From positions 17,647-81,646 of the forward strand of contig JAFUWG010000022.1 of NCBI GenBank assembly GCA_017483605.1: a stretch of DNA of 64,000 bases. Direction: 5' to 3'. Shown piece after piece: positions 1 through 64,000 of this stretch. Each line of letters starts with the position of its first letter. Within the stretch, counting starts at the first letter, position 1. The stretch is from Bacteroidaceae bacterium. Its GTDB lineage: Bacteria > Bacteroidota > Bacteroidia > Bacteroidales > Bacteroidaceae. The position numbers were made by a program, and so were the translations under genes. Under the pieces are notes generated by a model. That model saw nothing but the letters and a program-made list of their open reading frames with translations, did no database searches and was not told the DNA's origin.

Positions 1-1021
1 CACCACGAAGATGGTGACTGACGTGTTGGATGAGGCAGGCTTCCCCTATGAGATTTACAGCGAAATCAAGCCGAACCCGACGGTGACGAACGTGCAGCAG
101 GGTGTGGAGGCTTTCAAGCAGAGCGGTGCTGACTGCATCATCGCCATTGGCGGCGGTTCGAGCATGGACACGGCGAAGGGTATCGGCATCGTGGCGAACA
201 ACCCGGAGTTTGCGGATGTGGTGAGCCTCGAAGGGTGTGCTCCGACGAAGAACAAGTCTGTGCCTATCATCGCCTTGCCCACTACGGCTGGTACGGGTGC
301 TGAGGTGACGATTAACTATGTGATTATCGACGAGAAGCGTCAGGCAAAGATGGTGTGTGTTGATCCTAACGACATCCCTGCCGTGGCGATTGTTGACCCC
401 GAACTGATGTACACCTTGCCGAAGGGTCTGACGGCTGCAACGGGTATGGATGCACTGACACATGCCATCGAGGGTTACATCACGAAGGGTGCCTGGGTGA
501 TGAGCGACATGTATGAATTGCAGGCCATCAAGATGATTGCCGAGAACCTGCCGCTGGCTGTTGAAGAGCCGACCAATCCTGTGGGACGTGAAGGCATGGC
601 ACTGGCGCAGTATATCGCTGCTCAGGCATTCAGCAATGTTGGCTTGGGTCTTGTGCATGGCATGGCACACCCGATGGGTTCGCTACATGACATTCCTCAT
701 GGTGTGGCAAACGCCTTGTTGTTGCCTACCATCATGGAGTTTAACATGCCGAAGTGCATTGAGAAGTTTGGCGTGATTGCTCGGACGATGGGTGTTGACA
801 CCACGGGCATGACGGCAGAAGAGGCTGCTCAGGCAGCGGTGGATGCTGTGCGTGCGTTGAGCATCCGTGTGGGCATTCCACAGCATCTCAGCGACCTCAA
901 CATCACCGAAAAGGACATTCCAGCCTTGGCTGCTCAGGCTATTGCTGACGTATGTACTCCTGGCAATCCTCGCGACGTGACAGAAGCAGAAATCGTGGAA
1001 CTTTACAAGAAAGTGTTGTAA
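1..1021 (+). CDS. fucO: Iron-containing alcohol dehydrogenase, lactaldehyde reductase type (5' end outside window)
   Basis: NAD-dependent group III (iron) alcohol dehydrogenase; FucO reduces L-lactaldehyde to 1,2-propanediol during fucose or rhamnose fermentation in the cytoplasm. The reading frame is already open at base 2, and the first Met at base 11 lies inside the protein, so roughly 45 residues are missing compared with the usual ~380. Visible: the nucleotide-binding GGGSSMDTAKG motif, PTTAGTGAE, and the metal-site motifs GMDALTHAIEGY and HGMAHPMGSLHDIPHG that supply the iron-binding histidines. The C-terminal end (CTPGNPR then EIVELYKK) resembles FucO more than butanol or glycerol dehydrogenases. 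No fucose or rhamnose genes are visible downstream, so the substrate is inferred; a 1,3-propanediol dehydrogenase role remains possible. Confidence 0.88.
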   Translation, partial: TTKMVTDVLDEAGFPYEIYSEIKPNPTVTNVQQGVEAFKQSGADCIIAIGGGSSMDTAKGIGIVANNPEFADVVSLEGCAPTKNKSVPIIALPTTAGTGAEVTINYVIIDEKRQAKMVCVDPNDIPAVAIVDPELMYTLPKGLTAATGMDALTHAIEGYITKGAWVMSDMYELQAIKMIAENLPLAVEEPTNPVGREGMALAQYIAAQAFSNVGLGLVHGMAHPMGSLHDIPHGVANALLLPTIMEFNMPKCIEKFGVIARTMGVDTTGMTAEEAAQAAVDAVRALSIRVGIPQHLSDLNITEKDIPALAAQAIADVCTPGNPRDVTEAEIVELYKKVL

Positions 1022-1107
1022 TCTCTAATAGGCTACCGCCTTGCAGGTCTTATGAACCGCATGGCTATAATAAATTGTGAATTATTCATTATTAATTACT
1101 TAAACTT

Positions 1108-1515
1108 ATGGCTTACAAAATTATTGACGTAGAGGGCATTGGCCCTGTTTATGCAGAGAAACTTCAGGCTGCTGGCATCAAGACCACAGACGAATATCTG
1201 GAGAAGTGTGCAACTCCTGCTGGCCGCAAGGCTCTGGCTGAGGAGACAGAAATTAGTCCTAAACTCATCTTGAAGTGGGCAAATCACGCTGACCTTTTCC
1301 GCATCAACGGCATCGCAGGTCAATTCGCCGAACTATTGGAGGCTGCTGGCGTTGACACCGTGAAGGAACTCCGTCACCGTGTGGCTGCCAACCTTCAGCC
1401 AAAACTCGTCGAGGTGAACGAGGAGAAGAACCTCTGCAACCGTGTTCCTGCCGTTTCTGAGGTGGAACGCATGATTGAGCAGGCAAAGGAATTGCCACCA
1501 GTGCTCACTTACTAA
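1108..1515 (+). CDS. DUF4332 helix-hairpin-helix protein
   Basis: A 135-residue cytoplasmic protein of the DUF4332 family. It holds two helix-hairpin-helix-like units, seen as DVEGIGPVYAEKLQAAGI near residue 8 and INGIAGQFAELLEAAGVDTV near residue 65, each with the G-I/V-G hairpin that usually contacts nucleic acid backbone. There is no catalytic motif, signal peptide or membrane segment. It starts 86 bases after fucO and ends just before a strong bidirectional terminator, so it closes the rightward unit. The family has no settled function; DNA or RNA binding is inferred only from the fold. The 86-base gap is AT-rich and shows no clear promoter, so cotranscription with fucO is plausible. Confidence 0.85.
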   Translation: MAYKIIDVEGIGPVYAEKLQAAGIKTTDEYLEKCATPAGRKALAEETEISPKLILKWANHADLFRINGIAGQFAELLEAAGVDTVKELRHRVAANLQPKLVEVNEEKNLCNRVPAVSEVERMIEQAKELPPVLTY

Positions 1516-1524
1516 TCAAGCGAC

Positions 1525-1554
1525 AAAAAAGCCCCTCGATGGAGGGGCTTTTTT
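1525..1554. terminator. Bidirectional intrinsic terminator
   Basis: A run of six A, a 7-base stem GCCCCTC, the loop GATG, the matching GAGGGGC and a run of T. The A and T runs on the two sides let it stop transcription in both directions. It lies between the DUF4332 gene and the convergent HerA-like gene, each within 35 bases of its stop codon. Confidence 0.93.
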
Positions 1555-1588
1555 AATGGCGTTTTATCTTTTCATGCCGATTGAAGAG

Positions 1589-3430
1589 TCACTTAAAGAT
1601 ACTTTTCAGAATCTCGTTCGTCACCTGTCGGGTGGCGGTGGTGGCTGCCGTCTTGGCGGCGTTGCCAAGGATGGAACCTGAAGAAGAACTTTTCTTGCTC
1701 GAAGTGGTCTTCTTGGCCGTTGTCGTCTTCTTCTTGGAGGTGCTTGACGAAGAACCGGCAATTTTCTTGCCTACAGAGGTGCCGACTTGACGACCCACGG
1801 AGCCTAACACCGCACCAACGAGTGTGCCAAAGATGGTGCGTGTCCATGCGTTGGTGGTCTTTTTCTTCTCCTTGGCTGCTTTCTCTGCTTCCTTGCGTTG
1901 ACGTTCGGCTTCTCTTTCTGCCTCCTTACGCTGCCGTTCAGCCTCTCGTTCTGCTTCTCGTTGCAGTTTTTCTTCCTCACGCTGGCGACGCAGAGCCTCT
2001 ATTTCTTCAGCCTTGCGTTGGCGTTCTTCTTCTTTCTGCTGCTTTTCCTGTTCTTTTTGCAGACGTTCGGCTTCCTTCTCCGCCTCCTTCTGCTGCTTTG
2101 CCTCCTCTTGGCGACGCAGCATCTCGGCGGCTTCGGCATCTTCCTGCTCCTTCTGGGCTATGAGCACCTCGTAGGCACTCTCGCGGTCGAAGTATTCGGC
2201 ATATTCCTTGATGTGCTCGGGGGCTGCATTCTGGATGTCGAGACGCTGCCCCTCGGTGATGGCACCGATTTGGCTGAGCGGGAAGAGCACCTTGGCACGT
2301 TGTACAATCGTGGGGGCACCTTTCTCGTCGAGTACCGACACGAGGGCTTCGCCTGTTCCCAGTTCCATGATGGCTTGCTCGGTGCTAAACGATGGGTTGG
2401 CACGGAACGACTGTGCTGCCACACGCACTGCCTTCTGGTCTTTGGGCGTGTAGGCACGGAGGGCATGTTGGATGCGGTTGCCCAACTGTCCGAGGATGGC
2501 GTCTGGAATGTCGGAAGGCGACTGGCTGATGAAGTAGATGCCCACACCTTTCGAACGGATGAGGCGGATGACCTGCTCCAGTTTGTCCACCATCGCCTTC
2601 GATGTGCCGTCGAAGAGCATGTGAGCCTCGTCGAAGAAGAATACCAGTTTCGGCAGCGGCATGTCGCCCACTTCGGGCAGCGTGGCATACAGTTCCGTCA
2701 TCAGCCACAGGAGGAATGTCGAGTAGAGTTTGGGGTTGAGCATCAGTTTGTCGGCAGCGAGCACGCTCATCACGCCCATACCGTCCTCCATGTCGATGAG
2801 GTCTTCTACGTTGAAGGCTGGTTCGCCAAAGAACTTGTCGCCGCCCTCGCTTTGAATGGCCAACACGGCACGTTGGATGGCACCGATGCTGGCAGGAGAG
2901 ATGTTGCCATATATTGTGGTGAAAAGGCTCGTGTTTTGGCCTACGAAGTCGAGCATCAGACGCAGGTCTTTCAGGTCGATGAGCAGCAACTGCTTGTCGT
3001 CGGCAATGCGGAAGACGATGTTGAGCACACCGCTCTGCACCTCGGATAAATCCATCAGGCGGCTGAGCAGTTGAGGCCCCATTGCCGACACGGTGGTACG
3101 CATCGGGAAGCCCTGTTCGCCAAACACGTCGTAGAAACGCACGGGACAAGCCTTATACTGAGGGTCGGGTACACCAAACTCGTCTTTTCTCTTCTCGATG
3201 AACGACGAAGTTTTTCCTGCTTGCGAAATGCCCGAGAGGTCGCCCTTCATGTCAGCCATGAAGCACGGCACCCCTGCCTGACTGAATGTCTCGGCGAGGA
3301 CTTGCAGTGAGACAGTCTTTCCGGTACCCGTAGCACCGGCGATAAGACCATGACGATTACACATCTGACCGACCAAGTTGATGGGGCCTTCGTCAGAATG
3401 GGCGATGTAAAGATTGCCGTTGATGTACAT
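1589..3430 (-). CDS. HerA-like (DUF853) P-loop ATPase with long coiled-coil tail
   Basis: Predicted HerA/FtsK-superfamily ATPase of the DUF853 (YjgR-like) family, 613 residues. Walker A GATGTGKT is at residues 32-39 and a Walker B-like VFFFDEAH at 263-270; QSPSDIPDAILGQLGNRIQ follows as the arginine-containing sensor region. Residues about 425-535 are an almost uninterrupted charged stretch of KEAE/RQRKEAE type repeats, predicted coiled coil, followed by a glycine-rich segment (GTLVGAVLGSVG) and a Lys/Ser/Thr-rich tail. Family members pump or remodel nucleic acids or act as general AAA-like motors; the real substrate is unknown. It is the third gene after trxB and dsbD with a 40-base gap and no obvious promoter of its own. 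The tail is longer than in the enterobacterial relatives and may tether or oligomerise the protein. Confidence 0.88.
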   Translation of the reverse strand: MYINGNLYIAHSDEGPINLVGQMCNRHGLIAGATGTGKTVSLQVLAETFSQAGVPCFMADMKGDLSGISQAGKTSSFIEKRKDEFGVPDPQYKACPVRFYDVFGEQGFPMRTTVSAMGPQLLSRLMDLSEVQSGVLNIVFRIADDKQLLLIDLKDLRLMLDFVGQNTSLFTTIYGNISPASIGAIQRAVLAIQSEGGDKFFGEPAFNVEDLIDMEDGMGVMSVLAADKLMLNPKLYSTFLLWLMTELYATLPEVGDMPLPKLVFFFDEAHMLFDGTSKAMVDKLEQVIRLIRSKGVGIYFISQSPSDIPDAILGQLGNRIQHALRAYTPKDQKAVRVAAQSFRANPSFSTEQAIMELGTGEALVSVLDEKGAPTIVQRAKVLFPLSQIGAITEGQRLDIQNAAPEHIKEYAEYFDRESAYEVLIAQKEQEDAEAAEMLRRQEEAKQQKEAEKEAERLQKEQEKQQKEEERQRKAEEIEALRRQREEEKLQREAEREAERQRKEAEREAERQRKEAEKAAKEKKKTTNAWTRTIFGTLVGAVLGSVGRQVGTSVGKKIAGSSSSTSKKKTTTAKKTTSSKKSSSSGSILGNAAKTAATTATRQVTNEILKSIFK

Positions 3431-3470
3431 ATTGAATAGGAATTATAGGAATTATAAGAAATATGGGAAA

Positions 3471-5579
3471 TCAGAGGGAATAGCGGGAGAGACCGCTGTT
3501 GAGCCATGCCAAGAACTTCGGGATGTCCTCGTCGTAGGAATAGGACTTCTCCAGCGGATTGCCCTCGTTGTCGATGAGCACGTAGAAAGGCTGGGCTGTG
3601 GCACCGAACTTGCTCGATTGCAGGTAACTCCACTTGTCGCCCACGGTACGCAGTTTCCGCTCGTTGCCATTGTCGTTCACCGTGATAGGTTCGGGCAGTT
3701 TCGTCTTCTCGTCCACATACAGTTGAATGAGCACGTACTTGTTCGTCATGATGTCAGCCACCGTTGGGTCAACAAACACGGCAGCCTCCATCTTGCGGCA
3801 GTTCACGCAGCCATATCCTGTGAAGTCTATCATGACCGGCAGATGGTGAGCCTCAGCGTATGCCATGCCTTCCTCATAATCCATAAACATGGGCTTCACC
3901 TCCTGCTCGGCGGCAAGGTTGAAGTCTTGTGTCTTCATGGGCGGAGCAAAGGCACTCACGGCTTTCAGCGGAGCACCCCACAGGCCAGGCACCATGTAGA
4001 TGGCAAAGGCGAATGACACCAATGCCATGAGGAAACGAGGGATGGAAGTCTTCGGACGTGCTATCACGTTGCCTTCCTCGTCATATTTGTCCTCATCATG
4101 TGGGAAGCGAATCCAACCAATCAGGTAGGCACCGAGGATGGCAAAGAGGGCTATCCAGAGGGCAAGGAACGTCTCGCGGTCGAGCAATCCCCAACCGTAT
4201 GCCAAGTCTGCCACAGAGAAGAACTTGAGCGAGAAAGCCAGTTCGATGAAGCCCAATACCACCTTCACCACATTCATCCAGTTGCCGCTCTTCGGAGCCG
4301 ACTTCAACCACTGCGGGAAGAGGGCGAAGAGCGTGAACGGCAGTGCCAAGGCGATGGCAAAGCCCAACATGCCAATGACGGGGCCGACGATGCTCGATGT
4401 GACCACCTGCACCAACAGGAATCCAATGATGGGGCCTGTGCAGGAGAAACTGACCAGCACCAGTGTGAATGCCATGAGGAACACGCTCAGCAAGCCAGTC
4501 GTGCTGTTCGCCTTGTTGTCCACGGCGTTGTTCCAACTGGCAGGAAGTGTCAACTCGAAGCCGCCCACAAACGAAAGGCCGAACACCAGCAGCATGAGGA
4601 AAAAGATGATGTTGAACACGGCATTCGTCGCCAAGTCGTTCAGTGCCGAAGCCCCGAAGATGGCGGTGACCAGCAATCCCAACACCACGTAAATGACCAC
4701 GATGCTGATGCCGTAGAGAACCGCGTCACGGATGCCACGCTTCTTGGCAGCAGCCAACTCTTCAGGTGTCGATTTCTTCGTCGTGCCTTTCTTCAGGAAG
4801 AACGACACCGTCATCGGGATAATCGGCCACACGCAAGGAGTGACCAACGCAATCAAGCCACCGATGAAGCCCAACAGGAAGATACGCCAAAGGGGGGCAT
4901 TGGACGTGTCGCCATTGCCTCCCTCGTCAAATGAACGGAGTTGTTCAATCACCGGAGCCCAGATGCCCCCTTCCTCCGTGGAGGCAGCCACGACAGCACT
5001 ATCGGCTGCCAGCGAGTCGGCCGAGGCGGCGGCATCTTCTGTCACCTCCTCTTTCGACGGCTCTTCTGCCACAACCTCCTCTACTTTTTCATCTTTTTTT
5101 TTATCCTCAGCCTTCTGCTCAGGCACTTCTCCGCTATACTTGAAGTCCACCGAAGTCGGCGGGATGCAGTTCTGGTCGTTGCAGGCACCAAACTGGAGGT
5201 AGCCCTCCACCTCGTACTTGCCGCCCTTCAGTTTCAGTTTCTGCGTGAACGTGGCAGTCTTCTCGAAGTAGAACACGTCCGCGTCGAACATGTCCTCATA
5301 CTTCTTGATGGGAGCTGTGGCAGTCTTCAACTTGCCATCCAGTTCCGCACCCGAAATCTTCTCTATGTTGAGCGTCGTCGGTGTAGGGCCATCCTCCACC
5401 ACCTCCGTGCTGTACATGTGCCACCCGTTGTCAATTGTGGCGACAAACGTGATGACCGCCTCCGTCTTCGAGGTCTCCTTGATGGAGGTCGCCACTTTCA
5501 CAGGCTTGGCAAACTGTGCGTTCGCCACGCCGAGGCAGCCGAGGGTCAAAAGTGTAAATAGTATTCTTTTCATCATCAT
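3471..5579 (-). CDS. dsbD: Thiol:disulfide interchange protein DsbD
   Basis: Inner-membrane electron conduit that passes reducing power from cytoplasmic thioredoxin to periplasmic thioredoxin-like proteins. The 702-residue protein has a signal peptide (about 1-21), an N-terminal periplasmic domain with a Cys pair at C133 and C138, an acidic low-complexity linker (about 155-205), an eight-helix CcdA-like membrane domain with C249 (in TPCVWP) and C380 (in SCTGP), and a C-terminal thioredoxin domain with CVNC at C591-C594. All three expected Cys pairs are present, so it should be active. Its start overlaps the trxB stop by 4 bases, so the electron donor side (TrxB) and the membrane step are translated together. 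Likely clients include the TlpA-like proteins encoded further right, though that link is inference. Confidence 0.95.
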   Translation of the reverse strand: MMMKRILFTLLTLGCLGVANAQFAKPVKVATSIKETSKTEAVITFVATIDNGWHMYSTEVVEDGPTPTTLNIEKISGAELDGKLKTATAPIKKYEDMFDADVFYFEKTATFTQKLKLKGGKYEVEGYLQFGACNDQNCIPPTSVDFKYSGEVPEQKAEDKKKDEKVEEVVAEEPSKEEVTEDAAASADSLAADSAVVAASTEEGGIWAPVIEQLRSFDEGGNGDTSNAPLWRIFLLGFIGGLIALVTPCVWPIIPMTVSFFLKKGTTKKSTPEELAAAKKRGIRDAVLYGISIVVIYVVLGLLVTAIFGASALNDLATNAVFNIIFFLMLLVFGLSFVGGFELTLPASWNNAVDNKANSTTGLLSVFLMAFTLVLVSFSCTGPIIGFLLVQVVTSSIVGPVIGMLGFAIALALPFTLFALFPQWLKSAPKSGNWMNVVKVVLGFIELAFSLKFFSVADLAYGWGLLDRETFLALWIALFAILGAYLIGWIRFPHDEDKYDEEGNVIARPKTSIPRFLMALVSFAFAIYMVPGLWGAPLKAVSAFAPPMKTQDFNLAAEQEVKPMFMDYEEGMAYAEAHHLPVMIDFTGYGCVNCRKMEAAVFVDPTVADIMTNKYVLIQLYVDEKTKLPEPITVNDNGNERKLRTVGDKWSYLQSSKFGATAQPFYVLIDNEGNPLEKSYSYDEDIPKFLAWLNSGLSRYSL

Positions 5580-6523
5580 ACAATTCCTTTCTCTTGCAAA
5601 TAATGTAATGCGTCAATCGCTGCGTGGCATCCGCTGCCAGCCGCACTGATGGCTTGTCGGTAGAGCGGGTCAGCCACATCGCCCGCGGCAAACACACCGG
5701 GGATGTTCGTCGCCGTGGTCGGATGCTGCACCTTGATGTAGCCCTGCTCGTCCACCTCCACGTCAGGACGGAACACCTCGCTGTTGGGGTGATGCCCAAT
5801 CGCCAAGAAGAAGCCGTCAATCGGCAGGTCGTAGCGGCGTTCACCCTCCTTGCCCTTGTTCTCCACCAGATGAGCACCTTCCACACCATCCTCGCCATAG
5901 AGCCCCTCCGTCTGCGTGTTCCACAGAATCTCGATGTTCTCCGCCTGCTTCACCTTCTGCTGCATGGCATCAGAGGCACGCAACACATCACGACGCACAA
6001 TCATGTACACCTTCTTAGCCAATCCCGCCAGATATTGTGCCTCCTCGCAAGCCGTGTCGCCACCGCCCACCACGGCCACCACCTTCTTGCGGTAGAAGAA
6101 GCCGTCGCACGTGGCACAAGCCGACACACCCATGCCCGCGTATTTCTTCTCGTCGTCCAAACCCAGATACTTAGCCGACGCCCCCGTCGAGACAATCAGC
6201 GTCCATGCCTCCAGTTCCGAGCCGTCGTCCAGCGTCACCTTGTGAGGCTGCGAACCGTCTTTCGACAGTGTCACCTTCGTCACCAGCCCCTCACGGATGT
6301 CCGTACCCAGCCTTTCCGCCTGAGCCCTCAGGTCATCCATCAACTCCTGTCCTGTCGTGCCCTCGGGATAGCCAGGGAAATTATCCACCTCCGTCGTTTG
6401 CGTCAGTTGCCCGCCAGGCTGCAAGCCCTCGTAAAGCACAGGTTCCAGCGAACTACGTGAGGCGTAGATGGCAGCGGTGTACCCCGCAGGTCCACTGCCG
6501 ATAATCAAAGTTTTCAATGCCAT
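5576..6523 (-). CDS. trxB: Thioredoxin-disulfide reductase
   Basis: FAD enzyme that uses NADPH to reduce thioredoxin in the cytoplasm. The 315-residue length is normal. Visible: the FAD-binding GSGPAGYTAAIYA at about 9-21, the redox-active CATC at 136-139, and the NADPH-binding GGGDTACEEA starting at 153. The C-terminal FAGDV-type motif (VFAAGDVAD) closes the FAD site. It is first in the leftward unit trxB-dsbD-HerA-like and shares a 4-base overlap with dsbD. A TATCTTTG -7 element lies 44 bases before the start codon. Pairing of trxB with dsbD makes functional sense because TrxB feeds thioredoxin, which feeds DsbD. Confidence 0.96.
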   Translation of the reverse strand: MALKTLIIGSGPAGYTAAIYASRSSLEPVLYEGLQPGGQLTQTTEVDNFPGYPEGTTGQELMDDLRAQAERLGTDIREGLVTKVTLSKDGSQPHKVTLDDGSELEAWTLIVSTGASAKYLGLDDEKKYAGMGVSACATCDGFFYRKKVVAVVGGGDTACEEAQYLAGLAKKVYMIVRRDVLRASDAMQQKVKQAENIEILWNTQTEGLYGEDGVEGAHLVENKGKEGERRYDLPIDGFFLAIGHHPNSEVFRPDVEVDEQGYIKVQHPTTATNIPGVFAAGDVADPLYRQAISAAGSGCHAAIDALHYLQEKGIV

Positions 6524-6566
6524 GTCTTATCAAATGCTTTTTTAATGATGATTCTTTTTGAGAGTG

Positions 6567-6574
6567 CAAAGATA
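6567..6574 (-). promoter_or_regulatory. Candidate -7 promoter element for trxB operon
   Basis: TATCTTTG on the minus strand matches the Bacteroidetes TAnnTTTG consensus and sits 44 bases before the trxB ATG. No clear TTTG -33 element is visible at the expected distance, so the promoter is only half-supported. Confidence 0.55.
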
Positions 6575-6603
6575 AGGAAAATAAGGGAAAAATGAAAAAG
6601 GAA

Positions 6604-6628
6604 AAGTGAAAAATTAGTTTTTTCACTT
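6604..6628 (-). terminator. AAGTGAAAA-type hairpin overlapping a stop codon
   Basis: A perfect 10-base inverted repeat, AAGTGAAAAA and TTTTTCACTT, with a 5-base loop. The TGA stop of the leftward desulfidase-family gene lies inside the stem. The hairpin is AT-rich and is followed on the minus strand by a T-rich stretch, so it may act as a weak terminator. It shares its motif with the larger repeat at 28769-28866. Confidence 0.5.
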
Positions 6629-7903
6629 ACTTGTCATGATTTCCAACACACATCTGTCCGTTTCGTCCATTGCATCCTTCCCGATGCGGGTCAGGTTGTG
6701 GATGGAGCGGTCCACATCGTCTTCGATGATGCCCTCAGCCGAGGTCACGCAGTTCTGCTGCACAGCCAGCATCGCCGACAGCACAGCCGTGCTCACGCCC
6801 GATGCCAACTTCAACGCACACGACGGCTTTGCCCCGTCGCAAATCATGCCCGTCAGGTTCGCCACCATGTTTTTCACGGCAAACGTCACTTGCTCATAGC
6901 CTCCCCCCATCAGGTAGGTGATGCCGCAAGCCGAACCCGTCGATGCCACCACGCAGCCACACAGTGCGGAGAGTTTGCCCAGCGACTGCTTGATGTAAAT
7001 CGCCGTCAGGTGGCTCAGCATCAACGCCCGTGTCAACTCCGCCTCCGTGTTGTGGTTCTCCTCCGCAAACTTCACCACCGGCAATGTGGCACAGATGCCC
7101 TGATTGCCGCTGCCCGAGTTCGACATCACCGGGATGGGAGCCCCCGCCATGCGGGCGTCACATGCACACGCCGTCGAAGAGATGATGTGTGCAAACATCG
7201 TGTCGCCAAAGATGCCACGTCCCAGTGGACGCGTCAGCGTCTTGCCCAGCCGGTGTCCGTAGTTACCCCTCAGCGACTCCTCCGCCGCCCGTTCGTTCAG
7301 CCGCTGAGCCTCGCGGATGAACTCGATTTCGTCCAGCGGAGCCGTCGTCGCAAAGTCATACACCAACTTCATGTTCAGACAGTTGCACTCGCATCCGCTC
7401 TCTCCCTCAGCGGCAGTGTCCTTTTGCAGCAGCACCTCCTCGTTCCGCCTCACCAACACAAAATTCTGATGACCGCCACTGATAGCCGCTATCGCCTCGT
7501 CGGCATCCTTCGACACCTTCACCTCGATGTACAGTTTTTCCGCAATCCCCTCTTTCAACCCGATGCTGATGCGACCCTCAGCCATGAACGCCTTGCCACG
7601 CTCCACCGCCTCGTCCGTCACGTCCTTCAGCACCTCCAACCCATACGCCGACTTGCCGATGAGGGCACCCAACGCCACCGCAATGGGCAGCCCGATCATC
7701 CCCGTGCCAGGGATGCCCACACCCATCGCATTCTTCAAGATATTCGCTGACAACAGCACTTCAATCCGTTCGGGCAATACGCCCAAAGTCTCCGTCGCCC
7801 GTGCCACACACAATGCCACCGCGATAGGTTCTGTACACCCCACCGCAGGCACCACCTCGCTCCTCACCAGAGCGATAATTTGTTCTCTAACCTGTTTTTC
7901 CAT
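6623..7903 (-). CDS. L-cysteine desulfidase / serine dehydratase alpha-like (UPF0597 family)
   Basis: Member of the UPF0597 family related to L-cysteine desulfidase (CyuA/CdsB) and the alpha subunit of iron-sulfur L-serine dehydratase. These enzymes use an oxygen-sensitive [4Fe-4S] cluster to release H2S or ammonia and pyruvate. The 426-residue length is normal. The N-terminal AVGCTEPIAVAL with C23 is the family hallmark; further conserved Cys occur in NQGICATLPV and CDGAKPSCALKL, the probable cluster ligands, alongside SGSGNQG. No PLP lysine motif is seen. The gene stands alone with its own promoter placed so close that the mRNA may have no leader. Cysteine versus serine as substrate cannot be decided from sequence alone. 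Confidence 0.87.
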   Translation of the reverse strand: MEKQVREQIIALVRSEVVPAVGCTEPIAVALCVARATETLGVLPERIEVLLSANILKNAMGVGIPGTGMIGLPIAVALGALIGKSAYGLEVLKDVTDEAVERGKAFMAEGRISIGLKEGIAEKLYIEVKVSKDADEAIAAISGGHQNFVLVRRNEEVLLQKDTAAEGESGCECNCLNMKLVYDFATTAPLDEIEFIREAQRLNERAAEESLRGNYGHRLGKTLTRPLGRGIFGDTMFAHIISSTACACDARMAGAPIPVMSNSGSGNQGICATLPVVKFAEENHNTEAELTRALMLSHLTAIYIKQSLGKLSALCGCVVASTGSACGITYLMGGGYEQVTFAVKNMVANLTGMICDGAKPSCALKLASGVSTAVLSAMLAVQQNCVTSAEGIIEDDVDRSIHNLTRIGKDAMDETDRCVLEIMTSK

Positions 7904-7907
7904 AATG

Positions 7908-7938
7908 CAAAGGTACGATTAAGTGAGCACAATTCAAA
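7908..7938 (-). promoter_or_regulatory. Bacteroidetes-type promoter with predicted leaderless start
   Basis: Minus strand: -33 TTTG at 7938-7935, a 19-base spacer and -7 TACCTTTG at 7915-7908, a full match to the consensus. The ATG of the desulfidase-family gene is at 7903-7901, only four bases after the -7 box, so transcription should start on or next to the start codon. Confidence 0.75.
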
Positions 7939-8078
7939 ACAAAAATAACTTTTTTTGTTTTTCCCCCTTTTTCAGCGGTGTTTAGGCGAATGAACTCAGA
8001 GTCTTTGTATTTTTCCTTGCGTGCGTACATATATATTTATATACGGCACCTCGCTCCCCCGTTCGTGTGAGCACATCT

Positions 8079-8124
8079 ACCACATTTGTGGTATTGCCCA
8101 CATGGGGAAAAGGGCGTACCTTTG
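8079..8124 (+). promoter_or_regulatory. Promoter of Ntn hydrolase-SusCD operon with palindrome at -33
   Basis: TTG at 8094-8096, a 20-base spacer and TACCTTTG at 8117-8124 fit the Bacteroidetes promoter. A perfect palindrome ACCACA-TT-TGTGGT at 8079-8092 sits directly against the -33 element, where a repressor or activator could act. The start codon is 44 bases after the -7 box. Confidence 0.7.
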
Positions 8125-8168
8125 CAGTCGAAAACCAATTAACACAAATTAAAACACGGCAAAGGATA

Positions 8169-9476
8169 ATGAACGGAAAGAAAGTTTTTTTAACGCTGCT
8201 ATTGGCAACCTTGGGTATCGTAGGGACAGAGGCATGTACGTCTGTGCTGGTGTCGGGCAGGTTTACGAAGGATGGACGTCCTTTGCTGCTGAAGAACCGT
8301 GACACAGGCAATCTGTTGAACCACGTGCTCATTGTGCAGGGAGAACGTTATCAGTATCTGGCGATTGTGGCAGATGGCGACACCTTGCCATACGCTGCTT
8401 GGGCGGGTCACAACGAAGCAGGCTTTGCCATTATCAATACGGCGGCGTATAATCTGAACGGCAAACCTCAACAGGATAGTCGGAATGGTGATGAAGCAGC
8501 CTTGCGTAGTCAGCAAGAGGGACAACGAAGCAGACGCCCCAGACGACTGAATGATGGTGCTATCATGCGGAGGGCGTTGGAAATTTGTGCTACTCTGGAG
8601 GATTTTGAACATTTTCTTGACACGCTGACAAATGCGGAAGGCGATTCGAACTTCGGCGTCGTTGATGCCAAAGGAGGGGCTGCGTACTATGAGGTGGGCA
8701 ACCGCACGGACAACGACAAGAGCCAACTCCGATATGTGAAGTTCGATGCCAACGACCCTCGGGTAGCCCCCTACGGTTACATCGTCCGCACGAATCATGG
8801 CTATTCGGGCAATCGCGAGCAGGACAAGGGCGTGGAACGCTACCTTGCCATCAGCGAGTATATGCAGCCACGTGGATTCACACAGGACTATGACGCACGC
8901 ACGTTCATCACACAGATACCACGCACGCTCCGTCATGGATTGACACATCTGGACGTGCACGACTTTGCCCCTGAGGATGAGACAGAAGCGGTCTTCTTCC
9001 CTTTTCGTGACTTCATTCCGAGGTATCAGACTAGTTGCACGGTGTTGGTGCAGGGCGTCAGAGAAGGTGAAGACCCGCGGCTGACGGTGAGTTGGACAAT
9101 TGTAGGCAATCCACTCACAACCGTGGCGGTGCCGCTGCTGCTCACGCCTCATGGCTCGCTGCCAGAACTGCTGGGCAGGCATGACGGCAAAGGCTCGCTA
9201 CTGAACCACTGGGGGCTGGAGTTGAAGAAACGACTCTTCCCCGTGACAAGAGGCAACGGCATTGACTACATCAACGTGGCGGCACTGCTAAACAAAGCCG
9301 GCACAGGCATTCTGCAACGAATTCTACCTGTGGAGAAAGGTGTGCTCGACCGTGGCGATGAGGTGCTGGCGAAACTCCGCACCGCTGGACGGTTGGATGT
9401 GAAGGAGGTGGACACTTATTACAAGTGGGTGGACGAGGAACTAAGGCGGCAGTATCACGAACTTTTTGGTTTTTAG
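8169..9476 (+). CDS. Secreted Ntn-hydrolase (C45 / choloylglycine hydrolase-like amidase)
   Basis: Predicted exported N-terminal-nucleophile hydrolase that cleaves non-peptide or linear amide bonds, 435 residues. The start at 8169 is chosen over an in-frame ATG at 8067 because it is followed directly by a signal peptide and because the promoter at 8117-8124 lies downstream of 8067. Cleavage before C23 in EACTSVLVSGR would expose the nucleophile, and the family RN-D motif follows (KNRDTG). RTNHGY is the second active-site region. The same Cys could instead be a lipidation site (a poor lipobox), which would block the nucleophile role. First gene of an operon with SusC, SusD, an M28 peptidase and a TlpA-like protein, suggesting it trims amide or peptide substrates for import. 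Bile salt or penicillin activity cannot be claimed. Confidence 0.78.
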   Translation: MNGKKVFLTLLLATLGIVGTEACTSVLVSGRFTKDGRPLLLKNRDTGNLLNHVLIVQGERYQYLAIVADGDTLPYAAWAGHNEAGFAIINTAAYNLNGKPQQDSRNGDEAALRSQQEGQRSRRPRRLNDGAIMRRALEICATLEDFEHFLDTLTNAEGDSNFGVVDAKGGAAYYEVGNRTDNDKSQLRYVKFDANDPRVAPYGYIVRTNHGYSGNREQDKGVERYLAISEYMQPRGFTQDYDARTFITQIPRTLRHGLTHLDVHDFAPEDETEAVFFPFRDFIPRYQTSCTVLVQGVREGEDPRLTVSWTIVGNPLTTVAVPLLLTPHGSLPELLGRHDGKGSLLNHWGLELKKRLFPVTRGNGIDYINVAALLNKAGTGILQRILPVEKGVLDRGDEVLAKLRTAGRLDVKEVDTYYKWVDEELRRQYHELFGF

Positions 9477-9516
9477 GAAGATATATTCATTACACATTTA
9501 ACAAACAAAACAAGAC

Positions 9517-12500
9517 ATGACAAACAGGAAACGTTTTTTAACCGTGGCGGTGGCAACCATCGTCTCGGTGGCAGAAGCCTTTGCCCAAACAATCAAGGGT
9601 ACGGTGAAGGACTTGTTGACGGGTGAACCCATTGTGGGGGCGACCATCCGTATCAACAATGTGAAAGGTGGCGGTGTGGTGACAAATGCTGATGGCGAGT
9701 TCACCATCAAGGCGAATAAATTGCCTGTGTCGCTGACTGCCTCGCTGGTGGGATACAGGAAACAAAATGTCGTGGTATATGATGATGAAGAGGACGTGGA
9801 GATTGCCCTGAAGGAACAGGTGCAGTCGCTCAACGAAGTCATCATCGCAGTGCCTTACGGACAGGTGAAGAGAGACAATTTCACAGGTTCGGCGACGTAT
9901 ATCTCGGGCGAACAGATTGCCCAGGCACAGGTGAGCAACGTGACGAAAGCACTGGAAGGTACGGCACCAGGCGTACAGTCCTTCTCGTCAGCCGGTCAGC
10001 CAGGTAGCAGTGCCAGCATCCTCATTCGTGGTGTGGGGTCGGCAAATTACTCGAACGAGCCGCTCTACGTGGTGGACGGCGTGCCCTACGGAGGCAGTTT
10101 GAACACGATTGCCAGTGCTGACATAGAGAGCATCACTGTGCTGAAAGACGCTGCTTCGACATCGCTTTATGGCTCACGTGCTGCCAATGGTGTCATCATG
10201 ATTACGACGAAGAAGGGTCGTCTGAACGAGAAGGCAAAGGTGGACCTGACTGCCAAGTATGGTTGGTCGAGTCGTGCCATCAAGGATTATAAGCAGGTGG
10301 GTACGCAGCAGTGGCTGGAACTGTTTTGGGAGTCACTTCGTAACTATCGGCAAGATCAAGGCTTCACTGCAGAAGAGGCAGCAGAGTGGGCATCGAACAA
10401 CTTTGTGTCTCGTTTGGGCATCAATCCTTATGGTACGAACTTCCCTCAGCCTATTGGCACGGACGGAAAGTTGGTGGCTGGTGCAAGCCTGCTGTGGGAT
10501 GATGATTGGGACGATGCTTTGCAGCAGAATGCTCATTATCAGGACTATACGGTGAGAGTGAGCGGCGGAACGAACAATACGAAATACTTCTTCTCTGCAG
10601 GCTATCTGGATGACCAGGGTGCGTATAAGGCGACGGACTTCTCTCGCTACACCCTTCGTGCCAACATCGAGACCCAAATCAAGCCTTGGTTGGAAGCAGG
10701 TGTGAATCTGGGAACGGCATATACGGTGACGAACGAGCCACCACAGACGAGTGTGCAGTTGTTGAGTCCTATTTTCTATGCACGCAACATGAGGGGATGG
10801 ATGCCCATCTATCAGCATGACTTGGAAACGGGTGAACTTCTGCTGGATGACGCTGGCAACCCTCAGTATGACTATGGACTTTATCGTCTGAACAACTATA
10901 ATGGCTATAATCTTGTGTCGTCGCTCGATCATGATCGGTGGAGAGATAAGCGTGAGACGGGGTCAGTACGTAGTTTTATCACAGTGAAACCCCTGAAGGG
11001 ATTGAGTTATAAGTTCAGCCTCAATATCGACTACAGCAACACGAACTCATTGACATATCGTAACCCCTCTGTCGGCAAATACGCAGCATCGGGTGGCTCG
11101 GTATCGCAGAGTAACAGCCGCAGCACACGAGTGACGCTGAACAATGTGGTGAATTACTCGACTACGTTCAATGAATTGCACAACCTGCATCTGATGGCAG
11201 GTCATGAGTACTACGAGACGAACAGCCACAGTTTGAGTGGCGGTAGAACGGGCATCTTGACGGATGGGTATTATGAGTTGAGCATGGCTTCGACGATTTC
11301 CAGTTCGACAAGTAGCAGTTCGGCATATAAGTTGTTGAGTTTCTTCGGTAGTGCTGACTATAATTACGCAGAGAAATACTATCTGTCGGGCTCGCTCCGT
11401 ACGGACGGTTCTTCTCGCTTCGCTCCCGATAACCGCTGGGGCACGTTCTGGTCGGTAGGTGCATCGTGGAAGTTGAGCAGTGAGAAATTCCTTGCTGACA
11501 CGAGTGACTGGCTGGACAATCTCGGACTTCGTGTAAGTTATGGAGGTCAGGGTAATGACAATGTAGGCTCAAACTATCAAGCCTTGTTTGCTATCAGCAA
11601 CAACTTGGGCAATTCGGGCTTGCGTGCTTCGACGCTGAGTTCAGAGAATGTACACTGGGAGACGAACCTCAACCTCAACTTGGGTCTTGACTTCGCTTTG
11701 TTCAGCAATCGCTTGCAGGGTTCGGTGGAGTATTTCGTACGTCGCTCAAAGGATTTGCTGTTCAGTCTTGATTTGGTGCCATCGTCAGGTTTCAGCAGCA
11801 CGAGCCAGAACATTGGTGCACTGAAAAACTACGGATGGGAGTTCACTCTGTCGGGTTATCCTATCAGCACAAAGGACTGGAAATGGCGAATTGGTGCTAA
11901 CTTAACCACTTATAAGAACAAAATTACATCGTTGCCAGAAGAAGAGATGTGGAGTGGTAACAGAAAGTGGGTGAGAGGCGGTTCGCTGTATGACCTCTAT
12001 GTGGTGGAATGGGCAGGTGTGAACCCCGAGAATGGTAACGGCCAGTGGTGGTACACGAATGCTGACGGCGAGCGTGTGAAGACGGAGAGTTACTCGCAGG
12101 CGAACACAGACGAGAACAAGGTGTATGTAGGCAAGTCGCTGCCGACGTTGAGCGGTGGTGTGAACACAGAATTGACGTGGAAGGACTTCTCATTGTCTGC
12201 CTTGCTGAGTTTCTCGCTGGGTGGTCACATCATTAACAACGACTATTCTCACATCATGCAGCAGGGTGGTCACTGGTATGCTTGGAGCGTGGACATCCTC
12301 AACCGATGGACTCCTGAGAATACAGAAACGGATGTGGCAAAGTTGACGTATTCGCCACAGAAGGTGTACAGTTCGGTGGATTCTCATTTCTTGCAGAGTA
12401 GTTCGTATGCACGATTGAAAACGTTGACGTTGACCTATAACCTGCCCAAGAAACTGCTTCGCCACGCTGGTATCAGTAAGGCAAGTGTGTTCTTGCAGGG

Positions 12501-12624
12501 CGAGAATCTTCTGACATTTTGTGGACAGCAGGGTCTCGATCCAGAGCAGTCGTATGACGGTTCAAGCAATTTCCGCTATCCTGCCATGAAGACCTTGTCA
12601 ATAGGCGTAAATGTGGGATTTTAG
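9517..12624 (+). CDS. SusC/RagA-family TonB-linked outer-membrane transporter (locus 1)
   Basis: Outer-membrane TonB-dependent importer of the SusC/RagA family, 1035 residues. A signal peptide ends near AFAQ at residue 24, followed by a carboxypeptidase-like regulatory domain (TIKGTVKDLLTGEPIVGATI, about 25-105), the plug domain with EPLYVVDGVPYGG and ADIESITVLKDAASTSLYGSRAANG split over residues about 185-235, and a 22-strand barrel to the C-terminus. It lies 40 bases after the Ntn hydrolase gene and 45 before SusD. Neighbouring genes are an amidase and a peptidase and no glycosidase, so a peptide or amide substrate (as for RagAB) is favoured by context. Confidence 0.95.
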   Translation: MTNRKRFLTVAVATIVSVAEAFAQTIKGTVKDLLTGEPIVGATIRINNVKGGGVVTNADGEFTIKANKLPVSLTASLVGYRKQNVVVYDDEEDVEIALKEQVQSLNEVIIAVPYGQVKRDNFTGSATYISGEQIAQAQVSNVTKALEGTAPGVQSFSSAGQPGSSASILIRGVGSANYSNEPLYVVDGVPYGGSLNTIASADIESITVLKDAASTSLYGSRAANGVIMITTKKGRLNEKAKVDLTAKYGWSSRAIKDYKQVGTQQWLELFWESLRNYRQDQGFTAEEAAEWASNNFVSRLGINPYGTNFPQPIGTDGKLVAGASLLWDDDWDDALQQNAHYQDYTVRVSGGTNNTKYFFSAGYLDDQGAYKATDFSRYTLRANIETQIKPWLEAGVNLGTAYTVTNEPPQTSVQLLSPIFYARNMRGWMPIYQHDLETGELLLDDAGNPQYDYGLYRLNNYNGYNLVSSLDHDRWRDKRETGSVRSFITVKPLKGLSYKFSLNIDYSNTNSLTYRNPSVGKYAASGGSVSQSNSRSTRVTLNNVVNYSTTFNELHNLHLMAGHEYYETNSHSLSGGRTGILTDGYYELSMASTISSSTSSSSAYKLLSFFGSADYNYAEKYYLSGSLRTDGSSRFAPDNRWGTFWSVGASWKLSSEKFLADTSDWLDNLGLRVSYGGQGNDNVGSNYQALFAISNNLGNSGLRASTLSSENVHWETNLNLNLGLDFALFSNRLQGSVEYFVRRSKDLLFSLDLVPSSGFSSTSQNIGALKNYGWEFTLSGYPISTKDWKWRIGANLTTYKNKITSLPEEEMWSGNRKWVRGGSLYDLYVVEWAGVNPENGNGQWWYTNADGERVKTESYSQANTDENKVYVGKSLPTLSGGVNTELTWKDFSLSALLSFSLGGHIINNDYSHIMQQGGHWYAWSVDILNRWTPENTETDVAKLTYSPQKVYSSVDSHFLQSSSYARLKTLTLTYNLPKKLLRHAGISKASVFLQGENLLTFCGQQGLDPEQSYDGSSNFRYPAMKTLSIGVNVGF

Positions 12625-12669
12625 GAGAATGAAGAATCTTTTCGGAATAAAAATAAAAGATAGACAGAT

Positions 12670-14232
12670 ATGAAAAAGAATTGGAAGAATATATTGGTTT
12701 GGGCGGCTCTGCTGGGTGCGACTGGCTCTTTCACTGCGTGTGATTTGGAAACGCCGCCAACGTCTTCGGTGGACGTGGAGAGTGTGTTTGGTTCGACCAG
12801 CGATGCTGAAATGGTGCTGGAGGGTGTGTGGCGATACTTGCTGGATGCCAATAGCGGTGACCGTAACCCGTCGTGGGGCACCATCCGCATGACGGATGAC
12901 TGCATGGGCAACGACATTGTGGAAACGAACCGCTATGGGGCGAACACGAGGTATGACTTTACGGATATTTATGGGCGTGCCAATAGTGCTGGCTCATTGG
13001 TGTGGACGCTGATTTATGCGGGTGTGAACAATGCCAACAACGTGCTGGACAATATTGACGATGCGACAGGGCAGACGGAAGACCGCAACCGCATCAAGGG
13101 GCAGGCTTACGGACTGAGGGGGTACATGTATCTGGAACTGGCGTCGCATTTCAGTTTTGCCATCGACAAAGACCCGAATGCCGTGTGTGCTCCTATCTAT
13201 ACGAAGACGACAGACTTTGCCCAGGCGAGCGAGGGTGTGGCTGCCAGCAGTGTGAGTGAGGTGTATGCTCAGGCCATTTCGGACTTGGAGAATGCCCTTG
13301 AGTTGATTCCGACGAACTATGCCAGAACGGCGAAGTATCAGATGAACCGTCAGGTGGTGCTGGGCTTGCTCGCTCGTGCCAACCTCTATGCCCGCAACTG
13401 GCAGAAGGCGCTCGATTATAGCGAGGAATTGCTGGGGCTGAATCACTATCTGATGACGGAGGAAGAGTGGAAGAGCGGTTTCAATCAGGTGAGCAACAAC
13501 GAGTGGATTTGGGGTCATCCGCAGACGGCAGACCAGCACGGATACAGTCAGATTCTGAATTATCTGAACACGACGGAAACGTCATCGACGTATTATAGCC
13601 TGATGGTTGACCCTTACTTCCGTGAACTGTATAACGACGGCGACTATCGCAAAGACCAGATTTACTGGTCGCCCACTCCGTCGCAAAACCCTGCTACGGC
13701 AACGATTCTGTGGATGAGGAACGAGAAGTTCCGCTATTATGATGCCAACTCGAAATATGGCGACGTGGTGCTGCTCCGTTCGGGCGAGGTCTATCTCATC
13801 AATGCGGAGGCAAAGGCTCGTCTGGGACAGAACAGTGCGGCTGTGGCAAGGCTGAACGAACTTCGCACGGCTCGTGGTGCGACATTGGCTTCTTCCTCAT
13901 TGTCGGGTGATGCCTTGGTGGAGGAGATTCTGGTGGAGCGTCGCAAGGAGTTGTGGGGTGAGGGTTTCTCGCTGGTGGACATCATCCGCAACCAGAAGGC
14001 GGTGGAAAGGCGTGACTGGCCAGGCACGAACTTTGACTACACATGGGTGGACAACAATGGGGTGACGCAGACTCGAAGCATCCCGACCGCAGGTCACCGC
14101 ATCATCAACCTGCCTGACGGAACGCCGTTTGTGCCGAACAGCAAGTATTATTTGTGGCGTATTCCGAACACGGAGGAAACGGCGAACAAGCATTTGTATG
14201 AGAATTATCCACGACTTTCGATTTATGATTAA
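12670..14232 (+). CDS. SusD/RagB-family surface lipoprotein (locus 1)
   Basis: Substrate-binding lid lipoprotein that pairs with the SusC just upstream, 520 residues. The lipobox is SFTAC with the lipidated Cys near residue 24, then a spacer (DLETPPTSSVD) and the TPR-rich SusD fold; typical signatures are INAEAKARLGQ and VEEILVERRKELWGEGFSLVDIIRN near the C-terminal third. The RRKEL-GEG-D-R motif is diagnostic of RagB/SusD. The gene overlaps nothing but is separated from the M28 peptidase by only 13 bases, so the four genes are one transcript. The ligand cannot be read from the sequence. Confidence 0.94.
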   Translation: MKKNWKNILVWAALLGATGSFTACDLETPPTSSVDVESVFGSTSDAEMVLEGVWRYLLDANSGDRNPSWGTIRMTDDCMGNDIVETNRYGANTRYDFTDIYGRANSAGSLVWTLIYAGVNNANNVLDNIDDATGQTEDRNRIKGQAYGLRGYMYLELASHFSFAIDKDPNAVCAPIYTKTTDFAQASEGVAASSVSEVYAQAISDLENALELIPTNYARTAKYQMNRQVVLGLLARANLYARNWQKALDYSEELLGLNHYLMTEEEWKSGFNQVSNNEWIWGHPQTADQHGYSQILNYLNTTETSSTYYSLMVDPYFRELYNDGDYRKDQIYWSPTPSQNPATATILWMRNEKFRYYDANSKYGDVVLLRSGEVYLINAEAKARLGQNSAAVARLNELRTARGATLASSSLSGDALVEEILVERRKELWGEGFSLVDIIRNQKAVERRDWPGTNFDYTWVDNNGVTQTRSIPTAGHRIINLPDGTPFVPNSKYYLWRIPNTEETANKHLYENYPRLSIYD

Positions 14233-14245
14233 AAAGCAGAAGGAC

Positions 14246-15838
14246 ATGAGAAAGAGTTTCCTTTTTTGTGCCGCTGTGCTGACGGTTTCTCTGGAACTGT
14301 CAGCACAATGGCAGAATCAGCCCGAGCCTCTGAAGGTGGCGGCTGACGAGACGACCTTCCGTGAGCACGTTCGTGTGTTGGCGTCGGATGAGTACGGCGG
14401 CCGTAAGCCGTTGACTCCATACGAGCAGAAGACGATTGACTACATCGCGGGGGAGTTCAAGAAACTGGGCTTGCAGCCTGCGGGTGGCGACAGTTACTTC
14501 CAAGAGGTGCCACTGGTGGATGCGACCGTGAAGGCAAAGGGCGGCAAATTTGTGGTGAAGGGTCCCAAGGGCAGTACCACGCTGAGGGACTTTGACGACG
14601 ACATCATCTGGACGGCTCGGAAGGATCTGCGTATCGGCTTGAAGAATGCGGAGTTCGTCTTTGTGGGCTTCGGCATCAATGCCCCTGAGTTTGGATGGAA
14701 TGACTATGAGGGCATCGACGTGAAGGGCAAAGTGGTGGTGGCACTGGTGAACGACCCTGGCTATTACGACCAGACGCTTTTCAAGGGCAGACAGATGACC
14801 TACTATGGCAGATGGATTTATAAGTTTGAGGAGGCGAGTCGGCAGGGTGCCGCAGGCATATTGGTGGTGCACGACGATCGTCCAGCCTCGTATGGTTGGA
14901 ACGTGGTGCAGGCTTCGTGGTGGGAACACAACTTGGAACTGATTAACGATAAGGACAACCGTGACTTGGTTCTGTTCAAGGGGTGGGTGACTCGCCCGAA
15001 GGCAACCGAACTGTTTGAGAATGCTGGCTACACGTATGAAGAACTGTTGACGAGGGCACAGAAGAAGGGCTTCAGGTCGTTCTCTTTGCAATCGAAGGCA
15101 AACATCGACTTCGTGAATGACGTGTCGGTTGGCATCTCCCACAACGTGGCGGCTGTGCTGCCTGGCACCGACTTGAAGGATGAGTACGTCATCTATAATG
15201 CCCATTGGGACCACTTTGGCATCGGCAAACCGATTGATGGCGACTCCATCTACAATGGTGCCAGCGACAACGCATCGGGTGTGGCGACCATTCTGACCAT
15301 TGCCAAGAAGTTTGCTGAACTGGGGGTGAAGCCTCGTCGCTCCATCCTTTTCCTCGGGGTGACGGCAGAGGAGGCGGTGCTGCTGGGGTCGCAACATTAT
15401 GTGACGCATCCTTTGGTGCCGCTGGAGAAAACTGTCGCCGTGCTGAATTATGACGGCACGGCACCTGCTCCTGCTACGTATGACGTGATTCACCATGCCG
15501 AGAATACGGCGGATAAGTTTGTGCGAATTGCGGCAGAGGGACAGGGCAGAACCTACGTGCCCGTGAAGTCGGGAACGGGCTATCGCTCCGACCACTTCTC
15601 TTTCAATCGTGTGGGTGTGCCGACGATTGTCACGCGTGGAGGTCGCAGCCAAGTGAAAGAGGGGGCACGTGGCAGAAAGCCTGGTACCTACCATCAGCCG
15701 TCGGACGAATACAGCGAGGATTGGGACGTGGCAGGCACGGTGCAGAACATCGGATTGACGTTTTCCATCGGCTGGCTGATTGCCAACACGGACGAGACGG
15801 TGGAATGGTATCCTGACGCTCCGTATCGGCGAAAGTAA
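14246..15838 (+). CDS. Secreted M28-family zinc aminopeptidase with PA insert
   Basis: Predicted periplasmic or surface zinc exopeptidase, 530 residues. The start at 14246 is used because it gives a clean signal peptide ending near LSAQ; an upstream in-frame ATG at 14129 lies inside susD. A protease-associated domain (EEASRQGAAGILVVHD) spans about 150-290. The M28 catalytic core shows the di-zinc site: HWDHFG (H320, D322), DNASG (D341) and the AEEAVLLGS motif with the general base E375 and ligand E376; RSDHFSF supplies the last His. Position after SusCD suggests it releases amino acids from imported or surface-bound peptides. The 13-base spacing to susD supports cotranscription. Confidence 0.9.
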   Translation: MRKSFLFCAAVLTVSLELSAQWQNQPEPLKVAADETTFREHVRVLASDEYGGRKPLTPYEQKTIDYIAGEFKKLGLQPAGGDSYFQEVPLVDATVKAKGGKFVVKGPKGSTTLRDFDDDIIWTARKDLRIGLKNAEFVFVGFGINAPEFGWNDYEGIDVKGKVVVALVNDPGYYDQTLFKGRQMTYYGRWIYKFEEASRQGAAGILVVHDDRPASYGWNVVQASWWEHNLELINDKDNRDLVLFKGWVTRPKATELFENAGYTYEELLTRAQKKGFRSFSLQSKANIDFVNDVSVGISHNVAAVLPGTDLKDEYVIYNAHWDHFGIGKPIDGDSIYNGASDNASGVATILTIAKKFAELGVKPRRSILFLGVTAEEAVLLGSQHYVTHPLVPLEKTVAVLNYDGTAPAPATYDVIHHAENTADKFVRIAAEGQGRTYVPVKSGTGYRSDHFSFNRVGVPTIVTRGGRSQVKEGARGRKPGTYHQPSDEYSEDWDVAGTVQNIGLTFSIGWLIANTDETVEWYPDAPYRRK

Positions 15839-15873
15839 CTCAGGGAGAGTAATCACTAAAAAAAGGAAAAAAA

Positions 15874-16881
15874 ATGATGAAGGTAAGATTGATGGTTCTG
15901 TCTTTAGGGCTGGTTGCTGTGTCGGCTTGCAGTTGGGGACAGACAGAAAGGGCACAGGTCAAGATTGTGGGCGATGTGCCAGAGGGAGTGACAGGCAAGG
16001 TGTACTTGCAGAAGTTTAACAATAAACTGTTCGATGATGTGGACTCGGTGGAGATTGCCGACGGCAAGTTCTCTTTCGACGAGACGCTGGAGTTGCCCGA
16101 ACTGTATGGGCTGACGACGGGCAAGGAGCAGACTCCCTACTACCTTTTCTTGGAGAAAGGTGAAGTGAAGGTGCATCTTGACCCTCAGCAGGGCTACCGC
16201 AACTCGACAGCGGCGGGGTCGGCTTTGCAGGACGAGTTTGTGGCATACAAGCAGCAGCGTGGCGTGGACATCGGCCAGTACATACGGCAGCATCCGGCAT
16301 CGTTGGTTGCGGCATACGTGCTCTACAGAGATTTCTCCTATCGGCTCACTCCCGAGCAGATTCAAGAGCATATCGCCTTGCTGAACGAACCGCTGCAGAA
16401 GACTGTCTATGTGGACATCTTGCGTGACTTTGCCAAAACGCTGGATGCGGTAAGTGTGGGCAAACAAGCCCCCGACTTCTCGGCGGCGACTCCCGACGGG
16501 GGAATTTTGTCGCTGAAGGAGGTGCTGGCACAGAACAAGTATGTGCTCATTGACTTTTGGGCATCGTGGTGCGGTCCTTGTCGGCGGGAGAACCCCAATG
16601 TGGTGCGAGCCTATCAGACGTTCCACGACAAGGGATTTACCGTACTGGGCGTATCGCTTGACAAGTCGAAGGAAGCGTGGCTGAAAGCCATCGCCAGCGA
16701 CGGGCTGACTTGGCAACATGTGTCCGACCTCAAGTTTTGGGCAAGTGAACCTGCCCAACTCTATGGGGTGCGAGTCATCCCCAGCAATTTCTTGGTGGAC
16801 AGCACAGGCAAGATTGTCGCCCGCAACCTGAGGGGCGAAGACTTGACCGCATTCTTGAAAGAGGTGCTGGAGAAGGAATGA
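15874..16881 (+). CDS. TlpA/ResA-like thioredoxin with DUF4369 domain (end of locus 1)
   Basis: Exported thioredoxin-like protein, 335 residues. A signal sequence with a possible lipobox (AVSAC, Cys near residue 19) is followed by a DUF4369 beta domain (about 25-110), a helical linker and a TlpA-type thioredoxin domain with FWASWCGPC, active-site C233 and C236, and the cis-Pro region VRVIPSNFLV. In Bacteroidota such proteins are often the last gene of SusCD operons; a reductase role for periplasmic disulfides is known for the family, the actual client is not. DsbD at 3471-5579 could supply electrons. Two ATGs in tandem open the gene. Its stop lies 3 bases from the stop of the convergent paralogue. 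Confidence 0.9.
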   Translation: MMKVRLMVLSLGLVAVSACSWGQTERAQVKIVGDVPEGVTGKVYLQKFNNKLFDDVDSVEIADGKFSFDETLELPELYGLTTGKEQTPYYLFLEKGEVKVHLDPQQGYRNSTAAGSALQDEFVAYKQQRGVDIGQYIRQHPASLVAAYVLYRDFSYRLTPEQIQEHIALLNEPLQKTVYVDILRDFAKTLDAVSVGKQAPDFSAATPDGGILSLKEVLAQNKYVLIDFWASWCGPCRRENPNVVRAYQTFHDKGFTVLGVSLDKSKEAWLKAIASDGLTWQHVSDLKFWASEPAQLYGVRVIPSNFLVDSTGKIVARNLRGEDLTAFLKEVLEKE

Positions 16882-16884
16882 ATT

Positions 16885-18060
16885 TCATTTAAACAACTCT
16901 GCCAACTTCGTGCGGAGGTTCTCGCCTCGGGCATCGTTGTTGGAGACGATGACACGCGCATCCTTGTCGAGCAGATAGACGGTGGGGTAGAACTGCACCT
17001 TGTAGAGTTTGGCAATGCCTTTGTCGCCGTCGATGTCATTAGGCCAAGGAGTCTGTTCTTCCTCAAGGGCTTTCAGCCAGTCTGCCTCTCGCTGGTCAGC
17101 AGAGATGGAGACAATCTGGAAGCCTTTGTTTTTATATAGTTCGTACTGAGCCTTGAAGTTGGGGATTTCCTTGCGGCAGGGTCCGCACCATGATGCCCAG
17201 AAGTCGAGCAGCACGTATCGGTTCTTCTGGCAGATGTCGTAGAGGTTCAGTTTCTCGCCAGTGGCATGGTCGGTGAACTCGAAATTAGGCATGGGAGCCT
17301 CCGTCGTCATCGGTACGACCCGCTCAGCGACCACCTTGCCGTAGAAACTCTCCTTCACCTCGGGGGCAAACTGCTCATAGATAGGGAGTTGCTCCGTGGT
17401 GAGGTAACTGTAGTTGGTCGTCATGAGGAAAGGACCCATCCAGTTGTCGCTGTTGTTCGCAATGGCTGTGCTGATGGTGGTAGAGGCAAGGTTGAAGAAG
17501 TCGTGCTCGTCTTGTGCAAACTTCTTGTATTCGGGCGTCAGCGTGAGTGCCTTGTAGGCTTCAGAGTCCCGTCCGCCAGCGGCAGCCAGTTTGTCGAGAA
17601 TCTCCTTATTGTCAGTGTGGTACTTCTCGTAGGCTTTGTTCAGGGCATCGCGGTCGGGACGTTGAGCCACATAGCAGTCGTGAGTGGGGGAGTCCTTCAC
17701 TTCCAGGTTGTCGAAGCCCATAGCCTTCTTGCCGTCCCCTGCGGTGTCGAGATGCACGTCGGCATTCAGTGTAGCCTGCTCGCCATTGCCAATCGCCACG
17801 ATGGTGCCGCCGTAGGCATCCACCACGCTGATGCGGTAGCCCCTTGGCTCTGTCGCGTCCCATGCGAATTTAGCCTTCCCGTTCTGAATCTCCGCCACTT
17901 GGATGGGTTTCTCTTCTTCGTAGGTGCCTGCCAAGGCGATGGACAGTTTCGTGCCGTCTTGCAGCCCCTTCATGTTTACATTCACGCTGGTGTTTTGTGC
18001 ATACGCTCCCATGCCCCATGCAGAGAGGAACGCCGTGCAGATTGCAAAAATCTTCTTCAT
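16885..18060 (-). CDS. TlpA/ResA-like thioredoxin with DUF4369 domain (end of locus 2)
   Basis: Second exported TlpA-like protein, 391 residues, paralogous to the gene it faces. Signal peptide to about residue 22 (GAYAQ), DUF4369 domain (about 24-125), a longer helical linker with many charged residues, then a thioredoxin domain with FWASWCGPC, C292 and C295, and QFYPTVYLLDKDARV as the cis-Pro segment. No lipobox Cys follows the signal, so it is probably soluble in the periplasm, unlike its partner. It follows the SusCD-DUF4843-PKD-like genes on the same strand, but a 278-base gap with a hairpin element and its own TACCTTTG promoter separates it, so it can be transcribed on its own. Confidence 0.9.
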   Translation of the reverse strand: MKKIFAICTAFLSAWGMGAYAQNTSVNVNMKGLQDGTKLSIALAGTYEEEKPIQVAEIQNGKAKFAWDATEPRGYRISVVDAYGGTIVAIGNGEQATLNADVHLDTAGDGKKAMGFDNLEVKDSPTHDCYVAQRPDRDALNKAYEKYHTDNKEILDKLAAAGGRDSEAYKALTLTPEYKKFAQDEHDFFNLASTTISTAIANNSDNWMGPFLMTTNYSYLTTEQLPIYEQFAPEVKESFYGKVVAERVVPMTTEAPMPNFEFTDHATGEKLNLYDICQKNRYVLLDFWASWCGPCRKEIPNFKAQYELYKNKGFQIVSISADQREADWLKALEEEQTPWPNDIDGDKGIAKLYKVQFYPTVYLLDKDARVIVSNNDARGENLRTKLAELFK

Positions 18061-18113
18061 GTCTGTTAGTAAGTCTTTCTGTTAATAAAATCGGTAAAAA
18101 TGTTTGTTGCTTG

Positions 18114-18121
18114 CAAAGGTA
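18114..18121 (-). promoter_or_regulatory. -7 promoter element for TlpA-like gene
   Basis: TACCTTTG on the minus strand, a full TAnnTTTG match, 53 bases before the start codon. The -33 position (around 18141) reads CTG rather than TTG, so the upstream half is weak. Confidence 0.65.
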
Positions 18122-18191
18122 CGCATTCTTTTAAAACTTTCAGCCATCAAGCCCCAAATATTTGCTTTCTCCAAAAACATTCTACGTCGTT

Positions 18192-18267
18192 CCCTCGTCT
18201 CGTATCAATTCATGTACGGGTGTTGTATGATTACAATACCCCGACATGAATTGATACGCATCGAGGG
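18192..18267. repeat. Long hairpin element, copy 1 (conserved 28-base centre)
   Basis: A 15-base perfect inverted repeat (18201-18215 with 18244-18258) continues after three mismatches into a further 6-base pair block (CCCTCG 18192-18197 with 18262-18267). The 28-base centre (18216-18243) can itself fold nearly fully. The element is closely similar to 55007-55102, with two compensated base pairs in the stem. Homology on the left side extends to about 18183 (TACGTCGTT). It fills the gap between the PKD-like gene and the TlpA-like gene. The stem is so long that it yields open frames on both strands, which are not genes. Confidence 0.85.
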
Positions 18268-18276
18268 CATTCAGAG

Positions 18277-18312
18277 CGTTTGCCCCCATGCCAAAGGCAC
18301 AGAGGGCAAACG
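18277..18312 (-). terminator. Hairpin downstream of PKD-like gene
   Basis: A 9-base perfect inverted repeat CGTTTGCCC / GGGCAAACG with an 18-base loop, 26 bases past the stop of the leftward PKD-like gene. There is no T run, so it may be an mRNA 3' end stabiliser or a Rho-type stop rather than an intrinsic terminator. Confidence 0.45.
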
Positions 18313-18338
18313 TTGAGAGAAGATGGGGTGTTTCCTTG

Positions 18339-19982
18339 TCAATAAAGCGTTGTGTGGGTTGAATACTCAAAGGCGAAGACCTTGCCGAACTGGTCGTCGA
18401 CGAGGGTCATGCCTTCCTGCCCCGGGGCAAAGTCAGAGGTCTGATAGCCGCCCGACGTGGGGTCGAACAGGGCGTGATAGACCTTGCCCGTGTGGGTCGT
18501 CTCGTTCCATGTGGCGACATACACCACGTGTCCGCCCGTAGGCCATCCGCCCGTGGGGAGGGTGGAGATGCAAGTGATTTGCTCGTCGGCAGGGAACGTT
18601 TCGAGGAGGTTGGCAGCCGTCCGCCCCGAGGTGTAAGCCCACGAATAGACCTTGTTGCCGACGGTATAGAAGATGGCAGAGCCGATGCTATAGACGTAGT
18701 GCTCCGCCTGCTCAATCTCCGCCAGCATGCCGTTGAGCCGCGTGCGTTGGGTGCAGAGGTTGCCGTTATCGACAGCATTGAAGAAATAGACGATGTTCAG
18801 GTAGGTGTTGCCGTCCGCCTCTCGGGTGATGAGGATGGCGTCGCCGCTGTTGCCCTGACCGTAGTAGAGAAGTTCGCTGCCCGTGCCGATGTCGGTGTAG
18901 TTGAATGGACTGTCGGCAGAGGCGGGGAGGAACTGCGAGAGGGCAGTGCCACGCGAGAAATAGGGTCGGAGTCCACGGTTCTTCTTGTCGAAGACACACT
19001 GGAACGAGTTGATGGCACCCTCCACGCCGTAGTAGTTAGAGCGAGTGCCGTAGGGCAGATAGGGGTAGAGGTCGTAGTCGCCAGGCAGAGCCACGGGGAA
19101 CTTGCGGTTCGCCTCGTTGGGCGAGTAGAGGCAGTAGAACTTCCCGTCGTTGATGAGAAAGTCGGCGCTGTTCACGTTGGCAAACGCCTCGGGGTGGATG
19201 CGGTCGGGCACGTTGTAGAAAAGTTCCTCATTCTTGTCCATCGTCGCCAAGCCCACAGGACTGACACGGCGCAGTTCCTCCGTGGTGGCGATGTAGTACC
19301 AGAGCGGGTTGTAGCCCGTGCCCGTTGACATGAAGAGCGTGACAGGCTCTCCCCTGATGGGGTCGTCGGCGTTGTATCGAGTCCAGAGGTTTCGTTCGTG
19401 ATAGTCGCCGAAGATGAGGGCATCCACCGTGCCGAACGCGTCGATGTCCACCAGCCCGTCCTGATTCAGTTCGAGGGCATAGACCCCGTTAGGGATGGAA
19501 CCCGAGGCGTTGACGTTGAAGTAGTTGCCGAAGTTGATTTGCACCGTCTCCTTGATGCCATAGACCGTGTCCTCCGCTTGGAAATAGATGCGGTGCATGC
19601 CCGCAGGAAGGTCACACTTGTAGTAGAGGTCCTTCGTGCGGCAGATGGTGTCGGCAGGAGGATAGGAAGTCGTGTTGCCCACTTCAATGGCCGTGTACGG
19701 GTTGTCGATGACGAGCCATCGGTAGGCAAGGTGCTCGGGATAGGCGTATCTCACCCCCGGAATCTGGAACGTGTAGATGGAATCCACATACCACGTGCTG
19801 AACGTCTGCAACTGAGCCAGATAGATGCCCGTCGTGTCAATCTCAATCCTGTAGCCCGCCAGTTCCTCCTCAGAGGGGTAGGCGTAGTTCGTGTCGTCGT
19901 CCACACAGGAAGTCAATCCCCCCGTCCCCCACAGGGCGAGGGCAACCGCCGCGAGGGCAGATAGATTCTTGAAGGTTTTCAT
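18339..19982 (-). CDS. PKD-like family surface lipoprotein (locus 2)
   Basis: A 547-residue lipoprotein of the Bacteroidota PKD-like family found after SusCD and DUF4843 genes. The lipobox is LTSC with Cys near residue 26, followed by acidic VDDDTNYAYP, which fits surface export of lipoproteins. The N-terminal third has a PKD-like Ig fold (IYTFQIPG to YFQAEDTVYGIKETVQINFG), and the C-terminal part holds repeated beta-propeller-like strands with YYGQGNSGDAILITRE and AIFYTVGNKVYSWAY. It stands where SusE/SusF proteins stand in other loci, so a surface ligand-binding role is likely by position. No catalytic residues are evident. It lies 12 bases after the DUF4843 gene and is the last gene of that close set. 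Confidence 0.83.
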   Translation of the reverse strand: MKTFKNLSALAAVALALWGTGGLTSCVDDDTNYAYPSEEELAGYRIEIDTTGIYLAQLQTFSTWYVDSIYTFQIPGVRYAYPEHLAYRWLVIDNPYTAIEVGNTTSYPPADTICRTKDLYYKCDLPAGMHRIYFQAEDTVYGIKETVQINFGNYFNVNASGSIPNGVYALELNQDGLVDIDAFGTVDALIFGDYHERNLWTRYNADDPIRGEPVTLFMSTGTGYNPLWYYIATTEELRRVSPVGLATMDKNEELFYNVPDRIHPEAFANVNSADFLINDGKFYCLYSPNEANRKFPVALPGDYDLYPYLPYGTRSNYYGVEGAINSFQCVFDKKNRGLRPYFSRGTALSQFLPASADSPFNYTDIGTGSELLYYGQGNSGDAILITREADGNTYLNIVYFFNAVDNGNLCTQRTRLNGMLAEIEQAEHYVYSIGSAIFYTVGNKVYSWAYTSGRTAANLLETFPADEQITCISTLPTGGWPTGGHVVYVATWNETTHTGKVYHALFDPTSGGYQTSDFAPGQEGMTLVDDQFGKVFAFEYSTHTTLY

Positions 19983-19994
19983 GTCTTTGCGTTT

Positions 19995-20717
19995 TTAGTT
20001 GTCAAAAGATACTGGTCGTCCGCTCTCGTCGGTGAGCGGGTTGCCCGGGTGAGCCGCGTTGTAGTCGCCGAGAGCCCCCACCACGAGCAGGCGGTAGTTC
20101 CACATCTCGCCCCACGACATCCCCCCAGGCTCCAGATAGGTGAACGAGCCGAAGCCGAGCGTGTTGATGATGAAGCGGTACTTCGTGTCGCTGTAGGTGG
20201 CACCGAAGAACTCCTCAAGGTCGCCCCAGTTCTTCGGGCGAGAGATGATGTCGCTGAACCTGACGGTGAGCGTCTGCCAGTCCTTCACACCCCCCTTCAG
20301 AGCATTGCGACCGTCGTCCAGAGCCACCTTCAGCACACACTTCTCCGTCTCCAGTGCAGGGATGCGGTGCAACGTGATGTCAAGCGTTCCGTAGCCCTGC
20401 CCCGCAGGGATGGTGACCGCCTCGTTCAGCGAGTAAGAGTCGGCAGGAGCCGTGGTGGCATCGTCCACCTTCACCCACACCGTGCGTTCCACATCGGCGT
20501 TCGCCCCCTCCACATACACCCGAGCCTCCACCGTGAACGTAGTCACCGCCGAGGCGTAGGCGGCAAAAGAGTATTCCATCGAGTCCGAGCCCAGCGTCCA
20601 CACCTCGGGACCCACGATGCGGACGTAGTCAGTGCCCACCCATCCCGAAATCTCGTCTTTCGAGCAGGAGGCGAGCCCCACAGCCGCAGAGAGCAGCACA
20701 AAAAGATATTTTTTCAT
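19995..20717 (-). CDS. DUF4843 lipoprotein (locus 2)
   Basis: A 240-residue lipoprotein of the DUF4843 family, which is found almost only next to SusD genes in Bacteroidota. The start at 20717 is chosen because it opens a standard lipoprotein signal (MKKYLFVLLSAAVGLASC, lipobox LASC, Cys18); an earlier in-frame ATG at 20753 would add 12 Lys/Cys-rich residues and arises from a heptad repeat. The body is predicted all-beta (FTVEARVYVEG, YGTLDITLHRIP) and ends with a DESGRPVSFDN tail. The function is not known; by place and size it is likely an accessory of the SusCD complex. Three ATG-TAA pairs lie in the 22 bases just before the start. Confidence 0.85.
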   Translation of the reverse strand: MKKYLFVLLSAAVGLASCSKDEISGWVGTDYVRIVGPEVWTLGSDSMEYSFAAYASAVTTFTVEARVYVEGANADVERTVWVKVDDATTAPADSYSLNEAVTIPAGQGYGTLDITLHRIPALETEKCVLKVALDDGRNALKGGVKDWQTLTVRFSDIISRPKNWGDLEEFFGATYSDTKYRFIINTLGFGSFTYLEPGGMSWGEMWNYRLLVVGALGDYNAAHPGNPLTDESGRPVSFDN

Positions 20718-20759
20718 CTTACATCTTACATTTTTACATTTAACATTTCCCATCTCCTA
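20718..20759 (-). repeat. ATG heptad repeat before DUF4843 gene
   Basis: On the minus strand ATG recurs at 20753, 20746, 20739, 20731, 20724 and 20717, that is every 7 bases with one step of 8. The units are ATGGGAA, ATGTTAA, ATGTAAAA, ATGTAAG, ATGTAAG and then the start of the gene. Three units read ATG-TAA, a start followed at once by a stop. Confidence 0.8.
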
Positions 20760-20761
20760 TC

Positions 20762-22231
20762 TCACTCCTTCCGTGAACCAAATTCCACCTCATTGTCGGG
20801 ATAAGGCAGCACATACACCTGACGCGTGGCAGGAGTGCCCGAGCCAGGAATGGCGGTGTAACCCAACCGCTTGTAGTAGTAGAAGAGTTGCCCCTCACCC
20901 AGATAGTCTTTGCGCAGTTCTTTATAGACCTCCTCCTGAATCTCGTCGGGAGAGAGAGAGGCATCGAGGTCGTAGGCATCGGTGATGTTGCGGTTGTTGC
21001 GAACCGTGTTGAGGTACGCCACGGCAGCGGCAGGGTCATTCGCCTTGAGAGCCTCGGCGCAGATGTAGTACATCTCCGTCCATCGGATGAGGGGCAGCAT
21101 GTTCATGTAAGAGAACTTGATGCTGTTGCGGCTCTGCCAGAACTTCGCCATGTACTTGTAGTCGCCCCCATCGCTGATGAAACCGAAGTTGTAGCGGTAG
21201 TCGGTGCCGTAACCCTTGGTGGAGACCTCGAAAATCTGGTCTTGCTTCACGTCATTGGGAGTGAGCAGTTGGTTGGCACTCACGGCTGTGGCGGTAAACC
21301 AGTTCTTAGTGACATCGTCAAAGTTGTTGATGTTCAATCGGAAGACGTGCTCGTTTGTGTAAAGGAAATCTCGCTCGGCAATGTTGCTTGTCTCAATCGC
21401 CGTGAAGTGCGCGAAGGAGAACTTGGCATCGTCGATAACCTCCTTGGCATAGACGTAAGCCGAGTCCGCATTGTTCTCCCAGAGGTAGACACGTGCCAAA
21501 GTGGCAGTGGCGGCATAGTAGTTAAATAGTTGGGCTCCATAGTAGCCGTAGGTGCCGCCTCGCCAGTAGTAGGCGTTGTCGGCAGAAGAGAGGTAGAGTT
21601 GGTCGCCTTGTCGCAACTCGTTGCGTGCCTCGATGAGGTCGTTCTTCAGCAGTTGTAGAGTCTCCTTCACCGTCCGCTGGGGGGTGACGCTGGTGCCATA
21701 GCCGGTCACATAGGGCACTGCCACGGCATTGGGCTCACTGGCATAAGATGGGGAGAAGAGCCTCAGCAGGTCGAAGTGGAGGAAGGCACGAAGCCCCAGT
21801 GCTTCGCCCTTGTAAAGGTGATAGTTGTTGTCGTCGAAGGCGGTGCGGTCGGTCTTGTCGATGTATTGCAGGAGCAGGTTCAGATTGGCAATAGTGTTAT
21901 ACTGCTCGCTCCAGATGGCATCAATCATCGCACGGGTGCTCGACTCCGTGTAGTTGTAGTTGGAAGCCTCGTAATAGGGGTTGCTGGTGGAGAGGTCGTA
22001 ATCCTGAGAGAGCACCTCCACGAGTCCGAAAGTGAGGTTGCGTCCGTAGAGAGCCTCGGAAGTCATCTTTTCGTATGCTCCCACAAGGAAGTCCTTGTAG
22101 GCTTGGTCGTCAGTAAAGTACTCATCTGCCAACACCTGCGACTTCGGCCGTACGTCCAAATAGTCGTTGCAACTGCTCAAACCCACCGTTGCCATGACTG
22201 CCACAGACAATATGTAATGTATCTTTTTCAT
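20762..22231 (-). CDS. SusD/RagB-family surface lipoprotein (locus 2)
   Basis: A 489-residue SusD-like lipoprotein, partner of the SusC gene 30 bases upstream on the same strand. The lipobox is GLSSC near residue 21, followed by NDYLDVRPKSQV, a common SusD start. The SusD fold is seen as LGLRAFLHFDLLRLFSPSY (TPR helices, about 130-150) and, near the C-terminus, YICAEALKAND and EIQEEVYKELRKDYLGEGQLFYYYKRLG, the ELRKD-GEGQ form of the family signature. The ligand is unknown. Its neighbours (DUF4843, PKD-like, TlpA) define a common non-glycosidase type of SusCD locus. Confidence 0.93.
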   Translation of the reverse strand: MKKIHYILSVAVMATVGLSSCNDYLDVRPKSQVLADEYFTDDQAYKDFLVGAYEKMTSEALYGRNLTFGLVEVLSQDYDLSTSNPYYEASNYNYTESSTRAMIDAIWSEQYNTIANLNLLLQYIDKTDRTAFDDNNYHLYKGEALGLRAFLHFDLLRLFSPSYASEPNAVAVPYVTGYGTSVTPQRTVKETLQLLKNDLIEARNELRQGDQLYLSSADNAYYWRGGTYGYYGAQLFNYYAATATLARVYLWENNADSAYVYAKEVIDDAKFSFAHFTAIETSNIAERDFLYTNEHVFRLNINNFDDVTKNWFTATAVSANQLLTPNDVKQDQIFEVSTKGYGTDYRYNFGFISDGGDYKYMAKFWQSRNSIKFSYMNMLPLIRWTEMYYICAEALKANDPAAAVAYLNTVRNNRNITDAYDLDASLSPDEIQEEVYKELRKDYLGEGQLFYYYKRLGYTAIPGSGTPATRQVYVLPYPDNEVEFGSRKE

Positions 22232-22261
22232 GTCTTGTTATAGAATGTTGCTTGAAGTGAG

Positions 22262-25200
22262 TTAGAATATTGCTTGAAGTGAGAAAGAGAAGGTTTTAGC
22301 GTATGGATAGTCGGTACCACGCTCAATCTTCACGTTGCTCCATGTGCAGAGGTCGCTCATATAGAAAGTGAGTTTGAGTTTGTCGAGGAAGCAATGCTTC
22401 ATGAAGTTGCAGTGCTTGAAATCATAGTAGATGTTGAGGTTCGACATCTGCATAAGTGAGTAGTCCTGCACGAAACGAGAGGTTGGCTGCGTGTAACTGC
22501 CGTCTGCCACCGCCTTGTAGCGAGCCACTTGTCCAGGGGTTGTCCAGCGGTCGGTCAGCACTCGCTTGTCCACGTTGTAGCGGGCATTGGCATTCTCTAC
22601 CTTATTTAATAATGTGGTGTTGTAAATCTGTCCGCCCGTCTGCCAGATGAAGCCGAGACTGAGGCCGAACCCCTTGTATTCGGCGTTCACACCGAAGTTG
22701 CCGCTGATGCCAGGCTGGGTGTCGCCACTGTCCACATAGTCGGCGGCAGTCCAGTCGTAAGTCTGTGTGCCGTCCTTCTTGAGGAAGACCTCGCGACCAG
22801 TCTGAGGGTCGATGCCCAGTGACTTCACCGCCCAGATGGTGGTGAGAGAACTGCCTTCCTCATAACGGACAGGTACACTGGTGTTTGACTCGTCCGAATC
22901 GTACTTGGCATCCGTCATGTCGTTAATGGTCTTGAGCGAATTGCTCACTTTCTTCAGTGTATTCTTGTTGGCGGCAAAAGCGGCGTAGAGGTTCACATAG
23001 GAAGCCGTTGCCTTCTGCTGCCACACACGCCCCGTCAGGTAGAGTTCCCAACCCTTGTTCTGCACCTCGCCGAGATTTGCCACATAACTATTGAAACCCA
23101 TTGAGGGTGGGGTGGTCACTGTGGTGATGGTGCCCTTGGTGGTCGATTCGTAGAGTTCAAAGCGACCTGTCAGGCGGTTTTTCAGAAAACCGAAGTCTAC
23201 GCCGAAGTTGTTGTCATACTTCTTCTGCCAAGCCAAAGCGTCGTTGGCGAGGGAGTTGACGTAGGCACCCAACTGTCCGTTGTAGGTGGTGGCGGTGTTG
23301 TAGAGGATGGTGCTCACAGCATCATAACTGTTGAAGCCCTGGCTACCAGTGTAACCTGTGGAGAGGCGAATCTTGAAGAGGTTCAGCCAGTCTTCCGACC
23401 ACTCCATGAACTTCTCCCTGTGGAGGTTCCATCCGACACCTGCAGACCAGAAGTGTCCCCAACGGTTGTCAGAACCAAAGTCCGAAGACCCCGTGAGACG
23501 ATAGTTCAAGTCCACCAGATACTTCTCGTCAAACGAGTAGTTGACCGACCCCACCAGACCCATGTCTTGGGTGATGCCCTCAGAGCCCGAAGGTTTCGTG
23601 TTGTAGTATTCCACCGCCTGGGTGATGTGGTCAAGTTTGTCGTTGGGCAGACCCTGTGCAATCACCGTGTAATAGTCATACTTCTGTCGGCTCCAGTTCA
23701 TCTGGGCATTGAAGAAGAAGAGGTTCTTGCCAAAATCAATGGAATAGTTGGCACCCACGTCGCCGCTGATGCTGTTCTGCTTGCGGTTGGTAGCGGTGTA
23801 GCGGCCTTTTTTGTAGAGGTCATCACCTGTGTAGGAGAAGAAGGTCGTGTGTCCAGCCGGCAGATAGTTGTCAGTGTCCTTCTTTGTATCGGTCAAGCCA
23901 AAGCGGGCAAGGAGTTTCAGGCGAGGCAGCACGTTCCATTCGGCATAGAAATTCTCGGTGATGGTCGTGTAGGTAGTCTCGTAGTTTGTGCCAACCTGTC
24001 CGTTCACCACAGGGTTATACTGCGTTGTCAGTCCGCTGAAAATTGCGTTCGTCTGTCCGTTTTCGTCCTCAATGCGGTCGTAGGGGTTCATCAATGCAAA
24101 TGCCGAGAACGACCCGTAGGGACTTTCGTGGCTCTTGTTGTAGTCGATGGAGAGTTTGTTGCGGAAATTGAAATTCTTCACCCGATAGGTCAGCGTCACT
24201 CCACCCGACAGGGTGTTGCGGTCGCTCCCTTTCATGGCACCTTCCACATTATTATACATCAAGTCCACGCCATACAGCAGGGCATCGTCGCCACCCTCCA
24301 GATAGACGGTGTGCTTATGTCCCACACCCACGCGTACAGGCTGACTCAGCCAGTCGGTATTGGCACCGGCGAGGATGTTGGCATACTTCTGAGCGTAACT
24401 TTGGTCGAGGCTCAACTGGTTCAGCACCGAACTGCTCTGGTAGAATCCTGCCAGACGCTCAATCTCCCGTTTTTCCTGTGCATTTGTCAGATTGTAACTT
24501 GACAAGACGGGTGCTTCGATGTCCATGTTGCCGTTGTACGTGATGCGGAGGCGTCCCTTCTCGGGCTTCACCGTCTCGATGACCACCACGCCGTTGGCTG
24601 CCTTCGAACCATAAATAGCCTTTGCTGTGGCATCTTTCAAGAGGGTCACGCTCTCCACCTGGTCCATGTTCAGGTCCATTACTTTCTCGATGGTCGTCTC
24701 GAAGCCGTCGAGGATGAAGAGCGGCTGGTTAGGGTTGCTCTGATACTCCGAAGCCACCTCGTTGAATCCTGTCTGACCACGCATTTGGTAGTTGGGCGTG
24801 CTGTTTGGGTTGCTACCCGCTGTGAGGTCTTCCACCATAAGGAATGAGGGATCGATGTTCTTCAGCGATGTGAGCACATTGTAGTTGCCTACCACCTTCA
24901 GGTCTTCACCCTTGATGGTTGTTACAGAGCCTGTGTAGGTGTTCGTCTTTCTGGAGAACATACCGTTCACCACCACATCGTCCAGTTCGTTTTCCTGTGG
25001 TAGCAATTTGATGGTTTTTAGTTCCACTACATCACGGTCGCTCGCTTTGATGCTGACGGTCTGCTCCTGATAACCAACAAAGGTGACGATGAGCGTGTAA
25101 TTTTGGTTCTTCCCTAAACCCAGAGAAAACGAACCATCTGTCCCTGTCGCCGTGCCCACATAGGCATCGCCTTTCAGCACGACATTGGCACCAGGAAGTG

Positions 25201-25366
25201 GCTCTCCTGTCTCGTCCACAACCTTGCCTTTCACCACTTGCTCGTGGTTCTGTTGTTGAGCCATCAGGGTGGAGCCGTCGTTGAGGAAGGGCACTCCCAA
25301 TGGACACAACAAGAGCAGCGTCAGTAGCAAACGCCATGCAAGGCTTTTGGTCATTGTCTGTTCCAT
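22262..25366 (-). CDS. SusC/RagA-family TonB-linked outer-membrane transporter (locus 2)
   Basis: TonB-dependent importer, 1034 residues. The signal peptide is long (to about residue 36, ending STLMAQ), followed by a carboxypeptidase-like domain (VVKGKVVDETGEPLPGANVV, about 44-125), the plug with PLFILDGFETTIEKV and MDQVESVTLLKDATAKAIYGSKAANG, and the barrel. The plug carries FILDGFE where most SusC proteins have Y-VDG, a variant seen in the DUF4843-linked group. It is the first gene of the leftward operon and has a complete promoter 45-76 bases upstream. No sigma/anti-sigma pair or hybrid two-component regulator is in the window. Confidence 0.94.
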   Translation of the reverse strand: MEQTMTKSLAWRLLLTLLLLCPLGVPFLNDGSTLMAQQQNHEQVVKGKVVDETGEPLPGANVVLKGDAYVGTATGTDGSFSLGLGKNQNYTLIVTFVGYQEQTVSIKASDRDVVELKTIKLLPQENELDDVVVNGMFSRKTNTYTGSVTTIKGEDLKVVGNYNVLTSLKNIDPSFLMVEDLTAGSNPNSTPNYQMRGQTGFNEVASEYQSNPNQPLFILDGFETTIEKVMDLNMDQVESVTLLKDATAKAIYGSKAANGVVVIETVKPEKGRLRITYNGNMDIEAPVLSSYNLTNAQEKREIERLAGFYQSSSVLNQLSLDQSYAQKYANILAGANTDWLSQPVRVGVGHKHTVYLEGGDDALLYGVDLMYNNVEGAMKGSDRNTLSGGVTLTYRVKNFNFRNKLSIDYNKSHESPYGSFSAFALMNPYDRIEDENGQTNAIFSGLTTQYNPVVNGQVGTNYETTYTTITENFYAEWNVLPRLKLLARFGLTDTKKDTDNYLPAGHTTFFSYTGDDLYKKGRYTATNRKQNSISGDVGANYSIDFGKNLFFFNAQMNWSRQKYDYYTVIAQGLPNDKLDHITQAVEYYNTKPSGSEGITQDMGLVGSVNYSFDEKYLVDLNYRLTGSSDFGSDNRWGHFWSAGVGWNLHREKFMEWSEDWLNLFKIRLSTGYTGSQGFNSYDAVSTILYNTATTYNGQLGAYVNSLANDALAWQKKYDNNFGVDFGFLKNRLTGRFELYESTTKGTITTVTTPPSMGFNSYVANLGEVQNKGWELYLTGRVWQQKATASYVNLYAAFAANKNTLKKVSNSLKTINDMTDAKYDSDESNTSVPVRYEEGSSLTTIWAVKSLGIDPQTGREVFLKKDGTQTYDWTAADYVDSGDTQPGISGNFGVNAEYKGFGLSLGFIWQTGGQIYNTTLLNKVENANARYNVDKRVLTDRWTTPGQVARYKAVADGSYTQPTSRFVQDYSLMQMSNLNIYYDFKHCNFMKHCFLDKLKLTFYMSDLCTWSNVKIERGTDYPYAKTFSFSLQAIF

Positions 25367-25410
25367 GAAATAAAAGAGTTTGATAGTGTTTTGTTTGTTG
25401 CTTGCGACTG

Positions 25411-25442
25411 CAAAGTTACGTTAAAAAAATGAGTGCGGCAAA
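25411..25442 (-). promoter_or_regulatory. Promoter of SusCD locus 2
   Basis: Minus strand: -33 TTTG at 25442-25439, a 20-base spacer, -7 TAACTTTG at 25418-25411; both elements match the Bacteroidetes consensus. The -7 box is 44 bases before the SusC start codon. Confidence 0.78.
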
Positions 25443-25449
25443 AGGTCAG

Positions 25450-25490
25450 GAAAATTTTACTGTCGAATGCGGAAATACAGTAAAATTTTC
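25450..25490. promoter_or_regulatory. 14-base inverted repeat between divergent promoters (operator candidate)
   Basis: GAAAATTTTACTGT (25450-25463) and its exact complement ACAGTAAAATTTTC (25477-25490) with a 13-base spacer. It lies 8 bases upstream of the SusC -33 box on one side and 19 bases from the -33 box of the rightward gene on the other, the typical place for a shared regulator site. Confidence 0.6.
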
Positions 25491-25508
25491 TTTTTCTGTC
25501 TTCTCCGC

Positions 25509-25539
25509 TTGTCTCTTTTTCTGCTTAGCGCTAACTTTG
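25509..25539 (+). promoter_or_regulatory. Promoter of the 25640 secreted-protein gene
   Basis: TTG at 25509-25511, a 20-base spacer and TAACTTTG at 25532-25539. The start codon is 100 bases after the -7 box, so a leader of about 95 bases is expected. Confidence 0.7.
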
Positions 25540-25639
25540 TAGTTGATTTCACAGTGGATGGAAGGACAAACATATTGGATGATACAATAATTATTTATTT
25601 ACTTTATTAACACAAATTTAACACAAAAAAGACTGACGT

Positions 25640-27070
25640 ATGAAAAGATTTTTACTTTCACTTTTTGCAGTTGTCGCTGCCGTTATCAACATCAACGCTG
25701 CCGACGAAATTACCTTGTGGGAAGGGGAACAAGACCTTCAGGCGTGGGCCCTTAATTGGGAAGTCCCCACTGGCACTTTCTCTGGTAAAGTGCATGCTGG
25801 CGATGAAGTTCGCATCTATCTCTCTCAGAAGGAGTCGGATGGATATTGGAGTCTCCAACTCTATGATGGTCACTGGGGACAGTTCGTGATACCTCAGTAT
25901 GCAGGTCACGCCATCAATGGCGACAACGAAAGCATTGAGGATGGCTATGTGTCTATTACCCTCGACGATGCACTGGCTGCCGTGCTGAATGATTATGACG
26001 ACTGGGGCTACAATTTTATTATTCAAGGTGCGGGTATCGTGACGAAAATCACCGTCGTTCCATCTGAGGGCGAAGACCTCACGGGCGACATCGTGGGCAA
26101 CTACACTTTCGACTATGCGGCAAGTTCCATCTATGGCGGCACACGTCCGGGGGCGAAGATGCCTGTCACGATTGAGAAGGCTTCCAATTCTTCGGTCACC
26201 ATCAAGGGGCTTGGCCATGACTTCGTGGCTTCTATCCTCGCCAACGGCGACCTCTATGTGGACAAGCAGAACTACCCCTACACCACGCAGACGGAGGCTG
26301 GTAACGATACCATCGTAGACTTCATCATCAGCGGTCGTACCGTGTCTACATGGGAGACGGTCTATGATGAACAGGGCAACTGGGCTGGCGGTGTGTGGAA
26401 CTACACCTATGCCGACAGCACTGCTTTCATCCTCCAGAACGGTTTCTACACGTTGCCTGACGGCATTCAGATTGGCAGCCAGTTCATCAAGGATGGCGTT
26501 CTGCTGAAGGAAGGCGGCTCGCTGCCTGGCGACGTTTACACCGTGGCTGCCAACGTGTATGAGAACGGCGATTTTAACCTTGAACTCATGCGTCCCGAGC
26601 AGGTGTGGAGCACGCTGAATGACACCCTGAACGTGGTCGTCGATGGTGACAAGGTGCAGTTCACCGGTCTCTTTGGCTTGGGCATTGTGGAGGGCACCGT
26701 GCTCTCCGACGGCTCTCTCTCTTTCATCGCTCCCGACAACAGTTTCCCATTGAATGGTGGCTGGCAAGAACAGGCTGACGGCAGTTGGGGCTACGCCCCG
26801 TTCCTTTTCGTCCCGACCGAGACGGGCTATGAGTTCAGCGACCCTGACGCTGGCTACGCATGGTTTGTTTTCGCCTATGGCGGCAAGGTGCAACTCATCA
26901 AGGGTGAGGTTGACCCCGAGGCATACACCACAGCCATCAAGGCTGCCGAGGTGGCTGCTCCTGCCGTGCTCGACTTCTCCAAGCCTGTTTACAACGTGGC
27001 TGGCCAGCGTGTAGGTGCTTCCGCCAAGGGCATCCTCATTCAGAACGGGCGTAAATTCCTTGTGAAGTAG
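25640..27070 (+). CDS. Secreted beta-rich protein with C-terminal sorting-like motif, function unknown
   Basis: I do not recognise a named family. The 476-residue protein has a signal peptide (to about residue 20, NINAA), then a segment DEITLWEGEQDLQAWALNW that looks like the start of a carbohydrate-binding-type jelly roll (about 21-150). Two similar beta units follow, about 160-300 and 300-435, each with a V-I/F-GLG...ILA/SDGSL pattern, suggesting lipocalin-like or duplicated barrels. The last 27 residues, with VYNVAGQRV and KGILIQNGRKFLVK, resemble the short C-terminal domains of Bacteroidota secreted proteins and the end of the GH43 enzyme at 52061. It stands alone, divergent from SusC locus 2, with a promoter and a terminator of its own. 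Binding to polysaccharide or protein at the surface is only a guess. Confidence 0.8.
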   Translation: MKRFLLSLFAVVAAVININAADEITLWEGEQDLQAWALNWEVPTGTFSGKVHAGDEVRIYLSQKESDGYWSLQLYDGHWGQFVIPQYAGHAINGDNESIEDGYVSITLDDALAAVLNDYDDWGYNFIIQGAGIVTKITVVPSEGEDLTGDIVGNYTFDYAASSIYGGTRPGAKMPVTIEKASNSSVTIKGLGHDFVASILANGDLYVDKQNYPYTTQTEAGNDTIVDFIISGRTVSTWETVYDEQGNWAGGVWNYTYADSTAFILQNGFYTLPDGIQIGSQFIKDGVLLKEGGSLPGDVYTVAANVYENGDFNLELMRPEQVWSTLNDTLNVVVDGDKVQFTGLFGLGIVEGTVLSDGSLSFIAPDNSFPLNGGWQEQADGSWGYAPFLFVPTETGYEFSDPDAGYAWFVFAYGGKVQLIKGEVDPEAYTTAIKAAEVAAPAVLDFSKPVYNVAGQRVGASAKGILIQNGRKFLVK

Positions 27071-27105
27071 GCATTGTCTAAAGGCGTTTTGTGTACAAAT
27101 ATTCT

Positions 27106-27146
27106 TGAGGGGGCAGAATCATCACGGTCTTGCCTCCTTTTCTTTT
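27106..27146 (+). terminator. Intrinsic terminator after 25640 gene
   Basis: GAGGGGGC-AGA pairs with TCT-GCCTCCTT with one bulged base, followed by TTCTTTT. It starts 35 bases after the stop codon. Confidence 0.7.
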
Positions 27147-27191
27147 GCAGTCATCATCCTACATTGGGTGTGAGAGGGCTTTCGATGCGTC

Positions 27192-27264
27192 AAAAGTGGT
27201 CTGAGTCACACCGCCCGAGTGGTGTGACTCAGACCGCCTTGGTGGTGTGACTCAGACCACTTTT
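27192..27264. repeat. Three evenly spaced near-palindromic 15-base boxes
   Basis: Boxes at 27198-27212, 27221-27235 and 27244-27258 follow GGTsTGAsTCAsACC (s = C or G); boxes 2 and 3 are identical and box 1 is their reverse complement. Starts are exactly 23 bases apart. Because box 1 is inverted, the outer two also form a 21-base perfect inverted repeat (27192-27212 with 27244-27264). They lie upstream of the POT transporter promoter. Confidence 0.85.
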
Positions 27265-27304
27265 GGGGGTATTTGTGTCTTGTCGAAAAAAGGACGATTT
27301 TGTT

Positions 27305-27334
27305 TTGTGGGTTGTGCTTTTTGTGTTATCTTTG
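27305..27334 (+). promoter_or_regulatory. Promoter of POT transporter
   Basis: TTTTG ending at 27307, a 19-base spacer and TATCTTTG at 27327-27334. The start codon chosen for the transporter is 36 bases after the -7 box. Confidence 0.78.
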
Positions 27335-27369
27335 CAGATAATTGGTTCCCCAAAAAGAAAGGAGAAAAG

Positions 27370-28788
27370 ATGGAAAGGCATCCGAAAGGGCTTTATCTGC
27401 TGTTTGCCACGGAGATGGCGGAGCGGTTTTCGTATTACGGCATGAGGGCGGTGTTCACGCTCTACATGGTGGCGGCTCTCTTCACGATGGAGGGGGCGAG
27501 CGAGGTGTATGGCTACTACACGGGGCTGGTGTATCTGACGCCGCTGCTGGGTGGCTGGGTGGCTGACCGCTACTGGGGCAACCGGCGGAGCATCATTGTG
27601 GGTGGATTGCTGATGGCGTTGGGGCAGGGGCTGCTGTTTCTGAGTGCCTGTGTGGTGCGTCCTGCCATCCACGAGGCGGAGGGGGCGATTGACCCTGCGG
27701 TGGACAATGGGATGGCGGTGGCATTGATGGTGGGGGGATTGTTTTTCTTGGTGCTGGGCAATGGCTTTTTCAAACCGAACATCGCGACGATGGTGGGGCG
27801 TTTGTATCGTCCGGATGACAAGCGGAAGGATGCAGCGTTCACTATCTTCTATATGGGTGTGAATGTGGGTGCGACGTTGGGGCCGCTGGTGTGTGGTGTG
27901 TTTGAGGGCGACTGGATGAATCCGACGCGGTTCAGGTGGGCGTTTCTGTGTGCGGCGGTGGTGATGCTGGTGGCGACGGGTGTGTTCGCTTGGTTGAAGA
28001 ACAGATATATCGTGACGCATGAGGGGGTGCCTGTGGGCACGGAGCCGACGCATCATGAGAAAGCGGCGAAACATCAGTTGTCGGCGAAGGAGAAGCAGCA
28101 CATTGCTGTGGTGTTCATCATTGCGGTGTTTGTCGTCTTCTTCTGGGCGGCATACGAGCAGGCGGGCGTGTCGCTGACGTATTTTGCTGACCAGCAGACG
28201 GATAGGCACATCTTCGGGTGGGAGATGCCGACGAGTTATTTCCAGTCGTTTCCTGCGGTGTTTGTGGTGCTGCTGGCTCCTGTGATGTCGCTGTTGTGGG
28301 ATGTGCTGGGTAGGTGGGGGCACGAGCCTTCGTCGCCGATGAAGCAGGCGATGGGTCTGGGGCTGCTGTCGTTGGGGTATCTGTTCATCGCTCAGGGGGT
28401 GAAGGATGTGGAGCCGGGCATGAAGGTGAGCATGTGGTGGCTGACGGGCTTGTACTTCATCCACACGTTGGGCGAGTTGAGCCTGTCGCCGATAGGTTTG
28501 TCGCTGGTGAGCAAGTTGTCGCCGAAGCATCTGGCGAGCCTGATGATGGGTGTGTGGTTCTTGTCGTCGGCGGTGAGCAACATGCTGGCGGGGCAGTTGG
28601 CGACGTTGTATCCTGACGGGTCGCCGAAGTCGCTATTGGGCTTCTCCATCGATTCGCTGGAGGACTTCTTCATGGTGTTTGTGGTGATGTCGGGTGTGGC
28701 TGCTGTGGCGTTGGCGTGTATGACGCCTGTGTTGAAAAGGATGATGAGAGATGAGCGTGAAAAAAAGGAAGTGAAAAGTGAAGAGTGA
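27370..28788 (+). CDS. POT-family proton-dependent oligopeptide transporter
   Basis: Inner-membrane di-/tripeptide:proton symporter (POT/PTR2 family), 472 residues with about 12-14 membrane helices. The start at 27370 replaces an in-frame ATG at 27247, which lies upstream of the promoter and inside the box array; AAAGGAG sits 7-13 bases before it. The family motif ERFSYYGMRAVFTLYM at about 17-32 contains the ExxER-type proton-coupling region, and GNGFFKPNIATMVGRLY is the second POT signature; ALGLL-type helices and ELSLSPIGLSLVSKLSP close the protein. Import of short peptides would complement the peptidase-linked SusCD locus 1 at 8-17 kb, but the two are not cotranscribed. The stop codon lies inside a GTGAAAA heptad repeat. 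Confidence 0.92.
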   Translation: MERHPKGLYLLFATEMAERFSYYGMRAVFTLYMVAALFTMEGASEVYGYYTGLVYLTPLLGGWVADRYWGNRRSIIVGGLLMALGQGLLFLSACVVRPAIHEAEGAIDPAVDNGMAVALMVGGLFFLVLGNGFFKPNIATMVGRLYRPDDKRKDAAFTIFYMGVNVGATLGPLVCGVFEGDWMNPTRFRWAFLCAAVVMLVATGVFAWLKNRYIVTHEGVPVGTEPTHHEKAAKHQLSAKEKQHIAVVFIIAVFVVFFWAAYEQAGVSLTYFADQQTDRHIFGWEMPTSYFQSFPAVFVVLLAPVMSLLWDVLGRWGHEPSSPMKQAMGLGLLSLGYLFIAQGVKDVEPGMKVSMWWLTGLYFIHTLGELSLSPIGLSLVSKLSPKHLASLMMGVWFLSSAVSNMLAGQLATLYPDGSPKSLLGFSIDSLEDFFMVFVVMSGVAAVALACMTPVLKRMMRDEREKKEVKSEE

Positions 28789-28866
28789 GAAGTGAAAAAT
28801 CTATTTTACCTGCCATCCGGATGGGGAAACTTAGATTTTTCACTTTTCACTCTTCACTTTTCACTT
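28769..28866. repeat. 35-base inverted repeat made of GTGAAAA heptads
   Basis: The left arm 28769-28803 and right arm 28832-28866 match at 34 of 35 positions, with a 28-base loop. The arms consist of 7-base units such as GTGAAAA, GTGAAGA and GTGAGAA. A further copy of the right-hand units (TTTTTCACTTTTCACTT) follows at about 28870-28886, just before the next -7 box. The stop codon of the POT gene lies in the left arm. It could fold as a transcript end. Confidence 0.85.
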
Positions 28867-28894
28867 AAATTTTTCACTTTTCACTTATTTTTCT

Positions 28895-28902
28895 TACCTT
28901 TG
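28895..28902 (+). promoter_or_regulatory. -7 promoter element for small ORF-hypD operon
   Basis: TACCTTTG is a full -7 match 37 bases before the ATG at 28940. At the -33 distance there is only a T-rich heptad repeat without TTTG, so strength or control may depend on the repeat. Confidence 0.6.
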
Positions 28903-28939
28903 CACTTTGTTGTACAACTCTCTAATATTTATCCTGACT

Positions 28940-29131
28940 ATGAATCCAGAGATTGACATGATTAAGTGGTGGTCGGCACTGAGCATCGATAACAAGGTGA
29001 AGGTGTCGGGCAAGACCTATCCTGAATGCTCCGTATGGTGGAACAATCTGACCATCGAGGAGAAGTTGGCTACGAAGGAGGCTTCGGGCATCGAACGTGC
29101 CAAGAGGAACAAGACGAAAGGATTTACGTAA
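28940..29131 (+). CDS. 63-residue hypothetical protein upstream of hypD
   Basis: I do not recognise a family. The start at 28940 is preferred over 28907 because the shorter form begins right after a plausible leader and the longer one adds a hydrophobic stretch (LYNSLIFILT) that would begin within 5 bases of the -7 box. The protein is hydrophilic, with three Trp (KWWSAL, VWWNNL), one Cys (PECSVWW) and a basic tail (RAKRNKTKGF). No signal peptide or membrane segment. It ends 20 bases before the hypD start, so it is probably cotranscribed; a role tied to the dehydratase is possible but not shown. Confidence 0.65.
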   Translation: MNPEIDMIKWWSALSIDNKVKVSGKTYPECSVWWNNLTIEEKLATKEASGIERAKRNKTKGFT

Positions 29132-29151
29132 AACTTTTTTAGATTAACTAT

Positions 29152-31590
29152 ATGGAAACTACGGTCGCTATGCGTGCTCCGCATAGCAAAATGAATTACG
29201 CCCTTAAATATCCAGAGAATGAGGGTGGCATGAATGAACGTGTGAAGCGGCTGCATCAGCAGAGCATCGACACGCCGACAACGCTGACGATTGAGCGTGC
29301 ACTGATTGAGACGGCGTTCTACAAGGAGAACTACGGCAAGATGCCGAACTGCATCTTGCGTGCCCGCAACTTCTACGAGATATGTAAGAAGAAGACTATA
29401 TATATAGGTAAAGACGAACTGATTGTGGGCGAACGCGGTCCCGTGCCCAAGGCGGTGCCGACATTCCCCGAACTGACGTGCCACACGGTGGAAGACCTCC
29501 ACACGCTCGACACACGCGAGTTGCAGCCCTACCACATCAGTCAGGAGGACATCGACACGTATGCCCGCGAGGTTATCCCATACTGGGAGGGCAGGACACA
29601 GCGTGAGCGCATCTTCAGCCATGTGAGCAAGGAGTGGGAAGAGGCTTACCATGCAGGTGTGTTCACAGAGTTTATGGAGCAGCGTGCAGGTGGTCACACG
29701 GCGATGGACGGCAAGATGTATCATCGTGGCTTGCTCGACTGCAAGGCACTCATTGCCAAGACGCTCTCGGAACTGGACTTCATCAACGACCCAGAGGCGA
29801 CGGATAAGCAGCAGGAACTGCAGGCAATGGGCATCAGTTGCGACGCGGCGATTCTGTTTGCTGAACGTCATGCGGAATTGGCAGAGAAGATGGCGGCAGA
29901 GGAGACGAACCTTCAGCGAAAGGAAGAACTGCTGAAGATTGCCGACGTGTGCCGTTGGGTGCCAGCCCATGCACCAAGGGACATGCAGGAGGCGATTCAG
30001 ATGTACTGGTTTGTGCATCTGGGCACGGTGACGGAACTGAACGGATGGGACTGCATGAACCCAGGACACATCGACCAGCACCTGTATCCTTTCTACAAGA
30101 AGGGGCTGGAAGATGGCACCATGACCCGCGAGAAGGCGAAGGAACTCATCAGTTGCTTCTGGATTAAGTTCAACAACCAGCCGGCACCTCCGAAGGTGGG
30201 CATCACGGCATTGGAGAGCGGCACTTACAACGACTTCACCAACATCAACATCGGCGGCATCGACCGCGAGGGAAAGAACGCCGTGAACGAACTGTCGTAC
30301 ATCATCCTCGAAATTCAAGAGGAACTGCACGAGTTGCAGCCCGGCCTCTCCATCCATGTGAGCAAGGTGACACCCGACGAGTTTGTGATGGCAGGAGCGA
30401 AGGTGATTCGTCAGGGTCACGGCTACCCATCGGTTTTCAATCCCGACACCTACACGAAGGAACTGATGCGTCAGGGCAAGACGCAGGAGGATGCCAACGA
30501 AGGTGGCTGCTCGGGCTGCATCGAGGTGGGTGCGTTCGGCAAGGAGGCATACATCTTGACGGGCTATCTGAACACGCCGAAGATTCTGGAAATCACGCTC
30601 AACAACGGCATCGACCCAATGACGGGCAAGAAACTCGGACTGGAGACGGGCGACCCTCGCACCTTCACCTCCTACGAGCAACTCTACGATGCTTATCACC
30701 AGCAGATGCTGTATTTCGTCAACATGAAACTGGCGGTGAACAACTACATCGAGCGTATGTTCTCGCTCTATGCCCCTGCCACGTTCCTGTCGCTCTTCAT
30801 CGACGACTGCATCACTCGTGGACGCGACTACTACAGCGGCGGTGCACGATACAACACCACATATATACAATGTACAGGACTCGGCACCATCACCGACTGC
30901 CTCTCGACGCTGAAGAAGCATGTGTTTGAGGACAAGAAGTTCACGATGGACGAACTGCTCAAGGCTGTCAGCAAGAACTTTGAAGGGAACGAGAAGATGC
31001 GCCAGTTCATCATGAACCGCACCCCATTCTTCGGCAATGATGACGAATATGCCGACACAATTGCCGTGAAGGTTTACGACGACCTTGTGGATGCCATCGA
31101 AGGACATCCCAACACGCGTGGCGGCAAGACCCAACTGAACATGCTCTCGACGACTTGCCACAACTACTTCGGTTCGGTGTGTGGTGCATCGGTGAACGGA
31201 CGCCTGGCACACTTCGCCATCAGCGACGGAACCTCGCCCGCTCACGGAGCCGACACGAACGGCCCAACAGCGGTCATCAAGTCGCTGGGCAAACTCGACC
31301 AGACGAAATCGGGCGGCACACTGCTGAATGTGCGCTTTGTGCCCTCGCTCCTGAAACGCGACGAAGACCTGAAGAAACTGGTGTGTCTCATCCGTGCCTA
31401 CTTCTCAATGGGCGGTCACCACATCCAGTTCAATATCGTGGATACCCAGACCCTGCTCGACGCTCAGAAACAGCCCGATGACTACAAAGACCTGCTCGTC
31501 CGCGTGGCTGGCTACTCCGACTACTTCAACGACATGACCGAACAGTTGCAGAACGAAATCATCGCACGAACGGAGAACGAGGAGTTTTAA
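29152..31590 (+). CDS. hypD: trans-4-hydroxy-L-proline dehydratase, glycyl radical enzyme
   Basis: Glycyl radical enzyme that removes water from trans-4-hydroxy-L-proline to give 1-pyrroline-5-carboxylate, an anaerobic route into proline. The 812-residue protein carries the radical loop RVAGYSDYF with Gly787 and the thiyl/base pair in GCSGCIEVGAF, C456 and E458. The active-site residues known in Clostridioides difficile HypD all recur at a constant offset of 22: F174, H182, D300, S356, F362, C456, E458, Y472 and G787. This separates it from pyruvate formate-lyase and glycerol or choline dehydratases. A second possible start is ATG 29191, nearer the usual N-terminus; an 8-base hairpin lies between the two. 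The radical-SAM activase that must load the glycyl radical is not in the window, and the next gene is a pectate lyase. Confidence 0.93.
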   Translation: METTVAMRAPHSKMNYALKYPENEGGMNERVKRLHQQSIDTPTTLTIERALIETAFYKENYGKMPNCILRARNFYEICKKKTIYIGKDELIVGERGPVPKAVPTFPELTCHTVEDLHTLDTRELQPYHISQEDIDTYAREVIPYWEGRTQRERIFSHVSKEWEEAYHAGVFTEFMEQRAGGHTAMDGKMYHRGLLDCKALIAKTLSELDFINDPEATDKQQELQAMGISCDAAILFAERHAELAEKMAAEETNLQRKEELLKIADVCRWVPAHAPRDMQEAIQMYWFVHLGTVTELNGWDCMNPGHIDQHLYPFYKKGLEDGTMTREKAKELISCFWIKFNNQPAPPKVGITALESGTYNDFTNINIGGIDREGKNAVNELSYIILEIQEELHELQPGLSIHVSKVTPDEFVMAGAKVIRQGHGYPSVFNPDTYTKELMRQGKTQEDANEGGCSGCIEVGAFGKEAYILTGYLNTPKILEITLNNGIDPMTGKKLGLETGDPRTFTSYEQLYDAYHQQMLYFVNMKLAVNNYIERMFSLYAPATFLSLFIDDCITRGRDYYSGGARYNTTYIQCTGLGTITDCLSTLKKHVFEDKKFTMDELLKAVSKNFEGNEKMRQFIMNRTPFFGNDDEYADTIAVKVYDDLVDAIEGHPNTRGGKTQLNMLSTTCHNYFGSVCGASVNGRLAHFAISDGTSPAHGADTNGPTAVIKSLGKLDQTKSGGTLLNVRFVPSLLKRDEDLKKLVCLIRAYFSMGGHHIQFNIVDTQTLLDAQKQPDDYKDLLVRVAGYSDYFNDMTEQLQNEIIARTENEEF
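29167..29187 (+). other. Hairpin between two possible hypD starts
   Basis: GCTATGCG, loop TGCTC, CGCATAGC: a perfect 8-base stem in the first codons if translation starts at 29152, or in the leader 3 bases before the ATG at 29191. It could limit start-codon access. Confidence 0.6.
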
Positions 31591-31631
31591 GGACTGAGTT
31601 TAGGGCTTATTATAGGCTTGAGAAAAGAATT

Positions 31632-32732
31632 ATGAGACGGATTATTTTTGCAATGCTCTTGTTGATGGTGGCTTCAGAAGGCTTGATGGCTCAGAAGAAG
31701 GCACAGCAAATGGCAGACTCGATTGTGAAGTATCAGTTGAAGTCGGGCGGATGGCCAAAGAATCAGGATTGGTTGAAGGGCGTGAACCCGAAAGAGGCAA
31801 AGGAATGGCAGAAGTCGGGCGTGGGTTCAACGATTGATAATGGAGCGACGGTTTCAGAGATGAGAACACTGGCGGAGGCTCTGAACAATACGTATAGGGT
31901 GGTGGAAGATGGCTTTGGATGGATTGACAAGAAAGTGTTGGAAGAACAGCGGGAGAAATACCGTGTCTCGTTCCGTCAAGGGCTGGCATTCTTGCTGAAG
32001 ATGCAGTATGAGAATGGTGGCTTCCCTCAGTTCTATCCCGAGAAACGAAAGGAGGATTATTCATCGCAGATTACGTTTAACGACAATGCGACGGTGAATG
32101 TGCTGAAGTTGCTGCTGGAGGTGGCAACCGATGCCGAATCCTTTGCAAATATGGGGATTGACAAGTCGACGAAAAAGAAGTGCCAGGCTGCATACGATAA
32201 GGGTATTCAGTGCATTCTTGATTGCCAGATTCGTGTGGATGAAGAGGGACGGGTGTTGGAATATGGAACGGAGGCTTGGAAGCGGGGCAAGAAGACGGTG
32301 TGGTGTCAACAGCATGACAAGAGGACGCTGGCTCCTGTGAAGGCTCGTGCCTATGAACTTCCGTCCTACTCAGGTCATGGCGAAACGGTGGCACTTTTAG
32401 AACTGTTGATGGATATGCCGTATCCATCGGCAGAATCGGAGGATGCGGTGAAATGTGCGGTGGAATGGCTGGAAGGACATGCTTTGAAAGATGTAGAGTT
32501 GGAGACATTTACCAATGAGGATGGGAAAAAGGACATTCGATTGGTGGAGAAAAGGGGGGCACCTATGCTATGGGCACGTTTCTATGGCTTGGAAAAGGCG
32601 GAACCCATGTATTGTGACCGTGACGGGATTCCACAGAAACACCTTTCGGACATCGGATATGAACGCCGAAATGGTTATCAGTGGATAGGTGATAGTCCTC
32701 AGCGGATTATTGATAGATACAGAAAAAAGTAA
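31632..32732 (+). CDS. Secreted pectate lyase, polysaccharide lyase family 10
   Basis: Predicted periplasmic or secreted pectate lyase, 366 residues, cutting polygalacturonate by beta-elimination. A signal peptide ends near LMAQ (about residue 20). PL10 hallmarks in order: SGGWPKNQDW (about 37-46), STIDNGATVSEMRTLA, FNDNATVNVLKLL, TVWCQQHDKRTLAPVKARAYELPSYSGHGE split over about 216-250, and a C-terminal PMLWARFYGLEKAEP with RDG. The conserved Arg/Asp/Lys of the (alpha/alpha) toroid catalytic groove fall in these motifs. The gene lies 41 bases after hypD and 19 before DUF3467. No other pectin gene is nearby, so its placement in this operon looks accidental or recent. Confidence 0.88.
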   Translation: MRRIIFAMLLLMVASEGLMAQKKAQQMADSIVKYQLKSGGWPKNQDWLKGVNPKEAKEWQKSGVGSTIDNGATVSEMRTLAEALNNTYRVVEDGFGWIDKKVLEEQREKYRVSFRQGLAFLLKMQYENGGFPQFYPEKRKEDYSSQITFNDNATVNVLKLLLEVATDAESFANMGIDKSTKKKCQAAYDKGIQCILDCQIRVDEEGRVLEYGTEAWKRGKKTVWCQQHDKRTLAPVKARAYELPSYSGHGETVALLELLMDMPYPSAESEDAVKCAVEWLEGHALKDVELETFTNEDGKKDIRLVEKRGAPMLWARFYGLEKAEPMYCDRDGIPQKHLSDIGYERRNGYQWIGDSPQRIIDRYRKK

Positions 32733-32751
32733 TTTATAATAAAGAAACATT

Positions 32752-33075
32752 ATGGCAGAAAACAACAATCAGCAACTTCAGATTGAACTGAAGCCTGAGG
32801 TGGCAGAAGGCGTCTATTCAAACCTTGCCATCATTACTCACTCCAGCAGTGAGGTTATTACGGATTTTGTACAGATGATGCCAGGCTTGCCTAAGGCACA
32901 GGTGAAAAGCCGCATCATCATGGCTCCTGAACATGCAAAACGTCTGCTTTTGGCTTTGCAGGACAATATCCAGAAGTATGAGAAGCAGTTTGGAACAATC
33001 AAGTTAACGCAAGGACAGCAGCCGAGTGATGGCAGAACGATTGCTCCGTTCACCATCAAAAAAGGCGAGGCTTAA
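32752..33075 (+). CDS. DUF3467 protein
   Basis: A 107-residue cytoplasmic protein of the DUF3467 family, which in Bacteroidota usually lies near the RNA polymerase and str ribosomal genes. Visible: QIELKPEVAEGVYSNLAIITHSS at the N-terminus (beta strands) and a helical half with RIIMAPEHAKRLLLALQDNI. No catalytic motif. Its biochemical function is not known. From my knowledge of the group it normally follows rpoC; here it follows a pectate lyase by 19 bases, while the downstream neighbour (rpsL) is as expected. Confidence 0.85.
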   Translation: MAENNNQQLQIELKPEVAEGVYSNLAIITHSSSEVITDFVQMMPGLPKAQVKSRIIMAPEHAKRLLLALQDNIQKYEKQFGTIKLTQGQQPSDGRTIAPFTIKKGEA

Positions 33076-33125
33076 GCGTTGGCTTTGTCCTTACGCACGC
33101 GTACATTATTATATATAATAAAGAG

Positions 33126-33168
33126 TTTGCCACAGGCGTCGAAGAGAGGTGTCTGTGGCAAATTTTGT
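33126..33168 (+). terminator. Terminator-like hairpin after DUF3467
   Basis: A 10-base perfect inverted repeat, TTTGCCACAG (33126-33135) and CTGTGGCAAA (33153-33162), followed by TTTTG. It lies about 50 bases past the stop and separates the hypD-PL10-DUF3467 unit from the ribosomal superoperon. Confidence 0.7.
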
Positions 33169-33316
33169 CCTAAAAAGTTTGATTTTGTAACATGAAGATT
33201 GCTTTTGGATATATTTTATTTGTTAAATAAATTTAAAATCAGCGGTTTTTGGGGCAATCTGCCAAAGATGGTAAAAAATAAATCATCTAAAAATGTGTTG
33301 TTTGGCAGAAAAATCG

Positions 33317-33324
33317 TAACTTTG
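33317..33324 (+). promoter_or_regulatory. Promoter -7 element of the str-S10-spc-alpha superoperon
   Basis: TAACTTTG matches TAnnTTTG. At the -33 position the sequence is TGTG, an imperfect TTTG. The region from 33169 to here is AT-rich and otherwise empty. The first gene, rpsL, begins about 240 bases downstream, so the leader is long. Confidence 0.65.
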
Positions 33325-33329
33325 CACCA

Positions 33330-33562
33330 CTTTTTGGAGTAGTGCGTGCCTTTGTTAGGTACATGACGTATCGTGTGGGATGATTTCGCCCTGTTGTGAG
33401 GGGTGTAAACAGGTAAAAAGTTGACGATACTTAAATTTAGCACGAAGCAAAGCGAGCAGCTTACCACAAAGCAACGGATTCCCCTTCGGGTGGAAGGGAA
33501 AAGGTAGGCTCTCAAACAGAATGACAATAATTAAATAATAATAATATAAAAAAATAAACAAA
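33330..33562 (+). promoter_or_regulatory. Structured 5' leader of the ribosomal superoperon
   Basis: About 230 untranslated bases. Visible pairings: GTATCGT (33368-33374) with ACGATAC (33424-33430), enclosing CCTGTT (33390-33395) with AACAGG (33408-33413); and a compact hairpin at 33479-33495, TTCCCC-TTCG-GG-T-GGAA, capped by a TTCG tetraloop. It could be a feedback site for a ribosomal protein; no known family is recognised. Confidence 0.55.
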
Positions 33563-33943
33563 ATGCCTACTATTCAACAATTGGTAAGAAAAGGCCGTAA
33601 GGTGTTGGTAGACAAGAGCAAGTCTCCTGCTTTGGATTCTTGCCCACAGCGTCGCGGTGTTTGCGTGCGTGTGTACACTACAACTCCTAAGAAGCCTAAT
33701 TCAGCGATGAGAAAGGTCGCTCGTGTTCGTTTGACAAACAAGAAGGAAGTAAACTCTTACATTCCAGGAGAAGGTCACAACCTTCAGGAGCACTCCATCG
33801 TGCTGGTGCGTGGTGGTCGTGTGAAGGATCTTCCAGGTGTACGTTATCACATCATTCGCGGTGCGCTTGATACCGCAGGTGTGGCAAGCCGTACACAGCG
33901 TCGTTCTAAGTACGGTGCAAAGCGTCCAAAGGCTAAGAAGTAA
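33563..33943 (+). CDS. rpsL: 30S ribosomal protein S12
   Basis: Decoding-centre protein of the small subunit, 126 residues. The conserved [17 protein letters not shown] and the [13 protein letters not shown] loop are intact, with the lysines at the positions where streptomycin resistance changes usually occur, so this is the sensitive-type sequence. The basic tail AKRPKAKK is normal. It opens the superoperon behind a leader of about 240 bases and is followed by a 156-base gap before rpsG, larger than most gaps in the operon. Confidence 0.98.
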
Positions 33944-34099
33944 TCCTTTTTCTTACAAAACAAAAAGAAACAACAGTTTTTTCACAACGTTTGGTTTGAC
34001 GGAAATGCTTGAAGGGTTGAGTAAATGCCCTTGAGTGGGCGTTGAAGACACACACAATATGCAGCCTCAGACTAAAGAAAGATTAAATCAAACAAAAAA

Positions 34100-34576
34100 A
34101 TGAGAAAAGCTAAACCAAAGAAGCGTGTGGTTCTTCCAGATCCAGTGTATGGTGATGTGAAGGTCACGAAGTTCGTTAACAACCTCATGTATGACGGCAA
34201 GAAGAGTGTGGCTTACACAATCTTCTACACGGCTTTGAAGAACGTAGAGAACAAGATGAAGAACGAGGAGAAGTCTCCACTGGAAATTTGGAAGACTGCT
34301 CTCGACAACATCACTCCTCAGGTGGAGGTGAAGAGCCGCCGTATTGGTGGTGCCACATTCCAGGTTCCAACAGAGATTCGTGCAGACCGCAAGGAGGCTA
34401 TCTCGATGAAGAATATGATTTCTTTCGCTCGTAAGCGTTCGGGCAAGAGCATGGCAGACAAACTTTCTGCTGAGATTATGGATGCCTTCAACCAGCAGGG
34501 TGGTGCGTTCAAGCGTAAGGAAGATATGCACCGCATGGCTGAGGCTAACCGTGCATTCGCACACTTCCGCTTCTAA
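34100..34576 (+). CDS. rpsG: 30S ribosomal protein S7
   Basis: Primary binder that starts assembly of the 30S head, 158 residues. Visible: [27 protein letters not shown] split as the N-terminal arm and the core motif [15 protein letters not shown]. In enterobacteria S7 represses the str operon; here the 156 bases between rpsL and rpsG hold a small hairpin, GCCC-TTGAGT-GGGC at 34027-34040, and could be a comparable site, though this is only suggestive. Normal length and no defects. Confidence 0.98.
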
Positions 34577-34622
34577 TAACAACTCATTAGTTTAACAAAA
34601 AGGTAAAAAGGAAAAAGAGAAT

Positions 34623-36740
34623 ATGGCAAAGCAAGATTTGCATCTTACGCGTAATATTGGTATCATGGCCCACATTGATGCTGGTAAGACTACCACATCG
34701 GAGCGTATCCTGTTCTACACAGGTAAGACTCATAAGATTGGCGAGGTTCATGATGGTGCCGCCACTATGGACTGGATGGCTCAGGAGCAGGAGCGTGGTA
34801 TTACTATCACTTCTGCTGCTACAACAGCATATTGGACTTGGAATGGTCAGAAGTACAAGTTCAATCTGATTGATACTCCGGGACACGTGGACTTCACGGC
34901 AGAGGTGGAGCGTTCACTCCGTGTACTTGACGGTGCTGTTGCAACATACTGTGCAGTGGGCGGTGTTGAGCCTCAGTCAGAAACGGTATGGCGCCAGGCT
35001 GATAAGTATAGCGTTCCGCGTATTGGTTACGTGAACAAAATGGACCGTTCGGGTGCTGACTTCTTTGAGGTGGTTCGCCAGATGAAGGAAGTGCTTGGCG
35101 CAAAGCCTGTCCCTGTTGTAATTCCAATTGGCTCGGAAGAAAACTTCAAAGGTGTGGTAGACCTCATTAAGATGAAGGCTATTCTGTGGCATGACGAGAC
35201 AATGGGTGCTGATTATGATGTTGAGGAAATTCCTGCAAATCTTCGCGATGAAGCAGAGGAATGGCGTGGTAAGATGCTGGAATCAGTGGCTGAATTTGAT
35301 GATGCTCTTATGGAGAAGTTCTTTGATGATCCTTCTACCATCACAGAGGAAGAGTGCATCCGTGCACTCCGTAAGGCTACCATTGCTCTTGAGTGTACGC
35401 CAATGCTCTGTGGTTCTTCTTTCAAGAACAAGGGTGTGCAGACGCTGCTTGATTATGTATGTGCTTTCCTCCCATCGCCACTGGATACTCCAAACATCGT
35501 GGGTACCAATCCTAACACGAAGGATGAGGAAGACCGCAAGCCATCAGAGGATGATAAGACTTCGGCTCTCGCATTTAAAATTGCGACAGATCCATATGTA
35601 GGTCGTCTCACCTTTATTCGTGTTTATTCTGGTAAGATTGAGGCTGGTTCTTATACATACAACTCTCGTTCAGGAAAGAAAGAGCGTGTGTCACGCCTCT
35701 TCCAGATGCACTCTAATCATCAAAATCCAGTAGAAGTAATTGGTGCAGGTGATATTGGTGCTGTAGTTGGTTTGAAGGATATCCGTACAGGTGATACACT
35801 TTGTGATGAGGATGCTCCAATCGTTCTTGAGTCAATGGACTTCCCAGACCCAGTTATCGGTATTGCGGTTGAGCCTAAGACTCAGAAAGACCTTGACAAA
35901 CTTTCTGTTGGTTTGCAGAAACTGGCGGAGGAAGACCCGACTTTCACAGTGAAGACGGATGAACAGTCTGGTCAGACAGTTATTTCTGGTATGGGTGAAC
36001 TTCACCTTGATATCATCATTGACCGTCTGAAGCGTGAATTCAAGGTTGAATGTAATCAAGGTAAGCCTCAGGTGAACTACAAAGAGGCTATCACTAAGAC
36101 TGTTAATCTCCGTGAGGTTTATAAGAAGCAGTCCGGTGGTCGCGGTAAGTTCGCTGACATCATTGTGAACGTTGGTCCTGTAGATGACGATTTCGAAGGT
36201 ACAGGTCTTCAGTTCGTGGATGAAGTTAAGGGCGGTAATGTTCCTAAGGAATTCATTCCTGCTGTACAGAAGGGCTTTGCTGAGTCAATGAAGAACGGTG
36301 TGTTGGGCGGTTTCCCAATGGATAGTCTCAAAGTGACATTGCTGGATGGTAGTTTCCACCCTGTGGACTCTGACCAGTTGTCATTTGAAATCGCAGCACG
36401 TCAGGCTTACAAGAATGCATGTGCTCAGGCCAAGCCTGTACTGATGGAGCCAATTATGAAACTTGAAGTAGTCACTCCAGAAGAGAACATGGGTGACGTA
36501 ATCGGCGACCTTAACAAGCGTCGTGGTCAGGTGGAAGGTATGGATAACGCTCGTTCTGGTGCTCGTGTTGTGAAGGCAACAGTTCCACTGGGTGAAATGT
36601 TCGGTTACGTAACCGCTCTCCGTACCATCACTTCTGGTCGTGCAACGTCTTCAATGCAGTATGACCATCATGCTCCTGTCTCAAGTTCTATTGCAAAGGC
36701 TGTACTGCAGGAGTGCAACGGTCGTGTAGACCTTGTGTAA
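34623..36740 (+). CDS. fusA: Elongation factor G
   Basis: Translocase GTPase, 705 residues. G1 [14 protein letters not shown]2 in [12 protein letters not shown]3 DTPGHVDF, G4 [10 protein letters not shown] are all present, followed by domains II-V ([19 protein letters not shown] near the end). Domain IV tip and fusidic-acid region look normal. It is the third gene of the superoperon; the 95-base gap to rpsJ contains a strong hairpin. Only one EF-G is in the window. Confidence 0.98.
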
Positions 36741-36755
36741 ATGAATGAAAGGTTT

Positions 36756-36797
36756 GAGGGTGCAGGCAAGCAAACGACTCTTTGCCTGCATACCCTC
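36756..36797 (+). promoter_or_regulatory. Stable hairpin between fusA and rpsJ
   Basis: GAGGGT-GCAGGCAA (36756-36769) pairs with TTGCCTGC-AT-ACCCTC (36782-36797): 14 base pairs with a 2-base bulge and a 12-base loop. There is no T run after it, so it is more likely an RNA processing, attenuation or regulator-binding structure than a full terminator. Confidence 0.65.
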
Positions 36798-36835
36798 ATA
36801 CTGATATATAGTAAATTAATTAAATAATTAGTCAA

Positions 36836-37144
36836 ATGAGTCAACAAAAAATTCGTATTAAGCTTAAGTCTTATGACCACAATCTCGTTGACAAGTCAGC
36901 AGAGAAGATTGTGAAGGCTGTGAAGGCTACTGATGCGATTGTGAGTGGTCCTATTCCACTTCCAACCCACAAGCGTATCTTCACTGTAAACCGTTCTACA
37001 TTCGTGAACAAGAAGTCTCGTGAGCAGTTTGAACTCTGCACTTACAAGAGATTGATTGACATCTACAGTTCTACAACAAAGACGATAGATGCTCTCATGA
37101 AACTTGAACTTCCAAGCGGTGTTGAGGTTGAGATTAAAGTTTAA
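36836..37144 (+). CDS. rpsJ: 30S ribosomal protein S10
   Basis: Small-subunit head protein that also acts as NusE in transcription antitermination, 102 residues, normal length. The motif [17 protein letters not shown] with its Pro-rich loop and the [16 protein letters not shown] segment identify it. First gene of the S10 group, preceded by a strong hairpin that may set its level relative to fusA. Confidence 0.98.
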
Positions 37145-37174
37145 TATCAGAGAACAATTAAAAGTATTATTGAA

Positions 37175-37789
37175 ATGCCAGGATTATTAGGAAAAAAAAT
37201 CGGAATGACATCCGTTTTCAGTGCCGATGGTAAGAATCTTCCATGCACTGTTATCGAAGTAGGTCCTTGTGTTGTAACTCAGGTTAAGACTGTTGAAAAA
37301 GATGGCTATGCTGCTGTTCAGGTGGGCTTCCAAGACAAGAAAGAGAAGCATACCACAAAGCCGATGCAGGGTCATTTCAAGAAGTCTGGTACAACACCAA
37401 AGAGACACTTGGCCGAGTTCATTTATGACGAGGAACATAACCTCGGTGATGTAATCACAGTAGAACTTTTCAACGATGCTGCTTACGTTGATGTAACAGG
37501 TACATCTAAGGGTAAGGGTTTCCAAGGCGTTGTTAAGCGTCATGGTTTTGGTGGTGTAGGTCAGGCAACTCACGGCCAGGACGACCGTCTTCGCAAGCCA
37601 GGTTCAATCGGTGCTTGTGCCACTCCTTCTCGCGTGTTCAAGAATGTCCCAATGGCGGGTCAAATGGGTAATGCGCAGGTTACTACACACAACCTTCAGG
37701 TAATTAAGGTAGTTCCAGAGCACAACCTCCTTCTTTTGAAAGGTAGTGTTCCTGGTTGCAAAGGTTCAATCGTTATAATCAAGAAGTAA
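37175..37789 (+). CDS. rplC: 50S ribosomal protein L3
   Basis: Early-assembly protein of the large subunit that reaches the peptidyl transferase centre, 204 residues. [15 protein letters not shown] and the loop [12 protein letters not shown]...[16 protein letters not shown] are typical; the Gln that can be methylated by PrmB lies in this loop. The gene ends 3 bases before rplD, so translation is likely coupled. Confidence 0.98.
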
Positions 37790-37792
37790 GCA

Positions 37793-38422
37793 ATGGAAGT
37801 TTCTGTATTAAATATCAAGGGTGAGGACACTGGTAAGAAGGTGGTTCTGAATGATGCTATCTTCGGAATCGAACCTAACGACCATTGTATCTATCTTGCC
37901 GTAAATCAGTATCTCGCCGCTCAGCGCCAGGGTACTCATAAGTCAAAGGAAAGAAGCGAAATAACAGGCTCTACTCGCAAACTCATTCGTCAGAAAGGTG
38001 GCGGCGGTGCTCGTCGCGGTGACATCAAGTCTCCAGTACTTCGTGGCGGTGGCCGTGTGTTCGGTCCACGTCCTCGTGACTATTGGTTTAAACTTAACAA
38101 GAAGGTGAAGGCTTTGGCTCGTAAGAGTGCTCTCTCTTATAAGGCTCAACAGAATGCAATCGTTGTCGTTGAAGACTTTGATTTTGAGGCTCCAAAGACA
38201 AAAGAAGGCATTGCTTTGTTAAATAATCTTAAAGTTGAGGGTAAGAAGACTCTGATTGTTTTGCCAGAAGTGAAAAAGAACGTAAATTTGTCAGTCCGTA
38301 ACATTCAGCGTGTTGAAGTTATGACAGCCAGTGCACTCAATACATATAAGGTAATGAATGCAAATGTGCTTGTTGTGACTGAAAATGCGCTAAAGTTGGT
38401 TGATGAAACTTTTAACAAGTAA
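37793..38422 (+). CDS. rplD: 50S ribosomal protein L4
   Basis: Lines the exit tunnel with L22, 209 residues. The tunnel loop is recognisable as [23 protein letters not shown] (in two halves around residues 55-80) with the KG-G-ARRG tip where macrolide-resistance changes occur; the wild-type residues are present. In enterobacteria L4 represses the S10 operon; whether the hairpin at 36756-36797 serves that purpose here is unknown. Confidence 0.98.
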
Positions 38423-38434
38423 GGAGGTACAAAT

Positions 38435-38728
38435 ATGGCATATATCGTAAAACCATTGGTTACAGAGAAGATGACGGCTATTTCGGAGAAGCAGAACAAT
38501 AAGTTCGGCTTCATCGTACTTCCTACAGCCAATAAGATTGAGATTAAAAAAGAAGTTGAAGCAAAGTATAACGTAAATGTAGTTTCGGTAAACACTATGA
38601 ACTACGCTGGTAAGCGTAAGAGCCGTTACACAAAGGCGGGTGTTATTAAGGGGCGTACAAAGGCTTTCAAGAAGGCTATTGTGACCCTGAAAGAAGGCGA
38701 GACTATTGATTTCTATAGTAACATTTAA
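38435..38728 (+). CDS. rplW: 50S ribosomal protein L23
   Basis: Tunnel-exit protein that docks trigger factor and SRP, 97 residues. [15 protein letters not shown] at the N-terminus and [21 protein letters not shown] are diagnostic. AAGGAGG lies 14-20 bases before the start, one of the few Shine-Dalgarno-like sequences in this operon. Confidence 0.97.
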
Positions 38729-38736
38729 TTAAACAC

Positions 38737-39561
38737 ATGGGTATTCGTAAATTTAGACCAGTAACACCTGGTCAGAGGCACAAAGCTATTGGTACGTTCG
38801 ATGATGTTACTACATCAGTACCAGAGAAAACTCTTGTTTTCGGAAAGCGCAGTACTGGCGGACGTAACAACTCCGGTCAGATTACTGTCCGTTACAGAGG
38901 TGGCGGTCACAAGCGCTTGATTCGTATCGTCGATTTCAAGAGAGACAAGGACGGAATTCCTGCAGTAGTAAAGACTATTGAGTACGATCCAAACCGCTCT
39001 GCGCGTATTGCTCTTGTCTTTTATGCTGACGGTGAAAAACGTTACATCGTTGCTCCTAACGGTTTGCAGGTAGGTGCGACTATCATGTCGGGTCCGGATG
39101 CAACTCCAGATCTCGGCAACACCCTTCCACTTGAGAACATCCCAGTTGGTACTGTGATTCACAATATCGAACTGCGTCCAGGCCAGGGTGCCAAGATGGT
39201 ACGTTCTGCAGGCAACTTCGCTCAGTTAACTTCACGTGAGGGACGCTTCTGTGTGATTAAGCTCCCTTCAGGCGAAATTCGTAAGGTGCTTTCTGTTTGT
39301 CGCGCAACTATTGGTAGCGTCAGCAATTCAGACCACGCACTTGAATCTTCTGGTAAGGCAGGTCGTAGCCGTTGGCTCGGTCGTCGTCCACATAACCGTG
39401 GTGTTGTCATGAACCCAATTGATCACCCTATGGGTGGTGGTGAAGGACGTCACACAGGTGGACACCCACGCTCACGCAATGGTCTGTATGCTAAGGGTCT
39501 TAAGACTCGTGCACCAAAGAAGCAGTCAAACAAGTACATTATCGAAAGACGTAACAAGTAA
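38737..39561 (+). CDS. rplB: 50S ribosomal protein L2
   Basis: Core 23S rRNA binder needed for subunit joining and peptidyl transfer, 274 residues. Signatures: [23 protein letters not shown] (in two parts) and the C-terminal [19 protein letters not shown] containing the conserved His of the active-centre region. Nine bases after rplW. Confidence 0.98.
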
Positions 39562-39576
39562 TAAAGTTAACTGAAT

Positions 39577-39846
39577 ATGAGTCGTTCATTAAAAAAAGGT
39601 CCATACATTAACGTAAAGCTCGAAAAGAAAGTTCTCGCCATGAACGAGAGCGGCAAGAAGAGCGTTATCAAGTCATGGGCTCGCGCTTCAATGATATCTC
39701 CTGATTTTGTAGGTCATACTATTGCAGTGCATAACGGTAATAAATTTATTCCTGTTTACATTACTGAAAATATGGTAGGTCACAAACTTGGTGAGTTTGC
39801 ACTTACTCGTACTTTCCGCGGTCACGCAGGTAACAAGAAGAAGTAA
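39577..39846 (+). CDS. rpsS: 30S ribosomal protein S19
   Basis: Forms the S13-S19 pair in the 30S head, 89 residues. [19 protein letters not shown] and [27 protein letters not shown] (split) are standard. Ends 42 bases before rplV. Confidence 0.98.
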
Positions 39847-39888
39847 TTGTAACACAGGCTTCAACCAAGTAAAAAAGACTTTTATATA

Positions 39889-40293
39889 ATGGGAGCAAGA
39901 AAAAGATTAATGGCCGATAAGATTAAGGAGGCCAAGAAGACTACTTACTTCGCCAGTCTGCGCAATATCCCTTCTTCGCCACGTAAGATGCGTTATGTTG
40001 CCGACCTTGTTCGCGGTATGGAAGTGAGCAAAGCTCTTGCAACGCTCAAGTTCAACAGTAAAGATGCTGCAAAAGACCTTGAAAAGTTGCTTCGTTCCGC
40101 TATCGCTAACTGGGAACAGAAGAATGACCGCAAGGCTGAAAATGGTGAACTCTATATCTCAAAGATTTTTGTTGACGAAGGTGCTACGCTCAAGCGAATG
40201 AGACCTGCACCTCAGGGACGTGGTTACAGAATCCGTAAGCGTTCTAACCATGTTACCATTTTCGTGGACGCTAAAACTAATGAAGAAAAGTAA
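39889..40293 (+). CDS. rplV: 50S ribosomal protein L22
   Basis: Binds all 23S domains and lines the tunnel, 134 residues. Core motif [21 protein letters not shown] and the beta-hairpin [23 protein letters not shown] with no deletion in the macrolide loop. The N-terminus has 8 extra residues (MGARKRLM) before MADKIKE; translation may begin at either Met, with the second at 39910. Confidence 0.96.
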
Positions 40294-40295
40294 TT

Positions 40296-41027
40296 ATGGG
40301 ACAAAAATGTAATCCAATAAGCAACCGCCTCGGTATTGTAAGAGGTTGGGATTCTAACTGGTTCGGCGGAAATGATTTTGGTGACAACCTCCTCGAGGAC
40401 AGCAAAATCCGCAAGTACCTTAATGCACGTCTCGCAAAGGCAAGCGTTTCAAAGATTGTTATCGAACGTACACTCAAACTTGTTACTATCACTATCTGTA
40501 CAGCACGTCCAGGTTTTATTATTGGCAAGGGTGGTGAACAGGTAGAGGCTCTGAAGAAGGAACTTAAGAAAGTGACAGACAAAGAAGTTCAGATAAACAT
40601 CTATGAGATTAAGCGTCCTGAGCTTGATGCTGTGATTGTTGCAAATAATATCGCTCGTCAGATTGAAGGAAAGATTGCTTATCGTCGTGCAATCAAGACC
40701 GCTATCGCTAATACAATGCGTTCTGGTGCAGAGGGTATTAAGGTTCAGATTTCTGGTCGTCTGAATGGTGCAGAAATGAGCCGTTCTGAAATGTATAAGG
40801 AAGGTCGTACCCCACTTCATACGCTCCGTGCAGATATTGACTACTGCCTTGCTGAGGCTCTCACAAAGGTTGGCCTCCTTGGTATCAAGGTTTGGATTTG
40901 CCGTGGTGAGAAGTTTGGCAAGCAGGATCTTACTCCAAACTTTGCTCAACAGAAGGAGTCTGGTCGTGGTGGCAACAATGGTGGCGGTCGTCGTTTCAGA
41001 AACAGAAAGTCTAATAACCGCAATTAA
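40296..41027 (+). CDS. rpsC: 30S ribosomal protein S3
   Basis: mRNA entry-channel protein, 243 residues. KH domain with [20 protein letters not shown] and the C-terminal domain with [26 protein letters not shown] (split). A Gly/Asn/Arg-rich tail ([12 protein letters not shown] then RNRKSNNRN) extends the C-terminus, as in many Bacteroidota. Starts 2 bases after the rplV stop. Confidence 0.97.
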
Positions 41028-41095
41028 AAATCTGACTGCTTCCTGATGCGGAACAATGATGAAGCGATGGTAGCAGTATATAGAAGACATTAACT

Positions 41096-41527
41096 ATGTT
41101 ACAGCCAAAAAGACAAAAATATAGAAGACCGCAAAAAGGTCGCGGTCGTTGGAAGGGTGTCTCTCACAGAGGTACCGAACTTGCTTTCGGCAGTTTCGGC
41201 ATAAAGGCCCTTGAGACTAAGTGGATCACAGCTCGCCAGATTGAGGCTGCCCGTGTCGCTATTACACGTTATATGCAGCGTCAAGGTCAGGTATGGATTC
41301 GAATCTTCCCTGATAAACCAATCACGAAAAAGCCTGCAGACGTCCGAATGGGTAAAGGAAAGGGTGATCCATATCAGTATGTGTTCCCTGCAAAACCTGG
41401 CCGTATTCTTTTCGAGATTGAAGGTGTTTCATACGACATTGCAAAGGAGGCTCTCCGACTCGGTGCCCAGAAACTTCCTACTACTACAAAGTTTGTTGTA
41501 CGTCGTGATTACGATAAAAACGCTTAA
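41096..41527 (+). CDS. rplP: 50S ribosomal protein L16
   Basis: A-site-side protein of the large subunit, 143 residues. [16 protein letters not shown] and [24 protein letters not shown] (split) are standard. Arg in the KG-G loop is the site of a hydroxylase in some bacteria. It follows rpsC after 68 untranslated bases with no clear signal. Confidence 0.98.
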
Positions 41528-41529
41528 TT

Positions 41530-41718
41530 ATGAAAATTTCAGAAATTAGAGAACTTACTACAGAAGAGCTCGCTGAGCGCATCGAGGTGGAGGTTGCCAA
41601 TTTGAATAATATGAAGTTCAACCATCATATTTCTCCACTTGCAGATAATTCTCAGATTAAGAAGTTGCGTCACGACATCGCACGTATGAAGGGCGAGCTT
41701 ACTCAGCGTAATAAATAA
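41530..41718 (+). CDS. rpmC: 50S ribosomal protein L29
   Basis: Small helical protein at the tunnel exit, 62 residues, normal size. REL-TEELAERIEVEVANLNNMKF and the KLRHDIARMKGELTQR helix define it. Two bases after rplP. Confidence 0.97.
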   Translation: MKISEIRELTTEELAERIEVEVANLNNMKFNHHISPLADNSQIKKLRHDIARMKGELTQRNK

Positions 41719-41730
41719 AGAATTGAGCTA

Positions 41731-41988
41731 ATGGAAGCTAGAAATTTAAGAAAACAAAGACAGGGTGTCGTGACTAGCGACAAGATGGATAAGACTATCG
41801 TTGTTGCTGCCAAGTTCAAGGAGAAGCACCCTATATATGGTAAGTTTGTCCAGAAGACAAAGAAATACCATGCTCATGACGAGCAGAACGATGCCCATAT
41901 CGGTGACACTGTTCTTATCATGGAAACTCGCCCTTTGAGCAAAACTAAGAGATGGAGATTAGTACAAATCGTTGAAAGAGCTAAGTAA
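41731..41988 (+). CDS. rpsQ: 30S ribosomal protein S17
   Basis: Binds 16S rRNA helix junctions early in assembly, 85 residues. [20 protein letters not shown] and [21 protein letters not shown] are the OB-fold signatures. Ends 2 bases before rplN. Confidence 0.97.
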
Positions 41989-41990
41989 AT

Positions 41991-42356
41991 ATGATACAAG
42001 TAGAATCAAGATTACAGGTCGCTGACAACAGCGGTGCTCGCGAAGTTCTGTGTATTCGCGTTCTCGGCGGTACTAGACGTCGCTATGCAACAGTAGGTGA
42101 CGTTATTGTAGTGGCAGTTAAGAGTGCTATTCCTACCAGTGAGGTAAAGAAGGGTTCTGTATCAAAGGCTCTGATTGTTCGTACAAAGAAAGAAGTACGT
42201 CGTCCAGACGGCTCATACATCCGTTTTGATGATAATGCGTGTGTTCTGTTGAACAACGCAGGCGAAATGAGAGGTAGCCGTATCTTTGGCCCTGTTGCTC
42301 GTGAGCTCCGTGCTGCTAACATGAAGGTAGTTTCTTTGGCTACTGAAGTACTTTAA
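41991..42356 (+). CDS. rplN: 50S ribosomal protein L14
   Basis: Interface protein that contacts bridge B8 and the RsfS silencing factor, 121 residues. [19 protein letters not shown] and [19 protein letters not shown] (signature of L14) are intact. The length is standard. Confidence 0.98.
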
Positions 42357-42379
42357 CCATTAAAAGTAAACACACAGCA

Positions 42380-42697
42380 ATGAGTAAATTACATATTAAG
42401 AAAGGCGACATGGTTTACGTGAACGCTGGCGATGACAAAGGAAAGACTGGTAAAGTCACCAAGGTTCTCGTCGAGAAGAAGCGTGCCATTGTCGAGGGTG
42501 TTAACATCGTTAAGAAGAGCACAAAACCAAGTGCTGCACACCCACAGGGAGGTATTATTGAGCAGGAGGCTCCAATCCACATTTCAAACCTCAACGTTGT
42601 TGACCCAAAGACTGGTAAGCCAACTCGTATTGGCCGAAAGCTTGGTGAGAATGGAAAGTTAGTTCGTTACGCTAAAAAGTCAGGGGAGGAATTATAA
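42380..42697 (+). CDS. rplX: 50S ribosomal protein L24
   Basis: One of the first large-subunit assembly proteins, 105 residues, with a KOW motif: [19 protein letters not shown]. The stop TAA shares one base with the ATG of rplE (TAATG), so translation is coupled. Confidence 0.97.
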
Positions 42698-43251
42698 TGA
42701 GTACTACTGCACAACTTAAAACTGTATATGCTGAACAAATTGCTCCAGCACTTCAGAAGCAATTCAACTATTCTTCTCCAATGCAGATCCCTGTATTGAA
42801 GAAAATTGTGGTCAACCAAGGTCTTGGTATGGCAACTGCTGACAAGAAAGTGATCGAGGTTGCAATGAATGAGATTGCCCAGATTACAGGACAGAAGCCC
42901 GTTGCTACTAAGTCAAAGAAGGATATTTCTAATTTCCGTCTTCGTAAGCAGATGCCTATTGGTGTGATGGTTACTTTGCGTCGTGAGCGCATGTATGAGT
43001 TCCTTGAGAAACTTATTCGTGTCTCTCTCCCGCGTATCCGTGACTTTAAGGGTATTGAGTCTAAGTTTGATGGCCGTGGTAACTACACACTGGGTATCAC
43101 AGAACAGATTATTTTCCCTGAGATTAACATCGATCAGGTGGACAAAATTACTGGTATGAATATCACATTTGTTACATCTGCAAAGACTGATGAAGAGGGT
43201 TATGCACTCCTCAAGGCTTTCGGTCTTCCATTTAAGGACGCTAAAAAGTAA
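42697..43251 (+). CDS. rplE: 50S ribosomal protein L5
   Basis: 5S rRNA-binding central protuberance protein, 184 residues. [19 protein letters not shown] and [25 protein letters not shown] (split) mark it. The enterobacterial S8 repressor site lies at the rplE start; here no gap exists before rplE, and the unexplained gap is before rpsH instead. Confidence 0.98.
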
Positions 43252-43257
43252 ATAACA

Positions 43258-43560
43258 ATGGCAAAAGAATCAATGAAAGCACGCGAAGTAAAGCGTGCGA
43301 AGCTCGCAGCCAAGTATGCCGCCAAGCGTGCAGCTTTGAAGAAGATTATTGCTACTGCTGAAGACCCTGTTGAAGCATATGAGGCAGCTCGTGCCCTTCA
43401 GGCTATCCCAGCAAATGCAAACCCAATCCGTCTTCACAATCGCTGCAAAATCACAGGACGTCCAAGAGGTTACATGCGTCAGTTCGGTCTCTCTCGTATT
43501 CAGTTCCGTGAGATGGCATCTGCTGGCCTAATCCCAGGCGTAAAAAAGGCAAGTTGGTAA
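43258..43560 (+). CDS. rpsN: 30S ribosomal protein S14 (zinc-free type)
   Basis: Small-subunit head protein, 100 residues, the longer form without the CxxC zinc ribbon (only one Cys, in [20 protein letters not shown]). The C-terminal [11 protein letters not shown] is standard. Together with the Cys-poor L36 this suggests ribosomes with little zinc demand. It is followed by a 217-base gap. Confidence 0.97.
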
Positions 43561-43777
43561 ATTGCGGATACCGGCTACCAAGTTCTTGGCAAATAAAAAT
43601 CTAATGGTTACCAGTTCGGGGGTAACCAGAAGATACTTTATTTTCGAGAGACGGTGGGGAAAAACAGTAATGATACTAAGTTTCTCTGCTGGTTAAAGCT
43701 AAGTAAAGACAGTTTTAATTTAATGTTAAATATTGTCGGGACTTTCCCAAACATCTCCCGATTAATTTAATTCTATT
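43561..43777 (+). promoter_or_regulatory. Structured 217-base gap before rpsH
   Basis: No ORF. It holds TGGTTACC (43605-43612) paired with GGTAACCA (43621-43628) around an 8-base loop, CCAAG-TT-CTTGG at 43578-43589, and TCGGGA (43736-43741) paired with TCCCGA (43756-43761) 17 bases before rpsH. Other gaps in the spc part are 0-37 bases, so this one is exceptional. TAAGTTTC at 43677 is a poor -7 match. Confidence 0.55.
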
Positions 43778-44173
43778 ATGACAGATCCAATAGCTGATTA
43801 TCTTACGAGACTGAGAAACGCAATCATGGCAAAGCATAAGATTGTTGAAATTCCAGCCTCAAACCTTAAGAAAGAAATCACCAAGATTCTTTTTGACAAA
43901 GGTTACATTTTGAACTACAAGTTCATCGAGGAGGGTCCTCAGGGTGCTATTAAGATAGCTCTGAAGTATGACCCTCAGACAAAAGTAAGTGCTATTCAGT
44001 GCTTGAAGCGTGTGTCTCGTCCAGGTCTCCGTAAGTACACTGGATACAAGGACATGCCACGTGTTATTAACGGATTAGGTATCGCAGTTGTATCTACATC
44101 CAAAGGTGTTATGACAGACAAAGAGGCTTCAGAACTCAAAGTGGGTGGTGAAGTTCTTTGCTATGTTTATTAA
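43778..44173 (+). CDS. rpsH: 30S ribosomal protein S8
   Basis: Central-domain 16S binder and known translational repressor of the spc operon in enterobacteria, 131 residues. MTDPIADYLTRLRNAIMA and GLGIAVVSTSKGVMTDKEA are diagnostic. It is preceded by 217 bases of structured sequence, a reasonable place for autogenous control. Confidence 0.98.
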   Translation: MTDPIADYLTRLRNAIMAKHKIVEIPASNLKKEITKILFDKGYILNYKFIEEGPQGAIKIALKYDPQTKVSAIQCLKRVSRPGLRKYTGYKDMPRVINGLGIAVVSTSKGVMTDKEASELKVGGEVLCYVY

Positions 44174-44189
44174 TTAAGGAGGATATATA

Positions 44190-44759
44190 ATGTCTAGAAT
44201 TGGTAAATTACCTATTATTATTCCTGCAGGAGTTACTATTACTCATAAGGATGACATTGTAACTGTAAAAGGTCCTAAAGGCGAACTCAGCCAGTATGTA
44301 AATCCTGCCATCAAGGTTACAATCGAGGACGGAAAGTTGACAATGGAGGAGAACGAAGAACTGATGCAGGATAACACAAAGCAGCGCCATGCATTCCACG
44401 GATTGTATCGCTCGCTCGTGAATAACATGGTTGTTGGCGTGTCAGAAGGATATAAGAAGACCCTTCAACTCGTCGGTGTTGGTTACCGTGTTTCAAATCA
44501 GGGCAATGTTCTTGAATTCGCACTTGGATATTCTCATGCTATCGTCTTTGAAGTGCCAAAGGAAATCAAGGTCGAGACGAAGTCTGAGAGAAATCAGGAT
44601 CCTCTTATCATGCTCGAGTCTGCAGACAAACAATTGCTTGGACTCGTTTGTGCTAAGATTCGTTCTTTCCGTAAGCCTGAGCCATACAAGGGCAAGGGTA
44701 TTCGCTTCCAAGGTGAGGTGATTAGAAGAAAGTCTGGTAAGTCTGCAAGTGCTAAATAA
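44190..44759 (+). CDS. rplF: 50S ribosomal protein L6
   Basis: Stalk-base protein of the large subunit, 189 residues, with the duplicated fold. MSRIGKLPIIIPAGVTI and the C-terminal signature KPEPYKGKGIRF are present. AAGGAGGA lies about 8 bases before the start, a real Shine-Dalgarno match. Confidence 0.98.
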   Translation: MSRIGKLPIIIPAGVTITHKDDIVTVKGPKGELSQYVNPAIKVTIEDGKLTMEENEELMQDNTKQRHAFHGLYRSLVNNMVVGVSEGYKKTLQLVGVGYRVSNQGNVLEFALGYSHAIVFEVPKEIKVETKSERNQDPLIMLESADKQLLGLVCAKIRSFRKPEPYKGKGIRFQGEVIRRKSGKSASAK

Positions 44760-44775
44760 TTAAATTGACAAGAGT

Positions 44776-45117
44776 ATGATTACAAAGATTGAAAGACGTA
44801 TCAAGATTAAATATAGAGTACGCAATAAGATTTCTGGTACTGCTGAACGCCCACGTATGAGTGTGTTCAGAAGTAATAAGCAGATTTACGTTCAGGTAAT
44901 TGATGACGATGCACAGAAGACACTTGTTTCTGCATCATCACTTGGTCTTGAGAAGATGAACAAGTCTGAACAGGCCGAGAAGGTTGGTGAACTGGTTGCA
45001 AAGAAGGCACTTGACGCTGGAATTACAGCAGTTGTTTTCGACCGTAATGGTTACTTGTATCACGGTAGAGTTAAGAAGGTGGCTGATGCCGCCCGTAATG
45101 CTGGACTTAAATTTTAA
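44776..45117 (+). CDS. rplR: 50S ribosomal protein L18
   Basis: 5S rRNA binder, 113 residues. [27 protein letters not shown] (split), and the C-terminal [24 protein letters not shown] which is the family signature. Eight bases before rpsE. Confidence 0.98.
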
Positions 45118-45125
45118 ATACGATT

Positions 45126-45635
45126 ATGGTAAATAGAGTTAAAGTACAAAACGATGCCGAGCTGAAGGACCGCTTGGTTGCTATTAATCGTGTTACTAAG
45201 GTTACTAAGGGTGGTCGTACATTCACATTCGCAGCCATCGTTGTTGTAGGTGATGGTAACGGTGTTATTGGCTATGGTCTTGGTAAAGCCGGCGAAGTTA
45301 CAGCAGCAATCGCAAAGGGCGTAGAGGCTGCAAAAAAGAATTTGGTGAAGGTTCCTGTGCTCAAAGGTACTGTTCCTCATGAGGCATATGCTAAGTTTGG
45401 CGGTGCCCGTGTTCTTATCATGCCTGCTTCAGAAGGTACTGGAGTGGTTGCAGGTGGTGCAATGCGTGCCGTATTCGAGAGTGTCGGCATCACAGACGTG
45501 CTTGCAAAATCAAAGGGCTCATCTAATCCTCACAATCTTGTGAAGGCAACGATTGAAGCACTTGCAGGTATGCGTGATGCAAAGACTGTCGCACAGAATC
45601 GTGGTGTTAATTTGACAAAAGTATTCAAAGGATAA
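45126..45635 (+). CDS. rpsE: 30S ribosomal protein S5
   Basis: mRNA-channel protein involved in accuracy, 169 residues. [19 protein letters not shown] is the S5 signature, followed by [17 protein letters not shown]. The spectinomycin loop (near residue 20-30) is of the sensitive type as far as can be judged. Followed by rpmD after 12 bases. Confidence 0.98.
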
Positions 45636-45647
45636 GGAGAAATAATC

Positions 45648-45824
45648 ATGGCAACAATCAAGATTAAGCAAGTAAAGGGCCAGGCTGGCCGTCCAATAGA
45701 CCAGAAGAGCACTCTGGAGTCTCTTGGTCTTGGAAAAATTAACAAGGTCGTTGAACGTGAGGATTCTCCATCTTTGCGTGGTATGATTCGCAAGGTGGCA
45801 CACCTTGTTGAGGTTATTGACTAA
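45648..45824 (+). CDS. rpmD: 50S ribosomal protein L30
   Basis: Short protein of 58 residues, read directly from the sequence between rpsE and rplO. It starts MATIKIKQVKGQAGRP, continues LESLGLGKINKVVE and ends RGMIRKVAHLVEVID, a full match to bacterial L30. GGAGAAAT lies just before the ATG. Expected position in the spc operon. Confidence 0.96.
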   Translation: MATIKIKQVKGQAGRPIDQKSTLESLGLGKINKVVEREDSPSLRGMIRKVAHLVEVID

Positions 45825-45855
45825 CGTATTTAATACAATTAAAATCAGATTAAAA

Positions 45856-46302
45856 ATGGAATTATATAATTTGCAACCCGCTGCAGGTTCTACTCATAAT
45901 AGCAAGCGTGTCGGCCGTGGTTACGGTTCTGGCAAGGGTCGCACATCAACTCGCGGTCACAAAGGTGCCAAGGCTCGCTCTGGTTATAAGAAGAAGATTG
46001 GTTTTGAAGGTGGTCAGATGCCACTCCAGCGCCGAGTTCCTAAGTTCGGCTTCAAGAACATCAATCACGTTGAATACAAGGCAATAAACCTTGATCTTAT
46101 TCAGAAACTTGCAGAGGAGAAGAATCTCACTAAGATTGGTATTGCAGAGCTTATTGCTGCAGGTTATGTCAACAAGAATCAGTTGGTGAAGATTCTTGGT
46201 AATGGCGAACTTACAGCCAAGGTTGATGTAGAGGCACATGCTTTTTCTGCATCAGCAGAGGCTGCAATCACAGAAAAGGGTGGAAACGCTGTAAAACTCT
46301 AA
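45856..46302 (+). CDS. rplO: 50S ribosomal protein L15
   Basis: Late-assembly large-subunit protein, 148 residues from the ATG at 45856, chosen over 45805 because MELYNLQPAAGS is the standard L15 start and the earlier ATG overlaps rpmD. Gly/Arg-rich N-terminus (VGRGYGSGKGRTSTRGHKG) and GGQMPLQRRVPKFGF are typical. Four bases before secY. Confidence 0.97.
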   Translation: MELYNLQPAAGSTHNSKRVGRGYGSGKGRTSTRGHKGAKARSGYKKKIGFEGGQMPLQRRVPKFGFKNINHVEYKAINLDLIQKLAEEKNLTKIGIAELIAAGYVNKNQLVKILGNGELTAKVDVEAHAFSASAEAAITEKGGNAVKL

Positions 46303-46306
46303 ACAA

Positions 46307-47659
46307 ATGGGAAAAGCAATTGATAAACTTAAAAATATCAAGCTTGTCAAGACTTTGACAAACATCTGGCGTATTGAGGATTTGCGTGAGCGTATCCTCA
46401 TCACGCTGTTGTTTGTTGCAATCTACCGTTTCGGATCTTATGTTGTGCTTCCAGGCATTGATACCGAGGCACTTCAAGGACTCCGTAACCAAACGGAAGG
46501 TGGCTTGATGTCACTTCTTGACATGTTTTCTGGTGGAGCATTTTCCAAGGCTTCAATCTTTGCCCTTGGAATTATGCCATACATCTCTGCATCTATTGTG
46601 ATGCAGTTGCTTGGTATAGCAGTTCCATATTTCCAGAAAATGCAACGTGAAGGAGAAAGTGGACGTCGTAAGATGAGTCAGTACACTCGTTATTTGACGG
46701 TGCCAATCCTTGTCTTCCAAGGCTTGTTCTATCTTATCAACCTTAAGAATCAAACAGGTGGCACAGCATTGTATTCTTCATTGGACTGGAATATGTTTAT
46801 TCTTTGTTCAACGATTATTCTTGCTGCTGGTAGTATGTTTGTACTTTGGTTGGGCGAAAGAATTACAGACAAAGGTATCGGTAATGGTGTATCTATCATC
46901 ATCATGATTGGTATCATCGCACGTTTCCCTACAGCCGTTATTCAGGAATTCAGTTCCCGACTTACTGCTGGTCAGGGAGGTCTTGTCATGTTCCTTGTTG
47001 AGATTGTATTGTTCCTTGCTGTTATTGCAGCGGCAATTCTTCTCGTTCAAGGCGTCCGCCGTGTTCCTGTAAACTATGCTAAGAAGATTGCAGGTGCTCG
47101 CCAGATTGGCGGTGCACGTCAGTACATCCCTCTTAAGCCATACGCAGCAAATGTTATGCCTATTATCTTTGCTCAGGCTATCATGTTTATCCCTGTTACA
47201 TTGGCACAGTTCTCTGGTAGCAAACTGAATCCGGTTGTCAACCAGTTGATCGACAATACAAGTTTTGGATATAATCTGATCTTTGCTATATTGATTGTGG
47301 TCTTTACGTATTTATACACGGCAATCACGATCAATCCCGTGCAGATGGCAGAAGACATGAAACGCAATAATGGCTTTATTCCAGGCGTGAAACCAGGTAA
47401 GGATACTGCAGACTATATCGACAAGATTATGTCTCTTATTACATTCCCTGGCTCATTGTTCCTGGCTCTCATCGCAATTTTGCCTGCATTTGCTGGCTTG
47501 TTCGGTGTACAGAGGGAATTTGCCGCATTCTTCGGTGGTACATCACTCTTGATTCTTGTCGGTGTGGTTCTTGATACGCTTATGCAGATTGAGTCCCACT
47601 TGATGATGCGTCATTATGATGGACTGCTTGACACAGGTCGAGTTCGTGGTGAACATTAA
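46307..47659 (+). CDS. secY: Protein translocase subunit SecY
   Basis: Channel subunit of the Sec translocon in the inner membrane, 450 residues with ten helices. IYRFGSYVVLPGID, FSGGAFSKASIFALGIMPYISASI (plug and helix 2, split) and VPVNYAKKI with GARQIGGARQYIPLK (cytoplasmic ribosome-binding loop) are visible. It serves the signal peptides and lipoproteins that dominate this window. Confidence 0.98.
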   Translation: MGKAIDKLKNIKLVKTLTNIWRIEDLRERILITLLFVAIYRFGSYVVLPGIDTEALQGLRNQTEGGLMSLLDMFSGGAFSKASIFALGIMPYISASIVMQLLGIAVPYFQKMQREGESGRRKMSQYTRYLTVPILVFQGLFYLINLKNQTGGTALYSSLDWNMFILCSTIILAAGSMFVLWLGERITDKGIGNGVSIIIMIGIIARFPTAVIQEFSSRLTAGQGGLVMFLVEIVLFLAVIAAAILLVQGVRRVPVNYAKKIAGARQIGGARQYIPLKPYAANVMPIIFAQAIMFIPVTLAQFSGSKLNPVVNQLIDNTSFGYNLIFAILIVVFTYLYTAITINPVQMAEDMKRNNGFIPGVKPGKDTADYIDKIMSLITFPGSLFLALIAILPAFAGLFGVQREFAAFFGGTSLLILVGVVLDTLMQIESHLMMRHYDGLLDTGRVRGEH

Positions 47660-47676
47660 GCCTTGCCTTTGACAAG

Positions 47677-48474
47677 ATGGTATATCTTAAGACTGACGAA
47701 GAAGTTGAACTTCTCAGAGAGGCGAACCTTCTCGTAGGAAAGACGCTGGCAGAACTGGCGAAAGTTATTGAGCCAGGAGTTACGACAAAAAAGTTGAACA
47801 CAATCGCTGATACTTTTATTCGTGACAATGGAGCCATTCCAACCTTCTACGGATTTCCCAATCCATACGGTGGCCCATTTCCCGCCAGCATCTGTACCTC
47901 AGTCAATCATCAGGTTGTCCACGGTGTTCCAAATGACACACCTTTGAAAGAGGGAGATATCGTGTCTATAGACTGCGGAACCCAGTTAAACGGTTATTGT
48001 GGCGATTCTTGCTACACCTTTGCGATAGGCGAAGTTTCTGATGAAGTGCAGAAATTGCTTGTCACAACGAAAGAGGCTCTTTATAAGGGCATTGAACAAG
48101 CCGTTGTGGGACACCGGTTGGGAGACATCTCTAATGCCGTTCAAACCTACTGCGAAACACGGGGCTATGGCGTCGTTCGTGAATTTGTAGGTCATGGAAT
48201 TGGCAAAAAGATGCACGAAGACCCCCAAGTGCCGAATTTCGGTCGCCGAGGTAATGGCATGTTGCTGAAGAACGGTTTGTGTATCGCTATAGAGCCCATG
48301 ATTACGATGGGAACCAAAGATATCTATATGCAGGAAGACCGTTGGGGTATCGTGACAAGAGACAAGCAACCTGCTGCACATTTTGAACATTCAATTTGTG
48401 TACGAAAAGGAAAGGCTGATATTCTTTCGTCATTCGAAGAAATAGAAAAAGTATTAAGAGATAAATCTTTATAG
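47677..48474 (+). CDS. map: Methionine aminopeptidase type I
   Basis: Removes N-terminal Met from new proteins, 265 residues. The metal ligands appear in order: [20 protein letters not shown] (two Asp), [18 protein letters not shown] (His), IEPMITMG (Glu) and the second Glu near the C-terminus in [11 protein letters not shown]. Starts 17 bases after secY, a usual Bacteroidota arrangement. Confidence 0.97.
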
Positions 48475-48476
48475 GT

Positions 48477-48695
48477 ATGGCTAAACAGTCTGCTATCGAA
48501 CAAGATGGAACTATCGTGGAGGCATTGTCAAATGCAATGTTTCGTGTAGAATTGGAAAATGGTCATGAGATTATCGCTCACATCTCTGGCAAGATGAGAA
48601 TGCATTATATCAAGATTCTGCCAGGTGATAAGATTCGTGTCGAGATGTCTCCATACGACCTATCCAAAGGACGAATAGTATTCAGATATAAATAA
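48477..48695 (+). CDS. infA: Translation initiation factor IF-1
   Basis: Blocks the A site during initiation, 72 residues, OB fold. [18 protein letters not shown] and [19 protein letters not shown] are the signatures. Two bases after map. Confidence 0.98.
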
Positions 48696-48704
48696 AATCA
48701 CAAT

Positions 48705-48821
48705 ATGAAAACAAGAGCATCATTGAAGAAGCGTACACCTGATTGCGTAATCGTAAGACGTAAAGGTCGTCTGTTTGTAATTAACAAGAAGAATCCTAAG
48801 TACAAGATGCGTCAGGGATAA
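48705..48821 (+). CDS. rpmJ: 50S ribosomal protein L36 (Cys-poor type)
   Basis: 38 residues, read directly between infA and rpsM. It begins [20 protein letters not shown] and ends [12 protein letters not shown]. The usual zinc ligands (three Cys and one His) are replaced except one Cys, so it is the zinc-independent form. Confidence 0.95.
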
Positions 48822-48854
48822 TTCTTTGGTAGGAATTAGAAATAAAAGTAAGAT

Positions 48855-49235
48855 ATGGCAATAAGAATTGTAGGTGTAGACCTCCCACAGAACAAGAGAG
48901 GTGAAATTGCGCTCACATACATTTTTGGTATTGGACGCAGCAGCGCTGGCAAAATCCTTGAGAAGGCTGGCGTAGACAAGGACATTAAGGTAAAGGACTG
49001 GAACGACGAACAGGCCGGTAAGATTCGTGAAGTTATCGCTGCCGATTACAAGGTCGAAGGTGACCTTCGTTCAGAAATCCAACTCAACATCAAGCGTTTG
49101 ATGGACATCGGTTGCTACCGTGGCATCCGTCACCGTCTTGGTCTTCCTGTACGCGGCCAGAGCACAAAGAACAACGCTCGTACTCGCAAGGGTAAGAAGA
49201 AAACAGTTGCAAACAAGAAAAAGGCTACTAAATAA
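48855..49235 (+). CDS. rpsM: 30S ribosomal protein S13
   Basis: 30S head protein contacting P-site tRNA and bridge B1, 126 residues. [27 protein letters not shown] (split) and the C-terminal signature [16 protein letters not shown] with the basic tail [15 protein letters not shown]. Standard order before rpsK. Confidence 0.98.
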
Positions 49236-49244
49236 TCGTTAGAT

Positions 49245-49634
49245 ATGGCAAAGAAAACTGCTTCTGCAAAGAAGAGAAATGTCAAGGTGACCGCTGAAGG
49301 TCAACTTCATGTGCACTCTTCGTTTAACAACATCATTGTTACATTGGCTAACAGTGAAGGTAATGTTATCTCTTGGTCAGCAGCCGGCAAGATGGGTTTC
49401 CGCGGATCTAAGAAGAACACTCCTTATGCAGCCCAGATGGCTGCACAGGATTGTGCAAAGGTTGCTTATGACCTTGGTCTTCGCAAGGTGAAGGCATACA
49501 TCAAGGGTCCAGGCAACGGCCGTGAGGCTGCTGTACGTGGTTGCCACTCTGTAGGCATTGAAGTAACTGAGATTATCGACGTTACTCCACTTCCACACAA
49601 TGGATGTCGTCCTCCAAAGAGAAGAAGAGTTTAA
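49245..49634 (+). CDS. rpsK: 30S ribosomal protein S11
   Basis: Platform protein near the mRNA exit, 129 residues. [20 protein letters not shown] and the signature [13 protein letters not shown], then [18 protein letters not shown]. Followed by 108 bases before rpsD that show no clear structure. Confidence 0.98.
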
Positions 49635-49742
49635 AAATTACAAATATGCCCGTTTGTCCATGAACTCGTTTTGTCCGCATCTTTCCTTTCTGCGGCTGCT
49701 GCTGAGAGTTGTAGGGCAAAGGCATTAAACATTACAAAAAAT

Positions 49743-50348
49743 ATGGCTAGATATATTGGACCTAAATCAAGAATTGCCCGTCGTTTTGGTGAGGCAATCT
49801 TTGGACCAGACAAGGTTTTGTCTAAGAAGAATTATGCTCCAGGCCAGCATGGTAACAACCGTCGCAAGAAGACATCTGAGTACGGTCTCATGCTTGCAGA
49901 GAAGCAGAAGGCAAAGTATACATACGGTGTACTTGAGCGTCAGTTCCGTAACCTTTTCGAGAAGGCTACAACAAAGTCTGGCGTAACCGGTGAAATTCTT
50001 CTTCAACTTCTCGAGTCTCGTCTTGACAATGTGGTTTTCCGTCTTGGTATTGCTCCAACACGTGCTGCTGCTCGCCAACTTGTTAGCCACAAGCATATCG
50101 TGGTAGACGGTAAGGTGGTAAATATCCCTTCATATTCTGTTCAGCCTGGTCAGATTGTCGCTGTTCGCGAGAAGGCCAAGAGCCTTGAGGTGATTGAGGC
50201 TTCACTTGCAGGCTTTAACCACAGCAAATATCCCTGGATTGAGTGGGATGAGAATGTCAAGGGTGGTAAGTTCCTCCACATGCCAGAGCGTGCAGACATT
50301 CCTGAGAATATCAAGGAGCAGATGATTGTCGAGTTGTACTCTAAATAA
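49743..50348 (+). CDS. rpsD: 30S ribosomal protein S4
   Basis: First 16S binder of the body domain and a known repressor of the alpha operon in enterobacteria, 201 residues from the ATG at 49743. An in-frame ATG at 49671 would add 24 residues that do not belong to the family, so it is rejected. [17 protein letters not shown] opens it and [27 protein letters not shown] (split) is the S4 RNA-binding signature. It has no zinc Cys. Confidence 0.97.
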
Positions 50349-50359
50349 AAATTAAACAA

Positions 50360-51352
50360 ATGGCGATATTAGCATTTCAAAAACCAGAAAAAGTAGTAAT
50401 GTTGGAGGCCGACGACAAGTACGGAAAGTTTGAATTCCGTCCTTTGGAGCCTGGTTACGGTATTACCATTGGTAATCCGCTCCGTCGCATTCTTCTTTCA
50501 TCTCTTGAAGGTTATGCTATCAACACCATTCGCATTGCAGGTGTTGAGCATGAGTTTTCAACCATTCCAGGTGTGAAGGAGGATGTTACCAACATTATCT
50601 TGAATCTGAAGCAAGTTCGATTCAAGCAAGTCGCTGATGGGTTTGATTCTGAAAAAGTGTCAATCTCCATCGAGAATTCAACCGAGTTTAAGGCTGGAGA
50701 TATCAACAAGTACCTCAGTGGATTTGGAGTGTTAAATCCTGATTTGGTAATTTGTCATTTGGATCCTCAGGCAACATTGGACATCGAATTGAGCATCAAT
50801 AAAGGCCGTGGCTATGTGCCTGCCGACGAGAATCGTGAATTCTGCAAAGAAATCAACGAAATCGCGATTGACTCAATCTACACTCCAATTCGCAACGTCA
50901 AGTTCGCAGTTGAGAACTATCGTGTGGCTCAGAAGACCGACTACGAGAAGTTGGTGCTTGAAATCACCACCGATGGCTCTATCCACCCCAAGGATGCTCT
51001 CAAAGAGGCATCAAAGATTCTCATTTACCATCTGATGTTGTTCTCAGACGAGAAGATTACGCTTGAGAATACCGACTTCGATGGCAATGAAGAGTTCGAT
51101 GAGGAGGTTTTGCGTATGCGTCAGTTGCTGAAGACCAAGCTTGTCGATATGAATCTCTCCGTTCGTGCCCTCAATTGTTTGAAGGCTGCCGATGTAGAGA
51201 CTCTCGGCGATCTCGTACAATTCAACAAAACAGACTTGCTCAAGTTCCGTAACTTTGGTAAGAAGTCACTCACAGAGCTTGACGACTTGCTTGAGAGCTT
51301 GAACCTTTCGTTCGGAACAGATATTTCTAAGTATAAATTAGACAAAGACTAA
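50360..51352 (+). CDS. rpoA: RNA polymerase alpha subunit
   Basis: 330 residues. The N-terminal assembly domain ([26 protein letters not shown], split; alpha-dimer interface) and the C-terminal domain starting near 255 with [22 protein letters not shown] and [15 protein letters not shown], which contacts DNA and activators. Both halves are intact. Ends 6 bases before rplQ. Confidence 0.98.
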
Positions 51353-51358
51353 TCAAAA

Positions 51359-51895
51359 ATGAGACACAATAAGAAATTCAACCACCTTGGTCGTAAGCAT
51401 TCTCACCGCAAGGCGATGCTTGCCAACATGGCAATCTCGCTCATCATGCACAAGAGAATCACCACTACACTTCCAAAGGCTAAGGCTCTCCGTGTATATG
51501 TTGAGCCGCTGATTACAAAGTCAAAGGAGGACACCACTCATTCTCGTCGTGTTGTGTTTAGTTACCTCCAGAACAAGTATGCCATTACGGAACTTTTCAG
51601 CACCGTAGCAACAAAGGTTGCTGACCGTCCAGGTGGCTACACCCGCATCATCAAGTTGGGCCGTCGTCCTTCCGACGATGCCGAGATGGCATTCATCGAA
51701 CTTGTGGACTTCGATGAGAACATGGCAAAGACCGAGGCAAAGAAGACTCGCACTCGTCGTTCTCGCAAGTCTGCTCCAAAGGCAGAGGCACCAGCCGAGG
51801 CAGCAGCCACAGAAACTCCAGCAGAAGCACCTGCTGCAGAAGCAGAGGCTCCAGCCGCAGAGGCAGAAACACCCGCAGAGACTCCTGCTGAGTAA
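51359..51895 (+). CDS. rplQ: 50S ribosomal protein L17 with Ala/Glu/Pro tail
   Basis: Large-subunit tunnel-exit protein. The core (residues 1-125: [57 protein letters not shown]) is normal. Beyond about residue 130 a tail follows with a basic TRTRRSRKS segment and then AEAPA-type repeats to residue 178, roughly 50 residues beyond the bacterial core. The tail is low-complexity and its role is unknown. It is the last gene of the superoperon. Confidence 0.96.
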
Positions 51896-51919
51896 TTTAT
51901 TGCCAGAAACATATCTTGC

Positions 51920-51953
51920 AGACCGCATACTCCCCAGTATGCGGTCTTTTTTT
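51920..51953 (+). terminator. Intrinsic terminator of the ribosomal superoperon
   Basis: An 11-base perfect stem, AGACCGCATAC and GTATGCGGTCT, around a loop of six bases, followed by a run of eight T. It starts 25 bases after the rplQ stop. Confidence 0.95.
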
Positions 51954-52026
51954 GTTTCTATCGCTTAATTTTCATCCATTCTTGTTCTATCTGCTTGATT
52001 TATTTCGTCAATTCAAATTAAATTCG

Positions 52027-52034
52027 TAAGTTTG
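52027..52034 (+). promoter_or_regulatory. -7 promoter element of GH43 gene
   Basis: TAAGTTTG is a full -7 match, 26 bases before the start codon. TTTC at 52003-52006 lies at the -33 distance (20-base spacer), one base off TTTG. Confidence 0.65.
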
Positions 52035-52060
52035 CCGACAAATTTCGAAATTGACCTATT

Positions 52061-54988
52061 ATGAAAAAGCATTTACTGACGATTTTAACCCTATTAGGAT
52101 TCAGTGCAGCCACTTACGCACAGACAGAACAAACCGAATTGAGCACCAGCGAACTGACGGCTCTTTACAAGACGCAGGCTCGCAATTGGGGCAGCATCCA
52201 CGACCCCTCTGTTGTTTGGGACTCCAACACCCAGACCTTCTACATCTATGGCTCCCACTATGCAGGAGTCAAGACCAAGAATTTCAATAGTTACACCAAC
52301 ATCTCCAACTATTACAGCGGCAGCATTTCCTACAACAATGCCTACCGTGCCTTTCTTTCCAATCCGACCCATACCGTCAAGCGTTGTCTTCCTGGCAGCA
52401 CCACTGAGGAAGAAGTCACCCTTGGCTCTTTCGATGCAGGGGCATTTGCCTCCATCTACAGCACGGGTGGGGCAGCGGAGTGGGTGAGAGGCTGCCAATG
52501 GGCACCCGACCTTGTCTATAACCCCAACACAGGCAAGTGGAACTACTATCTGAGTATCAACGGCGACAACTGGGCATCCGTCATCGTTCTCATGACAAGC
52601 GACAGCCCCGAAGGTCCATTCACCTACGAAGCGCCCATCATTTTCGGCGGCTTCAACAACCAGAGTTACACCGTTGGCAACGCCTCCAAGAAAGTCAACT
52701 ATAAAGACACCGACCTTGAATTAGTGCTTGGCTCACTTTCTTCATTGCCAGCACGTTACAATGTCGGCAAGTCTTGGGGCGACTACTATCCCAACTGCAT
52801 TGACCCTTGCGTCTTCTTCGACGAAGAAGGCGAAATGTGGATGTCCTACGGCTCATGGTCAGGCGGCATTTTCATCATCAAACTCGACAAGAACACCGGC
52901 CTTCGCGATTACACCTACACCTATAGCGGCACAGCCACCAGCGCCAGCAAGTCCGCCACCAGCGATGCCTATTTTGGCAAGAAGATAGCAGGCGGAGCCT
53001 ATGTCAGTGGCGAAGGCTCTTATATTCAGCACATTGGCGATTATTACTACCTCTTCATCAGTTATGGCGGTTTTGCTCCCAATGGAGGCTACGAGATGCG
53101 AATCTTCCGTTCCGAGAAGCCCGATGACTCCTACAAGGATGCAGCAGGCACCAGCCCCATTGAGACCAATTACCGGCTCAACTATGGCCCCAAAGCCACT
53201 ACCAACATGGGCGTGAAACTCATCGGAGCCATGAACCACTGGGGTTTGATGACCACAGGCGAAACAGCCCAGGGCCACAACTCCGCTTGTCAGGACGACC
53301 TTGGCCGTACATTCCTTGTGTGCCACACCAAGTTCAACGACGGAACCGCAGGCCATCAAATCAGAGCCTATCAACTGTATCTCAACAAGTTCGGTTGGCT
53401 CTGCACAGCCCCCTTCCAGTTCAATGGCGAGACCACGACCGATGCGACCCTTGCCACCACCCAGCCCTATTCAGCCGCCGATGTCGAAGGCGACTACCAT
53501 GTCATCCTTCACCCCTACAAACTTGACCATAACAACATGGAAGAGTCCACCCCGTCCCTCATCCATCTTTCAGCCGACGGCAAGGTGACAGGCGACTACA
53601 CTGGCTCGTGGTCTTACACCGACGAAGGGGCATCCTACTTCCAAATCAAACTCAAGGTCACCTCTTCCAGCACCTACACCTTCAATGGCGTTGTCGTCGA
53701 GCAGACCCTCGAAGGCTCCAACGCCAAAGCCCTCTGCTTCACCACCGTTTGTACAGGCAACGGCACCATGCAAGGCGTTCCCTGCTGGGGCTACAAACTC
53801 CAGCCGCAGTATGCCATTGCCTACAACTACCAGAAGTACAGCGGCACCTATTTCAAGACATCCCTCGTCTCCAACATCTCCAAGAATGTAGAACTCATGT
53901 TCGACCCCGAAGAGAATGTCGAACTGACATGGACATCCTCCCAGCCCGATGTCGTCAGCAACACCGGCAAATACAACGCTCCCGAAGAGCGTACCAGCCT
54001 CACGCTGACGGCACGCCTCTCGTGCGGCAACTATTATTGGGCACACGACTACACCGCTTCAGCCCGAGCCGCCACCGCCGTGGAGGGTGACCAGACCACA
54101 GGGCTTGTCGCCTTCTACAATTTCGACGAGACCCCCACCTACAACCAGTACAACGCCGAGTCCCGTGCCACCTATGGCCGTTCCAGCACCTCTTCCGGCA
54201 TCGTGCCGACCCTTGGCAACGACTGGGCACGTTTTGGCAAGGTCGTTCACCAATACTTCGGAGCCAATGGCGTCAACAGTTACACCCGCATCCCGAATCC
54301 GTTGGCTGACCAAGCCGACTTGGAAGGCTTCACCGTCAGCCTTTGGGTGAAGCGAACCGATGCCAACCTTTGGGATGCCCTCTGGAGTTTCTTCAACGGT
54401 GCCACCGCCGGAGTCAGCGGCGCCCGTCTCTACTTCACTGGCAACAGTTACCTTGGCTTCAACGACAACAACGGCAATTGGTTCGACGTCAACCATCCCG
54501 ACACCAAGGTCATCAGCAAAATCTCAGTAGGGGAGTGGCACCTTCTCACCGTCACCTACTCCAAGGCAAACGGCTATATGCTCTACCTCGACGGCTCCAA
54601 GTATCTCAGTTCGCAACTCAACTACACAGGCAGCGTCTCTGCCGACGAGTTCGACCGCAGCCTCGTGCTCGATTTCGTCAAGTCCGCCAAGTATTTCTAC
54701 CTCGGCCTTGGCTCCTTCTGGGGTTCGGCAGATGCCTATTTCGACGACCTGATGATTTACAACCGCGAACTTTCAGCCGACGACGTGGCAGGGCTCAACA
54801 CCCTCCTGAATCGTGTCAACAATTTTGACACCAACATCGCCGATTGCATCACAGAGATAGCCGTCGACGAATCCGCAGCCTCCGTCCCCGCCTACAAGCA
54901 GGGCATCTACGACCTCATGGGCCGCAGAGTGGCAGTTCCGGGCAAAGGCTTCTACATCGTCAACGGCAAGAAAGTCCTCTTCAAGTAA
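52061..54988 (+). CDS. Secreted GH43 glycoside hydrolase with LamG domain and C-terminal sorting-like motif
   Basis: Exported five-bladed beta-propeller glycosidase, 975 residues, likely acting on arabinan, arabinoxylan or related plant polysaccharide. The signal peptide ends near TYAQ (residue 21). The GH43 triad is readable: D48 in IHDPSVV (base), D248 in CIDPCVFFD (pKa modulator) and E318 in VSGEGSYI (acid); WAPDLVY (about 147-153) is another family motif. A beta domain follows to about 660, then a LamG/concanavalin-like domain (about 680-905: GLVAFYNFDE, FTVSLWVKR, WHLLTVTYSK). The C-terminus, GIYDLMGRRV to GFYIVNGKKVLFK, matches the end of the 25640 protein. No SusCD pair is cotranscribed with it. 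Exact substrate unknown. Confidence 0.9.
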   Translation: MKKHLLTILTLLGFSAATYAQTEQTELSTSELTALYKTQARNWGSIHDPSVVWDSNTQTFYIYGSHYAGVKTKNFNSYTNISNYYSGSISYNNAYRAFLSNPTHTVKRCLPGSTTEEEVTLGSFDAGAFASIYSTGGAAEWVRGCQWAPDLVYNPNTGKWNYYLSINGDNWASVIVLMTSDSPEGPFTYEAPIIFGGFNNQSYTVGNASKKVNYKDTDLELVLGSLSSLPARYNVGKSWGDYYPNCIDPCVFFDEEGEMWMSYGSWSGGIFIIKLDKNTGLRDYTYTYSGTATSASKSATSDAYFGKKIAGGAYVSGEGSYIQHIGDYYYLFISYGGFAPNGGYEMRIFRSEKPDDSYKDAAGTSPIETNYRLNYGPKATTNMGVKLIGAMNHWGLMTTGETAQGHNSACQDDLGRTFLVCHTKFNDGTAGHQIRAYQLYLNKFGWLCTAPFQFNGETTTDATLATTQPYSAADVEGDYHVILHPYKLDHNNMEESTPSLIHLSADGKVTGDYTGSWSYTDEGASYFQIKLKVTSSSTYTFNGVVVEQTLEGSNAKALCFTTVCTGNGTMQGVPCWGYKLQPQYAIAYNYQKYSGTYFKTSLVSNISKNVELMFDPEENVELTWTSSQPDVVSNTGKYNAPEERTSLTLTARLSCGNYYWAHDYTASARAATAVEGDQTTGLVAFYNFDETPTYNQYNAESRATYGRSSTSSGIVPTLGNDWARFGKVVHQYFGANGVNSYTRIPNPLADQADLEGFTVSLWVKRTDANLWDALWSFFNGATAGVSGARLYFTGNSYLGFNDNNGNWFDVNHPDTKVISKISVGEWHLLTVTYSKANGYMLYLDGSKYLSSQLNYTGSVSADEFDRSLVLDFVKSAKYFYLGLGSFWGSADAYFDDLMIYNRELSADDVAGLNTLLNRVNNFDTNIADCITEIAVDESAASVPAYKQGIYDLMGRRVAVPGKGFYIVNGKKVLFK

Positions 54989-55006
54989 ACCTCTTTCCTC
55001 CGCCCC

Positions 55007-55102
55007 CTACGTCGTTACCTCGATGCGTATGAATTCGTGTACGGGTGTTGTATGATTACAACTCCTCGACACGAATTCATACGCATCGAGGTAACGACAT
55101 AG
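55007..55102. repeat. Long hairpin element, copy 2 (conserved 28-base centre)
   Basis: Arms 55007-55040 and 55069-55102 are 34 bases each with one mismatch, around a 28-base centre that differs from copy 1 at 18216-18243 in only three bases, all in its right half. The stem differs from copy 1 at 55031/55078 and 55037/55072, both changes compensated. It begins 18 bases after the GH43 stop and has no T run. The rest of the 393-base gap up to 55381 is AT-rich and contains only a promoter. Confidence 0.88.
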
Positions 55103-55213
55103 ATACCCCCTTCATTTTTTGCCATCCCCCGTAACCAACTTTGCCATTTTTGGTCACATTCTCCCGTTTTTAATGTTAAATTTAACCTTTGTTGTGATTC
55201 TTTTAGATTTTTT

Positions 55214-55245
55214 TTTGTTCATGTGAAAGAAAAGTCGTTTCTTTG
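55214..55245 (+). promoter_or_regulatory. Promoter of fasciclin-SusCD cassette
   Basis: TTTG at 55214-55217, a 20-base spacer and TTTCTTTG at 55238-55245, one base off TAnnTTTG. The start codon follows 136 bases later, so a leader of about 130 bases is predicted. Confidence 0.6.
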
Positions 55246-55381
55246 CATGAGTTATCAATACAAAGGCGGCAATTTGGCCAAATGTTACCGCTGCTGTACG
55301 ACGAACTCCGATTGGAAACAATTATTTTTTTACTAACATTTTATTCTTTTAGAAAGAGACAAACAAATCTATTCTAATATT

Positions 55382-58291
55382 ATGTTGTATAACTTTCAGA
55401 GGAAAAAACTGTGCAGACATCTCTTGGTAGGAGGTGCGCTGTGTGTTGCAGGTTTGGGAGTTTACTCCTGCTCTGACACGTATGACCTTGATACTGAACA
55501 GCCATCCAACCTGAACAGTATCTATGGCTACATGGAAGACCAGGGAAATTTCAAAACGTATCTGCGACTGATTGAAGATCTTGGGCAAGGAGAAATACTT
55601 GCCAAGACCGGTAGTAAAACGATGTTTATTGCCGACGACGACGCGTTCACTCGCTTCTTCGCTTCTAACAAGTGGGGCGTGAGGAGTTACGAACAGTTGT
55701 CTCTTGCTCAGAAGAAACTTCTGCTCAATTCGGCAATGATTGACAACCCCTATTCTACCTCCATGCTCTCCACGGCAGAAGGTCCAGTCAAGGGTGAGGT
55801 TTGTCGCCGTTCATCGTCACTGACACTCTACGATTCAGTGCTCGTTGTTCACGCCAACTCGGCTGCTGCCGACGACATTCTGCCGCACAACGACCGCTTC
55901 AACGAGATTCGTGCCAACCACGACACCATCGTGCTCTACACCGACGCATCCAATGCGGCTCCAATGGTTCACTTCAACTACAAGTTCGTGGCATCCAACA
56001 AGTTGGAGAGCACCGACATCGACTTCCTTTACAACCAGACTCCTGGCACACGCGGCAATGACGACGTGTATGTGAACAACGCAAAGGTCATCGATGCCAA
56101 CATTTTCTGTAAGAACGGATTCATCCACAAGGTGGACGAGGTGATTCTTCCACTCGACAACATGGCTGAAATCATCCGCAAAGACCCTGAGACCAAGATT
56201 TTCAGCGGACTGGTAGAGCGTTTCGCTGCTCCTGACTACACAAGGGCACTCACCGATGCCTACAACGTCAACAAGGGCGCCAGCATCGACTCCGTCTTCA
56301 ACAAGCGCTACTTCTCCGACCGCTCTGCAGGTTCAACCCGCGAGAATGACCAGGCTTACGACACCGACAAGAACGGCGGCACATTCGACGCATCTCTGAA
56401 GTTCGACCCAGGATGGAACGGCTACATGCCACTCTCTGGTGACCCACGCGATGCCATGATGGAAGACCTCGCCGTCATGCTCGTCCCCACCGACTCTGCC
56501 ATGAACGAATGGTGGAACAACGGCGGCGGTAAGGTGGTTCAGGACTACTACGGCACCATCGAGAGAACACCTAACTCTGTGCTTGACGACCTCATCCGCG
56601 TCAACCAACTTATCTCCCTCGTTGCCTCTGTGCCATCACGCTTCGAGGACGTGCTCAACGATGCCAACGAGCCTCTCGGCATCACCGAGGCTGACGTCAA
56701 GAGCGTCACACTCGGCTGTAACGGTGTGATTTACAAGACCAACAAAGTCTTCGCACCAACCTCCTATTCTTCAGTCCTCTTCCCAGCCGTTATCGATACG
56801 ACCAACTTCAAGATTATCGAGAACGCCATCAGCAACTTGGACTACGATAAGTACCTCAACTCAATGGTTTCCGAGTACGTGTTCATCATCCCAACCAACG
56901 ATGGTCTTCTCTCTTACGTTGACCCCGTGTCTTACGGACAGACCACCTCACAACTTTGGGAGTTCCACTTCGACGCAACCAAGTCAAAGGCACAGCGTAT
57001 CTACGCCGACGTTTACAAGTGCAACCTCAATGAGACCACAGGCAAGTGGGAAAAGGATGGCGACAAGGTGTTCACCATTCAGAACCAGAGCGTTACATCC
57101 ACTTCTACCGCACTGAACAACCGTCTCGAAGACCTCCTCGACAACATCATCGTCACGACAGGCTATGAGGCAGGCAAGAAATACTATCGCACCAAGGGTA
57201 ACACCTTCGTTCGCATCGACGGCATCACCGAAGGCAGCCACGTTTATGGAGCATTCCAGGCAGAACGTGACTACCCGCTCACCGTCCAGAAGGTTTACAA
57301 CATGGAGAACGGTCACGCCCTCGTGGTGGACGGTCCTGTGATGGGTTCACGCAAGTCTGTTGCCATGACCCTTTCAGAGAATCCAGACTTCTCCGAGTTC
57401 CTTGGCATCATGCAGCAATGCGGTGCCCTTGCCAACAGCAACGGTAAGGATAAGTGGACAGCCGTAGCAAGTGCGGAAGGTTATGGCAACCTCTTCAACC
57501 TCAAGACCTACGGTGATGTCGGTGCCGAGGACAGACCCGCTTCCGGTTCTGCCACTCAGAAGGCTACTTACATCCTCAACAACTACCACTACACCGTTTA
57601 TGCTCCAACCAACGCAGCCATGCAGAAGGCTTACGACATGGGTCTCCCAAGCCTTGCTGACCTTGCCGAAGCCGAAGAGTATGATAGGGAACAGGTAGAA
57701 TCTGGCGTAGCCCTCACTTCCGACTCCGCTGCTCGTGTTCGTGAAGCCATGCTTGACTTCGTGAAGTACCACATTCAAGATAACTCCGTCTATGTGGACA
57801 GCGGCTTCGCTTCTGCTTCTTACGAGTCAGCCAAGACAGAACTGATTGCTTCTACCACCGTGGCAGAGAATGTTCCAGAGTCAAGCCTTGGCAATTACAC
57901 CATCAAGAGCAAGTCTCTGAACGCCGACGGTACCTACAACGTCATCTACTATACTGGCAAGTATTCTCCAGGTCGTCCATACAAGATTAAGGTGGATGTT
58001 TCTGCCAACGGCATGACCGTGACAGACAACATCGGTCAGACCCACAACGTCATCATGACCGACGGCATGTACAATCTCATGGCGAATGAATACTGGATTA
58101 AAGGTACAATGGCACTGACTGCCAATCCATACCAATATAATATAGATAACTCATCTTCTGTTGCTATCCATGCGATAGATGGTCCGCTCGTATATGCTGA
58201 CGGCAAGCACACCGATGCTGAGGGCAACCTCGTGCCAACCCAGTTCATATACAAGTACAAGCCTCTTACTTCAGAAGCCAAACGTCGTTAA
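55382..58291 (+). CDS. Fasciclin (FAS1)-domain surface lipoprotein, multi-domain
   Basis: A 969-residue lipoprotein with lipobox VYSC (Cys near residue 30) and acidic residues right after it (SDTYDLD), which favours surface display. Three FAS1-like units are visible at about 50-240 (NFKTYLRLIEDLG, TMFIADDDAFTRFF), 270-500 (LAVMLVPTDSAMNEWW, YVFIIPTNDGLLSYV) and 660-950 (FSEFLGIMQQCG, YTVYAPTNAAMQKAY). FAS1 domains bind proteins or sugars in adhesion. It opens an operon with SusC, SusD and a second fasciclin protein, at the place where other loci carry SusE/F or enzymes. No hydrolase motif. Ligand unknown. Confidence 0.87.
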   Translation: MLYNFQRKKLCRHLLVGGALCVAGLGVYSCSDTYDLDTEQPSNLNSIYGYMEDQGNFKTYLRLIEDLGQGEILAKTGSKTMFIADDDAFTRFFASNKWGVRSYEQLSLAQKKLLLNSAMIDNPYSTSMLSTAEGPVKGEVCRRSSSLTLYDSVLVVHANSAAADDILPHNDRFNEIRANHDTIVLYTDASNAAPMVHFNYKFVASNKLESTDIDFLYNQTPGTRGNDDVYVNNAKVIDANIFCKNGFIHKVDEVILPLDNMAEIIRKDPETKIFSGLVERFAAPDYTRALTDAYNVNKGASIDSVFNKRYFSDRSAGSTRENDQAYDTDKNGGTFDASLKFDPGWNGYMPLSGDPRDAMMEDLAVMLVPTDSAMNEWWNNGGGKVVQDYYGTIERTPNSVLDDLIRVNQLISLVASVPSRFEDVLNDANEPLGITEADVKSVTLGCNGVIYKTNKVFAPTSYSSVLFPAVIDTTNFKIIENAISNLDYDKYLNSMVSEYVFIIPTNDGLLSYVDPVSYGQTTSQLWEFHFDATKSKAQRIYADVYKCNLNETTGKWEKDGDKVFTIQNQSVTSTSTALNNRLEDLLDNIIVTTGYEAGKKYYRTKGNTFVRIDGITEGSHVYGAFQAERDYPLTVQKVYNMENGHALVVDGPVMGSRKSVAMTLSENPDFSEFLGIMQQCGALANSNGKDKWTAVASAEGYGNLFNLKTYGDVGAEDRPASGSATQKATYILNNYHYTVYAPTNAAMQKAYDMGLPSLADLAEAEEYDREQVESGVALTSDSAARVREAMLDFVKYHIQDNSVYVDSGFASASYESAKTELIASTTVAENVPESSLGNYTIKSKSLNADGTYNVIYYTGKYSPGRPYKIKVDVSANGMTVTDNIGQTHNVIMTDGMYNLMANEYWIKGTMALTANPYQYNIDNSSSVAIHAIDGPLVYADGKHTDAEGNLVPTQFIYKYKPLTSEAKRR

Positions 58292-58303
58292 TAAATCATT
58301 ATC

Positions 58304-61300
58304 ATGAAAAAAATAGTATCAATCCTAATGCTGTTCACCTGCATCTGCCTCACGGCAAGTGCACAGGTTAAGGCGGGCGACGTAATCAGCGGTCAGGTCT
58401 GGGATGATTTGGAACCTCTGATGATGTGTAATGTGGTCGAAATCGACAACAACAACCGTATCGTTGCCGCTGGAGTTACCGATATCAATGGTAACTTCTC
58501 ATTCAAGATTGTGAATCCGAAGGACAAAATCCGAATCTCCTACATCGGTTGCCAGACAGTCAACCTGCCCATCACCAAGCGAGCATTCGGCAAGATTGTC
58601 CTGAAGAGCAACACGCAACTCCAGGAAGTAACCGTCAAGGCGGTTCGTAAGACACAGACTTCGGGTCTGCAGATTCCTGTCACTGAAATTTCTGTAGCCA
58701 GCCAGACCATCGACATGAAGGAGTTCGAAGGAATCGGTATGACTACGGTTGACGAAGCCCTCCAGGGTCGTATCGCAGGTCTCGACATCGTTGCCAACTC
58801 TGGTAACCTCGGTGCCGGTACCACCATGCGTCTCCGTGGTGTTTCCACCATCAACGGTAACTCCGACCCGCTCATCGTGGTCAACGGTAACGTTTGGACC
58901 AACGACGCTAACTCCGACTTCGACTACACCAATGCCAACGAAGAGAAGTTTGCCGAACTCCTCAATGTCAACCCCGAGGATATCGAGTCTATCACCGTCC
59001 TCAAGGACGCTGCAGCAACAGCCATTTGGGGTTCGCAGGGTGCTAACGGTGTGATTGAAATCAAGACCAAGCGTGGTGCCAAGGGCAAGACCTCTGTGCA
59101 GTACTCTTACCGTTTCACAGGCAGTTGGCAGCCAGAAGGCTACAAACTCCTCAATGGTGACGACTACACCATGTACTTGAAAGAGGCTTACTTCAATCCT
59201 AAGCAAACCGATGGTTACTCCAACAACAACTCCGCCAATTATGTTCCAGAAATTGGTTACAACCCCAACTTCTCAGAATATAATATGTATAACGACAACA
59301 CCGACTGGCGTGATGCAATCAAGCAGTTTGGTCAGAGTCATCAGCACTATGTAGCACTCTCTGGTGGTGGTGAGAAGGCGAACTTCCGTATTTCAGGTGG
59401 TTACGACCATCAGACAGGTACGGTCATCAAGCAGCAACTCGACCGCTTCACCACACGTGTCGCCCTCGACTATTTCGTCAGCGACCGCATCAAGGTGCAG
59501 ACTAACTTCGACCTCACTTACACGAAAAACCAGAAGAACTATCGCTATGTAATAGATAATGTGGCAAGAGACCTTTTGGCTATCGCCAACAATAAGATGC
59601 CAAACCTTTCTATTTATGAAGAGGATGAGAATGGTAACGACACGGGCAGATTCTACACGATGAACCCATACATCACCGCAGCAACAGGTGGTTATGCCGC
59701 TTCTCGCCAATTGTTGGAAGACCAATACTCTATGCCTAACCCTGTGGCAATCGCACATCAGGCAAAGAACGAAGAGAAGACCGTGAAACTTTCTCCAGAA
59801 TTCATCCTTCAGTACGACCTGCTCGGCACAGAGCCAGACCAGCATCGTCTGAGATACGAGGGGCAGATTGTCTTCGATATCTACAATCTCAACGAGGATA
59901 CCTACTTCCCCGGCTCACTCATCGCCAACAACTGGTCGGCTGATACGTACAATGCAGCCTCTGCATACAGTTACAAGAGCCACGGACTTTCTACTCGTCA
60001 CACACTGACATTCTCTCCTCACTTCAAGAATGAGAACCACTCGCTCCAGTTCATGGGAAGATTCCAGTACAACAGCGGTTCTTCTTCCAACCAGACACTG
60101 GCTGAGAAGTGGCTGCCAACAGCCGATGGCATTACCTCTCCTTTGGCTGGTGGTGTCAACACTGGCTTCAGCACAGGTGCAGGCGAATGGAAGTCTCAGT
60201 TCTTCCTCTTCTCGCTCCACTACGCCTACAAGGGTAAGTACATCGTAGATGCCACGCTCCGTCGAGACGGTTCTACCAAGTTCGGTCCTTCTAAGCGTTG
60301 GGGTAACTTCCCGGGTCTCTCTGCTCGTTGGAACATCAGCGACGAGCCATTCATGGAGAAACTGAAGTGGATTTCGATGCTCTCCATTCGTCCAGGTTGG
60401 GGTATCGTAGGTCGTCAACCAGACTCTGAATACCTCTACTTCTCGAAGTATGCAACAGGTAACCGCTACCTCGGCAACGTCTCTGTGGCACCATCTAACA
60501 TTCGTCTGGCAGACCTCCAGTGGGAACAGAAGGAAACTTGGAACCTCGGTTTCGACTTCGGATTCCTCGACAACAAGATTGATGGTGACGTTTCTATCTA
60601 TACGCAGAAGACCAGTGACCTTCTCATGCAGAACCGTGCCATCCCATCATCTTCTGGTTACTCAACCATCTCTTGGCAGAACGTAGGTTCTATGCGCAAC
60701 AACGGTTGGGAATTCAACATCAATGGTCACAAGATTGTGAAGGCTGGCAAGTTCTCTATGGACTTCAACATTACGTTCGCCAACAACCGCAACGAGGTGC
60801 TTTCGATGGACGAAACCGTGCTTGAGACCATGAACGGCTCTGGCAATACGCCTGACAACGGTGCTTACCTCTCGATGGTACGCCTCCACAACCCGCTCGG
60901 TTCTATCTACGGTTATCGCTACCTCGGTGTTTACCGCTATTCAGAGTACTCTGATGCTGAGGCTGCCTACAATGCAGGCGACATCACACTGGACGAACTG
61001 AATGCTGTCAACATCGCTCCTGTGGCTCGCAATGCCGCTGGCGACATCATCTATGATGCCAAGGGTGCAGCCAAGATGATGTACTACGACTACGAGAATA
61101 CACAGTACCCATTCGTGGGTGGTGATGCTATCTATGAGGATGTGAACCACGATGGTCAAATCAATGCCCTCGACGTGGTTTACCTTGGTTCTTCACTGCC
61201 TAAACTCACGGGTGGTTTCGGTACTCGCCTCACCTACGGCAACTGGAGCATGAACATCCAGTTCAACTACCGCTATGGCAACAAGGCAATCAACGCGGCT

Positions 61301-61720
61301 CGCATGGGTGTGGAGAACATGGCAACCAACTCCAACATGTCTCAGGCGGTGAACTGGCGTTGGCACAACGAAGGCGACCTCGCCCAGATTCCACGTGCAG
61401 CCTCTATTTCATCGACCATCACGGGTGGTGCAACGACGGCTACGACACACAACTACCTCGGTAGCGACCGCTTCGTGGAGGACGCTTCTTTCCTCCGTCT
61501 GAACTATGTGCAGTTGGCTTACACTTTCGAGCCTAAGCAACTCAAGCAGTTCGGCATTCGTTCTCTCCGATTCAACTTGACTTTGAACAACTTGTTCTGT
61601 ATCACGAAGTATTCTGGTGCTGACCCTGAAATTGTACAATCAGGTTTTGCTGCTGCTACAGACTACTCGCGTACATCACGTGCCAAGTCGTTCACACTCG
61701 GTGCTTCTATCTCATTCTAA
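58304..61720 (+). CDS. SusC/RagA-family TonB-linked outer-membrane transporter (locus 3)
   Basis: TonB-dependent importer, 1138 residues, the longest of the three. Signal peptide to about 21 (LTASAQ), a carboxypeptidase-like domain (VISGQVWDDLEPLMMCNVV, about 28-105) with unusual Met and Cys residues, plug with PLIVVNGNVWTND in place of the usual VDG and EDIESITVLKDAAATAIWGSQGANG, then the barrel. The VNG variant marks the fasciclin-linked SusC group. It starts 12 bases after the fasciclin gene and ends 15 before SusD. The cargo is not deducible. Confidence 0.94.
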   Translation: MKKIVSILMLFTCICLTASAQVKAGDVISGQVWDDLEPLMMCNVVEIDNNNRIVAAGVTDINGNFSFKIVNPKDKIRISYIGCQTVNLPITKRAFGKIVLKSNTQLQEVTVKAVRKTQTSGLQIPVTEISVASQTIDMKEFEGIGMTTVDEALQGRIAGLDIVANSGNLGAGTTMRLRGVSTINGNSDPLIVVNGNVWTNDANSDFDYTNANEEKFAELLNVNPEDIESITVLKDAAATAIWGSQGANGVIEIKTKRGAKGKTSVQYSYRFTGSWQPEGYKLLNGDDYTMYLKEAYFNPKQTDGYSNNNSANYVPEIGYNPNFSEYNMYNDNTDWRDAIKQFGQSHQHYVALSGGGEKANFRISGGYDHQTGTVIKQQLDRFTTRVALDYFVSDRIKVQTNFDLTYTKNQKNYRYVIDNVARDLLAIANNKMPNLSIYEEDENGNDTGRFYTMNPYITAATGGYAASRQLLEDQYSMPNPVAIAHQAKNEEKTVKLSPEFILQYDLLGTEPDQHRLRYEGQIVFDIYNLNEDTYFPGSLIANNWSADTYNAASAYSYKSHGLSTRHTLTFSPHFKNENHSLQFMGRFQYNSGSSSNQTLAEKWLPTADGITSPLAGGVNTGFSTGAGEWKSQFFLFSLHYAYKGKYIVDATLRRDGSTKFGPSKRWGNFPGLSARWNISDEPFMEKLKWISMLSIRPGWGIVGRQPDSEYLYFSKYATGNRYLGNVSVAPSNIRLADLQWEQKETWNLGFDFGFLDNKIDGDVSIYTQKTSDLLMQNRAIPSSSGYSTISWQNVGSMRNNGWEFNINGHKIVKAGKFSMDFNITFANNRNEVLSMDETVLETMNGSGNTPDNGAYLSMVRLHNPLGSIYGYRYLGVYRYSEYSDAEAAYNAGDITLDELNAVNIAPVARNAAGDIIYDAKGAAKMMYYDYENTQYPFVGGDAIYEDVNHDGQINALDVVYLGSSLPKLTGGFGTRLTYGNWSMNIQFNYRYGNKAINAARMGVENMATNSNMSQAVNWRWHNEGDLAQIPRAASISSTITGGATTATTHNYLGSDRFVEDASFLRLNYVQLAYTFEPKQLKQFGIRSLRFNLTLNNLFCITKYSGADPEIVQSGFAAATDYSRTSRAKSFTLGASISF

Positions 61721-61735
61721 AAGGCGAATACAGTT

Positions 61736-63652
61736 ATGAAGAATATAAAGAACAATATAAAATTCATTGCAGCGGCAGCCCTTGTAGGAGCAACCGTGTC
61801 TGGCTGTTCTCTCGACATGCTTCCGCTCAACGACGTCGTGCTCGAAAACTATTGGACCAACAAGGACGATGTTGAGAGCGTCGTCACATCTTGCTATCGC
61901 GGTATGCAGGAGAATGGTTATGTCTCAGACTTGATTGTCTGGGGCGAAACCCGTTCCGATAACATTGCTGCGGGTCCCGATGTCCCTTCTGCCCTGAACA
62001 ATCTGATGAAGGGCAGTTTGAAAACCACCAATACTTATTGTGACTGGAGTGCCATGTACAATGTCATCAACCGTTGCAACACCGTGCTCTACTATGCACC
62101 AATGGTGGCAGAGGAAGACCCGAACTACACGGACTCTGACATGAAAATCAACGTGGCAGAGGTGAAGGCACTTCGTGCTCTCTCTTACCTCACGCTCATC
62201 AAGACTTTCCGTGACGTTCCATTCACACTTCAACCCTCTATCGACGATGACATCGACTATAGACTGGGACAGACGAAGTTTGAGGTGATTCTTGATTCAC
62301 TCATCAAGGATATCGAAGGCTGCAAGGACGATGCTCCTCGCCGCTATTCAGAGAAAACCTACAACACAGCGAAGATTACACGTGCTGCCATGTACTCTCT
62401 GTTGGCAGAACTCTATCTCTGGCGTGCTTCTGACTATCAACTCACAGCCGCTCAGCAGAACGAGTATTACCGCAAGTGTATCGAGGCATGTGACTGGGTG
62501 CTCAACTTCAAGATTCAGCAGTATAATGAAAACAGCATCGAGGATGAAGACCTGACCAAGACGGTGGACTCTGAGGTGTGGACCAACTACGGTTATCCTC
62601 TGTTGGCAGAAGGTGGAAGCCAAGGTCTTGGCAGTAGCCAAAATGCAGCCGCTTTCAACGCCATCTTCGGTACAGGTAACTCTTTCGAGTCTATCTTTGA
62701 GTTGACTTACCGTTATGGTTCTACAACAACGAAAAATACGGATGTAGGTTACATGTACGGTGGACATAATGATAGTGGAAATACTGTTCAGTATGTCTGT
62801 GGCAATGAAAACCTGATGACCAACTATCCTACATCTCAGACATTTGACAATGTCGCACTCTTCCCTGTTAACACAGATTTTCGTACCGTCACTTCTTTCC
62901 ACTACACGGATAACGGCTCGTTCGATATCTATAAGTACGCATGTTCTGAAGTGGAGTGTAGTTATAACGGAAATGGTAAAATTGAAAACTACACACAATT
63001 GCCTCAGAGCGAAACTCGCTCTAACGCAATGATGTATGAGAACTGGATTATCTATCGTATGACAGAAATCATGCTCTTCCGTGCCGAAGCAGAAATCGAA
63101 CTTGCTGGCAATCTCAGCAAGGACGCAGAGGCAGAAGAAGAGCCTGAAAACACAGGTGATGACGAAAACGCTTCGGAAGGCGAGGGTGGCGATTCTGCCG
63201 CAAAGGCTCGCAAGGCTGGTTCTGTAGCCAAGAATGGTGCAAGCCTGATGACTGCAGAGGAACTTTATGATGATGCGTTCAACCTCATCTCTGCTGTCTA
63301 TGTTCGCTCAAATCCTGCTACCAAGACAACCTCAGGTGCTAAGCCTAACCGTACAGACTTTAAGCATCTTGCAGACTTCGAGACACTGTTGATGAATGAG
63401 CGTCAGCGTGAACTTCTCTTCGAGGGTAAGCGTTACTTCGACCTCGTTCGTCAGTCACGTCGCGAAGGCAATACCAACAAATTTGCTCAGAAACTCGCCT
63501 CTAAGTTTGGAGATGGTGGTGCCGCTGTCGGCATCAAGATGAAGCAGATGGACTTCATGTACATGCCAATTCTCAAGACGCAGATTCAGGTGAATCCGAA
63601 CCTCCGTCAGAATGACGCATACGCTGATGAGGATGAAATCGTTAATAACTAA
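61736..63652 (+). CDS. SusD/RagB-family surface lipoprotein (locus 3)
   Basis: A 638-residue SusD-like lipoprotein, longer than usual (about 500-600). Lipobox VSGC near residue 24, then SLDMLPLND. TPR-like helices include VAEVKALRALSYLTLIKTFRDVPF (split), and the C-terminal signature is MNERQRELLFEGKRYFDLVRQ. An insert at about 465-505 is rich in Glu, Asp, Ala and Ser (AEAEEEPENTGDDE and beyond), low-complexity and probably disordered on the surface. Ends 6 bases before the second fasciclin gene. Confidence 0.93.
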   Translation: MKNIKNNIKFIAAAALVGATVSGCSLDMLPLNDVVLENYWTNKDDVESVVTSCYRGMQENGYVSDLIVWGETRSDNIAAGPDVPSALNNLMKGSLKTTNTYCDWSAMYNVINRCNTVLYYAPMVAEEDPNYTDSDMKINVAEVKALRALSYLTLIKTFRDVPFTLQPSIDDDIDYRLGQTKFEVILDSLIKDIEGCKDDAPRRYSEKTYNTAKITRAAMYSLLAELYLWRASDYQLTAAQQNEYYRKCIEACDWVLNFKIQQYNENSIEDEDLTKTVDSEVWTNYGYPLLAEGGSQGLGSSQNAAAFNAIFGTGNSFESIFELTYRYGSTTTKNTDVGYMYGGHNDSGNTVQYVCGNENLMTNYPTSQTFDNVALFPVNTDFRTVTSFHYTDNGSFDIYKYACSEVECSYNGNGKIENYTQLPQSETRSNAMMYENWIIYRMTEIMLFRAEAEIELAGNLSKDAEAEEEPENTGDDENASEGEGGDSAAKARKAGSVAKNGASLMTAEELYDDAFNLISAVYVRSNPATKTTSGAKPNRTDFKHLADFETLLMNERQRELLFEGKRYFDLVRQSRREGNTNKFAQKLASKFGDGGAAVGIKMKQMDFMYMPILKTQIQVNPNLRQNDAYADEDEIVNN

Positions 63653-63658
63653 TGCCTT

Positions 63659-64000
63659 ATGAATATAAAGAAATTTAAGTTTTTGGCTGTCGCTCTGACT
63701 GTCATCGCAGCCATACAGGTCGGCGTCGTCGGCTGTTCTGACGACCCAGGACTTGACAACTATTATACCAGCACGAAGGAGTACGCCTCCGACTACCTGA
63801 TGAACCGCGACCAGTATTCTCAGTTCGTGGAGATTCTCCAGCGTGCGACGGGTGAGCGCGGCGACCTCCGCCTCGTGGACATGCTCGGCACCTACGGCTC
63901 ATACACCGTCTTTGCCCCGACGAACGACGCCGTGAGCCAGTACCTCGCCGGACGCGGACTCTCATCCGTGGATGAACTCTCGAAGGAGGACTGCGACACG
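63659..64000 (+). CDS. Fasciclin-domain lipoprotein, 3' end outside window
   Basis: Only the first 114 codons are present. The start at 63659 is followed by MNIKKFKFLAVALTV, a lipobox VVGC with Cys near residue 26 and SDDPGLDNYY. From about residue 45 a FAS1 unit begins: YSQFVEILQRATGE, LVDMLGTYGSYTVFAPTND. It is the fourth gene of the fasciclin-SusC-SusD-fasciclin set, 6 bases after SusD. The full length and domain count cannot be known from this window. Confidence 0.85.
   Translation, partial: MNIKKFKFLAVALTVIAAIQVGVVGCSDDPGLDNYYTSTKEYASDYLMNRDQYSQFVEILQRATGERGDLRLVDMLGTYGSYTVFAPTNDAVSQYLAGRGLSSVDELSKEDCDT

Follow-up and report, generated by a model that had tools for sequence, protein, structure and literature searches.

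A family of intergenic palindromic repeats in a Bacteroidaceae genome and its three-palindrome layout, found also in families of different sequence

Background

To our knowledge, what moves repeated extragenic palindromes and whether they have any function are mostly open questions outside the RAYT-linked cases. A stretch of 64,000 nucleotides from a Bacteroidaceae bacterium (the window) raises both questions with two distant hairpins, which a preliminary description had joined by a conserved centre and by stem changes that keep pairing, naming as candidates a mobile repeat moved by a REP/IS200-type transposase, a recombination site and a 3'-end RNA element. The window is part of contig 3 of a draft genome (the own genome) of 3,060,871 bases in 56 contigs, which is 81.5% complete.

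Results

The two hairpins of the window

Both hairpins were confirmed as inverted repeats with a 4-nt loop. The arms of copy 1 (18192-18227 and 18232-18267) are 83% complementary and those of copy 2 (55007-55052 and 55057-55102) are 89% complementary. The features of the two copies and their neighbours are as follows.

16885..18060, - strand: gene with its 5' end facing copy 1; AhpC/TSA, thioredoxin-like
18193..18220, + strand: copy 1, palindromic unit A (inverted repeat and alignment)
18215..18244, + strand: copy 1, central palindrome B with loop TGAT at 18228-18231 (inverted repeat and alignment)
18239..18266, + strand: copy 1, palindromic unit C (inverted repeat and alignment)
18339..19982, - strand: gene with its 3' end facing copy 1; the sole match is PKD-like and below the Pfam cut-off
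52061..54988, + strand: gene with GH43-type glycosidase domains; copy 2 begins 18 nt past its 3' end
55007..55017, + strand: copy 2, left outer tail CTACGTCGTTA, common to many copies
55018..55045, + strand: copy 2, palindromic unit A, the left arm (columns 13-40 of the gapless alignment A1; inverted-repeat arm)
55040..55069, + strand: copy 2, central palindrome B with loop TGAT at 55053-55056 (palindrome-centre peak at alignment column 49.5)
55064..55091, + strand: copy 2, palindromic unit C, the right arm and an inverted copy of A (centre peak at column 72.5)
55092..55102, + strand: copy 2, right outer tail, which complements the left tail bar one pair
55382..58291, + strand: gene downstream of copy 2; partial fasciclin-domain match

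The centres are near-identical, as had been claimed, with three differences over 32 nt, and the 76-nt cores differ at 12 positions. Both named pair changes were found at their places, C18206-G18253 in copy 1 versus G55031-C55078 in copy 2 and A18212-T18247 versus G55037-C55072. A further change from G-T in copy 1 to G-C in copy 2 was also correct, but the adjacent T-A pair has become T-T in copy 2, and therefore pairing is not better throughout in that copy. Copy 1 contains a 3x3 internal loop (TCT versus CAT). The RNA fold z-scores of the two hairpins were -17.1 and -9.1, with none of 200 shuffles as stable in either case; neither fold is due to chance. No match to Rfam at the gathering score was found in the window, and a scan around copy 2 for an intrinsic terminator (a GC-rich hairpin followed by a T-run) gave none.

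Copy number and spread of family 1

The preliminary description would have been undone by a genome holding these two copies alone, and the genome search that it proposed gave a different picture. A 23-nt core pattern with up to 3 mismatches had 19 matches in the own genome and none in the reversed control, while an arm pattern had 82 matches against 2 in the control. In all, 41 full copies of the family to which the window hairpins belong (family 1) were collected from the own genome, and 2 copies were found in the congener G007. The alignment and the covariance model were based on 42 full elements, 41 own and 1 of G007, after one of 43 rows, an extra arm match within the L094 element, was removed; a half element at C45:13102 was not counted. 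The covariance model returned 83 own-genome matches, namely the 41 copies on both strands and a weak extra match (C52:76100), a recovery that is largely circular because the model was built from the same 42 elements. Among 44 congeners, searched with stricter filters, it matched only G007, where a second, weaker element lies at C49:38961.

Of 150 genomes in the relatives set, only two, the own genome and G007, had the arm pattern. In a public genome set, one arm was matched on 14 contigs, one of these being the G007 contig; the other 13 were rejected as members, as the second arm was absent (10-16 mismatches) and they look like chance. A search of copy 2 for phage or plasmid carriage gave no match, and viral contigs contained neither an exact match to the family-1 arm pattern nor one to the two-unit patterns of families 2 and 3 (see below).

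Several observations were made on individual copies. Contig C22 (135 kb) holds 8 of the 41 own copies, above the expectation for an even spread. Some 770 bp separate the half element (L064 300-350, C45:13102), which is cut off after TTTGTT, from a full element whose outer tail is similar. The right flanks of L090 and L118 are alike beyond the element for about 139 nt at 90% identity, possibly as a longer version of the element or a duplication, and L106 has by eye only the first stretch of this common flank. L087, L093, L109, L112 and L127 form a subfamily in which ACGGG-like words stand to either side of the centre and the short outer flank is similar. A gene for a 70-aa protein precedes L093, L112 and L127, and the protein at L127 has no Pfam match.

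Anatomy and alternative folds

All 42 elements were aligned over 98 columns without a gap, and the pattern match placed both arms at exactly the same offset in 25 of them. Four 6-nt words, most commonly CCTCGA, CACGGG, CCTCGA and TCGAGG (the second is TCGAGG in some copies), delimit two 28-nt units in inverted order. The outer words pair at 5 or more of 6 positions in 29 of 42 elements, and therefore the whole element folds as one hairpin; in 26 of 42 there is pairing between the words of the right unit. In L090, L106, L114 and L118 both units self-pair and there is no outer pairing, which amounts to a pair of successive hairpins. Where TATTTTCG follows the right hairpin, a two-hairpin copy may be a terminator.

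When all possible palindrome centres were compared, columns 72.5 and 49.5 were the strongest, and the left centre at column 26.5 was only the fifth strongest, behind 38 and 40. A step of 23 nt separates each of the three centres (26.5, 49.5 and 72.5) from the next. Between copies, the arms, the loop orientation and the tails form a mosaic. Family 1 is an inverted dimer of palindromes, REPIN-like in kind, whose arms are mosaic.

The outer tails occur in several versions, and the two ends of one element are often unlike, while tails such as CTACGTCGTTACC recur at many element ends. By eye, the ends read CTAC...GTAG, or the variants CTTC, CTAG and CTTG. A tail search gave 29 matches versus 5 in the reversed control. 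Only two of the 29 (C40:53102 and C52:76202) lay away from a full element, and an IS bearing family-1 tails was rejected on this count; C52:76202 coincides with a weak covariance-model match.

Pairing across copies

Pairing was evaluated in 25 long-hairpin copies (24 own, 1 of G007). Paired cells made up 77.4%, compared to 28-39% with slid partners and a mean of 74.8% in column shuffles, none of 500 shuffles being as high. Two-sided changes were found at 23 of 47 pairs versus 18.6 in the shuffles, with 9 of 500 as high. The excess over the column shuffles is small, and such shuffles ignore relatedness, so that related sequences can exceed them without structure. Three pairs were often unpaired, 32/67 in 11, 36/63 in 16 and 37/62 in 15 of the 25 copies.

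Both elements of G007 have a counterpart with matching flank in the own genome. The own L093 and its G007 counterpart L127 have flanks with 99.7% identity across 373 nt on one side and 87.4% across 222 nt on the other. They differ at a stem position that reads A-T in L093 and A-A in L127, and the own paralogue L112 has T-A there. As for the second G007 element (L132), its flank matches by eye that of the own L099, and the two hairpins are kept.

Location relative to genes

With genes predicted by a simple codon-usage caller, none of the 41 own copies lies inside a gene. A gene 3' end is found within 120 nt of 31 of the 41 copies, and 37 have a 3' end on a side, at a median distance of 61 nt. 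Of 25 copies in gaps between genes of the same direction, 18 were nearer the 3' end, 6 were nearer the 5' end and 1 was a tie; the remaining copies lie in convergent gaps (9), divergent gaps (2) or an unclear setting (5). The 13-nt tail is overlapped by the stop codon of a gene in L091 and L095 (2 of the 41), and in 3 more copies the stop codon ends at most 3 nt from it. The earlier view that the structure concerns nucleic acid and not protein agrees with an element that is repeated, folded and absent from predicted genes, and among the candidate classes put forward, the REP-like or 3'-end reading fits best with repeats that are structured and mostly behind genes.

Other families with the same layout

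The full intergenic sequence between the same two genes that flank copy 2 was obtained from 11 congeners. Most of these sites have hairpins unlike family 1 (one, L233, has none by eye), and it was these hairpins that led to the finding of family 2 in the own genome. Altogether the own genome contains two further repeat families beside family 1, and congeners hold others; these are of unlike sequence but have a common layout, in which three palindromes are centred about 23 nt (21-24) from one another, and they are mostly downstream of genes. The unit of family 2 is CGTACCC-CTC-GGGTACG, in either orientation. At 20 loci, with at most 1 mismatch, three units at about 23-nt pitch were found in 10, two units in 7 and one in 3; more diverged units were seen by eye beside the matched ones. 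Family-2 units are present in 14 of 45 genomes, with 36 matches in the own genome, 212 in G035, 113 in G018 and 70 in G041. Family 3 is represented in the window by one array, and was seen twice more in own loci (L106 and L122).

27198..27258, + strand: family 3 array, three GGTCTGAGTCACACC-type units at 23-nt pitch, outside predicted genes (triplet scan)

This array folds at -60.6 kcal/mol (z -10.2) and lies 128 nt from a gene 3' end and 157 nt from a gene start. L119 has a single array of another unit, 444 and 532 nt from the neighbouring genes and thus not close to a 3' end, and the L122 array, 561 and 234 nt from two 3' ends, is not close either. For the array of other units at L106, the sole listed neighbour is a gene start 568 nt off.

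Since a histogram of perfect-stem hairpin centres was too insensitive and one of direct repeats was noisy, a triplet scan was adopted, whose target is a set of three 15-nt units, semi-palindromic and alike, with all pitches between 15 and 40 allowed. It was applied to 87 congener loci (383,490 bp) picked by similarity to own genes, some of which are mutually orthologous. The scan returned 23 triplets, with pitch 18 in 3, 21 in 4, 22 in 3, 23 in 11 and 24 in 2. Five shuffles together gave 1 triplet, though this control, in which single bases move inside a 60-nt range, is weak. Unrelated bacteria (12 loci, 94 kb) had 2 triplets, at pitch 15 and 30. The 20 arrays at pitch 21-24 all lie outside predicted genes, 19 of them flanked on one side by a gene 3' end, and all 15 in same-direction gaps are nearer the 3' end. 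Family 1 itself is not picked up by the triplet scan.

Ten of the 20 arrays, from ten species, occupy the orthologue of the copy-2 site (L214, L217, L219, L222, L224, L228, L230, L231, L238 and L242) and therefore do not represent ten independent places. By eye their units fall into about six groups (G034 with G035; G032 with G011; G003 with G025 and G017; G019, G026 and G040 each alone). The scan finds an array at 6 of the 11 fully extracted copy-2 sites. Another site was compared, where the own element at C22:61565 adjoins the 3' end of a conserved gene; an array was found there in none of 19 anchored congeners (20 stretches, less L391, which has no anchor), and several of them have by eye a plain T-tailed hairpin. 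The C22:61565 element is either a gain of its lineage or arrived with a rearrangement, the latter because gene order on the other side differs in many congeners.

In an unselected sample of the genus (365 kb, pitch 15-60), 5 triplets were found at pitch 22, 23, 23, 24 and 36, one being the L217 array again. Other genera of the family (351 kb) gave 5 (15, 18, 22, 46 and 51), as did other families (263 kb; 21, 31, 31, 36 and 41), and a single shuffle of the three samples gave 0, 0 and 1. Clustering at 22-24 thus appears only in the genus sample (4 triplets, compared to one at 21-24 in each of the other samples), although the numbers are small and the genus-wide pitch pattern rests on small samples. 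The three-palindrome layout itself is common to families of different sequence. Another long-hairpin repeat, GGTGAGAGGAATGTTGGGCAAACAGGCATCC-like and of a different layout, is carried by G032 and G043 (L175, L178, L388 and L390).

Search for a mover

The transposase of the REP/IS200 kind that had been proposed as a linked mover was not found beside family 1, as the lone Y1_Tnp match over the cut-off in the draft adjoins a different repeat. This gene (L020 1370-2100, contig C9) has the residues DHVH, WQ and YIRNQAEHH and is flanked by CCCTGAAGGGGCG-type and, in both orientations, AAGCCCTGAAGGGGCG-type repeats, which are another family. It resembles subclass 1.2, which is tabulated without associated structures (PMC6006769). 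Elsewhere in the same locus (L020 3090-3170), a tandem repeat of about 21 nt of ATTATTCATCGACGATGAACA type lies behind a gene.

Y1 matches in 45 genomes numbered 82 among those listed, most of them below the cut-off. The scan covered the own locus and 29 congener loci, of which L284, L285, L297 and L299 are shorter than the rest, presumably cut at contig ends. The family-2 word was found in 0 of these 30 loci, and a single arm-like word occurred in one of the 29 congener loci (L283). G035, which has 212 family-2 units, has a single, weak Y1 match; this one and three weak own matches were outside the scan. No target duplication was seen by eye in the printed flanks of elements, and no clean empty site was found at the sites compared across congeners.

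Comparison with known systems

REPINs are described as REP doublets forming hairpins in single-stranded DNA or mRNA (PMC3116915), and two inverted REP-like units forming a hairpin are what family 1 has. The two also share conserved ends, an extragenic and multicopy nature and alternative hairpin or clover-like folds (PMC3116915). They differ in that family 1 has no linked RAYT in the draft and the scanned loci, has a third, central palindrome at fixed pitch, and belongs with units whose sequence varies between congeners while the spacing stays.

Family 1 has the general properties of REPs, being short palindromes in many extragenic copies near 3' ends. Like the GTAG/CGTC-tagged REPs and BIMEs (PMC3733652), its copies are mostly behind genes, in unidirectional or convergent gaps, and form dimers. 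The ends of tagged REPs often supply a stop codon (PMC3733652), and the 2 of 41 family-1 tails overlapped by one are a likeness. In contrast, family 1 lacks the conserved 5' GTAG or CGTC tag and has three palindromes about 23 nt apart. By eye, a GTAG-type tetranucleotide is absent 5' of the hairpin foot, and GTAG occurs at the 3' side in only some copies.

The nearest account in the literature, consulted mostly outside subscription papers, was BrickBuilt of Porphyromonas gingivalis; in that literature neither the repeats themselves nor a layout of three palindromes at 23 nt was found described. BrickBuilt is likewise a Bacteroidales intergenic repeat with a 23-nt unit and predicted stem-loops, but it is made of 1 to 22.8 units in direct tandem, has a leader and a tail and spans 84-991 nt (PMC4596501). 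The repeats studied here have three palindromes in about 60-100 nt with units in either orientation, and a MITE of the BrickBuilt type (tandem 23-nt direct repeat, leader, tail and terminal inverted repeats) was set apart by description, as its anatomy differs (PMC4596501).

Discussion

The reading that we favour, with a probability of roughly 0.55, is that family 1 works in the manner of REP, REPIN or BIME elements, as a set of compact intergenic palindromic repeats that are non-coding and non-autonomous and were copied mostly behind gene 3' ends. Because the defining Y1 partner is missing, the family is likened to REPs in its working and is not filed as REPIN. Each copy has an imperfect palindrome of 28 nt, then a palindrome at the centre and then a second 28-nt palindrome in inverted order, all spaced at about 23 nt from centre to centre, so that one strand can fold as a long hairpin or as successive hairpins. 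The family would have spread by copying of hairpin DNA, probably with a copying enzyme encoded elsewhere, and arms would have been swapped, corrected or homogenised between copies. Insertion would have been mostly just behind gene 3' ends, where elements could be transcribed and either tolerated or used as a 3'-end structure; family 1 may possibly act as RNA at 3' ends. Copying, selection or both may act on shape and spacing.

Among the alternatives, correction of palindromes without selection has a real though lesser claim, since template switching or gene conversion between arms would perfect stems and imitate compensatory change. The mosaic arms, the loop and middle unit in both orientations and the A-T and A-A states of the own and G007 counterparts are consistent with it, but arm mismatches recur at the same places (32/67, 36/63 and 37/62), which correction should erase. 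Slightly less likely is a functional RNA, a bidirectional terminator or 3'-end stabiliser with pairing selected and sequence free to drift. The 3'-end location, the strong folds, the two-sided pair changes and the arrays at the same site in ten species would all suit such an RNA. However, copy 2 lacks a T-tailed terminator, several congeners have by eye a separate T-tailed hairpin beside the array, and the letters, not the pairing alone, are conserved between copies, for which selection on pairing has no need.

A true REPIN family, in which an inverted REP dimer is moved as single-stranded DNA by a RAYT (Y1 HUH) that is absent from the draft or too diverged, appears improbable. An inverted dimer in many intergenic copies near 3' ends with hairpin or clover-like folds is what it predicts, and Bacteroidetes Y1 genes of subclass 2.6 have atypical flanking structures (PMC6006769). 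It is weakened by the Y1 gene over the cut-off, with its other repeats and its likeness to a subclass without associated structures, by the absence of the family-2 word from the 30 scanned Y1 loci and by the missing 5' GTAG tag; still, with a draft 81.5% complete and three weak own matches outside the scan, together with that of G035, the absence of a linked Y1 is no proof. Least convincing is a MITE of a DDE transposon with the outer tails as terminal inverted repeats, to which the recurring tails would point. This has little to recommend it when tails come in several versions, often unlike at the two ends, when printed flanks reveal by eye no target duplication, and when all but two of the 29 tail matches belong to full elements.

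Since the differently spelled repeats of some relatives have about the same spacing, shape and spacing rather than letters may be kept, which suggests that geometry may persist while sequence turns over across the families of the genus. An unlikely but more specific proposal is that a copying or homogenising system of the genus reads the geometry, such that any three palindromes about 23 nt apart could become a family, each species would amplify its own spelling, and families would replace one another at the same gene ends.

Several families of unlike sequence with one layout in one genus, and ten species with arrays at one orthologous gene end, thus make the question of mover and function testable, with families that differ in letters and not in spacing. 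A length of 23 nt is near two turns of DNA, and the protein to seek would be one able to measure about 23 nt.
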